From the IMG/VR virus record IMGVR_UViG_3300030119_000978, positions 1 through 33,027 of that record: a stretch of DNA of 33,027 bases; one strand, given 5' to 3'. The notes under the pieces were generated by a model, which saw nothing but the letters and a program-made list of their open reading frames with translations, was not told where the DNA came from and ran no database searches. Made by a program: the position numbers and the translations under genes. This document shows positions 1 to 33,027 of the stretch, piece after piece; position 1 is the stretch's first letter, and each line of letters begins with the position of its first letter. The stretch comes from a virus.

Positions 1-318
1 TCATTTTCCGCCCCTCCAGGCCTTCACGAAGTCGACAAGGCGCGTCGGGTCGTTTGCGATCTGGATCGCGACGCGCATCAGGCCCTCGCCTGTCAGCGCC
101 AGCAACGCGGCCACGGCCGCCTTGTAGCGATCCGGGTCCCAATCCATGACGGAAAGCAGGGCATCGGTGAAGAAATACGCGGCGAAGATCGCGGCAAACA
201 CGGTCGAGGCCGCGCGCAGGATCGAATGATACGGGCTCGTCATCAGCTTCACCACGGTTGCCCCAGCCACCGCAAACCAGAAAGACGGCTCCTGCCCGAG
301 CGGGTTCACGGGGTCCAC
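1..318 (-). CDS. Putative holin / small membrane protein
   Basis: This 105-aa protein has three hydrophobic stretches, at about residues 13-27, 33-58 and 66-90, and a charged C-terminus ending RGGK. It is the last gene of the lysis cassette (amidase, i-spanin, o-spanin, then this). A small protein with several membrane segments in this position is most simply a holin, which would permeabilise the inner membrane and time lysis; no motif proves it. The ORF opens with GTG at 318. A second GTG at 309 makes a 4-nt GTGA overlap with the o-spanin stop and may be the true start, giving 102 aa. The stop TGA lies at the very edge of the window, so nothing downstream can be assessed. Confidence 0.6.
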   Translation of the reverse strand: MDPVNPLGQEPSFWFAVAGATVVKLMTSPYHSILRAASTVFAAIFAAYFFTDALLSVMDWDPDRYKAAVAALLALTGEGLMRVAIQIANDPTRLVDFVKAWRGGK

Positions 319-500
319 CCGCAGTGCTCGCGGCCATAGCGATTGTGGGCGACCACCTGTGCCACGGTCTCCAGCGTCACGGTGTCCTGGACGGACGGCC
401 GCAGCGGGCGCGCCACATCGCAGAAATCACCGGTCGCCGTCGCGCAGCCACCGGCGATACTCGGCATCAAGATCAGCAGCGCCCATCGCGTCCACTTCAT
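306..500 (-). CDS. o-spanin (Rz1-like outer-membrane lipoprotein)
   Basis: This 64-aa protein has an N-terminal signal peptide (MKWTRW followed by a hydrophobic run) and the lipobox IAGGC, so it should be lipid-modified at Cys19. The mature part carries two further cysteines and ends CGWTP. The gene starts inside the upstream i-spanin gene and overlaps it by 74 nt in a different frame, the nested Rz/Rz1 arrangement of two-component spanins. In those systems the lipoprotein bridges to the inner-membrane partner and fuses the membranes at the last step of lysis. The ATG at 500 was chosen because it begins the signal peptide; the frame stays open further upstream, but that part is arginine-rich and overlaps the partner. 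Confidence 0.75.
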   Translation of the reverse strand: MKWTRWALLILMPSIAGGCATATGDFCDVARPLRPSVQDTVTLETVAQVVAHNRYGREHCGWTP

Positions 501-678
501 CGTCAATCTCCTTGCGTGCCCGCATGGCGTCGAGCTGTTCGCGCGCCCGCTCCGCGCGAGCCTCGGCAGCGGCCGAGCGCCGGCCGGTGACATAGGCGGC
601 GGCGATCGCCACCGCGACGGCCCCGGCCAGCGCCAGCCACGCCTTGAGCCGCGCCCCCAGGGACAGAAGCCAGGTCAC
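427..678 (-). CDS. i-spanin (Rz-like inner-membrane protein)
   Basis: The protein has 83 aa. One transmembrane segment near the N-terminus (about residues 11-29, LALAGAVAVAIAAAYV) is followed by a highly charged alpha-helical or coiled-coil stretch (RRSAAAEARAERAREQLDAM and on). This is the topology of phage Rz proteins: N-terminal anchor in the inner membrane and a periplasmic coiled coil. It overlaps the amidase stop by 4 nt (GTGA, GTG start at 678) and contains the start of the lipoprotein gene, so the amidase/Rz/Rz1 order is complete. The GTG start is supported by that overlap and by the membrane segment beginning right after it. Confidence 0.75.
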   Translation of the reverse strand: MTWLLSLGARLKAWLALAGAVAVAIAAAYVTGRRSAAAEARAERAREQLDAMRARKEIDDEVDAMGAADLDAEYRRWLRDGDR

Positions 679-1376
679 ACCCCCAGCTCCCTGGCCTTCT
701 GCATCCGCTCGCGGATGATCCAGAACGCGAAGCCGGCCGCGATGACGATCACCAGCGCGGCAACCCACGTCTCCAGGCTGGTCAGGGCGGTCACGACGCT
801 GGTGACGAACGCGCCGATGGCGGACAGGTTCGTCTTGCTCTGGAGCAGCGACTTCCCCGCGTTCGGCTCCGGATCGGGCGGGAATGCCGGCTCGATCGGG
901 TCGGCCGGCTCCGGCCTGGAGCGCGGTGCCAGCCTCCCGGCGCGCACCGCCGCGACGACGGGCTGCAATTCGGGCTGGGCATCGAAGCACGGGCAGGCCT
1001 TGGCGACCCTCGGAAAATCGCGATGCCCCTTCACGGTCATGATGCCGGGATAGGTTTCCGCCAGCTCGGCGACGAGCGACCGGAGCGCTTCCACCTGCGC
1101 CGGCGTGCGGGTGTCCTTCGGGGCGAGGCGGCCGTCGTTCGTGACGCCGCCGACGTAGCAAATGCCGATAGTGCCGGTGTTGTGGCCGCGCACATGGGCG
1201 CCGATCTGGCCGATGGGACGCCCCTCGTGCACGTTGCCGTCAAGATCGATGACGTAGTGATAGCCGATATCGCGCCAGCCCCGGTCCAGGTGCCAGCGGC
1301 GGATGGTCTCGACCGAGACCGGCCGGCCCTCGGGGGTGGCCGAGCAGTGAATGACGATGGTGTTCACGGGCCTCAT
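675..1376 (-). CDS. Endolysin: N-acetylmuramoyl-L-alanine amidase with C-terminal membrane segment
   Basis: The 233-aa protein has an Amidase_2 (T7-lysozyme-like) domain at residues 1-140. Predicted zinc ligands are His10 (IVIHCS), His118 (KGHRDF) and Cys128 (KACPC). Tyr39 and Lys126 match the T7 lysozyme catalytic Tyr and Lys. It should cut the bond between N-acetylmuramic acid and L-alanine in peptidoglycan. T7 lysozyme stops at about 151 aa. Here a Pro-rich linker (residues 150-175) leads to a C-terminal hydrophobic helix (about 199-222) and a basic tail, suggesting a membrane-anchored enzyme. The spanin genes follow directly, with a 4-nt overlap. The ATG at 1376 begins the conserved first strand of the domain. 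Confidence 0.9.
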   Translation of the reverse strand: MRPVNTIVIHCSATPEGRPVSVETIRRWHLDRGWRDIGYHYVIDLDGNVHEGRPIGQIGAHVRGHNTGTIGICYVGGVTNDGRLAPKDTRTPAQVEALRSLVAELAETYPGIMTVKGHRDFPRVAKACPCFDAQPELQPVVAAVRAGRLAPRSRPEPADPIEPAFPPDPEPNAGKSLLQSKTNLSAIGAFVTSVVTALTSLETWVAALVIVIAAGFAFWIIRERMQKARELGV

Positions 1377-1500
1377 GGTCGCAGCTCCAGCCTGTCAGGA
1401 TCACGGTCCGGTCAGGATACGGGCCGCCCGGTGGCATCAACTGCGTGCCAGGTCCTGGACACAAAGCCGCGTGGCAGCAATGAACGCCGCATAGCCTTTA
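1377..1500. other. Intergenic stretch between tailspike and endolysin genes
   Basis: This 124-nt gap has no credible ORF and no strong hairpin with a T-run. A promoter for the lysis genes could lie here, but no consensus is recognisable. Confidence 0.4.
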
Positions 1501-4395
1501 TCACCAGGTTGAAAGGGCCGCCCGCCTCCAGGTATTCGGCGCGGTGCAGACGTAGATGTACGACTCATCCCAGGCGATCTCCCCGGTCGCGCCGGCATCG
1601 GTGGCAGATGCCGGAGTTTTCGGAGAGTTGATCTGGATGCTGTCGTCGTTAACGACGAGCTTCGATGCGCCGGGCGTGGTGGTGCCGATGAGAAGATTTC
1701 CGGCCGCATCTACGCGGAAACACTCGACACCATCTATGCGAACCCTGAAGCTACTCGATAAACCGCCGTTGTCGTTCGGGTCGACATCTATAATGAAGGT
1801 CCCAGAATAACTGTATATTCTAGTAAAGGCCTCATTCGGATCGTCTGTATCCCTCAGGTAAAAATTGGCAACGGGTCCACTGACGCCAAAATCACCTTCG
1901 TTGTTGGCACCGGCTTTAACAGTTGCAGCGTTTGACCACAGTGTACTGGTGGTGTTGTTGTATTGTGTGTTGTTGTAGACGAGACCGGTTCCGACACCGG
2001 ACAAAATGGTTAACGGCCTTATCCCGTTACAAAAGTGGTTTCCGATAACCGTAACTTTAGAAATGTCGCTTTCGATCCTGGCATGAAAACCGCCGTCGGT
2101 GCCGTCCGAAAAATTACCAATAATATTGACGTTAGCAGCAGCGCCCAAAACCCGGATCGGTGCTCCGTTTCCTGTAGTTTTGGTGTCCTGTAGGTTATTG
2201 TTAAGGATGTCGATTACGCCGGTCTGCGTTCCGCCTTGTAAAGATATAGTAATACCGCCGTCCGTTGCTGCATAAAAATTATTATCCCGGATTACAATAT
2301 CTTCAACATCGTGACCGCTCACAGGTAGAGCGTAAATATATCCTTGGACGTTTTCTGCTCTGCATCCGACAATCTCGATATTTCGAGGGTTCCCGGAGAG
2401 GTAGAAGCCCTGCGGTGCGTCATTTGTTTGGCAACCGATAAGACGTATGCGAGACGAACGCGGATTGAACCCGGCAATTCCGCTTCCGAGGGCCTTGCAA
2501 TTGATGAAGTCGACAAGGTCCGCGTCATTGTGTGTGCTGTAGTTGGCGTGCCAAGTGTTTTTTGACGAACAGTCAATTATTTTGACGTGCCTGCTAATAC
2601 CAAACATCCCGCCGTTTGTTTTCGGCAGGACGCCATCTAAATCGAAATAGCTGGTTCCTGTATTGAAGAAGTGACGCCCACCATCACCTACGCAGCCTCG
2701 AATTGTGCCGTGAGCGCAGCAGTCTGACGTACGAATCTGGTACTGCACAGTGCCTCTGGTCGCCAATTCATACGGATGATCGGAACCCGGCGTGCCGCTT
2801 GGGGAAAAATACTTAGAGTGATAGTGGTAAGTATTTTCCGCGAGGAAGTTATAACAGCTGCGGAAGGTAAGCTGCTCTTGGTCGATATCTATGAAATCAC
2901 AATTTGAAACCGTTACGTCCCGGCAATACGTGAAGCCAAGCCCACGATCACCCCCGTCGTCACCGTCACCTAAGCGTCCCTGACCGATAAATGTGATGCC
3001 ATCAATAACAATCCCTCGAATTGCCTCGACTTTGCAAATTCGGGCATTTGCCGAGACTGTGTATGTCTCCTGCATCGGCACGTTAAGGCGCATCTGGGAA
3101 CTGTCGATGATCTCATCGACAATAGCATATTCACCATACTTGGCCCCATTGGGGCCGCTAGTGTCTATGTACTGGTCGTCGGAATGCAGGATTACCAGAT
3201 CTCCTTCGGAGAAGCTTGACGTGTTGATCGATACAGCAACGCTGCCTGCATCCACGTCCGCCGTTACGTATACGTCGGTGCCAACACTCCCCAACGCGCC
3301 GACCAAGAATTTCGCGACGTCATCGCTTTGGCCCGTCCTATCCGAGAAATCCCATATTGACGCGCCACGCACGCCACGAATGGTCGTGTCAGCAGGGATG
3401 TCGAAAACCGACAACCCCTTACATTTGTATATGCCGGGGGGCATAAAAAGCGCACCGCCCGTGGATAACCAATCGGCCAGCGCCGCAGAGTCATCATTTG
3501 AGCCGACCCCCGCTGCGCCGAACATTTGGGGCGTGCGTTCGTCTTCCGCCAAATCCCAAAACGCGCCGTCCGCCGACTGAAATCCGCCCGTTGTTAGCGA
3601 TACGCCGCGCTTGTAAAGCGCCCCACCACCATCACCGACCGCCGCGTATCCTGCCGTGCGGACGAAGTTTTGCGCGGCCGGAACCGGCGCTGCGATGGCA
3701 TCCGCCAATGTGTCGTAGTCGCTTGCAAGGTTTGCCGTCGTAACGGCCCCTCCAGCAGAAGAAAGCGCCCCAATATCGACCCGCACCTCAGCTGGCGTCT
3801 TCGCTACCCATGCGGTGTTCCCCGCGTTGCGGCGCGGATATGTATCGGCAACGGCCTGAGCGTCGGCCGTTCCGGGCACCATTGCGACCGGCTGCCCCGA
3901 AGCATCGAAGCCGAGGACCTTCTCCGCTCGATCGGCCGCGGGGGGGATTGGTGTAAGCAACTCGCCGAACGGAGAGCGCAGGGTGCGAAAGAAGCCGAAA
4001 AGAGCCGTCGTTAAATCCCGTCTCAGCTCCTGAAGGATGGTTCCCTGCTTGGTGGTTTCCTTCTCCAGCTCGGGCAGGCTGAGCCCGTTGCCGCGCGACA
4101 GCGCCATCGAGCGCTCGTGCAGCCGTCGGGCGAGCACCTGGTACTGGCTGGTCGCCGGGTGCACCGCGTCGAAGGTCACGGTGCAGTAGTCGTACGCTTC
4201 GTCCGGATCCTCCTTGGAGACGGTGACCGCCTCCGTGTCGGACCATTCCGCATCGCCCGAGTGCTTAACCTGGACGATCACGTCGGCGGTGTCGAAGATC
4301 CTGAAGGCGAACGGGCCGAAGGTGACCGACACGCCGTCGAAGGCTTGCGGCCCTGTCGAGCGGGTTTCGCGCGGAAGCGGATAGGGAAGCGTCAT
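1501..4395 (-). CDS. Tailspike / tail fibre with beta-helix receptor-binding domain
   Basis: This protein has 964 aa. Residues 1-125 resemble the T7 gp17-type particle-binding adaptor (PYPLPRET, VTFGPFAFRIFD) and end in a helical stretch. From about residue 290 (TPQMFGAAGVGSNDDSAAL) begins a pectate-lyase-like right-handed beta-helix with repeated short beta rungs (VTVSNCDF, IEIVGCRA, IDILNNN) up to about residue 760. The C-terminus (ATGEIAWDESYIYVCTAPNTW) is a short module common at the end of phage tail proteins. It probably binds and perhaps degrades surface polysaccharide; the catalytic residues cannot be named from sequence alone. The middle of the gene (about 1760-3330) is clearly more AT-rich than both ends, as expected for a swapped specificity module. 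The ATG at 4395 has an AGGT ribosome site upstream. Confidence 0.88.
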   Translation of the reverse strand: MTLPYPLPRETRSTGPQAFDGVSVTFGPFAFRIFDTADVIVQVKHSGDAEWSDTEAVTVSKEDPDEAYDYCTVTFDAVHPATSQYQVLARRLHERSMALSRGNGLSLPELEKETTKQGTILQELRRDLTTALFGFFRTLRSPFGELLTPIPPAADRAEKVLGFDASGQPVAMVPGTADAQAVADTYPRRNAGNTAWVAKTPAEVRVDIGALSSAGGAVTTANLASDYDTLADAIAAPVPAAQNFVRTAGYAAVGDGGGALYKRGVSLTTGGFQSADGAFWDLAEDERTPQMFGAAGVGSNDDSAALADWLSTGGALFMPPGIYKCKGLSVFDIPADTTIRGVRGASIWDFSDRTGQSDDVAKFLVGALGSVGTDVYVTADVDAGSVAVSINTSSFSEGDLVILHSDDQYIDTSGPNGAKYGEYAIVDEIIDSSQMRLNVPMQETYTVSANARICKVEAIRGIVIDGITFIGQGRLGDGDDGGDRGLGFTYCRDVTVSNCDFIDIDQEQLTFRSCYNFLAENTYHYHSKYFSPSGTPGSDHPYELATRGTVQYQIRTSDCCAHGTIRGCVGDGGRHFFNTGTSYFDLDGVLPKTNGGMFGISRHVKIIDCSSKNTWHANYSTHNDADLVDFINCKALGSGIAGFNPRSSRIRLIGCQTNDAPQGFYLSGNPRNIEIVGCRAENVQGYIYALPVSGHDVEDIVIRDNNFYAATDGGITISLQGGTQTGVIDILNNNLQDTKTTGNGAPIRVLGAAANVNIIGNFSDGTDGGFHARIESDISKVTVIGNHFCNGIRPLTILSGVGTGLVYNNTQYNNTTSTLWSNAATVKAGANNEGDFGVSGPVANFYLRDTDDPNEAFTRIYSYSGTFIIDVDPNDNGGLSSSFRVRIDGVECFRVDAAGNLLIGTTTPGASKLVVNDDSIQINSPKTPASATDAGATGEIAWDESYIYVCTAPNTWRRAALSTW

Positions 4396-4410
4396 GAAGC
4401 CGACCTCGCG

Positions 4411-4428
4411 TCATCGTCATGACGATGA
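4411..4428. repeat. 18-bp perfect palindrome upstream of tailspike gene
   Basis: The sequence tcatcgtca/tgacgatga is a perfect inverted repeat without spacer, starting 16 nt before the tailspike start codon. It could be a dimeric-protein operator or form a structure in the leader RNA that affects tailspike translation. No binding protein is known from the window. Confidence 0.6.
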
Positions 4429-4435
4429 TGCGGGA

Positions 4436-4454
4436 CCGGCCGGAGGCTTAAGTG
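4436..4454 (-). promoter_or_regulatory. Late-gene element copy 1 (upstream of tailspike)
   Basis: On the minus strand this reads CACTTAAGCCTCCGGCCGG and lies about 40 nt before the tailspike start. The same element, with one extra T, occurs upstream of the major capsid gene (17512-17531) and I found it nowhere else. The only two sites match where T7 has its phi10 and phi17 promoters, so a late promoter, activator site or RNA-processing site is plausible. The function is inferred only. Confidence 0.55.
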
Positions 4455-4470
4455 TCAGGGGAGAGTGGGG

Positions 4471-4737
4471 CTATCGGCGGACGTAACCGCGTTCAACCAT
4501 GCAGCCGTCGAAGACAAGGTTCACGTTTCTACGGTGCACCTTTGCGATCTTTTCGTTCGATGCAAGAGCGGCTTTCGCCGCCTCGCCGTCGCAAATCGTC
4601 AGATCACGTTGATAGACCTCGAAGATTGCTTCCGTGGCATCGACCCGCTGGCCGGTGTCCACTCGGTGCCAATGCCCTTGAGGGGCGCTCACGCACGCGG
4701 CCAACGGAAGCAACATCAGTATGGGAATCAGTCTCAT
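4471..4737 (-). CDS. Small lipoprotein of unknown function
   Basis: This 88-aa protein has a signal peptide MRLIPILMLLPLAACVS and lipobox LAAC (Cys15 lipidated). The rest is soluble with two more cysteines (TICDGE, FDGCMVERGYVRR) that could form a disulfide. I do not recognise the family. The ATG at 4737 is preferred over an earlier in-frame start because it begins the signal peptide and has AAGG 8 nt upstream. It sits alone between the internal virion genes and the tailspike gene with an 87-nt gap upstream. A 14-nt element shared with the other isolated membrane-protein gene (24163-24453) lies in that gap. Superinfection exclusion or another envelope-modifying role would fit a phage lipoprotein, but this is a guess. 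Confidence 0.75.
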   Translation of the reverse strand: MRLIPILMLLPLAACVSAPQGHWHRVDTGQRVDATEAIFEVYQRDLTICDGEAAKAALASNEKIAKVHRRNVNLVFDGCMVERGYVRR

Positions 4738-4790
4738 GACAAGAACCTTGGGCGCAACCACTGATTGGAACAGACTATGCACACCCTACC

Positions 4791-4804
4791 CGAATGTGGA
4801 GTCC
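4791..4804 (-). promoter_or_regulatory. 14-nt shared element copy 1 (upstream of lipoprotein gene)
   Basis: The minus strand reads GGACTCCACATTCG, 54 nt upstream of the lipoprotein start. An identical 14-mer lies 45 nt upstream of the small membrane-protein gene (24498-24511), in the same orientation. Position and orientation suggest a promoter or operator for these independently transcribed genes. No clear -35/-10 consensus can be fitted with confidence. Confidence 0.45.
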
Positions 4805-4824
4805 CATCTGTTTTCAGGTTGATA

Positions 4825-7359
4825 TCACGGCAGCGGGGCGACCTCCGGACCGCGTGAGGGCGTGGCCTTGCCGGGCTCCCACCAGTATTCCTGCCCCGTC
4901 CGTCGCTCAAGGTTCTGCTGACGGGCCTTGAAGCTCTTCGCGGCGGCCGGATCGACCATCCACTGCAACTGATCGAGCACGAGCCGGCGATAGGCTCCGC
5001 GCGTTGCCCACCATGACGAAAGAACCGGCGTGTAGCGACCGGCGAAGTTCACGGCTTCGCGGCCACGATTGACCGTTTCGCCACGTGCGGCGGCAATGTT
5101 CCGGCCGACGGTGAGGTCGACCGTATCGCCGATCAGAGACAGTGCAGGCCCTTGCAACGTGTCGATGATTCCACCACCGAAGCGGTTGGAGCTCGCCGAG
5201 GCGAAATCCCCGAGCAGGCCGAAACCACCGCCCTTGAATACCGAACGCACCCAGAATTGCCGGTTTTCCGGGCCCATGTCCTCCAGGTCCTTGCCATCGA
5301 GCAGGTTCATGATCTGTGTGGCGATGGCCCCGCCGATCGTCAGGCCGATCGACAACTGCGCGAAATAGGCCGGCGCAGTAAACCGGCCGGAGGAGTCGAG
5401 TGCGCCAAGCCGTGTCATCGCCTCGATCTGGAGCGTGGTCAGTGACAGGCCGAAGCTTTTGAACTGCATTCCGAAGTCCGCCAACTCGCCGAGGAACGAT
5501 CCGCGCGGGGCGCCGCCGGTGATCCAGCTCCGGGCGTTGGGGGTTCCCGATGGCACCGCCCGTTCCGTCCAGCTTGCGATCAGCTCGGCAAACTTCTCTG
5601 CGACCTGACGATGCGGGATGCGGTCCTGCCCGGCAAGATCCGCAAGCCGTCCCTCGCTCGCCATGATCGAGGACGGGGTGATGAAGCCGCCGTCATCGAT
5701 CGAGCCGCGCATGATCTCCCAGTCGTCGGCCGTGATGCCGAAGCCTTCCATCGAAACGCGCAGGCGCTCGGGCAAAGCGCCAAAATCCGTTTCCGCCATG
5801 TCGGCGAGCGCGGCGTGCCAGGCGCGGGCATGGACGAGCCGGCGGCCCGTCGTGATCGGCTTGAGCCCGAAGGCCATCATCGAGCGATCGACAAGGTACT
5901 GTGACCAGTTGGAGCCCAGCACCAGGCCGGAAAAGCGGGCCTCGCCTTCCATGACTTGCAGATACTCGTCCCAGATGGCGCCATCGCGCATGATCTCGCG
6001 CCGGCTCTTGGCGGAGATCATTTCGAGCATCCGGCCGACATCCCGCATGACCGGCAATCCGGCCAGCTTTTTCGCCATCGCCTCCACGAAAGGATCGGTG
6101 GCGGCTGCCGTGATTCCTGCCCCGCCCAGCAGGGAGGAATTCACCACATTCTTGATGTCGGCCGTAAGCGTGGCAACACCCGCCGCCGCCACGGGCCGCC
6201 CGCGAAGATGGGAATACAGCCCGCGCATACGCCATTCGGCGTGACCGCCCGGTTGCGTTCCGGTCGCCCATCGGGCGGCGGAGCCGGTCTCGCGAGCGAG
6301 CGAGGGCGATCCGGTCGCGCCGCGCGCCACTTCCCGCCGCACGTTCTGGATCATCCATTCCAGCATCGCATCCGGGTTCGGCCCCAGGATCTCCATGGCG
6401 GCGATGTCCTTCGCCATGGAGTTGATGTGGTTGAAGATCGTTTCGATCACGTCGCCGGTGCCGAACTCCGCGTTGTAGGCGTGCCAGTGCGCCGGGGACT
6501 TCGGCGTCAGGATGCGTTCGTCCTGGCGCTGACTGGCGAGCGCACCCTTGCCGCGCGTGCGCATGGACGGTTCCATGTGCGCCCAGTTTTCCGTTGTGAC
6601 CTGGTCGTACATGCGGTTCAGGAAGCGGTCGGCGCCGGCAGCTCCGATCGGCTCGCCGGTGAGCGGGTTCACCGAGCGGTCGAAGTCGAAGACCTCCTTC
6701 GCACGGGCGATCCAGGCATCGCGTCCGGCCTTGCGGATCTTGAGCCCGTCATGGGTGTGCGGCAGGCCGAAATCCTTGCGTTTGGCGATGGCGCCGCCGG
6801 CGGCGTTGAAGCGCTGCCGCAGGTCCTCGAAAACCTCCGTGATCGATTGCGCCAGGCCGGCGGCCGTCTCGTTGCCGGACGGCTCGCCGTGCAGGTCCTT
6901 CACCAGGTCCTCGATGTCGGCGAGGTTGTGCCGGCGACCGCTGACGAGACCGCGCCGCCAGTGCCACATGGCTTCGTTCAGCCGGCCCTGCGCCAACATG
7001 ATGATGGCTTCGGAGCGCCCCCGGACGGACGAATATCCGCGATATCCGTAGTGCGACAGAACGCCCATCGCGGCTTCGTAGACGTCCGGGCGCCCCTGTT
7101 CGTCGCGATAGCCGATCAGCTCCGATTTCAGCCGCTGGCGCGCGCCTTCCATCAGGGCAACGCGGCGGCGCTGTTCGATCGCCTGCATTCGCAGGTCCCT
7201 GGAAAGCTGCTCGCGCGCCACCCGCGCCGCCTCGTCGTCGCCGAGCGACATGCGCGCCTCGGCAAAGCGGGCGTCAAAGTCGTCGTTGAGCGCCTGCGCT
7301 TCCTCTCGCGAGAGAGCGCCCTGTTCGACGGCGGAAATCAGGCAATCACGAAAGGACAT
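4825..7359 (-). CDS. Large internal virion (ejected) protein with LPD38-like C-terminus
   Basis: This 844-aa, mostly helical protein is one of three large proteins encoded between the gp14-like core protein and the tailspike, where T7 places gp15 and gp16. The C-terminal part (LDQLQWMVDPAAAKSFKAR and then GQEYWWEPGKATPSR) matches a pattern common at the end of large phage virion proteins, which I associate with the polyvalent-protein domain LPD38. Hydrophobic stretches occur near residues 665-695 and 735-765. The likely role is ejection with the DNA and formation of a trans-envelope channel. The start at 7359 is chosen because AAGGA lies 8 nt upstream and the upstream gene stops 4 nt away; an in-frame GTG at 7389 lacks this. 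Individual functions cannot be assigned. Confidence 0.8.
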   Translation of the reverse strand: MSFRDCLISAVEQGALSREEAQALNDDFDARFAEARMSLGDDEAARVAREQLSRDLRMQAIEQRRRVALMEGARQRLKSELIGYRDEQGRPDVYEAAMGVLSHYGYRGYSSVRGRSEAIIMLAQGRLNEAMWHWRRGLVSGRRHNLADIEDLVKDLHGEPSGNETAAGLAQSITEVFEDLRQRFNAAGGAIAKRKDFGLPHTHDGLKIRKAGRDAWIARAKEVFDFDRSVNPLTGEPIGAAGADRFLNRMYDQVTTENWAHMEPSMRTRGKGALASQRQDERILTPKSPAHWHAYNAEFGTGDVIETIFNHINSMAKDIAAMEILGPNPDAMLEWMIQNVRREVARGATGSPSLARETGSAARWATGTQPGGHAEWRMRGLYSHLRGRPVAAAGVATLTADIKNVVNSSLLGGAGITAAATDPFVEAMAKKLAGLPVMRDVGRMLEMISAKSRREIMRDGAIWDEYLQVMEGEARFSGLVLGSNWSQYLVDRSMMAFGLKPITTGRRLVHARAWHAALADMAETDFGALPERLRVSMEGFGITADDWEIMRGSIDDGGFITPSSIMASEGRLADLAGQDRIPHRQVAEKFAELIASWTERAVPSGTPNARSWITGGAPRGSFLGELADFGMQFKSFGLSLTTLQIEAMTRLGALDSSGRFTAPAYFAQLSIGLTIGGAIATQIMNLLDGKDLEDMGPENRQFWVRSVFKGGGFGLLGDFASASSNRFGGGIIDTLQGPALSLIGDTVDLTVGRNIAAARGETVNRGREAVNFAGRYTPVLSSWWATRGAYRRLVLDQLQWMVDPAAAKSFKARQQNLERRTGQEYWWEPGKATPSRGPEVAPLP

Positions 7360-7363
7360 TCGA

Positions 7364-9736
7364 TCAATCCTTGCAGCTATCGACAACACCGGAGAGATCG
7401 TCGTTGCGTGTGGCGCGCGTGGTCAGATCATCTGCGGTAGTGAATCCCCGATTGCCCTCCGCGTCAACGCCGTCCGGCAGCATGTCCCACATCGCACCCT
7501 GACCGGCCGCCTCAAGGTCTGCGGCGGTGGGCTCGATGGCGGCCGCGTCCGGCGATCCGGGCTCGACCGTGGTCGCCGGCCGAAGCTCGGGCTCCGGCGG
7601 CGCCAAGAGACGGCCGAGCCCGCCCTCATCGATCATCGCCCGTACGTCCTGGACGAACTTGCGCGCCGCCGGTCCCGGCTTCGCCGTGCCTTCCGCCACC
7701 TGCCGCGCGGCCGCCGAAAGCGCGTCTGAGACCGGCCCGCGCGTGCGGGCCATGCGGTCAAGCAGCTCGCCCACCATGTCGGCCGAGGCCGCCCGCTGCC
7801 GGTTCCCGGCCGTGTCGAGCCGGTTGCCGGCGGCCGCGATGACCTCGGCATTCTCCGCCAGCGTGCCGAACAGGCGCTTGTCGGAGCGCAGGGCCTTGAT
7901 GGCCGCATCGAGCACCTTCACGCGTTCGCCCATCAGCGTGCGCTCGATGCGGAAGGAGCCGAACATGTCGTTCTGGATCTCGACCTGTCGCCCGGAAGAC
8001 AGGCTTTCTCCAATCAACAGGCGCGCCTGGCGATCCGTCTCCGGCGCGAAGTGGGCAAGATCCTGGAGCACACCGGAATGAAGCGCGGGATCGGCGACCA
8101 TCTCGCCGACAAGCGCCGCGTGGTTCTCCGGCACCAGGCCGTTGAGCGTCATGCCGAAGGCATCGTCCGACAGGCGCGACATGGCGACCGCCTTGCGCAT
8201 CATCGGCCCGGAAACGGGCAGACTGTCGTCAAGCAGCTCCGGACTGTCCCGCAGGATGCGCGCGGCATCGATCGGCGTTCCGGACCCTTCCTGCATGTTC
8301 TTCTTGGCCGCGAGCGCACGAACCTCGGCAACCGTCCACCCGTCCTTCTCCCGGAACAGGTAGCCGTCCAGCACGACGTCGTCGTCGCCGGCCTGCTTCA
8401 GGCGCTTTGCCAGTCCGAGGCGCTGGTGACCGTCCGCCACGTAGCGCGTGCCGTCGGCCCGCTCGTGGACGAACACCTTGTCGCTTGCGGTCGGGTCCCA
8501 CTTCTCGACACCCGAAAGACGGTCGGTGACGCCGGCGGCATCGCCACCGCCCTTGTACTGGTAGGCGGCCGCGTCCGTCTCAAGTGTGCCGGGATCGAAG
8601 CGGGAGAAGGCAGCGGACTTGCCCCGCACATCGATGCGCCCCGAAGGTGCGGCCGCCGCCTCATCCAGCACCTGGACAAGATCCGCCGGCCGTTCCGGCT
8701 TGATCACGGCACCGGACACGGGCGGACCACCGTCCGCAACCTGATCGACGGCCTCGGCGGCCATGCGGCCGCTTTCCTCGGGTGTCACGCCGGCTGGGGG
8801 ATCGGAAAAGGCCGCCGCCTCGTCGCGGCCGGCCTCGATGGCGGTGTCGAACTCGGCCTGTACGTCCGGATCGAGCGTTTCACGCGCCGCCCGGACCTCG
8901 GCCGGAGCCGCGCGGCCGGCGCGGATCATTTCGCTGACGCCCGTCATCACGCCACCGAGAACACCACCGAGGCCGGCCGCGATGGCGACATTGCCGGCGG
9001 CCTCGCCGACGCCCGCTTCAAGCCCGGCTTCGGCCCGGCCCATCTGGGCCGGCACCTGCAACACGGTTTCCACTCCGGCATTGATCGCCGCGTTCCGGCC
9101 GAACGAAGACAGGATCCGCAAGGCCACATTCGCGGCGGCGCCGCCCTCGGGGCCGCCGACGAAGAGGGTGCCGACCTGCAAGGGGTCGCGCAGGTAGCCG
9201 CGCATCGTGCCGGCAAAGCCGGCGAGCCACGACCCTTCGGGCGCGTCCGGATCCGCGTTGACCGCGTCGGCGCGGGCCTCCGCCGCGCGGCCGATCTCGC
9301 GCGCCTGGTCATCGATCGACAACCCGGCGCGGATCCGGTCGGCCTTGTCCGGGTGCTGTTGCTGGAGCTGGTGCAGGCGATCGGCGAACAGGCGCTTGCG
9401 GGTGGCGACGATGTTTTCATTCGGCCGCCGAACGCGCAGTTCGTCCATGGTGGGCATACGGGCCACCCTGAGAGGGTTTTCGAGCTGCACCCCCGTCGCC
9501 TCCTTCACGGCCTTGATGCGCTCGTCGTAGGCCCGTTCCCGGCGCGCCAGGAGGTTCATGGCGTTCTGGGTGTAGGTCTGCGCCTCGTCGTTGGCGCGAA
9601 AGGCTTCGGCAAAACCCGCGAAGTCCCGGTCGCGACGTGCCGCGTCACGCTGGCCGACTTCCGCCCAGTTTCGCGGCGCGGCTTCCGCAAGGCTGGCATC
9701 GCGAGCATCGGCCGCGGGCGTCAGGAAGAAGCTCAT
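7364..9736 (-). CDS. Internal virion protein with embedded ParB-like domain
   Basis: This 790-aa protein is encoded within the run of internal virion genes. N-terminal residues 1-160 are charged and helical. Residues 165-250 are rich in Ala and Gly with hydrophobic runs (NVAIAAGLGGVLGGVMTGV). Around residues 385-475 is a ParB/Srx-like fold: a beta-strand-rich part, then the signature YVADGHQRLGLAKRL (near residue 434). This equals the DGxHR box of ParB N-terminal domains. The C-terminal part is helical and acidic and ends ...DSCKD. The protein is probably packaged and ejected, which would carry a ParB-type nucleotide- or DNA-handling domain into the cell. The start overlaps the stop of the upstream transglycosylase gene (ATGA); the frame stays open further upstream but that part is a shadow. 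Confidence 0.8.
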   Translation of the reverse strand: MSFFLTPAADARDASLAEAAPRNWAEVGQRDAARRDRDFAGFAEAFRANDEAQTYTQNAMNLLARRERAYDERIKAVKEATGVQLENPLRVARMPTMDELRVRRPNENIVATRKRLFADRLHQLQQQHPDKADRIRAGLSIDDQAREIGRAAEARADAVNADPDAPEGSWLAGFAGTMRGYLRDPLQVGTLFVGGPEGGAAANVALRILSSFGRNAAINAGVETVLQVPAQMGRAEAGLEAGVGEAAGNVAIAAGLGGVLGGVMTGVSEMIRAGRAAPAEVRAARETLDPDVQAEFDTAIEAGRDEAAAFSDPPAGVTPEESGRMAAEAVDQVADGGPPVSGAVIKPERPADLVQVLDEAAAAPSGRIDVRGKSAAFSRFDPGTLETDAAAYQYKGGGDAAGVTDRLSGVEKWDPTASDKVFVHERADGTRYVADGHQRLGLAKRLKQAGDDDVVLDGYLFREKDGWTVAEVRALAAKKNMQEGSGTPIDAARILRDSPELLDDSLPVSGPMMRKAVAMSRLSDDAFGMTLNGLVPENHAALVGEMVADPALHSGVLQDLAHFAPETDRQARLLIGESLSSGRQVEIQNDMFGSFRIERTLMGERVKVLDAAIKALRSDKRLFGTLAENAEVIAAAGNRLDTAGNRQRAASADMVGELLDRMARTRGPVSDALSAAARQVAEGTAKPGPAARKFVQDVRAMIDEGGLGRLLAPPEPELRPATTVEPGSPDAAAIEPTAADLEAAGQGAMWDMLPDGVDAEGNRGFTTADDLTTRATRNDDLSGVVDSCKD

Positions 9737-12507
9737 GGCCGCCACACTCCGGCAGGCAGGCGGTCGCGCAGGGCCGGAATCGCCTCGAAGGAGAGCACGA
9801 AGGGCCGCCCGTCGGCGCCGCGCACCCACATCGGCGCGGCGCCGTCCGGATCGCCCGTGGCGAAGCGATAGCCGCCAGCCGTGGCGACCGGGAACGCGCC
9901 CTTGATCTGGGCAACGGGATAGGGGCGCCCTGCCGCATCGACCGGTGGCACCGGCAACGCTTGCAGGTCCTTTTCCGTCAGGGCGCCGATCACCTGCTTG
10001 AACGCATCGGCGCGGATCCCCGGCGGGACCAGCACCTTGCGGCTCGACCACAACAAACCCGGATCGTAGTCGGTGAACCCGCCGAACTGGACTTCACCGG
10101 CATAGGTCGCGCCGGCGGCCTCATTGACGGCACGCTCGAAAATCGGACGGGCATCGTCCGACTTGGGATCGATGCCGGCTTCCTCCAGGCGCACGCGGGC
10201 GATGGCGCCCGCAGCATCGCGCACCCGCTCCGCTTCGGCGGGGTGCAGCGAGAACGCCCCGCCGACAACATCGGTCGAGATTTCGGCCTGACGGTTGCGC
10301 GGAACGGCTGGACGCATCCGCCCGTCCTGCCCCGGACGCCAGCCTTGCAGAACGGCGCGCGCCGCGTCCGGATCGCCGCCGGCCGCGATGATGGCGCCGG
10401 CCTGGGAGAGGGGAGCCGCATCCTTGCCGAGTTCGCGCAGCATGGCGGGCAGGGCGTCACCGCCGGCGGTGACCATGCCGGCGGCCAGCGCAAGAGCCGC
10501 GTCCGGGTCCTCGTCGACCATGGCCCGCAGGCGACGGGCCTCGCCCTCGCGGAAGTAGCGCGGCGGTACGCCGAACCGCTCGGCGGCCGTCTCCGCAACG
10601 TCGCGACGTGCGGCGAAGGCCGCCGCCGCATCGCCGGCCGACACATCCTCAAGCGGCAATGGCTCGACGGGATCGATCGCGCCGAACCGTTCGGCAACGG
10701 ACAGGGGATCGCTGGCAAGCGCCTGACGGTGCCGGTCGATCAGCTCGCGGCCGAAGGCCAGATCCGCCGGATTGGCCCGGCCGCTTTCGTCGCGCACCAG
10801 CTCGGGCAGGGCGCGTTCCGCATCCGACAACGGCATGTTGCGGATTGCCTCCGCCACCTGAAGCCTGCGCAGGGCCGAGCGGCCGATTTCGGAGCCGTCC
10901 GGCGCCTGGGCCAGTTCAAGCTGGAAGGCGGCCAGCTCGTCCGCTCCGGTGGCTTCGCCCGCCGCAAGCCGCGATGCCAGACTGTCGCCCTGACGGCGCA
11001 AACGCTGGGACACCTGACGATCCCTGGTGCGGCGGTTGCGCTCCATCTTTGCCAGTTGCGCATCGACCGTCTGGAACCCCCGACCGTCCAGCTCATCCAT
11101 GTCACCGGCGGCATACTCCGTGCGAATTTGCTCGCGAAGAGCGGCGATGTCATCGGCGGGCAGCTTCGCGCCTTGCGCGATGTAGAACCCCGTGACCGAG
11201 GACCGGCGACTGTCCGCCTTCGCGCGGGCGGCATCTTCCGGCTTCATGAGCCCCCGCTCGACCGCACTGTCATAGTGCTCATCGATGGCGCCTTGAGCGG
11301 TCAGAAGCTGGTCGAGCGCGCCATCCTCATCGGGATCGAGGCCGGCGAGCAGGCGGGACTTGTCTTCCTCGATGTCGGTAAGGCGCATCTGGAACGCGCT
11401 GCGATCGGCTTCTTCCGCGCGCTTGCGGGCCTCCGCCTGCGCGCGGCGCACGACGGCCGAGGCGCTGGCATCGAAGGTGACGGCCCAGTCCGCCTCGATT
11501 TCGGGAAGGACGTGCTCTTGGCGGTGCGCCGCCTTCAACTGACCGAGCGCACGTTCGAGCTGGGCCGGATCGTCCTGGTATCGCTCGCTCACGCTGGCGA
11601 TGTCGTCGCGCATGACCTGGTTGAGCTGCTGGAGATAGGTTCGCGCCCCGGCACGGTCATAGGCCATTCCGCGAAGCGTTGCGGATCCGGTCGGCCGGAA
11701 ACCGCCCCCCGCCTCGGTGCCGGGCAGGGTGGCGGGCATTCCGCCGGAGATGGATGCCGGATCGCCCGCCTTCGCCAGCCACAGGTTGGCGAAGGCGCGG
11801 GCGCTCATGTCGGGACGCCCGCCGTTCAGGCGCACGGCCTCGGCGCCGACCAGGTCGGCGGCCTTCCGGTTCGGGTTGGACAGGAGCTTTGCGGCGCCGC
11901 CGGCGCCCTGCTGATGCGCGAGGTACAGCTCGCCCGCCGTCGGATCGCGGCCAAGCACCTTGCGCAGCGAGGCGGCGTTGTCCTTTGCCAGGCGCGCGGC
12001 CGCGTCCGCCGCCTGCGACGGGTCGAAGCGGTCGGCAAGGCCGTAGTCGGCGGCGGTGGAGTCGATGAACTGGAACAGGCCGCCAGCCGAGGACGATGTG
12101 TTGCGCGCCTGCGGATTGAAGGAGCTTTCCAGCTCCGCGATTTTCAGCAAGGCGCCGGGATCGACGCCATGGCGCACCGCTGCCCGGGAGATCGTGTCGC
12201 GGATCGCCGCCGGCGCGTTGACCTGTGCCCGCGAGGGACGCGAACTGCCTCCCGCTGGCAGGGAGCTACCGGCAAGCGACCTTGGCGCGCCGGCCAGTGC
12301 ATCGGCTTCGCCGCGTCGAGTGCCGTCAAGCACTGCCTCGCGATCCGCGACACGGCCCATCTGGCCGGCCAGGCGGAACATGCCGGCGGCAACACGGGCC
12401 TCCAGCTCGCCACCGTCACCGCGCGCGACCGGTAACAGCCCTTCCGCGAGCAGCGGCCGCGCCTCGAACTTCCTGAACTGGACCGGGGTCCGCCGCTTGT
12501 TCGCCAT
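9733..12507 (-). CDS. Internal virion protein with lytic transglycosylase (SLT) domain
   Basis: The protein has 924 aa. Residues about 100-200 form a soluble-lytic-transglycosylase domain: IAELESSFNPQARN (catalytic Glu127 in the ES motif), SSAGGLFQFIDSTAADYG and ELYLAHQQGAGGAAKL match the SLT motifs in order. It should cleave the glycan strand of peptidoglycan locally during DNA entry. The rest is long, helical and charged, with repeated RA/EA-rich segments, as in T7 gp16-like core proteins. The gene follows the gp14-like gene by 2 nt and overlaps the next gene by 4 nt (ATGA), so the three core genes form one translationally coupled block. The ATG at 12507 is the only sensible start. T7 gp16 also carries its SLT domain near the N-terminus but is longer (1318 aa). 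Confidence 0.9.
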   Translation of the reverse strand: MANKRRTPVQFRKFEARPLLAEGLLPVARGDGGELEARVAAGMFRLAGQMGRVADREAVLDGTRRGEADALAGAPRSLAGSSLPAGGSSRPSRAQVNAPAAIRDTISRAAVRHGVDPGALLKIAELESSFNPQARNTSSSAGGLFQFIDSTAADYGLADRFDPSQAADAAARLAKDNAASLRKVLGRDPTAGELYLAHQQGAGGAAKLLSNPNRKAADLVGAEAVRLNGGRPDMSARAFANLWLAKAGDPASISGGMPATLPGTEAGGGFRPTGSATLRGMAYDRAGARTYLQQLNQVMRDDIASVSERYQDDPAQLERALGQLKAAHRQEHVLPEIEADWAVTFDASASAVVRRAQAEARKRAEEADRSAFQMRLTDIEEDKSRLLAGLDPDEDGALDQLLTAQGAIDEHYDSAVERGLMKPEDAARAKADSRRSSVTGFYIAQGAKLPADDIAALREQIRTEYAAGDMDELDGRGFQTVDAQLAKMERNRRTRDRQVSQRLRRQGDSLASRLAAGEATGADELAAFQLELAQAPDGSEIGRSALRRLQVAEAIRNMPLSDAERALPELVRDESGRANPADLAFGRELIDRHRQALASDPLSVAERFGAIDPVEPLPLEDVSAGDAAAAFAARRDVAETAAERFGVPPRYFREGEARRLRAMVDEDPDAALALAAGMVTAGGDALPAMLRELGKDAAPLSQAGAIIAAGGDPDAARAVLQGWRPGQDGRMRPAVPRNRQAEISTDVVGGAFSLHPAEAERVRDAAGAIARVRLEEAGIDPKSDDARPIFERAVNEAAGATYAGEVQFGGFTDYDPGLLWSSRKVLVPPGIRADAFKQVIGALTEKDLQALPVPPVDAAGRPYPVAQIKGAFPVATAGGYRFATGDPDGAAPMWVRGADGRPFVLSFEAIPALRDRLPAGVWRP

Positions 12508-12509
12508 TC

Positions 12510-13091
12510 TCAGCCCCCTGCGTTGCCCCTGTTGAGCACGGTTGCGCCGTAGTCGAGCCCACCGAACAGGGCACTCGCGTAGCCGCGCGAGCGCGCCGTT
12601 CTGCCCATGCGCCGGAAGTTGCGGGCACGTTCGCTAAGCCGCGAACTGCGCAGCTCCTGCGTTCCGCTGTCCGAGGCCAGCGCACGATCCGCTTCGCGGA
12701 ACGCCTCCTTTTTCGCCTGTCCTGGCGTGCCGAAACTCAGATCGACGCCGGAGGCGGCAAAGGCCACGTCCTGGGAGCCGATGGCATCGACCAGCTCCTT
12801 CTTGATCGATGTTCGGCGGGAGATTCCCTGCAACGTCTCCAGCGGGATCTCGGCTTCCGCGTCTCGGGCGGCCAGCTCCATCTGGTCGGCCTGGGCCTCT
12901 CCCGCGCTGATCGCTGAGAAGGCACCAAGCAGGGTTGCCCCGCCTTCAAGCAGGGTTGCCAGCGAGAAGCCCGATCCGGCCGTCGTCGTGACGGCTGGCG
13001 CAACTGTGCCGGCAGCGGCGCCGGCGCTGCCGGCCGCCCCCGTGAGCGCCTGAAACCCGCTGCCGATGAGCGCGATGATTGTCTCGGCCAT
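12510..13091 (-). CDS. Internal core protein, T7 gp14-like
   Basis: This 193-aa protein is close to the 196 aa of T7 gp14. The N-terminal 65 residues are rich in Ala, Gly and Thr and hydrophobic (GFSLATLLEGGATLLGAFSAIS). A charged helix with Gln/Glu/Arg follows (QADQMELAARDAEAEIPLET), then the pattern DVAFAASGVDLSFGTPGQA, which is typical of this family in many podoviruses. It is predicted to be an internal virion protein ejected first into the outer membrane. Its start codon shares one base with the stop of the tail tubular protein B gene (TAATG), which supports the start. Confidence 0.8.
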   Translation of the reverse strand: MAETIIALIGSGFQALTGAAGSAGAAAGTVAPAVTTTAGSGFSLATLLEGGATLLGAFSAISAGEAQADQMELAARDAEAEIPLETLQGISRRTSIKKELVDAIGSQDVAFAASGVDLSFGTPGQAKKEAFREADRALASDSGTQELRSSRLSERARNFRRMGRTARSRGYASALFGGLDYGATVLNRGNAGG

Positions 13092-15226
13092 TACAGCTTC
13101 GCCTCCGGTTGATAGTCGCGCACGCGCAGCCGGCCCGGACGGGTCTGCGTGATCACCAGCGTCGGGCCATCGACCATGCCGGGAATGCCTTCCACGCGGA
13201 TCTTCTGCGTTTTCGGCGGCATCGGCGCGTTCACCGGGTCCGAGGCCGAAAGCAGGGGCACCTCCTTTGGAGGTGAACCGTTGGCGCCGATCGCGATGCT
13301 GTCGGTCTCGATGATGTTGGCCGTCACCGCGTGGATCCGCCCCGGCCGTTGCAGGATCTCGTCGTTGGGCAGAAGCCGGTAGTAGGGCATCGACTCGTGC
13401 ACCGGCCGTTGCCAGAGACCGACCTTGACGGTGTCGTAGGCATCGCCGAGCTGCACCGCGCCATCGCTCACCGTGAACGGCCCGAGAATGAAGCCGTCGG
13501 CTTCCGCCCAGACCTCGCGTCCTTCATGGAGTTCCAGTCCGGTTACCTCGCCCGCGAGATCGGTCGTGAGGTCGAGCGAGCACTGGAACAGGTTGAGGTG
13601 GCTTTCTTCCATGATCTCCAGCGTCACGGTGTCGCCGCGCTCGACCGAAACCCAGACCTGATTTTGCCCGTCGACGGAGATCCCGCGCACCTTGCCGCCA
13701 TCCGCTGCGATCCACTCGACCAGCGCCAGAATGTCCTGGTCGAGAACCACCAGCGCGCAGGTCAGCCGGCCGGTTTCGGACGGCAGCCACCAACGCGCCG
13801 CCGCGTTCCGGCGGATCTTGCGTTGCAGCGCCGCGCCGTTGACGCGATCGACCAGGTGTTGCCCCAGGAGGCTTTCAGGCTTGGAGCTGTACTTGGTGGA
13901 GACATCGTCATAGGCGGCCGACAGGAGCTGTTGCCCCTGGTTTTCGTCCGCCGCGTCGGCATCGTTTCCCGACACCCAGAAGACGCGACCTTCCATCTCC
14001 ACCGGCGGCACATTCGGCACGATGCCGTTGCGCGACGTGCGCACCCAGTTCAGCGGCTGGCCGGCCGCGATCGTGCGGTTGGAAGCAAACCATTCCGCGA
14101 GATCGGTGAAAACAAGGAGATACTTGTCCTCGTAGACCGCGAGAATGCGTTCGCTCGTCTGGGTTCGCAGGGCCTCCAGGCGCGCGGCGTTGTCGCCGGC
14201 GGCCCTTATGTCGAGCTGGAAGTATTCGCCCGTGGCGGACATGGACAGCGCAGCCTGGCGCACCTTGGGCGCGAAGTAGATGGCGCGGTCCTGCGCAAGC
14301 GCCATGCCCGCGAACCACTGCCGGGTTTCGCTGACCAGCGGCTCCCCTTCCGTCTCGCCGATCTGGATGTGATAGGAGAGCGCGGCGGCCTCGGACGTGT
14401 TGACGATCCGTGCATCGACCCGATACTCGGCGCCGGACAGACTGCCGCCGAACGTCACCTCGAAAACGATGAAACGGCTTGTGGTCTGGCTCTCGTCATA
14501 GATCACGGTCACGTCGTCATTGAGGGTGGACAGGGAGCGCAATTCGGTCTGGATGGCGGTTGCCCAACGCTGGTAATCCAACGTGGTGCCCAGATCGGGG
14601 CTCATCGGCTCCCCTTCGTCATCGACCAGTTTAAGCGCCTTCGTGTCCTGCCCCTCGACGGTGAGGGAGATGGACAACCCCACACCGACGGACGCGCTCC
14701 AGCGCACGCTGACGTTCCAGATATCGTCGGTCTTGGCATAGGTGCCGCCCAGGTCGATTTCCGGAATGCCGCTGTAAGGCCAGAGATCCTTGCTCCAGAC
14801 GCTGTCGTCTTCGCCGTCCCGGACCAGGCGCAGCGTTTCCAGGTCCTGGTGAAAGATGCCGACGGTGTTCGCCTCGGCGTAGAACTCCAGGCCCGGCAGC
14901 AGGCCGGAGGTGATTTCCGGAAGTTCGACACTGGCGACCTTCGTGCGGTCGTTCCGGTAGATGTCCACCCATCCGGCCGAAAAGATCAGTGTGTAGGAGA
15001 GACTGGCAGTCACCGGCAGCGTGCAATGTCGCGCCAGGGCGGAGCGGCCGGTGCCCACGAAGGCGGTTCCCGGCATGACCTGAAAGCCCGCCTGGGGAAC
15101 CGGCTCCACGTTCTTGAACCGGAGACCGGCGCTGTAATACTGGCGCAGGCCGACCTTGCCCGCGAGATCGCGCGAGAACTCGCCGGCGTTGCAGGAGCTT
15201 TTGAGCGGGCCGGGACGTGCCACCAT
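13091..15226 (-). CDS. Tail tubular protein B (T7 gp12-like nozzle)
   Basis: The 711-aa protein opens with PLKSSCNAGEFSRDLAGKVGLRQYYSAGLRFKNVEPVPQAGFQVMPGT, the hallmark N-terminus of the gp12 nozzle family in T7-like tails. The body is rich in beta strand. It should form the hexameric distal tail tube below the gp11-like adaptor. The order (gp11-like, gp12-like, gp14-like) follows T7. It starts 1 nt after the stop of the gp11-like gene, and its own stop overlaps the next start. T7 gp12 is 794 aa, so the size is in range. Confidence 0.92.
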   Translation of the reverse strand: MVARPGPLKSSCNAGEFSRDLAGKVGLRQYYSAGLRFKNVEPVPQAGFQVMPGTAFVGTGRSALARHCTLPVTASLSYTLIFSAGWVDIYRNDRTKVASVELPEITSGLLPGLEFYAEANTVGIFHQDLETLRLVRDGEDDSVWSKDLWPYSGIPEIDLGGTYAKTDDIWNVSVRWSASVGVGLSISLTVEGQDTKALKLVDDEGEPMSPDLGTTLDYQRWATAIQTELRSLSTLNDDVTVIYDESQTTSRFIVFEVTFGGSLSGAEYRVDARIVNTSEAAALSYHIQIGETEGEPLVSETRQWFAGMALAQDRAIYFAPKVRQAALSMSATGEYFQLDIRAAGDNAARLEALRTQTSERILAVYEDKYLLVFTDLAEWFASNRTIAAGQPLNWVRTSRNGIVPNVPPVEMEGRVFWVSGNDADAADENQGQQLLSAAYDDVSTKYSSKPESLLGQHLVDRVNGAALQRKIRRNAAARWWLPSETGRLTCALVVLDQDILALVEWIAADGGKVRGISVDGQNQVWVSVERGDTVTLEIMEESHLNLFQCSLDLTTDLAGEVTGLELHEGREVWAEADGFILGPFTVSDGAVQLGDAYDTVKVGLWQRPVHESMPYYRLLPNDEILQRPGRIHAVTANIIETDSIAIGANGSPPKEVPLLSASDPVNAPMPPKTQKIRVEGIPGMVDGPTLVITQTRPGRLRVRDYQPEAKL

Positions 15227-15227
15227 G

Positions 15228-15869
15228 TCAGTACCGCCCGTACCAGGAGCCGCCGGTGCGGGCGCCGGTCAGCGGGTCGGCGGCGGCAAGGGGATGCCCG
15301 ATCGGGGCGCCGGCCCTGTTCTGCGCCATCAGCCGGCCGAACAGGCCGCCGGTGCCCTCCTTCGAGGGTGTTCCGAACGCCTCCCGATGGTACAGGTCGC
15401 GCATGTCGGTGTCGTGCGCGACGGGCACCGCGAGATAGGCGGCAAGCGCGGTGGTGAAGGCGGCGCGAAACGCCGGGTCCCAGTATTCCGGATCGCGGTA
15501 GACCTTGAAGGTTCCGCGCACGGCTGCCTCATCCGCATAAAGGTGGTCGCCCTCGATGTCGTAGCAGCGCAAGGGCTGCCGTCCGGTGCCGGCCATGATC
15601 TTGAGCGGATCGCCGATCCGGCCGCCGGGCAGCGCGAACTCGTAAGCCCACCCGTTGATGGGCGCCTCGGCTGTGCGATCGAGCGAAAACGTCCGCTTGA
15701 GAAACGACCAGTCCGCCAGTCCGAAGCACTGGTCGACACAGCGTTGCCAGGTCAGGTTGACCTGGGAGGAAAGATCGTCGTCGCCGTCGATCGAGAACGT
15801 CGCGAAGGAGCCGATCTTGGCAAGTGCCCAGTTCACGATGACGGCCTGGTCGATCACGGTAGCGGTCAT
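15228..15869 (-). CDS. Tail tubular protein A (T7 gp11-like adaptor)
   Basis: At 213 aa it is close to T7 gp11 (196 aa). Features are VNWALAKIGSFATF, a conserved helix (LSSQVNLTWQRCVDQCFGLADWSFLKR) and GGRIGDPLKIMAGTGRQPLRCYDIEGDHLYADE, followed by a helix with AYLAVPVAHDTDMRDLYH. These match the tail tubular protein A family that links portal and nozzle. It lies directly upstream of the nozzle gene. A strong GC hairpin lies in its 5' leader (15893-15916). ATG at 15869 is used; GAGGTGAGAC just upstream supplies a ribosome site. Confidence 0.9.
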   Translation of the reverse strand: MTATVIDQAVIVNWALAKIGSFATFSIDGDDDLSSQVNLTWQRCVDQCFGLADWSFLKRTFSLDRTAEAPINGWAYEFALPGGRIGDPLKIMAGTGRQPLRCYDIEGDHLYADEAAVRGTFKVYRDPEYWDPAFRAAFTTALAAYLAVPVAHDTDMRDLYHREAFGTPSKEGTGGLFGRLMAQNRAGAPIGHPLAAADPLTGARTGGSWYGRY

Positions 15870-15892
15870 GTCTCACCTCGCGCGGGAAGGGA

Positions 15893-15916
15893 CGGGGCGC
15901 GGCGAACCGCGCCCCG
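15893..15916 (-). terminator. Strong UUCG-capped hairpin between decoration and gp11-like genes
   Basis: On the minus strand a perfect 10-bp stem CGGGGCGCGG is closed by a TTCG loop, 11 nt after the stop of the decoration gene and 23 nt before the gp11-like start. There is no T-run, so it may be a transcription pause or attenuator, or an mRNA-stabilising or processing structure, rather than a classical terminator. Confidence 0.6.
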
Positions 15917-15926
15917 CGTCGTCGGG

Positions 15927-16367
15927 TCAGGCGCTGGCGTTGACGCCGGCGGCCTCCAGGTTGGCAAGGATCGCGTTGATGGCGGTCTGGACGGTGGCAA
16001 ACCGCGCATCGACATCCGCCTTCGAGGCGGCGTTGCTGCCGGAGCCGTCGACACCGGTCACCGCTGCCAGGGCGATATCCGCGATCGTGTCCTGGCCGAG
16101 CACGGCCCCCTGCGCCGACACGGTGACGTTGCCGGTGGCGGGCGAGGCGGTGACGAGCAGCACGACGTGGGACGCGGTGCCGTCCTTGTCGGCCACCGCC
16201 ATGATCACGTCGCCCGCTTTCAGGGTCTTGCGCGAGTCGTTGAAATAGCCGGCGGCCACGAGCTCCGCGAGCGTATCGTTGGTCGAATAGACATAGGTGT
16301 CGGTCTGGTTCGTGCGCCCCATATCCGACGTTGCGAAGCGCGAAAGCGCCTTGACTGAATGGGCCAT
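15927..16367 (-). CDS. Putative capsid decoration / head fibre protein
   Basis: The 146-aa protein is encoded immediately after the major capsid gene. The N-terminal part (DTYVYSTNDTLAELVAAGYFNDSRKTLKAGDVIMAV) is a small beta domain that I know from many phage genomes directly after the capsid gene. The C-terminal third is a helix (NAASKADVDARFATVQTAINAILANLEAAG), likely a trimerising coiled coil. Position and size suggest a capsid-surface decoration or head-fibre protein. This is family memory plus context, not a catalytic motif. Strong hairpins on both sides (16395-16414 and 15893-15916) may set its expression apart from its neighbours. Confidence 0.65.
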   Translation of the reverse strand: MAHSVKALSRFATSDMGRTNQTDTYVYSTNDTLAELVAAGYFNDSRKTLKAGDVIMAVADKDGTASHVVLLVTASPATGNVTVSAQGAVLGQDTIADIALAAVTGVDGSGSNAASKADVDARFATVQTAINAILANLEAAGVNASA

Positions 16368-16394
16368 GGATCACTCCGTTTCTGGCGTTGGAGA

Positions 16395-16414
16395 CGGCGG
16401 CCCGCAGGCCGCCG
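16395..16414 (-). terminator. GC hairpin just downstream of the major capsid gene
   Basis: A perfect 8-bp stem (CGGCGGCC/GGCCGCCG) with a 4-nt loop lies 18 nt after the capsid stop codon on the minus strand. T7 has its main terminator right after its capsid gene, so a partial terminator or attenuator is plausible. However, TCTCC rather than a T-run follows, so efficiency should be low if it is rho-independent. Confidence 0.55.
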
Positions 16415-16432
16415 CGCTGGTCGTGTCCCGTG

Positions 16433-17383
16433 TCAGGCCGGACGGGTGGCGGAATTGATCGCCTTGTAGCGCAGGCGCACCACGCCCTCGGGAAGGATGC
16501 CGATGGAGGCGCCCGAAAGGCCGACCTTGCCGAGCATCGGCGTGCCCTCGTAGTCGGCGTGCGAGGTGAGCGACATGTTTTCCTTGTTCCACTCGGTCTC
16601 GGCACCGACCGCGTCCTTCACCCAGAGGAAGGTGTCGATGTAGCCCGTGTCATCGAAGGCACGGCCATTCGAGCCGGTGCCGAAGGCCCCGGTGCCGACA
16701 GTGAAGTGCTCGTTGGGCAGCGCCAGGATGTGGCAGCCGCGAACCGTGCGCGCCTTTACCTTGCTGGACTTGGCGAACGGGAGATCGGTGGGGCCGGCAT
16801 AGTCGGCATTCTTGATCTCCTCGTACATTTCGAGCTGGCTCATCCAGGCGTGCGGAATCGCCCAGAAGATGCCGTTGTCGTCGTCGTCATTGCCGGCGCC
16901 GGAAACGTGATCGATGGCGTCCATGGCGTTGACGATATCGATCCGCGCGGAGCCGTCGCCGAGCTTCAGGCACTCCTTCGGATCGTCATCCAGTGTCGAC
17001 ACACCGTTGACGAAGATGTTCAGCGCTTCGAGCTTCAGATTGTCGCGCTTGCGACGGATGGCGGCACTCATCATGCGACCGACGGCGGCCTGTTCGTTCG
17101 GCCCCTGACGGCGGGCGTCCTGCACACGCATCCAGGCCGAAGCCTCGAAGTCGCGCATCGACACCTTGATCATGTTGAGCGAAGGATTGGTGTTGGTGAT
17201 CTTCTGGATCGAGCCGCCGAGCTCGTAAGCCTCGACGCGTCCGACGACGGGGAACTTCACCTCGCCGGCGCCGCCGTCCCCCTGCACCATCGTGCCGTCG
17301 AGATAGCCGCCGCGAGACTGGTAACGGGCGCGAACCATGTCGCGGATCTTCTCGCGATACCAGTTGGGAGCCTGAGTGGTCAT
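16433..17383 (-). CDS. Major capsid protein
   Basis: The 316-aa protein is encoded right after the scaffold gene. Sequence features are an N-terminal arm (NWYREKIRDMVRARYQSRGGYLDG), a basic helix (DNLKLEALNIFVNG), conserved IFWAIPHAWMSQLEMYEEIKN and RGCHILALPNEHFTVG, and the C-terminal GVVRLRYKAINSAT. The fold is presumably HK97-like. The ATG at 17383 has AGG 8-9 nt upstream; an in-frame TTG two codons earlier is less likely. A 155-nt leader with a large hairpin and the 20-nt element shared with the tailspike leader precedes it. The hairpin at 16395-16414 follows it. This isolates the gene most in need of high expression. Confidence 0.88.
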   Translation of the reverse strand: MTTQAPNWYREKIRDMVRARYQSRGGYLDGTMVQGDGGAGEVKFPVVGRVEAYELGGSIQKITNTNPSLNMIKVSMRDFEASAWMRVQDARRQGPNEQAAVGRMMSAAIRRKRDNLKLEALNIFVNGVSTLDDDPKECLKLGDGSARIDIVNAMDAIDHVSGAGNDDDDNGIFWAIPHAWMSQLEMYEEIKNADYAGPTDLPFAKSSKVKARTVRGCHILALPNEHFTVGTGAFGTGSNGRAFDDTGYIDTFLWVKDAVGAETEWNKENMSLTSHADYEGTPMLGKVGLSGASIGILPEGVVRLRYKAINSATRPA

Positions 17384-17466
17384 TTGCAAACCTCATGGAT
17401 GATCGTGGATCGCCCTGGAGGTCCGATTAGCCAGCCGGTATTGCGGGTCCCTTCGGGATAGCCGCG

Positions 17467-17519
17467 CCGGCCGGGTCGCTTCCGTGCCAGATGCAGGCAC
17501 GATTTTGCGGCCCGGCCGG
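17467..17519 (-). other. Large nested hairpin in the capsid gene leader
   Basis: Outer arms 17467-17479 and 17507-17519 can pair over 13 bp with one mismatch (CCGGCCGGG core). An inner stem GTGCC (17484-17488) pairs with GGCAC (17496-17500). It sits between the scaffold stop and the capsid start. It could be a processing site, stabiliser or attenuator for the capsid mRNA. It abuts the shared late-gene element. Confidence 0.55.
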
Positions 17520-17531
17520 AAGGCTTAAGTG
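17512..17531 (-). promoter_or_regulatory. Late-gene element copy 2 (upstream of capsid gene)
   Basis: The minus strand reads CACTTAAGCCTTCCGGCCGG, differing from the tailspike copy (4436-4454) by a single inserted T. It lies about 130 nt upstream of the capsid start and 8 nt after the scaffold stop. Its CCGGCCGG half also forms one arm of the hairpin 17467-17519. Confidence 0.55.
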
Positions 17532-17538
17532 CGCCCGC

Positions 17539-18486
17539 TCAGTCGCCGACGATCTTGCGATAGTCTTCCTGCAGCTTTTCGTAGCTGGCCCGGTCGAACT
17601 TCGTATTGCCCGGCGTGTTCTCGGGCAGGGCTGCACGTTTCGCCAGCGCCTCGCGCCGATCCTCGCCGCTGGCACTCGTTCCGCCGGCGGTCGGCTCGTT
17701 GGACGCATCGCCTCCGAGCTGCGAGCGCACCCACTCCATGAAGCGGTGCCCCTTGGCGCTATCGCCAAGTTCCGTCTTCACGTAGTCGAAGACATCCTTG
17801 CCCGGCCCGTTCTCGCCCGCACGCTGCGCAAGCAGGTCCATGAACGCGAAATTGCTTTCCATCCGCTGGTTTCGCGCGGTCGCCTGCTCCTTCGGAGTGA
17901 GGTGCTTGGCGTTTTCCGGGGTCAGGGCGGCACGTTCCGCATCGGCATCCAGCGGCGGCTCCAGCACGCCCATGTCCTGGGCAACGCTGTAGAGCGACAT
18001 GGTCATCGCCTGAAAGTCCTTGACCGGGATACCGCGCTCCAGCGCCTGTTCCGAGATCTTCTGGAAGGCGGTGTCCTGCGACAACGCGGAAATGTGCCCC
18101 TGCAACTCTTCCGGCACGTCCTCGCCGAATGCCGCATACTGGGCAGCGGACTCGGGCACGCCGCGTTCGCCGTCGCGCTTGCGATAGCCGGCGAGCGCGG
18201 AGGCCATCTTGTCGATCGTCTCGCGATCGTTGGCCCCAAGCAGGTGCTCGGCAAGCCCGTCCGGGCGGTAGGCTTCGCCCGTGCCGCCCGTGTCCTCTCC
18301 CGGAGGCGGGGTATCGGATGCGCCGGCGTCGGCGCCGGTCGACTCGCCCCCGTCCTGGGCGGCAGCACCGCCGTCCGGATCGCCGCCATCGTCGGCTCCG
18401 CCGGCGCCGGTGTCCGGCGCGCCGCCACCCGCTCCGCCATCCTCGGGGGAACGCAGGATCATTTCGTGAAGCCACCACACAAACAT
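17539..18486 (-). CDS. Capsid scaffold protein
   Basis: The protein has 315 aa. Residues 14-75 are a low-complexity, acidic, Gly/Asp/Ala/Pro-rich stretch. The remainder is helical and charged (GVPESAAQYAAFGEDVPEELQG, LTPENAKHLTPKEQATARN, KFDRASYEKLQEDYRKIVGD). This composition, plus its place between portal and capsid genes, is typical of phage scaffold or assembly proteins, which guide procapsid assembly and then leave. GGAG lies 8 nt before the ATG at 18486, and this ATG shares one base with the upstream stop (TGATG), so this start is favoured over the in-frame ATG nine codons later. No protease motif is seen. Confidence 0.82.
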   Translation of the reverse strand: MFVWWLHEMILRSPEDGGAGGGAPDTGAGGADDGGDPDGGAAAQDGGESTGADAGASDTPPPGEDTGGTGEAYRPDGLAEHLLGANDRETIDKMASALAGYRKRDGERGVPESAAQYAAFGEDVPEELQGHISALSQDTAFQKISEQALERGIPVKDFQAMTMSLYSVAQDMGVLEPPLDADAERAALTPENAKHLTPKEQATARNQRMESNFAFMDLLAQRAGENGPGKDVFDYVKTELGDSAKGHRFMEWVRSQLGGDASNEPTAGGTSASGEDRREALAKRAALPENTPGNTKFDRASYEKLQEDYRKIVGD

Positions 18487-18842
18487 CAGCTTTTCTCCGA
18501 CAGTTTCTGGCCATGCGCGATGGCGGCCAGGACCGCCTCGCCAACGCCGTTGATTCCCTGCCGACTGGCTGTCAGCAGGGCGGTTTCCTCAAAGGTCTTG
18601 CCGGTCGCGCGCAAGGGAGCGCGCAACGTGATGTCCATAAGCCACTCGATGACCTCGCGGCCGCGCGGATCCCGGCACAAGGTGGCCAGGGTCTTTGCGA
18701 CATGGTCGCTCGGTTGCAGCGGCTGATTGGCGATTTGGGGCTTGAGCAGCTCTTCCAGGCCGTCCCAACCTTCGCCGCCCGCGCGCGCCACCATTGAATC
18801 GAGCGATTGCGCCTGGCGGCCGCCGAACAGGGGTTCGCTCAT
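18486..18842 (-). CDS. Conserved hypothetical protein between portal and scaffold genes
   Basis: This soluble, mostly helical protein has 118 aa (GWDGLEELLKPQIANQPLQPSDHVAKTLATLCRDPRGREVIEWLMDITLR). I do not recognise a domain. Its start overlaps the portal stop by 4 nt (ATGA) and its stop overlaps the scaffold start by 1 nt, so it is made together with head proteins. A small head-completion or assembly role is likely by context only. Confidence 0.75.
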   Translation of the reverse strand: MSEPLFGGRQAQSLDSMVARAGGEGWDGLEELLKPQIANQPLQPSDHVAKTLATLCRDPRGREVIEWLMDITLRAPLRATGKTFEETALLTASRQGINGVGEAVLAAIAHGQKLSEKS

Positions 18843-20434
18843 GCCGCCGCCCTCATTTCCTCGGCCATGAGGCCCGGCGCCTGTTTCGCGGCCTCCTGGG
18901 CGAACATCGCGGCGATCTGCTGTTGCTGGGCCGCCTGCATGTCACTTTCGACCTTGGCTCGTTCGGTCTCGGTCGGGATCAGCTCCTTGTCGATCTGCAA
19001 CCCGTTGCCGACCTGTTCCAGCACCTTGTCGATGTTGGCATAGAGGCTCACCTTTTCCGGCCCTGCCACGGCGCCAACGAACTCCAGGTAGTTCGCGATC
19101 GCCGCCAGACGGTCGGCATTGAGAGCCGCCGCCATCGGCGAGCGGACCTTGCAGGTCACAAGCAGCTCATCGATCGTCATGGGCATTTGCAGATAGGCGA
19201 ACTCGTAGAGGATTTCGGCGACACGGGGCACGATGACGGGCATGATCTCGCGCACCAGGCGGCCGAATGCGCCGATGTGCACATCCGCGCGCTGGCGCAG
19301 GCGCGCCGCGATCTCGGAGGCCGCGCGCGGGGTGCCCTGGTACTCGGGCAAGCGGGTGTCCAGCAGGGCTTCGCGGATCTGGTCTTGCAGGTTTCCGATG
19401 AGCATCCGGGCCACGTCCATTCGCCCGGTGGCCGGGTCGATGCGCTGCACATCCGGCCCAAGAACGCCGCCCGTCGCCTGCATTGGCCAGAACTCGCCCG
19501 GCCCCACGCGCACGGTGTCGGGGTTGAACGTCCCGCCGGCGCGATAACCCCAGATGCCGAGCATCTGGATCGCGGCCGCCTTCAAGGCGATCTCCTGCGC
19601 CTTGTTGACGGTCTTGATCGAGGGCAGGGCGGTCAGCACCACGCCCCGGCCGTACGCCTCGCCTGGCACGCGGTAATAGCGCGGCACGGCGATCGGTTGC
19701 GTGCGGTAGAGTTTCCCCACCACGGGTTCCGTGGACTTGTCGAGATAGGCGACAAATTGCCAGCCCTCCCGCTTGGTGTTCCCCTTTTGCCAGAAACACT
19801 GGGTGAAGGTGGCGGTGTCCTTGCCCTTGCTGCCCATCGTCTCGTCACGCCAGCCCTCGGGCCACGTCCCGTCCGGATACGCTGCAAGGATCTGGTCGCG
19901 GGTGAAGACCTGACGCCAACTGATGAACACGACGCGTCCGTAGGCATCGCACTCCAGCGCGATCTGGTCGATCGAGATCGAGCCGAACCGCACCGGCTCG
20001 TTGTGGTCGCCCTTGATCGGGATGATCGCGGCCGTTCCCACGGCAAGCTCGATACACGCCTCGTGAAGCGTGGTGTCCCAGTCGCCTTGCAGGAAGAAGG
20101 GGTTGATCCTGTTCGCCTGCCTCTCAAGCATCCGGTTGTAGGTGGTGACCTCGCGACTGGAGAGCGCCATTGCCGTGACCGGGCCGGCCTCCAGGATCGC
20201 CGGAGGCTGACCGCTGGGGAAGAGATCCCGCTGAAGATTTCCGGCGAAATGCATGGTTGAGGTGGGGGCGGTCATGTCGAAGAGGAAGTCGCCCGACCTG
20301 ACCGAATTGCCGTCACCGCCAGGACGGCGCTGGGGAATCGCGTAGTCGAACGCCTCGCGATAGAGCGCGTCGAACCCGCTGCGATTGCTCCAGGCATCGT
20401 CCGAGCGCTTCTTGACCTTCTCGAGATCCGCCAT
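18839..20434 (-). CDS. Portal protein (T7-like head-tail connector)
   Basis: The 531-aa protein matches T7 gp8 (536 aa) in length. Recognisable parts are the N-terminal WSNRSGFDALYREAFDYAIPQR and FDMTAPTSTMHFAGNLQRDLFPSGQ, the central YYRVPGEAYGRGVVLTALPSIKTVNKAQE, and a C-terminal Gln/Ala-rich helix (QAAQQQQIAAMFAQEAAKQA). It forms the dodecameric ring at the unique vertex through which DNA is packaged and ejected. The ATG at 20434 begins 1 nt after the stop of the 73-aa gene; upstream in-frame sequence is a shadow. The PGEAYGRG stretch is a firm family marker. Confidence 0.93.
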   Translation of the reverse strand: MADLEKVKKRSDDAWSNRSGFDALYREAFDYAIPQRRPGGDGNSVRSGDFLFDMTAPTSTMHFAGNLQRDLFPSGQPPAILEAGPVTAMALSSREVTTYNRMLERQANRINPFFLQGDWDTTLHEACIELAVGTAAIIPIKGDHNEPVRFGSISIDQIALECDAYGRVVFISWRQVFTRDQILAAYPDGTWPEGWRDETMGSKGKDTATFTQCFWQKGNTKREGWQFVAYLDKSTEPVVGKLYRTQPIAVPRYYRVPGEAYGRGVVLTALPSIKTVNKAQEIALKAAAIQMLGIWGYRAGGTFNPDTVRVGPGEFWPMQATGGVLGPDVQRIDPATGRMDVARMLIGNLQDQIREALLDTRLPEYQGTPRAASEIAARLRQRADVHIGAFGRLVREIMPVIVPRVAEILYEFAYLQMPMTIDELLVTCKVRSPMAAALNADRLAAIANYLEFVGAVAGPEKVSLYANIDKVLEQVGNGLQIDKELIPTETERAKVESDMQAAQQQQIAAMFAQEAAKQAPGLMAEEMRAAA

Positions 20435-20435
20435 G

Positions 20436-20657
20436 TCAGGCGTCTCCGAGGGACTTGGGCAGCTCGCCGAGCGCCTCGTCTTCGAACAGCCGGCGCCCCC
20501 GAGGCGCCCGGGCCGAACCGCCGCCGCCCTTGTCAGCGCGATTGGAGGCCGCCAGCTGCCGGTCATTCGCGATCTGGCGTTCCTGGCGTGCGCGCTCGGC
20601 CGCCTCCGCGGCCCCGTTGTCACCGCCGCCGAAGATCGCTTTCACTACACCACCCAT
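20436..20657 (-). CDS. Small conserved phage protein upstream of portal
   Basis: The 73-aa protein starts MGGVVKAIFGGGDNGAAEAAERARQERQI, with a short amphipathic Gly-rich head and then a charged Arg/Gln/Glu helix, and ends with DEALGELPKSLGDA. Small proteins of this form (a GGxVKxIFGG start plus a coiled-coil-like stretch) are frequent between the terminase and portal genes of podoviruses; their role is unknown. The ATG shares one base with the upstream stop (TGATG). Confidence 0.75.
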   Translation of the reverse strand: MGGVVKAIFGGGDNGAAEAAERARQERQIANDRQLAASNRADKGGGGSARAPRGRRLFEDEALGELPKSLGDA

Positions 20658-21064
20658 CACAGCCTCCAGACGTGGATCCACCATCCCGGCGCACTGCGAT
20701 CGGGCACGAAGCCGACCATGCGCGCCATGCGTTCGCCCGGCGCATGGCCGGGCCTGACATGGGCTTTCACCCTGAGGCCAGTTTGGGCGACGGCATCCAG
20801 CCTTAACTGCGCGAGGCGCACCAGAGCCCGCATGTGCGGGCGGGCGGCTGGACGGATTGTCAGGCAGAACTCCCGCCATCCCGGCGCCGTTGGCCAGAGA
20901 TAGGCCACGGCCAGGAGGTCGCCCCCGGCGGCATCGGGAAGGCTGATCGCGACACTGTCCCCGCCCGCTCGCATGAACAGGGACGCCTTGCGGATCCATC
21001 GGAACGGGCTGGCGCACTCAAGGCAATCGTCCGCCCTGGCTGGCGACCGCGTGACGAGGTTCAC
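20657..21064 (-). CDS. GNAT-acetyltransferase-like small phage protein
   Basis: At about 135 aa it ends in a pattern resembling the acetyl-CoA binding part of GNAT enzymes: KAHVRPGHAPGERMARMVGF followed by PGWWIHVWRL. The N-terminal half has a beta-strand core (GGDSVAISLPDAAGGDLLAVAYLW). Similar short GNAT-like proteins occur next to the large terminase gene in other podoviruses. The substrate is unknown and catalytic competence is unproven. GTG at 21064 makes a 4-nt GTGA overlap with the terminase stop; a GTG one codon earlier (21067) is the alternative. Confidence 0.6.
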   Translation of the reverse strand: MNLVTRSPARADDCLECASPFRWIRKASLFMRAGGDSVAISLPDAAGGDLLAVAYLWPTAPGWREFCLTIRPAARPHMRALVRLAQLRLDAVAQTGLRVKAHVRPGHAPGERMARMVGFVPDRSAPGWWIHVWRL

Positions 21065-22638
21065 CACAGTTTGATGTCCTGCATCCGGTCGCGTGGCTTG
21101 CCGGTGGTCTTTGAGCGGAGCCCGACCACATTGCCGGGACGGCCGAGCCGGGAGGCGTCCTCGATCACGCCGAAGCGGCCGCGATGACCGAGGCAGATGT
21201 ACTGCAAGCCATCATGCGGGTGCGAATACTGGTTTTTCGCCACGGCTAGGATGTCGGTCGCGCCCGCGCTGGCCTGTTTCGTCAGCTTGTAGTGAGCTGC
21301 GAAGCCGCCCACGATCAGCTCGCATCCCGGGTCGACCAGCATCCGTTCCGTGTTGCCGTCGATCGGGCGGCCGAGATACCAGCGAACGGCCTCCTGCCTG
21401 ATCGCGGGTTCATTCGACGGCGCCGGCAGGATGTTGATGTTGAGCGCACGCGCCACCGTTTCCATGAACGCCAGCTCGCCGGCCTGTTTGTCGGCGCCCC
21501 AGAAGGCGGAAGGATCGCCGTAGGCTTCCGAGATCGCGAAGCCGGCGAAGCGGGCGAGCAGGACTTCCAGGATCATTTCCGCGAAGCGGGCCGGGCCGGT
21601 TCCGGGCATCGCGCAGATCTCGGCGAGGATTCGCAACTGTCCGTTCGGCATGAACTGGACGATCACGGCGGCGGGCGAGCCGCCGGCATCCAGGCCGATC
21701 CCGAGCGGTATGCCCTTGGCGGGAGTGATCGTTGAATCGGCGGCGTGGCGCTGGAGAGAGAACTCCGGGTAGACCGGCTTGCCGTCGAGCGCATAGCCGA
21801 ACTCGCCATGCACCATGCGCCGCACGATGTGCGCGGGCTGCGTTGCCGCCTCCAGCTCGTAGGAGGAACGAGGCTTGCCGATCCGGTTTTCCGCTTGCGC
21901 CGACAGGCCGGACGGCTGGCGGTAAAGGTTGAAACCGGGGACCTTCTCCTTGATGCAGAAGCGGTACACCCAGTTGTCGATGTCGGGTGGGTTCAGATCA
22001 CCCATGACCATGCGCGGCAGAATGATTTCGCCTGGCTCGTAGCTCAGCCCCATCTTGTCGAAGGCGGCTCGGCCGTCGCGCGATACCCGCTCCAGCTCTG
22101 TAGATGCGATGTCCGTCACCTTCGGATAGCGCCCCGTGCGCTGGAAGAGCAGGCCGGGCACGCGCTCATCGAGCATGTCGCACTCGTTCAGCCACCCGTA
22201 GGTGATTTCATAGCCCTTGATGAACTGTTCGATGTTCGCATCACCGATGGCGCCGGTCTGCATCTCATAGTCGACGATGATTTCACCCACGCCGGGCCGG
22301 CGCGCGCGCCACTTCAGCCGGTGCCTGACCGGCCGGTCCTGACCGCCCTCGTGGCTCACCGTCCATGGGTGCTTGATCGGGAACGTCTCGTACCAGCTCG
22401 CGAGAGCGGTACGCGCGAAATCCCGGTAGGTGTCGCGGATGCAAGCGACCTTCACCCGGACCACGCCATCCTTGCAGACCGGCGCATACTGCGCGGCCAG
22501 CATCGGCCCCTTCACGACACAGGCAACCGTCTTGCCCGAGCCCGCCGGCCCCATGATGAGGTCGATAGGCCCCTTTGCATTGAGGAAGCGCTCACCGACC
22601 GGGCCAGGCGGTCGGTAGTATTCGACGTCGATTCCCAA
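21061..22638 (-). CDS. Terminase large subunit
   Basis: From a TTG start at 22638 it has 525 aa. ATPase: Walker A at residues 30-37 (GPAGSGKT) and a Walker B-like ITYGWLNECD near 145-154. Nuclease: acidic residues Asp317 (GIGLDAGG), Asp375 (EAYGDPSAFWGAD) and SHPHDGLQY near 472-480. It packages DNA into the procapsid and cuts concatemers. The frame stays open to a GTG at 22767, but the extra 43 residues are Cys/Gly-rich with no family resemblance. AAGGGA lies 8-9 nt before the TTG, and the family normally has about 30 residues before Walker A, so 22638 is favoured. It is separated from the small subunit by 375 nt, which is unusual. Confidence 0.9.
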   Translation of the reverse strand: MGIDVEYYRPPGPVGERFLNAKGPIDLIMGPAGSGKTVACVVKGPMLAAQYAPVCKDGVVRVKVACIRDTYRDFARTALASWYETFPIKHPWTVSHEGGQDRPVRHRLKWRARRPGVGEIIVDYEMQTGAIGDANIEQFIKGYEITYGWLNECDMLDERVPGLLFQRTGRYPKVTDIASTELERVSRDGRAAFDKMGLSYEPGEIILPRMVMGDLNPPDIDNWVYRFCIKEKVPGFNLYRQPSGLSAQAENRIGKPRSSYELEAATQPAHIVRRMVHGEFGYALDGKPVYPEFSLQRHAADSTITPAKGIPLGIGLDAGGSPAAVIVQFMPNGQLRILAEICAMPGTGPARFAEMILEVLLARFAGFAISEAYGDPSAFWGADKQAGELAFMETVARALNINILPAPSNEPAIRQEAVRWYLGRPIDGNTERMLVDPGCELIVGGFAAHYKLTKQASAGATDILAVAKNQYSHPHDGLQYICLGHRGRFGVIEDASRLGRPGNVVGLRSKTTGKPRDRMQDIKLW

Positions 22639-23013
22639 GACCCGTGTCCCTTGCCCGACGGCGCGTCCCGCGCCCGTCTTCCCGAGACAGGGTATTTTCG
22701 CCAGCCACCCCTTCAGTGCGGACGGATGCGGGCAAGCGGAACAGGTCGTGTGTGTGAGGCAGGACACCCGGCCCAGGGGTCCGCGCGCGCGTTTTCAAAG
22801 CCGGCCTGGCGCCGGGCGCGCGCCGATCGACGGCACCCCCCGATCTCGCGCGACCCGCCATCGAGGCGCGAGGGGTTGAGGCCCCGGACTGGGGAAGCGG
22901 TCTTGGTACTGCTGATTTTCAATCATCGGCCCCAAGCGAAATTTGTATGCAATATCAATGAGCTAACCATTTCGTGCGACTACCCGCTCAATGGTCGCAC
23001 GTTGAGGCAAAAG
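22639..23013. other. Non-coding gap between small and large terminase genes
   Basis: There is no convincing gene. Short minus-strand ORFs in it are Arg-rich and lack motifs. The left part is very GC-rich with CG-alternating runs. The right part (about 22905-23012) is an AT-rich island unlike its surroundings and contains an inverted repeat (22973-23001). It may hold a promoter for the large terminase gene, a packaging site, or the scar of a lost gene such as a homing endonuclease. Confidence 0.5.
22973..23001. repeat. 8-bp inverted repeat just after the small terminase gene
   Basis: CGTGCGAC (22973-22980) and GTCGCACG (22994-23001) are perfect complements around a 13-nt loop, 12 nt past the small terminase stop. 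There is no T-run. Candidates are an operator, a weak terminator, or part of a packaging site. Confidence 0.5.
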
Positions 23014-23646
23014 CTAAGTGTTTGTTTCGTCGTCGCTTTCCCGAACAGTCCCGGTCACGCTGATCACGCCGCCGGGCGCCGGCTTGTCGCCCTGGTCGAG
23101 TTGCTGGAACACCATCAAGCCGAGCTGGTGCTCGGTATGGATGGTTTCGGTCGGGCGCTTGCTCTCGAAGTAGGGCATTAGAGCCTCGTTGGCGGACTTC
23201 ATGAGGTGCGCCGCCTCGATCCGCTTGCACCCGAGTTCCGTCGCGAGCTTGGCGGGATCCGCGTTCGCCAGGTCGGCGAGGTTCTGCCCCGGATGGCGGT
23301 AGCCCTGTTTCAGCAGGTAGTCGCGAAACAGTTGGTTCGCCTTGTTCTTCGAGCCTTTCGGCCTCCCGCGCCCTTTGGCGGCCTGGAGAGTTTCCGCCAC
23401 ATGGCGCACCGGGCCGTCAAACAGCGACTGCCCATCATCCAGCAAGTCGAGCTGGTCGCCGGGGTCTTCCTCGCCGATCAGTCCGGCCAGGTCGGCGAGC
23501 GCGGCCTCTGCGGTGGCGGCCGTGTCGCCGATCTTGGCGGCCCGCTCGGCGTCCGGCTCGACCGGCCGCGCCGGATCGGGCGGTGGGTGTGCCCCCGGCA
23601 GCGTCTGTTTCGGGTCCTGGTCATCGCCCATCGGTTTGATCCCCAT
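23014..23646 (-). CDS. Terminase small subunit (putative)
   Basis: From the ATG at 23646 it has 210 aa. The N-terminal 75 residues are Pro/Asp-rich and acidic. A basic AT-hook-like stretch (KGRGRPKGSKNKANQL) follows, then a helical domain (FRDYLLKQGYRHPGQNLADLANADPAKLATELGC and NEALMPYFESKRP). This KGRGRPKGSKNK plus helical arrangement precedes large terminase genes in related podoviruses, so a small-terminase DNA-recognition role is inferred; no classical helix-turn-helix is obvious. The alternative start at 23631 has GGGGA upstream. The stop is TAG. It is the first gene of the late block, downstream of the CTAACCG repeats. Confidence 0.65.
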   Translation of the reverse strand: MGIKPMGDDQDPKQTLPGAHPPPDPARPVEPDAERAAKIGDTAATAEAALADLAGLIGEEDPGDQLDLLDDGQSLFDGPVRHVAETLQAAKGRGRPKGSKNKANQLFRDYLLKQGYRHPGQNLADLANADPAKLATELGCKRIEAAHLMKSANEALMPYFESKRPTETIHTEHQLGLMVFQQLDQGDKPAPGGVISVTGTVRESDDETNT

Positions 23647-23678
23647 TTGTTTATTCCGCTGGCTCGGCGACGGCGTTT

Positions 23679-23893
23679 CTAACCGCAACCTAACCGCGAA
23701 ACGCCAGCAAAATCAGGAATATATTTCCATCGGTTAGGGGTTATGAGGTTATGTCTGTCTCGCGTATCCGCACACGCGCGCGCGTGAAACTCTCCCTAAC
23801 CGCGTCAACCGCCTAACCACTCTCCCAAGATACTGATTTGATTGATGAAAGCCGGTTAGGTCACACCTAACCGTGTCTAACCGACGCTAACCC
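23679..23893. repeat. CTAACCG heptamer array
   Basis: Perfect CTAACCG copies start at 23679, 23690, 23796, 23867 and 23877. Inverted copies (CGGTTAG) start at 23731 and 23853. One-mismatch copies start at 23813 (CTAACCA) and 23887 (CTAACCC). The last three direct copies have an exact 10-bp period and the first two an 11-bp period, i.e. one helical turn. Copies at 23853 and 23867 form a perfect 8-bp inverted repeat (CGGTTAGG, 5-nt spacer, CCTAACCG). The density is far above chance for such a heptamer in 215 bp. Confidence 0.85.
23773..23786. repeat. 14-bp alternating CG palindrome
   Basis: CACGCGCGCGCGTG is a perfect palindrome of alternating purine and pyrimidine inside the CTAACCG array, a composition that favours Z-DNA or cruciform formation under supercoiling. 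Confidence 0.6.
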
Positions 23894-24080
23894 CCGCGCC
23901 CGTCGCCGGCTGAAAGTCACCGTCGCACGCGCCGCTCCTTATCAAGTGCCCGCGCCGGATCGGCGGTTGCGGCAATCGAGCGCCGCAGGCGCGCAAAAGC
24001 GCGCCGGAGGCGGGCAAAAGCGGTACCGGCGCGGGCTCCGCTTAAACCCAGACGGGCGGGGGCGGGGAGATTAAATGCCA

Positions 24081-24108
24081 GCCCGGCTTTCCCAGGGGGA
24101 AAGCGGGC
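24081..24108 (-). terminator. Hairpin downstream of the small membrane-protein gene
   Basis: Arms GCCCGGCTTTCCC (24081-24093) and GGGAAAGCGGGC (24097-24108) pair over 12 bp with a single bulge. It lies 55 nt after the stop of the 24163-24453 gene. On the minus strand it is followed by TGGCATTTAATC, so the T-run is poor; it may still end or slow transcription before the control region. Confidence 0.4.
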
Positions 24109-24162
24109 ATGGGATCAGGGCACGGGGACGGGGCTATCGCCTCTCAGGAAGGGGCGGGGGCG

Positions 24163-24453
24163 TCAGTCCAGCGACTTGAGGCTTTCAAGCAAGTAGAAGG
24201 CAACGTGCCTGCGCGACTCGTAGAGAACCATGCCGGCATAAAACGACACCACGATACCGGCTAGGACGGCAAGTTTGCGCCCAAGCTCTCCTTCGCCGGT
24301 GCGCTCAGGAGCTCGGTTGCAAATCCATTTGAATACTAGGAGGCCGGGAAAAACCGTCAGGCCTATCGAACAAATGAAGATCGCCAAAACAATCACGCTG
24401 GCAACGAATTTCGCTGGAAAAGCAAATAGTAAGTCAAAGAGCCAGGCCGGCAT
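24163..24453 (-). CDS. Small membrane protein of unknown function
   Basis: The 96-aa protein has one long or two short membrane segments at about residues 13-44 (FVASVIVLAIFICSIGLTVFP), a basic loop with NRAPERTGEGELGRK, and another segment at 61-78 (LAVLAGIVVSFYAGMVLY). The ATG at 24453 has a strong GGGAGG 8 nt upstream, which fixes the start; longer in-frame versions are shadows. It stands alone between the control region and the divergent antirepressor operon and is less GC-rich than its neighbours, like a moron gene. The 14-nt element shared with the lipoprotein gene lies 45 nt upstream. An envelope-associated role such as superinfection exclusion is possible but not shown. Confidence 0.75.
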   Translation of the reverse strand: MPAWLFDLLFAFPAKFVASVIVLAIFICSIGLTVFPGLLVFKWICNRAPERTGEGELGRKLAVLAGIVVSFYAGMVLYESRRHVAFYLLESLKSLD

Positions 24454-24542
24454 ATTGACATCCTCCCGCAATGCGCGCAGTCTGCCACCGCTCCGCACGA
24501 ATGTGGAGTCCGGTTTGGTCGCCGGATCGCGAGCGCCCACAG
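24454..24542 (+). promoter_or_regulatory. Divergent promoter region (weak evidence)
   Basis: A consensus TTGACA lies at 24455-24460 on the plus strand, overlapping the start of the minus-strand membrane gene, but the hexamer 17 nt downstream (CAGTCT) is a poor -10. If used, it would drive transcription through the terminator at 24543-24565 into the C4 RNA and antirepressor genes. Confidence 0.25.
24498..24511 (-). promoter_or_regulatory. 14-nt shared element copy 2 (upstream of membrane-protein gene)
   Basis: Minus strand GGACTCCACATTCG, identical to 4791-4804, lies 45 nt before the start of the small membrane-protein gene. Confidence 0.45.
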
Positions 24543-24565
24543 CAGCGCTCTTTGCGCTGTTTTTT
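24543..24565 (+). terminator. Intrinsic terminator upstream of the C4 RNA
   Basis: A stem CAGCGC/GCGCTG with a 5-nt loop is followed at once by six T on the plus strand. This is a textbook rho-independent terminator. It lies 2 nt before the C4 RNA, so it either insulates the antirepressor operon from plus-strand read-through or acts as an attenuator in its leader. Confidence 0.8.
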
Positions 24566-24567
24566 AT

Positions 24568-24640
24568 GGGTGGCCCATCGGGAGGCGCTTGCGCCTGCCG
24601 TTCTCGCGACGGTCGACCAACCCGGTGAGGCCACCCACCA
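24568..24640 (+). ncRNA. C4-type antisense RNA controlling the antirepressor operon
   Basis: The segment folds into a three-way junction. The outer stem GGGTGGCC (24568-24575) pairs with GGCCACCC (24629-24636). Hairpin 1 is AGGCG (24583-24587) with CGCCT (24592-24596). Hairpin 2 is CCGT (24598-24601) with ACGG (24609-24612). The text CGGGAGGCG, CGCCTGCCG and CGGTCGACCAACCCGGT matches what I know of the C4 RNA family of phage P1/P7 and many prophages. C4 RNA silences translation of a short ORF to which the antirepressor gene is coupled, by pairing at two sites. Both are present here: loop 24601-24609 is complementary over 9 nt to 24659-24667, and CGACCAA (24614-24620) over 7 nt to 24643-24649. 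The downstream genes end with a BRO-type antirepressor, as expected. Confidence 0.82.
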
Positions 24641-24642
24641 GC

Positions 24643-24667
24643 TTGGTCGCTGGTTAACTCGCGAGAA
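24643..24667 (+). promoter_or_regulatory. C4 target sites before the antirepressor operon
   Basis: TTGGTCG (24643-24649) and TCGCGAGAA (24659-24667) are exact reverse complements of two single-stranded parts of the C4 RNA. The second contains the weak ribosome site (GAGAA) and ends 5 nt before the ATG at 24673, so pairing would block translation of the first gene and, through ATGA coupling, the antirepressor. Confidence 0.75.
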
Positions 24668-24672
24668 AACCC

Positions 24673-24891
24673 ATGCAAACACCCGATCCGATCCATGTCG
24701 CCGATCATCATGCCGGCGTCATCCACGATCTTGCCGCGCTCCTGCTGTCGCTGGCTGAGGCCTGCGAGGACGAGGAATGGCTGCGCCAGCGCGCCGGCGT
24801 CGTCGCCATGCTGCATCTGATGTCGGATGCCAGCCTCGCCGCCACGCGCGCGCTCGCGCCGCGCCCGGCCAATGTGAGGGCGATGCAATGA
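24673..24891 (+). CDS. Small icd-like protein, first gene of antirepressor operon
   Basis: The 72-aa protein is helical and acidic (GVIHDLAALLLSLAEACEDEEWLRQRAGVVAMLHLM). It is the direct target of the C4 RNA, taking the place of icd in phage P1, whose translation is needed for the coupled antirepressor gene. It resembles the next protein: the pattern LL-x8-D-x2-WL-x2-R recurs. That suggests a tandem duplication. It overlaps the next gene by 4 nt (ATGA). No enzymatic motif is seen. It may serve mainly as a translated leader or may itself act on the host. Confidence 0.75.
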   Translation: MQTPDPIHVADHHAGVIHDLAALLLSLAEACEDEEWLRQRAGVVAMLHLMSDASLAATRALAPRPANVRAMQ

Positions 24892-25100
24892 GCAGCTTCG
24901 AGACCGCCAACGACACCGCCGTCCTGCTCGACATGATCGCCACCTATGCGGACAATGCCGACGACAGGGCATGGCTGGAGGCCCGCTCCGTGCTGATCGA
25001 GATGATGGCCGGTGCACGCGCCCGCCTGCTGATCGCGGCGCAAGACATCGACAGCACGGACCTTGCCGCCCGTCACACCGCACCGGAGGGGATGCAATGA
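24888..25100 (+). CDS. Small helical protein, paralogue of the preceding gene
   Basis: The 70-aa protein (LLDMIATYADNADDRAWLEARSVLIEMMAGARARLLIAAQDID) aligns with the upstream protein around the D-x-WL-x2-R helix, and both end with MQ before an ATGA junction. It overlaps both neighbours by 4 nt and so links C4-controlled translation to the antirepressor. Function is unknown. Confidence 0.75.
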   Translation: MSSFETANDTAVLLDMIATYADNADDRAWLEARSVLIEMMAGARARLLIAAQDIDSTDLAARHTAPEGMQ

Positions 25101-25945
25101 GTGCCCTCGCCATCTTCGTCTTCGAGGATATGCCGCTGCGTATACTCGACCGCAACGGCGAGCCGTGGTTCGTTGCCAGAGATGTCTGCACGATCCTCGA
25201 CATCAAGAACGTCACTCAGGCGCTGGCACCTCTCGATCCCGACGAACGGTCTATGTTGAACATAGGGCGACAGGGCGAAACCAACCTCATTTCCGAGGGC
25301 GGTTTCTACACGCTGACCGTCAGGTCGAAAAAGGCCATGACACCGGGCACCGTGCAGCATCGATTTCGCAAGTTCGTGACATCCGAGGTCCTGCCGCAGA
25401 TCCGCCGCACCGGGGCCTATGCCCCGGCGGCCGCCATCGAGGCCGAGCCCGTTGCGGCCGTCGAGCGGCGGCAGGCACTGGAGATGGTGCGCGAGGCGCG
25501 CCAGCTCTACGGCCCGGCGCGCGCCCGCCGCCTGTGGGAGACCCTGCCGGCGCTGCCGCCCGTGCCGGCCGCTCCGAAGCCCGCCCATATCGAGGCGGCC
25601 GAGGATTGCCTGTCGCACCTGATGGACTGGCGCAGCAACGGGGGCATGACCGTGCGCGAGCTGATCAACGAGGCGATGGCCGACAACACGGCCGCGCTGC
25701 TGATCCTGCGGGATCTCGGCATCCGCGTCGTCGCGGATCTCGAGATGGGCGACGGCATCGTCATCGCCAACAGCTACAACGGGGTGAGGGACCTGTTCCG
25801 GCAGACCATATGGGCGAAGGGCCGGCACCGGGCGGCGCTGCGGGCGCTGGACGGCGCGGCACCCTACAAGGCCCTCAAATACGGCGACAGACACGCCTCG
25901 CTCGGCACCTTCCTGCCGCTGGAAACCGTTGCAGAGAGCTTCTGA
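25097..25945 (+). CDS. BRO-N family antirepressor
   Basis: The 282-aa protein has a BRO-N domain at residues 4-107: LRILDRNGEPWFVARDVCTILDIKNVTQAL, then NLISEGGFYTLTVRSKK and RFRKFVTSEVLPQIRRTGAY are its conserved blocks. After a Pro/Ala-rich linker, residues 165-282 form a second domain (SNGGMTVRELINEAMADNTAALLILRDLGIRVVADLE) of unknown family. Phage antirepressors with BRO-N bind and inactivate the prophage repressor and trigger the lytic cycle. The C4 RNA upstream and the ATGA-coupled small genes are the regulatory set-up known for ant genes. The repressor it would target is not in the window. Confidence 0.88.
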   Translation: MSALAIFVFEDMPLRILDRNGEPWFVARDVCTILDIKNVTQALAPLDPDERSMLNIGRQGETNLISEGGFYTLTVRSKKAMTPGTVQHRFRKFVTSEVLPQIRRTGAYAPAAAIEAEPVAAVERRQALEMVREARQLYGPARARRLWETLPALPPVPAAPKPAHIEAAEDCLSHLMDWRSNGGMTVRELINEAMADNTAALLILRDLGIRVVADLEMGDGIVIANSYNGVRDLFRQTIWAKGRHRAALRALDGAAPYKALKYGDRHASLGTFLPLETVAESF

Positions 25946-25947
25946 CA

Positions 25948-25977
25948 GAGCGCGGGCGGCTTACGTGCCGCCTGCTC
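25948..25977. terminator. Hairpin between convergent antirepressor and helicase genes
   Basis: GGCGGC (25955-25960) pairs with GCCGCC (25967-25972) around TTACGT, and flanking GAGC/GCTC extend the stem. It fills the 30 nt between two convergent stop codons, the place for a bidirectional terminator. No T-run is present on either side. Confidence 0.5.
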
Positions 25978-27826
25978 AGTCCTTCGCCACCGGCATCAGG
26001 CGGTCCCAGGCGCCGAGGTCCACCAACAGGCAGAATTTCGCGGTGCGCTGGATCTTGACCGTGTGGTACCGCTGATCGAGCCCGCGCAACACGATGTCTT
26101 CGGGCGCCTGTTTCAGCGCTGCCCACCATCCACCCTCATAAAAATCGGTGTCGGCGAAGATCTTGGTCAGGGCAGGGTGTTTCGCCGGCACGGCGAGATA
26201 GGGACCGATCGCCGGTTCACCGGCCTTGCGCAGCCCGAGGCCGGCCAGCGCCAGGCGCTCACGCGCATAGCTGAGATCCAGGCTCGTTCCGTTCTCGAAC
26301 TCCTGCAGCACGCTTCCCACCGTCAGCCTGTCGCCGCCCCGGTGCGCGTCGATCGGCGCGGCGAGCAGGTGCTCCAGGCAGTCCTGCCATTTTTCGATCT
26401 GTTCCGCCCTCTCGGCTGAGGTGGCGGCGCGGATGATTTCCGCCAGCGCTTCCTGGTTGGAGACCTCAAGGCCCAGATCCTCCAGGACCTCGGGGCCCAC
26501 CAGCATCTCGGCCGCCGCGAGCAGCGTGCCGTAGGTGTCGATGGCGCGGGCATCGAATCCCGCCAGATGCAGCGTCTTGCGCCAGTCGGGCAGGATCCGC
26601 GTCCGGAACTCCTGCCAGCCGTCCATGATCTGGCGAAGTAACATCCGGCCATCGGTGTCGCGCACCACCGGCTCGCGGCCGTGCCCCTTGTCCAGTTTCT
26701 TGAGGTTCAGCACCGCCATGCGCGTTTTGTCCTGCTGGCCCATGGGCGGGGGCAGGATGGCGGAGAACATGAAGGAGCTGCGGGCCTGAAACGTGGTGCC
26801 GTCGTGGTTCTGTCCGCCGCGCGCCATCTTGCCACCGCTCGCGGCCAGGCGCGCAAGCTCGATGACGGCCGTCGCGCGGCTGCTTCCGCGCTTGGCCTCC
26901 AGCTCGTCCACCGTCACCGGCAAACTGTCCTGCTTGACGTGCTGGTAGATGCCGGCGGCCGTGGTGTCGACCAGGGCAATCAAACTGTCCCCCAGGATCG
27001 CCTCGACAATCCGGTGCAGCGTCGATTTGCCGACGCCGGCGCCGCCGGTCGTGAACACGATCGGCCGCCAGTCGAGCGCGCCGCCCATGAGCGCGCTTAC
27101 CATCCAGCCCAGGAACAGCACGGGGTCGAGGTACGGCCGCTCCCATTGCCAACTGCGCAGGTCCTCCAGGATGGAGAGCGCAGGGCTTTCCTCGCGCTCG
27201 ATCGGGGTTTCCCAGGGCCGGGTGATGTCGGGTGCGCGGGTGTAGAGATAGCCGCCGTGTTCGGCCGGCCGCGCCGCCTGCAACTCGCCGCGTTCGTCGA
27301 CCGACCACAGCCACTCGCCCGAGTTCCAGATGAACGCGCCCTGATCCGCCATCCAGCCGCCGCGCCCGCGCACGCGCCGGTTGGGATCGAACAGCCCGCG
27401 TCGCTTGCCCTCCGACACCAGGCAGATCATGGCCTTGTCGCGTTCGACGCGGTCGACACGATAGATCGGCTCGCCGTCCTCGTTGGTTCCCACTTTCTTG
27501 AATGCCGGCCAGGCCCAATACGCATAGTTGATCTGGGGCGCGAACAGGCTGGCGATAACGTGCATGTCCCACCGCTCGACGGCGTGGAGCTGCCCGGTGG
27601 CGGACAGGCAATAGGTCACCGTGCCGTTGTGGCCGAGCACCTGGACGGGACAGCCGGGCGGAAGGCAGTCCCAGGGCGCGCCGCCCCACTTGCCGGGGTT
27701 GATGCCCTCGCGCGGCAGGTTCGGGTCCGGATCCATCACGTCGGCGCGCTCATCGAGCGCGCGCATTGCCTCGATGAAATGCGCCCTGGTCGCCTGCTTG
27801 CCGACCTGTGTCTTGCGCCGTGCCAT
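25976..27826 (-). CDS. Replicative helicase-like ATPase (SF3/D5-type)
   Basis: The 616-aa protein has Walker A GGAGVGKST at residues 261-269 and Walker B-like VTVDELE at 304-310. A region with SSFMFSAILPPPMGQQDKTRMAVLNL follows, which fits a sensor-type segment of SF3 and D5-like phage helicases. The N-terminal 200 residues (GKWGGAPWDCLPPGCPVQVLGHNG and QINYAYWAWPAFKK) are a domain often fused to such ATPases in phage replication proteins. It likely loads at the origin with the Toprim primase encoded upstream. An intrinsic terminator lies between it and the upstream gene, so it may be transcribed separately or only with antitermination. GGCGGGA just before the ATG serves as ribosome site. Confidence 0.82.
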   Translation of the reverse strand: MARRKTQVGKQATRAHFIEAMRALDERADVMDPDPNLPREGINPGKWGGAPWDCLPPGCPVQVLGHNGTVTYCLSATGQLHAVERWDMHVIASLFAPQINYAYWAWPAFKKVGTNEDGEPIYRVDRVERDKAMICLVSEGKRRGLFDPNRRVRGRGGWMADQGAFIWNSGEWLWSVDERGELQAARPAEHGGYLYTRAPDITRPWETPIEREESPALSILEDLRSWQWERPYLDPVLFLGWMVSALMGGALDWRPIVFTTGGAGVGKSTLHRIVEAILGDSLIALVDTTAAGIYQHVKQDSLPVTVDELEAKRGSSRATAVIELARLAASGGKMARGGQNHDGTTFQARSSFMFSAILPPPMGQQDKTRMAVLNLKKLDKGHGREPVVRDTDGRMLLRQIMDGWQEFRTRILPDWRKTLHLAGFDARAIDTYGTLLAAAEMLVGPEVLEDLGLEVSNQEALAEIIRAATSAERAEQIEKWQDCLEHLLAAPIDAHRGGDRLTVGSVLQEFENGTSLDLSYARERLALAGLGLRKAGEPAIGPYLAVPAKHPALTKIFADTDFYEGGWWAALKQAPEDIVLRGLDQRYHTVKIQRTAKFCLLVDLGAWDRLMPVAKD

Positions 27827-27849
27827 TCCCGCCCCGTCGTCTGGTGATC

Positions 27850-27886
27850 AAAAAGCCGCCGGCAGCCCCTTGGAGCCGCCGGCGGC
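27850..27886 (-). terminator. Intrinsic terminator upstream of the helicase gene
   Basis: On the minus strand the perfect 9-bp stem GCCGCCGGC (27886-27878) and GCCGGCGGC (27863-27855) is followed by five T (27854-27850). It lies just after the 27907-28743 gene and 24 nt before the helicase start codon, i.e. inside an otherwise co-directional replication block. Confidence 0.85.
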
Positions 27887-27906
27887 ACAGTCCGTTGCCG
27901 GCCGCC

Positions 27907-28743
27907 TCAGCGCCCCTTGGCGGTCTCCGAAAGCGCCAGCGGCGCCTTCACGGTTTTCAGGGACAGCGTGCGCGGGTCGGGCGGCGGCGCGCCGGCCGCG
28001 CGCTCCGCATCGGTCGGCGCCGGATCGGCCTCGGCCGTGGCCTGACTGTCGGCGATCGCCAGCACGCACCGGAAGATCCGCACCTTGAACCGCAACAGCT
28101 CGTCGCCACCGCGCGCCTTGCCCTTCATCGAGAGATGCGTGAGCACCGCCTCGTCGCTCGCCTCCGGCGCGCGCCGCAGAAACCCGACCATGCACGCGGC
28201 CTGGTCGGCCAGACGGCACGGCTCGGCCGGGTCGGCATCCTCGCCGATCCAGCCGCGCACGGCCGCCCGCGTGGCCCGGAACGCCGCCCAGGCGGACAGG
28301 TCGCCACCGAACAGGGGCGGGGCGGGCTCACCGCTCACGGCCGCCGGCGATGCCGGTTCCTGCGCGGGCACCTGATCATACAGTTCAGCGAAGATGTCGG
28401 GCTTGCATGGATAAAACTCCCCGGCGACACCTCGAATGACGTAGTCGCCTTTGTCGACCCAGTGCGCACCCTCCAAGGTCGAGATGGTCAAGCACTGTCC
28501 ACGAGTGGGATGATCGTCCATGCTGGCCGGCGTCTTGCTGCCTCGGGTCCAGTCAATGATGGCGCGGTTGCTTTCGGGCGAACCGTCCGTAGCCACTGCC
28601 TCAACCTGCACACGCCGCTTCTCGTAGAGCCTCGGCGCGTAGTTGAGTTCACCGCTCACGGCCGCCGACCCATCCTTCCTTTCAGGCTGCAAGGCCGCCT
28701 GCTGATCTTTCGATTGCGCATTTTTCGGCTTTCCTTTCGCCAT
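27907..28743 (-). CDS. Mosaic replication-region protein with inserted YRKKPV-type domain
   Basis: The 278-aa protein has a Lys/Gln-rich head (1-30) and a segment at about 32-125: RLYEKRRVQVEAVATDG, CLTISTLEGAHWVDKGDYVIRGVAGEFYPCKPDIFAELYD. This segment is a widespread small phage domain normally found as an independent protein of about 100 aa. A helical domain follows (LADQAACMVGFLRRAPEASDEAVLTHLS, LRFKVRIFRCVLAIADSQ) of unknown function. Identical 19-bp direct repeats flank the inserted segment, exactly 107 codons apart, so the frame is kept. The start overlaps the primase stop (TGATG). A role with the primase is suggested by position only. Confidence 0.72.
   Translation of the reverse strand: MAKGKPKNAQSKDQQAALQPERKDGSAAVSGELNYAPRLYEKRRVQVEAVATDGSPESNRAIIDWTRGSKTPASMDDHPTRGQCLTISTLEGAHWVDKGDYVIRGVAGEFYPCKPDIFAELYDQVPAQEPASPAAVSGEPAPPLFGGDLSAWAAFRATRAAVRGWIGEDADPAEPCRLADQAACMVGFLRRAPEASDEAVLTHLSMKGKARGGDELLRFKVRIFRCVLAIADSQATAEADPAPTDAERAAGAPPPDPRTLSLKTVKAPLALSETAKGR
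28328..28346. repeat. 19-bp direct repeat, distal copy
   Basis: TCACCGCTCACGGCCGCCG is identical to 28649-28667. The copies are 321 nt (107 codons) apart and bracket the foreign-looking domain in the 278-aa protein; both encode AAVSGE. Confidence 0.85.
28649..28667. repeat. 19-bp direct repeat, proximal copy
   Basis: Second identical copy of the 19-mer at 28328-28346, at the N-terminal side of the inserted domain. Confidence 0.85.
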
Positions 28744-29867
28744 CACACATCTCCTTTGCCCAGGTCGTTGAAGTCGCTTCCGGCGTGGGGCTGCATCAGC
28801 TCCACCGGCTTTCCGCTGGCCTCCAGTTGCGCCAGCGCCTGTTCGAGCTGGCGTTGGGCCTGCGGCTTGTCCCAGTCGTTTTCGCCGGCGACGATGACGA
28901 CGGAGACGAAGTCGAAATTCACCGGCACGTTGCCGATGCCGGTGATGGAGCCGCCGGCGGCCACCCGCGCCTCGGGAATGTCGAGCGCCAGGCTCTCGCA
29001 GGTCTCGCAGCCCTCGCCGAGGATGAGCGGCGCCGGCCGGCGCGCCTCCCAGGGCGGCACGCCCTCGGGACCGTGCGAAATCCAGATCGCGGCGCCGGCC
29101 GTTGCCGCGCGCATCAGCCGCGGGGAACGCTTCGGCCCCAGATCCGCCTTGGTCGGCCGCACGGGGTCGAGGAACGTGCAATGAACCGCTCGGAACGCGC
29201 CAAGCGGCGTGCGCATGGCCGCGAGAACTCCCGGAAAGCAGGGGCCGGGCCGCGTCTTGATCCGCCGGCCCGTCGCCGGGTCCACCGTCCATTCGGCCGC
29301 CGTCCAGTATTCGAGCGACGGGGAAAACCGGAACGTTGTGCGGTCGAGATTCTGGATCCTGTCCAGGTCGATCGCGCGGGCGTGGAGGTATTCGCGCGCA
29401 TGGGCCTCCGCCGGCGTTCCGCTGCCGAGCGGCGCTCCGGACATGAACAGCTTTTCCGCCTGGCGCCGGTCCCATTCCGCGCGCTTGCGCGCCCGCTCGT
29501 CGTCTTCGGCCGCACGCACGCGCACCTGTTCGCTGTAGCGCCGGCGGTCCTCGATGCTCATGCGTTGCAGGCCGAGGAAATCGCGCGCCCATTGCAGCGC
29601 GCCCTTGAAGTCGGTCTGCAACAGGTATTCGACCAGGCCCAGCACGTCGCCCTTGTCGCCGCTGCGCCAGTCCTTCCAGGCGCCCTTGTCGCCGGTGACG
29701 GCCACCTTCAGCTCGGGCGTCTTCTTGTGATCGCCGGTCACCGGGTTGTTGGAAACCCAGAGCCGCCCCTGGCGGCGGCCGTCGGGCAGCAGCTTGCGGC
29801 ACAGGTCCTCGATGCGGTCCTTCAGGCCCTGCTTGATCTCTTCCACTTCGCGCCGGCGATCGGACAT
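28743..29867 (-). CDS. DNA primase with Toprim domain
   Basis: The 374-aa protein has a Toprim fold in its C-terminal third: APLILGEGCETCESLAL (catalytic Glu285 in EGCET), FVSVVIVAGENDWD (acidic cluster 329-333) and GSDFNDL (365-369). The N-terminal domain (EDLCRKLLPDGRRQGRLWVSNNP, WKDWRSGDKGDVLGLVEYL) corresponds to the CHC2-like primase zinc-finger fold but lacks the Cys/His zinc ligands. This is the DUF-type primase common in phages of alphaproteobacteria. It should synthesise RNA primers together with the helicase encoded downstream. The gene starts 2 nt after the previous stop and its own stop overlaps the next start. Confidence 0.85.
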   Translation of the reverse strand: MSDRRREVEEIKQGLKDRIEDLCRKLLPDGRRQGRLWVSNNPVTGDHKKTPELKVAVTGDKGAWKDWRSGDKGDVLGLVEYLLQTDFKGALQWARDFLGLQRMSIEDRRRYSEQVRVRAAEDDERARKRAEWDRRQAEKLFMSGAPLGSGTPAEAHAREYLHARAIDLDRIQNLDRTTFRFSPSLEYWTAAEWTVDPATGRRIKTRPGPCFPGVLAAMRTPLGAFRAVHCTFLDPVRPTKADLGPKRSPRLMRAATAGAAIWISHGPEGVPPWEARRPAPLILGEGCETCESLALDIPEARVAAGGSITGIGNVPVNFDFVSVVIVAGENDWDKPQAQRQLEQALAQLEASGKPVELMQPHAGSDFNDLGKGDV

Positions 29868-29869
29868 GG

Positions 29870-30079
29870 TCAGTTCTTCTGGCTTTCGACCAGGATGCGC
29901 AGGCGGCGGTTCTCTTCTTCGAGAGTTGCAACGATCCCAAGGGCCTCGTTCACTCCGCTGAAAGGACCGTGGCTCATACCGAGCACGTTGCGATCCGGAT
30001 GCCTGTAGCAGGCATCATGAGCAGCTTGGAGCGCTGCCAGAGCCCGGTTGTAATAGGGACGCTTTTCTTTTGCGCTCAC
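29870..30079 (-). CDS. Small hypothetical protein with C-terminal coiled coil
   Basis: The 69-aa protein has a GTG start at 30079 that forms a GTGA overlap with the preceding stop. Residues 50-66 (IVATLEEENRRLRILVE) look like a leucine-zipper-like coiled coil; the N-terminal half has PYYNRALAALQAAHDACYRHPDRN. No family is recognised. Confidence 0.7.
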   Translation of the reverse strand: MSAKEKRPYYNRALAALQAAHDACYRHPDRNVLGMSHGPFSGVNEALGIVATLEEENRRLRILVESQKN

Positions 30080-30318
30080 TGTGGCTTCTCCCTTTCTTCC
30101 ACGCGGAACGGAATGCCGACGGCCTCCTGCACCGCGTCCACATGGACGAGGATCCGCATGAACAGTTCGGCCGTCGCCGCCCGTGCGTTGGCATGGTCGG
30201 GCGAGCAACTGGCGAGCACCTGGCCGATCTGGTCGGCCAGCGCTTCGAGCACCGGGCGGGGATCCCGGCCGGCGCAGATGCGGTTGATTTCCGTGAAAAG
30301 ATCGTCGCTTTCGCTCAT
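30076..30318 (-). CDS. Small helical hypothetical protein
   Basis: The 80-aa, acidic, helical protein (MSESDDLFTEINRICAGRDPRPVLEALADQIGQVLASC) has no recognisable motif. Its start overlaps the methyltransferase stop by 4 nt (ATGA) and its stop overlaps the next start (GTGA), which is the main proof that it is a real gene. Part of the early replication operon. Confidence 0.7.
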   Translation of the reverse strand: MSESDDLFTEINRICAGRDPRPVLEALADQIGQVLASCSPDHANARAATAELFMRILVHVDAVQEAVGIPFRVEEREKPQ

Positions 30319-31037
30319 GCCGCTTTCTCCAGACCGCGAATGACCGGGTGCGCTCTCGGCAGGTCCGAGCATCCGCCGAAGCGCACAATGTCGTCGTCGC
30401 GCGTCAGCTCCTTCCGGCATGGCGGGATCCAGCGGAGCACCGGCGCGGCCGCCGCGATCTCCGGCGCCGGGTCGCGCTGCCAGACCATCCAGGAATAGCT
30501 GGTGGCGGATTTGGCATTCACCGCCCACCGGCCGGCGACCATCGGAACCCGCTCAACAAACTGGAACACCGCCGTTGGCGGGTTTTTCAGGAACAGGTCG
30601 GTGTGGCGCGTCTGGCCTTCCAGCCAGTTGGTTCGCACAAGGGCCGCGACCACGAGCGGATTGAAGCTGATCGCGTGCCGGACGAAGGCCGCCGCCTTGT
30701 TGAACGGCGGGTTCATGATGATCGCGGACGTCGCCGTTTGACGCGTGGGAACAACCTCCAGGAAGTCCCGGACGTGCCGTTGTCCGTGGTCGGCAATGTC
30801 GCTCTCGGAGACATGCGCGAACACTTCGGCGAGAACGCCGCTCATGTGCCCGGCACCGCAGCACGGATCCCAGGCAATCGAGCGGGCGAGCCACCACGTT
30901 TCAGTCAGCAGCTCCGGCAGGCAATGCACCAGCAGCGCCCGCGTGGCCCAGGGCGGGGTCGGGAAGAAGTCGAGGCCGGCCGGCGCCACGCGGCGCTGGT
31001 TCATGACGGCCGACGAGATCCGTGCGGTGGCGGTCAT
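30315..31037 (-). CDS. DNA methyltransferase-like protein (putative N6-adenine)
   Basis: The 240-aa protein has the N-terminal GLDFFPTPPWATRALL typical of a phage methyltransferase-like family. SAM-binding motif I is DPCCGAGHMSGVLAE (57-71) and catalytic motif IV is IIMNPPF (106-112, NPPF). NPPF/NPPY marks amino-methyltransferases acting on adenine or cytosine; together with the FPTP start, N6-adenine is more likely. It may protect phage DNA from restriction or mark it for regulation. No cognate endonuclease is encoded in the window. ATG at 31037 makes an ATGA overlap with the upstream stop. Confidence 0.78.
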   Translation of the reverse strand: MTATARISSAVMNQRRVAPAGLDFFPTPPWATRALLVHCLPELLTETWWLARSIAWDPCCGAGHMSGVLAEVFAHVSESDIADHGQRHVRDFLEVVPTRQTATSAIIMNPPFNKAAAFVRHAISFNPLVVAALVRTNWLEGQTRHTDLFLKNPPTAVFQFVERVPMVAGRWAVNAKSATSYSWMVWQRDPAPEIAAAAPVLRWIPPCRKELTRDDDIVRFGGCSDLPRAHPVIRGLEKAA

Positions 31038-31333
31038 GCGTCACCGCCTTCCTTCAGCTCGCATCCGAGCGCCGACAGAAGACGGACGACGGCCTGCCCT
31101 TCGGCCGGATCGAAGACTTCGAGCTCCAGCGTCAGTCCGTCAAAATCGTCGTCACGGTCAAAGACGTCTCCGGACGTCCTGCTACAGCGAACGCGCCGCG
31201 AACGACCATCCGCGAGTGGCGCGGCCAGCAGGGAAAGCGGCCGGTCGTTCCAGCTCGACACGAGGTTTTCCTTGCGGTCGAAGTGCACAGGCCCGCAGGC
31301 ACCGCAGAACGGGCAGGGGAGAAGGTCGGTCAT
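31034..31333 (-). CDS. CPxCG mini-protein (Lar-like zinc ribbon start)
   Basis: The 99-aa protein starts MTDLLPCPFCGACGP, the typical start of Lar-type restriction-alleviation and related phage zinc-ribbon proteins, but a second CxxC pair is not seen (only VRCSRT follows). The rest (LTLELEVFDPAEGQAVVRLLSALGCELKE) is an alpha/beta segment unlike Lar. Zinc binding is therefore uncertain. Its first eight residues and the DNA around them are duplicated at the start of the preceding gene. The start overlaps the upstream stop (ATGA). It lies beside a methyltransferase gene, which fits an anti-restriction theme without proving it. Confidence 0.65.
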   Translation of the reverse strand: MTDLLPCPFCGACGPVHFDRKENLVSSWNDRPLSLLAAPLADGRSRRVRCSRTSGDVFDRDDDFDGLTLELEVFDPAEGQAVVRLLSALGCELKEGGDA

Positions 31334-31375
31334 GTCTGTGGCCTCCAGTGCATTTGCCGGAGGCTTTCGCGCTGA
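31308..31375. repeat. 68-bp near-identical repeat, copy 1
   Basis: Identical to 31823-31890 except for one base (67/68). It spans the last codons of the XRE/winged-helix gene, the ATGA junction, and the first codons of the CPxCG gene. Confidence 0.9.
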
Positions 31376-31848
31376 GCCTCGTCCAGGCACCAGCCTTCGC
31401 CCCGGCGGGTATGGATCTCGATGCCCAACCGCTTGAGTTTCTTGCGCAGATTGCAAACGATGACCTTGACGATACCGCCGCCGCGCCTGCCGCTATCGCG
31501 GTAGAGCCCCGTCAGCATGGCGACCCTCGTCGCAGCGCCACGGCAGAGAAGAACGGTGAACACGCGCGCCTCCTGCGGCGTGAGACCGCACTCCCGCAAC
31601 TTCGGGGCCAGGCCCACCCACTCAAACGGATCGACCTCATACAGCCGGCACAACCGCAACAGGGACAGGGCCGGCACGTCCTTTCCTCGCTCGGCATCGA
31701 TCAGATCGCCGGGAGCCACGCCGGAAAGAGATGTGGCCTCGGCGATCGAGAGCCCGGCATCGTCGCGAGCCATGCAGAAGACGACGCCGACCATCGCCAG
31801 CGCCATCTTGTCGGCATCGCCAAACGGGCAGGGGAGAAGGTCGGTCAT
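31330..31848 (-). CDS. Chimeric regulator: XRE-like HTH plus OmpR/CtrA-type winged helix
   Basis: The 172-aa protein has three parts. Residues 1-9 (MTDLLPCPF) copy the start of the CPxCG protein encoded next. Residues 14-78 look like an XRE-type helix-turn-helix (LSIAEATSLSGVAPGDLIDAERGKDVPALSLLRLCRLYEVD). Residues 88-155 are an OmpR-type winged helix (LTPQEARVFTVLLCRG, VKVIVCNLRKKLKRLGIEIHTRRGEGWCL) paralogous to the gene upstream. It has no receiver domain and is likely a phage transcription regulator binding direct repeats. Both ends overlap neighbours by 4 nt (ATGA). The chimeric N-terminus and the 68-bp repeats at both gene ends point to recombination. Confidence 0.75.
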   Translation of the reverse strand: MTDLLPCPFGDADKMALAMVGVVFCMARDDAGLSIAEATSLSGVAPGDLIDAERGKDVPALSLLRLCRLYEVDPFEWVGLAPKLRECGLTPQEARVFTVLLCRGAATRVAMLTGLYRDSGRRGGGIVKVIVCNLRKKLKRLGIEIHTRRGEGWCLDEAQRESLRQMHWRPQT

Positions 31849-31890
31849 GTCTGTGGCCTCCAGAGCATTTGCCGGAGGCTTTCGCGCTGA
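31823..31890. repeat. 68-bp near-identical repeat, copy 2
   Basis: Partner of 31308-31375, 515 nt apart. It spans the last codons of the 124-aa winged-helix gene and the first codons of the chimeric regulator. Confidence 0.9.
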
Positions 31891-32219
31891 TCTTCGTCCA
31901 GATACCAGCCTTCGCCCCAGCGAGTGTGGATCTCGATGCCGAAAGGCTTGAGCTTTTTCCGTATCTTGCAGACGAAGACATCGGCGATCTTCGCTTCCGC
32001 CTGATCCCTGCCCAGGTCGTCGTAGAGCGCCGCGAGGATCGCGGTCCGTGTCGCCAGGGAGCGGGTGACCAGAACGCCGAACACGCGGGCCTCCTGGACC
32101 GTCAGGCGCCATTCAATCGGCAACGACACGTCACGAAACAGGGCGTGCTCCAGCTCGTCTATCCGTGCGCGAAGCCGCTCGTTCTCGTCCCGCAGCATCG
32201 TCAGCTCGTCAGCTTCCAC
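31845..32219 (-). CDS. OmpR/CtrA-type winged-helix regulator without receiver
   Basis: The 124-aa protein has a short coiled coil (residues 5-27, LTMLRDENERLRARIDELE) and then a winged-helix domain (38-108). The recognition-helix region EAKIADVFVCKIRKKL (75-90) closely resembles that of the alphaproteobacterial cell-cycle regulator CtrA, and GEGWYL is the wing motif of the OmpR family. There is no receiver domain, so it is not phosphorylation-controlled like CtrA. OmpR-family domains bind tandem half-sites at 10-11 bp spacing, which matches the CTAACC array at 23679-23893. GTG at 32219 is chosen because GAGGA lies 8 nt upstream; it overlaps the ParB-like gene by 11 nt. Confidence 0.8.
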   Translation of the reverse strand: MEADELTMLRDENERLRARIDELEHALFRDVSLPIEWRLTVQEARVFGVLVTRSLATRTAILAALYDDLGRDQAEAKIADVFVCKIRKKLKPFGIEIHTRWGEGWYLDEDQRESLRQMLWRPQT

Positions 32220-33027
32220 GGCGGCTCTTCCTCGTGTGGCGGTAGAGAACGACCGTGAGCGCTTTCCACTTCGGCATCCTGTGTGCGGTCCGGAGCTGAG
32301 CGACTTCGGACCAGCGCTCCGGACCAAGCGACCGGATGGTGTTGACCAGGGCTCCGCTTTCCACGGTGCCGGCGTACTCGGCATCGTGGAGGATTGCGTC
32401 GACCGCCTTGATCATCTCGGCGGACACGGGCGCAAGCTGCGCCTGCACGCAAACGTCGAGCACCGGGCGGGCGCCGACGGGAAACCGCCTCTTGACGAGA
32501 CTGCGAAGTGCCGCGATCGCAACGGTTTCGCCGACCGCGAACTTGCCCATTGCCGGCGGATTTCTGAGGATGCGCACGCCCGCGCGCTCGCAGACAGCGG
32601 CTACGTCCCGCGCCTCTTCCTCACCGGCGGCCAGCAGCGAATGGTGAAGCTGCATCGGCGTGACCGTGACCCGGTCGCGGTTGTGACGAACGAAAGCGCC
32701 CGCCCTGTCCTCCGAGTTCGGAGCCGGCACGACGACGACCGGGATCGTGTCGATGCGCGGATGGGATGCCGCAGCGATGGCGGTGTGCTGACCGTCGAGA
32801 ACGTGAAGCGCGCCGTCGACATCGACAGTCACGGGAGGCTTGAACGCGCTCCAGCTCCACTCGCGCACGATCCGGCGGATCAGCGTGACCGACCGTTCCG
32901 AGAGGTCACGCTGATAGGCATCGTCCACGTGGAGATCCAGCGGAGACACGTCGCGAAACTCCGGGCGGATTTCACCTGGCTCGCCCGGTTCGACATCCGG
33001 CATGTGAAGTTGCGTGATTGACCGCAT
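32209..33027 (-). CDS. ParB-like nuclease/NTPase-domain protein
   Basis: 272 aa are visible; an ATG occupies the last three bases of the window, so a longer N-terminus cannot be excluded. Residues 26-105 form a ParB/Srx N-terminal domain: YQRDLSERSVTLIRRIVREW and then HVLDGQHTAIAAA (76-88), where DGQH is the ParB box (last Arg replaced by Thr). The C-terminal part is helical and lacks an obvious helix-turn-helix. Such proteins in phages act in regulation, DNA modification or partition-like DNA binding. It begins the visible early operon and overlaps the next gene by 11 nt. A second ParB-like domain occurs in the internal virion protein 7364-9736. Confidence 0.78.
   Translation of the reverse strand: MRSITQLHMPDVEPGEPGEIRPEFRDVSPLDLHVDDAYQRDLSERSVTLIRRIVREWSWSAFKPPVTVDVDGALHVLDGQHTAIAAASHPRIDTIPVVVVPAPNSEDRAGAFVRHNRDRVTVTPMQLHHSLLAAGEEEARDVAAVCERAGVRILRNPPAMGKFAVGETVAIAALRSLVKRRFPVGARPVLDVCVQAQLAPVSAEMIKAVDAILHDAEYAGTVESGALVNTIRSLGPERWSEVAQLRTAHRMPKWKALTVVLYRHTRKSRRGS

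Follow-up and report, generated by a model that had tools for sequence, protein, structure and literature searches.

A C4-type antisense RNA module ahead of a BRO-N antirepressor operon in an alphaproteobacterial prophage

In the immI region (c4-icd-ant) of phages P1 and P7, the antisense RNA C4 precedes a small leader gene, icd, and the antirepressor gene ant. In the P1 record, c4 is flanked by annotated target sites, a1 and b1 before it and a2 and b2 after it. In P1, the end of icd (48691) overlaps the start of ant1 (48688). Processing of P1 C4 by RNase P is established (reported in PMC5320573). A second locus of this kind is isrK-orf45-anrP of the Salmonella prophage Gifsy-1, in which short IsrK supplied in trans raises anrP translation 114- to 171-fold and acts mainly at that level (139-fold, compared with 8-fold for transcription; PMC4825925). 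The same paper describes the compensatory mutants G28A/C162U and G31A/C159U in the IsrK locus, cites P4 seqA as structurally homologous to IsrK and mentions STnc1160, a processed RNA that lies downstream of IsrK. Satellite phage P4 also encodes a processed antisense RNA, CI, with targets on both sides (seqA and seqC); unlike the locus described below, it acts by transcription termination, and P4 has no antirepressor operon. The Rfam profiles C4 and isrK detect relatives of P4 CI and seqA (PMC10111431).

Here we analyzed a 33,027-nt stretch of viral DNA (IMG/VR record IMGVR_UViG_3300030119_000978), which we call the window. It belongs to a 39.1-kb element bounded by 50-bp direct repeats at window coordinates -242 and 38864; the right-hand repeat falls within a tRNA-Lys gene, adjacent to an integrase gene. 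The element encodes a head-tail connector protein, which points to a podovirus-like phage, and the named relatives of its terminase are records from Stappia taiwanensis (87%), Roseibium, Rhodobacteraceae and Rhodobacterales. The original prediction of an alphaproteobacterial podovirus is thus borne out, in the form of a prophage. A nucleotide search found only short chance matches among phages and none among plasmids. Two adjoining reading frames at 31330-32384 (minus strand) have weak Trans_reg_C (OmpR-type) matches and are possible regulators or repressor candidates.

A C4-like three-way-junction RNA had been proposed for this locus, at 24568-24640, from the letters of the DNA. The Rfam C4 covariance model (RF01695) matches 24562-24642 on the plus strand, the strand of all features below unless stated otherwise, with 56.4 bits against a cut-off of 45 (E 1.8e-8 over the whole window). 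The match is full length (model positions 1-87 of 87) and is the sole family match in the window at curated Rfam cut-offs. The predicted fold is a three-way junction of -44.1 kcal/mol (z -4.0), equalled by none of 200 shuffles, and both stems and loops covary among homologous loci, as detailed below. Two segments of the RNA are complementary to target sites: the loop b' (24601-24609, TTCTCGCGA), complementary to b1 and b2, and a' (24614-24620, CGACCAA), complementary to a1 and a2. Alignment to the 5' end of P1 c4 (48343) predicts the mature 5' end at G24568, and ACCA follows the closing stem of C4. This position and the ACCA tail agree with P1 C4 and suggest that the window C4 would likewise be processed by RNase P.

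The downstream targets lie between C4 and the first gene of the operon, orfA. The a2 site (24643-24649, TTGGTCG) is an exact 7-nt complement of a' and begins at the first base after the C4 match, an offset identical to that of the annotated a2 of P1. The b2 site (24659-24667, TCGCGAGAA) is, in the window, a 9-nt complement of b'; it covers the orfA ribosome site, as had been claimed for one of the targets, and leaves 5 nt to the ATG at 24673. The claim that both downstream complements are exact holds in the window, but the 9-nt match is interrupted in the assembly of the window's own genome. The two sequences differ at four of 33,027 bases (10991, 15277, 24662 and 31534); one of these, 24662, falls within b2, where the window has C and the assembly G. 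The exactness of the b2 match rests on this one disputed base. With G, b' pairs with b2 over 5+3 nt with one mismatch, the duplex weakens from -14.8 to -11.2 kcal/mol, the orfA ribosome site becomes GGGAG, and the joint downstream match within the 48-nt flank is reached by 79 rather than 2 of 3000 Markov shuffles. The upstream site b1 agrees with C. The other three differences fall in coding sequence, two of them missense and one silent. Cofolding of C4 with its target, which had been suggested as a check on the pairing, gave a gain of only -4 to -5 kcal/mol, equalled by 2-6 of 100 shuffles, by a method beyond whose reach loop-loop pairing lies.

The original prediction missed the upstream half of the module, where a second target pair and an intrinsic terminator lie. 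A candidate promoter, read from the sequence, comprises a -35 element TTGACA (24455-24460), a 17-nt spacer and a weak -10 element CAGTCT (24478-24483). Weak by consensus, it was not reported by a consensus promoter scan; at the equivalent position, one relative (locus L004) has TTGACA-N17-TATCGT. An IsrK-like leader follows at 24490-24564, consisting of a 5' hairpin, a hairpin bearing a1, the b1 site and the terminator. With the Rfam isrK model (RF01394), this leader scores 37.2 bits (E 9.6e-7 in 321 bases searched), short of the curated cut-off of 50, and the P1 leader itself reaches 35.1 bits. In a custom model of the upstream element, built without the window and with five pairs kept, the leader was the best match in the window, a weak one (15.9 bits, E 0.034), and the c4-a1b1 model (RF03163) had no match up to E 5 within 24400-24720. 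The a1 site (24515-24521, TTGGTCG) is an exact 7-nt complement of a' in the loop of a CCGG/CCGG hairpin, and its pairing with a' extends into the 3' strand of C4's P1 stem (-18.9 kcal/mol). The b1 site (24527-24533, TCGCGAG) is an exact 7-nt complement of b'. The terminator (24541-24566), an 8-pair stem followed by a T-run, directly abuts C4. A terminator scan of the region found two, compared with 0.9 expected from shuffles, and the other C4 loci have a GC hairpin and T-run at the equivalent place.

Downstream, the operon comprises orfA (24673-24891, 72 aa), orfB (24888-25100, 70 aa) and the antirepressor gene ant (25097-25945, 282 aa). The described ATGA coupling is present at both junctions, which share GATGCAATGAG, and the third gene indeed carries Bro-N (PF02498, 60.1 bits with a cut-off of 25.6; phrog_130 anti-repressor, 8e-37). 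Neither orfA nor orfB matches a known family. Protein searches found no confirmed relatives of Ant in the genome and viral collections or of orfA in the viral collection; for orfB, 120 other related genomes yielded a single faint relative (29% identity, E 0.002). The two small ORFs had been taken for paralogues unrelated to icd. Comparison with icd was no better than shuffles for either ORF, in line with the second part of that claim, but paralogy is weakly supported: pairwise BLASTP of orfA and orfB gave no match, and a Smith-Waterman alignment gave a 28-residue stretch that 3 of 500 shuffles also attained, one comparison in a scan of 36 pairs. Ant and a neighbouring primase-like protein (25976-27826) are alike in their C-terminal parts (pairwise BLASTP 3e-5); both match phrog_21086, which suggests domain sharing.

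The layout thus reproduces that of P1, as predicted. The window and P1/P7 share the C4 fold, the order a1-b1-C4-a2-b2 and a small leader gene that overlaps ant by 4 nt. Like P1, where sim occupies the position, the window has a divergent gene upstream (24163-24453, minus strand), which encodes a small membrane-like protein without a family match. In contrast to P1/P7, the window locus belongs to an alphaproteobacterial podovirus-like prophage in tRNA-Lys, has a BRO-N antirepressor, carries two small leader ORFs in place of icd and has a terminator that directly abuts C4. The podoviruses phiV10 and HEMP4 also combine an isrK-like leader, C4 and a BRO-N antirepressor; unlike in the window, their BRO-N gene directly follows C4 without the two small ORFs, and their hosts are gammaproteobacterial. 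Rhizobium phage RR1-A is closer in its alphaproteobacterial host and has C4 (51.8 bits), both target pairs and a leader ORF that overlaps the antirepressor by ATGA, although it has one leader ORF rather than two. Its C4 (locus L035, 48605-48691) is enclosed by the annotated CDS RHXG_00064, part of which is probably a misannotation.

To compare the module across genomes, we assembled 24 C4 loci, including the window, P1, Gifsy-1, phiV10, HEMP4 and RR1-A. C4 scored above the cut-off in seven of 61 related genomes and in five of 385 genomes of the class, both counts including the window's own; two related genomes have three copies each. Double changes occur at 18 of the 21 consensus C4 stem pairs over the 24 loci, with P3 not resolved in the alignment. 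A search for ordered a/b matches recovered the annotated a1, b1, a2 and b2 of P1 to the base. Each C4 matched its own targets over a mean of 14.5 nt upstream and 14.5 nt downstream, compared with 8.9 and 7.6 nt, respectively, with swapped partners. None of 20,000 permutations reached the observed sums for the 24 loci, a figure that overstates independence because some loci are close relatives, even though the loops still vary widely. The a1/b1 pair is kept in nearly all 24 loci, and b2 lies just ahead of a start codon in most. The order is kept ahead of antirepressor genes in P1, Gifsy-1, phiV10, HEMP4 and RR1-A. The downstream antirepressors themselves are of several kinds: BRO-N (by Pfam in the window, annotated in phiV10 and read from sequence in L002, L003, L005 and L034), AntA (Pfam, L024), P22_AR_N (Pfam, L004) and P1 Ant. 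The window, L002, L003, L005, RR1-A and P1 have, ahead of the antirepressor gene, one or two small leader ORFs with a 4-nt overlap into it. Two loci of one related genome, L006 and L009, have C4 and a matching a1/b1 and lack a downstream a2/b2 pair; these orphan C4 RNAs may act in trans or be decaying.

Syntenic relatives differ from the window at the locus itself. In L040 (same as L089), L041, L051, L091 and L092, the flanks of 24063-25953 align with the window and the interior does not, and C4 is absent from these syntenic relatives. This indicates that the switch, comprising the leader, C4, the operon and the divergent gene, is an exchangeable cassette.

The comparison set also bears on Gifsy-1 (L038). 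There, IsrK (34240-34316) is followed by a C4 match of 69 bits at 34131-34214, and a c4-a1b1 match overlaps IsrK. In numbering from the first base of IsrK, C4 starts at nt 103, and the published orf45 AUG (nt 107) is the conserved AUGG of C4, opening a frame of 45 codons. By sequence, then, 'orf45' is the C4 RNA read as an ORF, and the IsrK-orf45 locus and the window C4 locus are the same module. Each published compensatory mutant pair falls precisely on one base pair between a1 (UUGGCGU) and a' (ACGCCAA); the mutant data thereby amount to a test of the a1:a' helix and lend it genetic support in the homologous Gifsy-1 module. The text of PMC4825925, searched for C4 and P1, contains neither in its description of IsrK-orf45. 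Because PMC10111431 reports detection by shared profiles, the kinship as such is already in print; that IsrK would serve as an anti-C4 decoy is our own reading. The two loci share leader hairpins, an a1 loop, a terminator, C4 and then an antirepressor, whereas the window leader is below the isrK cut-off, its C4 frame has 20 codons and separate leader ORFs precede ant. An orf45-like protein in the window was considered and set aside: the frame through C4 stops after 20 codons, and its length is not conserved among loci.

We consider it probable that the window carries a complete C4-type antisense module that holds the antirepressor silent in the lysogen. In such a module, one promoter would give rise to a short leader that mostly ends at the intrinsic terminator. 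Read-through transcripts would contain C4, which RNase P would trim from the precursor, yielding a stable small RNA. C4 would then bind a2 by its a' segment and b2 by its b' loop, covering the orfA ribosome site. Given the ATGA overlaps that link orfA, orfB and ant, a block on orfA would lower synthesis of the BRO-N antirepressor through coupling and polarity, although coupling may be partial because ant has a strong ribosome site of its own, GGAGGGG. Once made, Ant would inactivate a repressor, and C4 would provide the second, RNA-based layer of immunity that the original prediction suggested. The upstream a1/b1 in the terminated leader would compete for C4, and how active C4 is would consequently depend on how many transcripts read through relative to those that terminate. 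It is quite possible, if short of probable, that the terminated leader goes further and acts as an independent anti-C4 RNA. The locus would then be a two-RNA toggle: a short IsrK-like RNA, transcribed from the promoter that also serves C4, would titrate C4 and so free the antirepressor, at a threshold set by terminator read-through.

The same upstream elements could be read another way. As in P4, C4 might pair mainly with nascent a1/b1 and promote termination at 24541-24566, which would make control transcriptional and the leader a target rather than a decoy. The terminator that abuts C4 and the retention of a1/b1 in nearly all loci favor such attenuation, as does the fact that the Rfam profiles C4 and isrK also pick up P4 CI, which works by termination, and seqA (PMC10111431). 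The position of b2 just ahead of a start codon in most loci speaks against it, and so does the predominantly translational action of short IsrK in Gifsy-1; on balance we regard attenuation as the main mode of control as somewhat unlikely. It is improbable that the module has decayed, with a C4 that still folds and a b2 mismatch that has freed orfA, leaving the antirepressor constitutive or the prophage defective. The assembly does have G at 24662, and L006 and L009, which keep C4 and a1/b1 without the downstream pair, indicate that decay occurs. In the window, though, that base is C, the sites a1, b1 and a2, the terminator, the three ORFs and the C4 stems are intact, and the prophage retains its att repeats and integrase gene. 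That the locus is a functionless GC-rich hairpin with short complementary words nearby, as the 79 shuffles that reached the assembly version of the downstream match might suggest, is hardly credible: it is contradicted by the C4 model match above the curated cut-off and by covariation, and ordered target pairs lie on both sides, with an antirepressor downstream.

Returning to the antisense module, the window locus is a real, well-supported further example of the known C4 switch, with a likely two-RNA design. In the part of PMC5320573 that summarises the 2010 C4 survey, other proteobacterial orders are named and no alphaproteobacterial one. In this locus the C4 switch is documented in complete form for prophages of Alphaproteobacteria, a host group in which it has seemingly been little described. 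Across the compared loci, the C4 loops evolve together with the four target sites, as expected if loops and targets set immunity specificity. The link to Gifsy-1 makes the question of decoy or attenuator directly testable. If true, the two-RNA toggle would bring P1 C4 and Salmonella IsrK together as a single switch used across proteobacterial phages.
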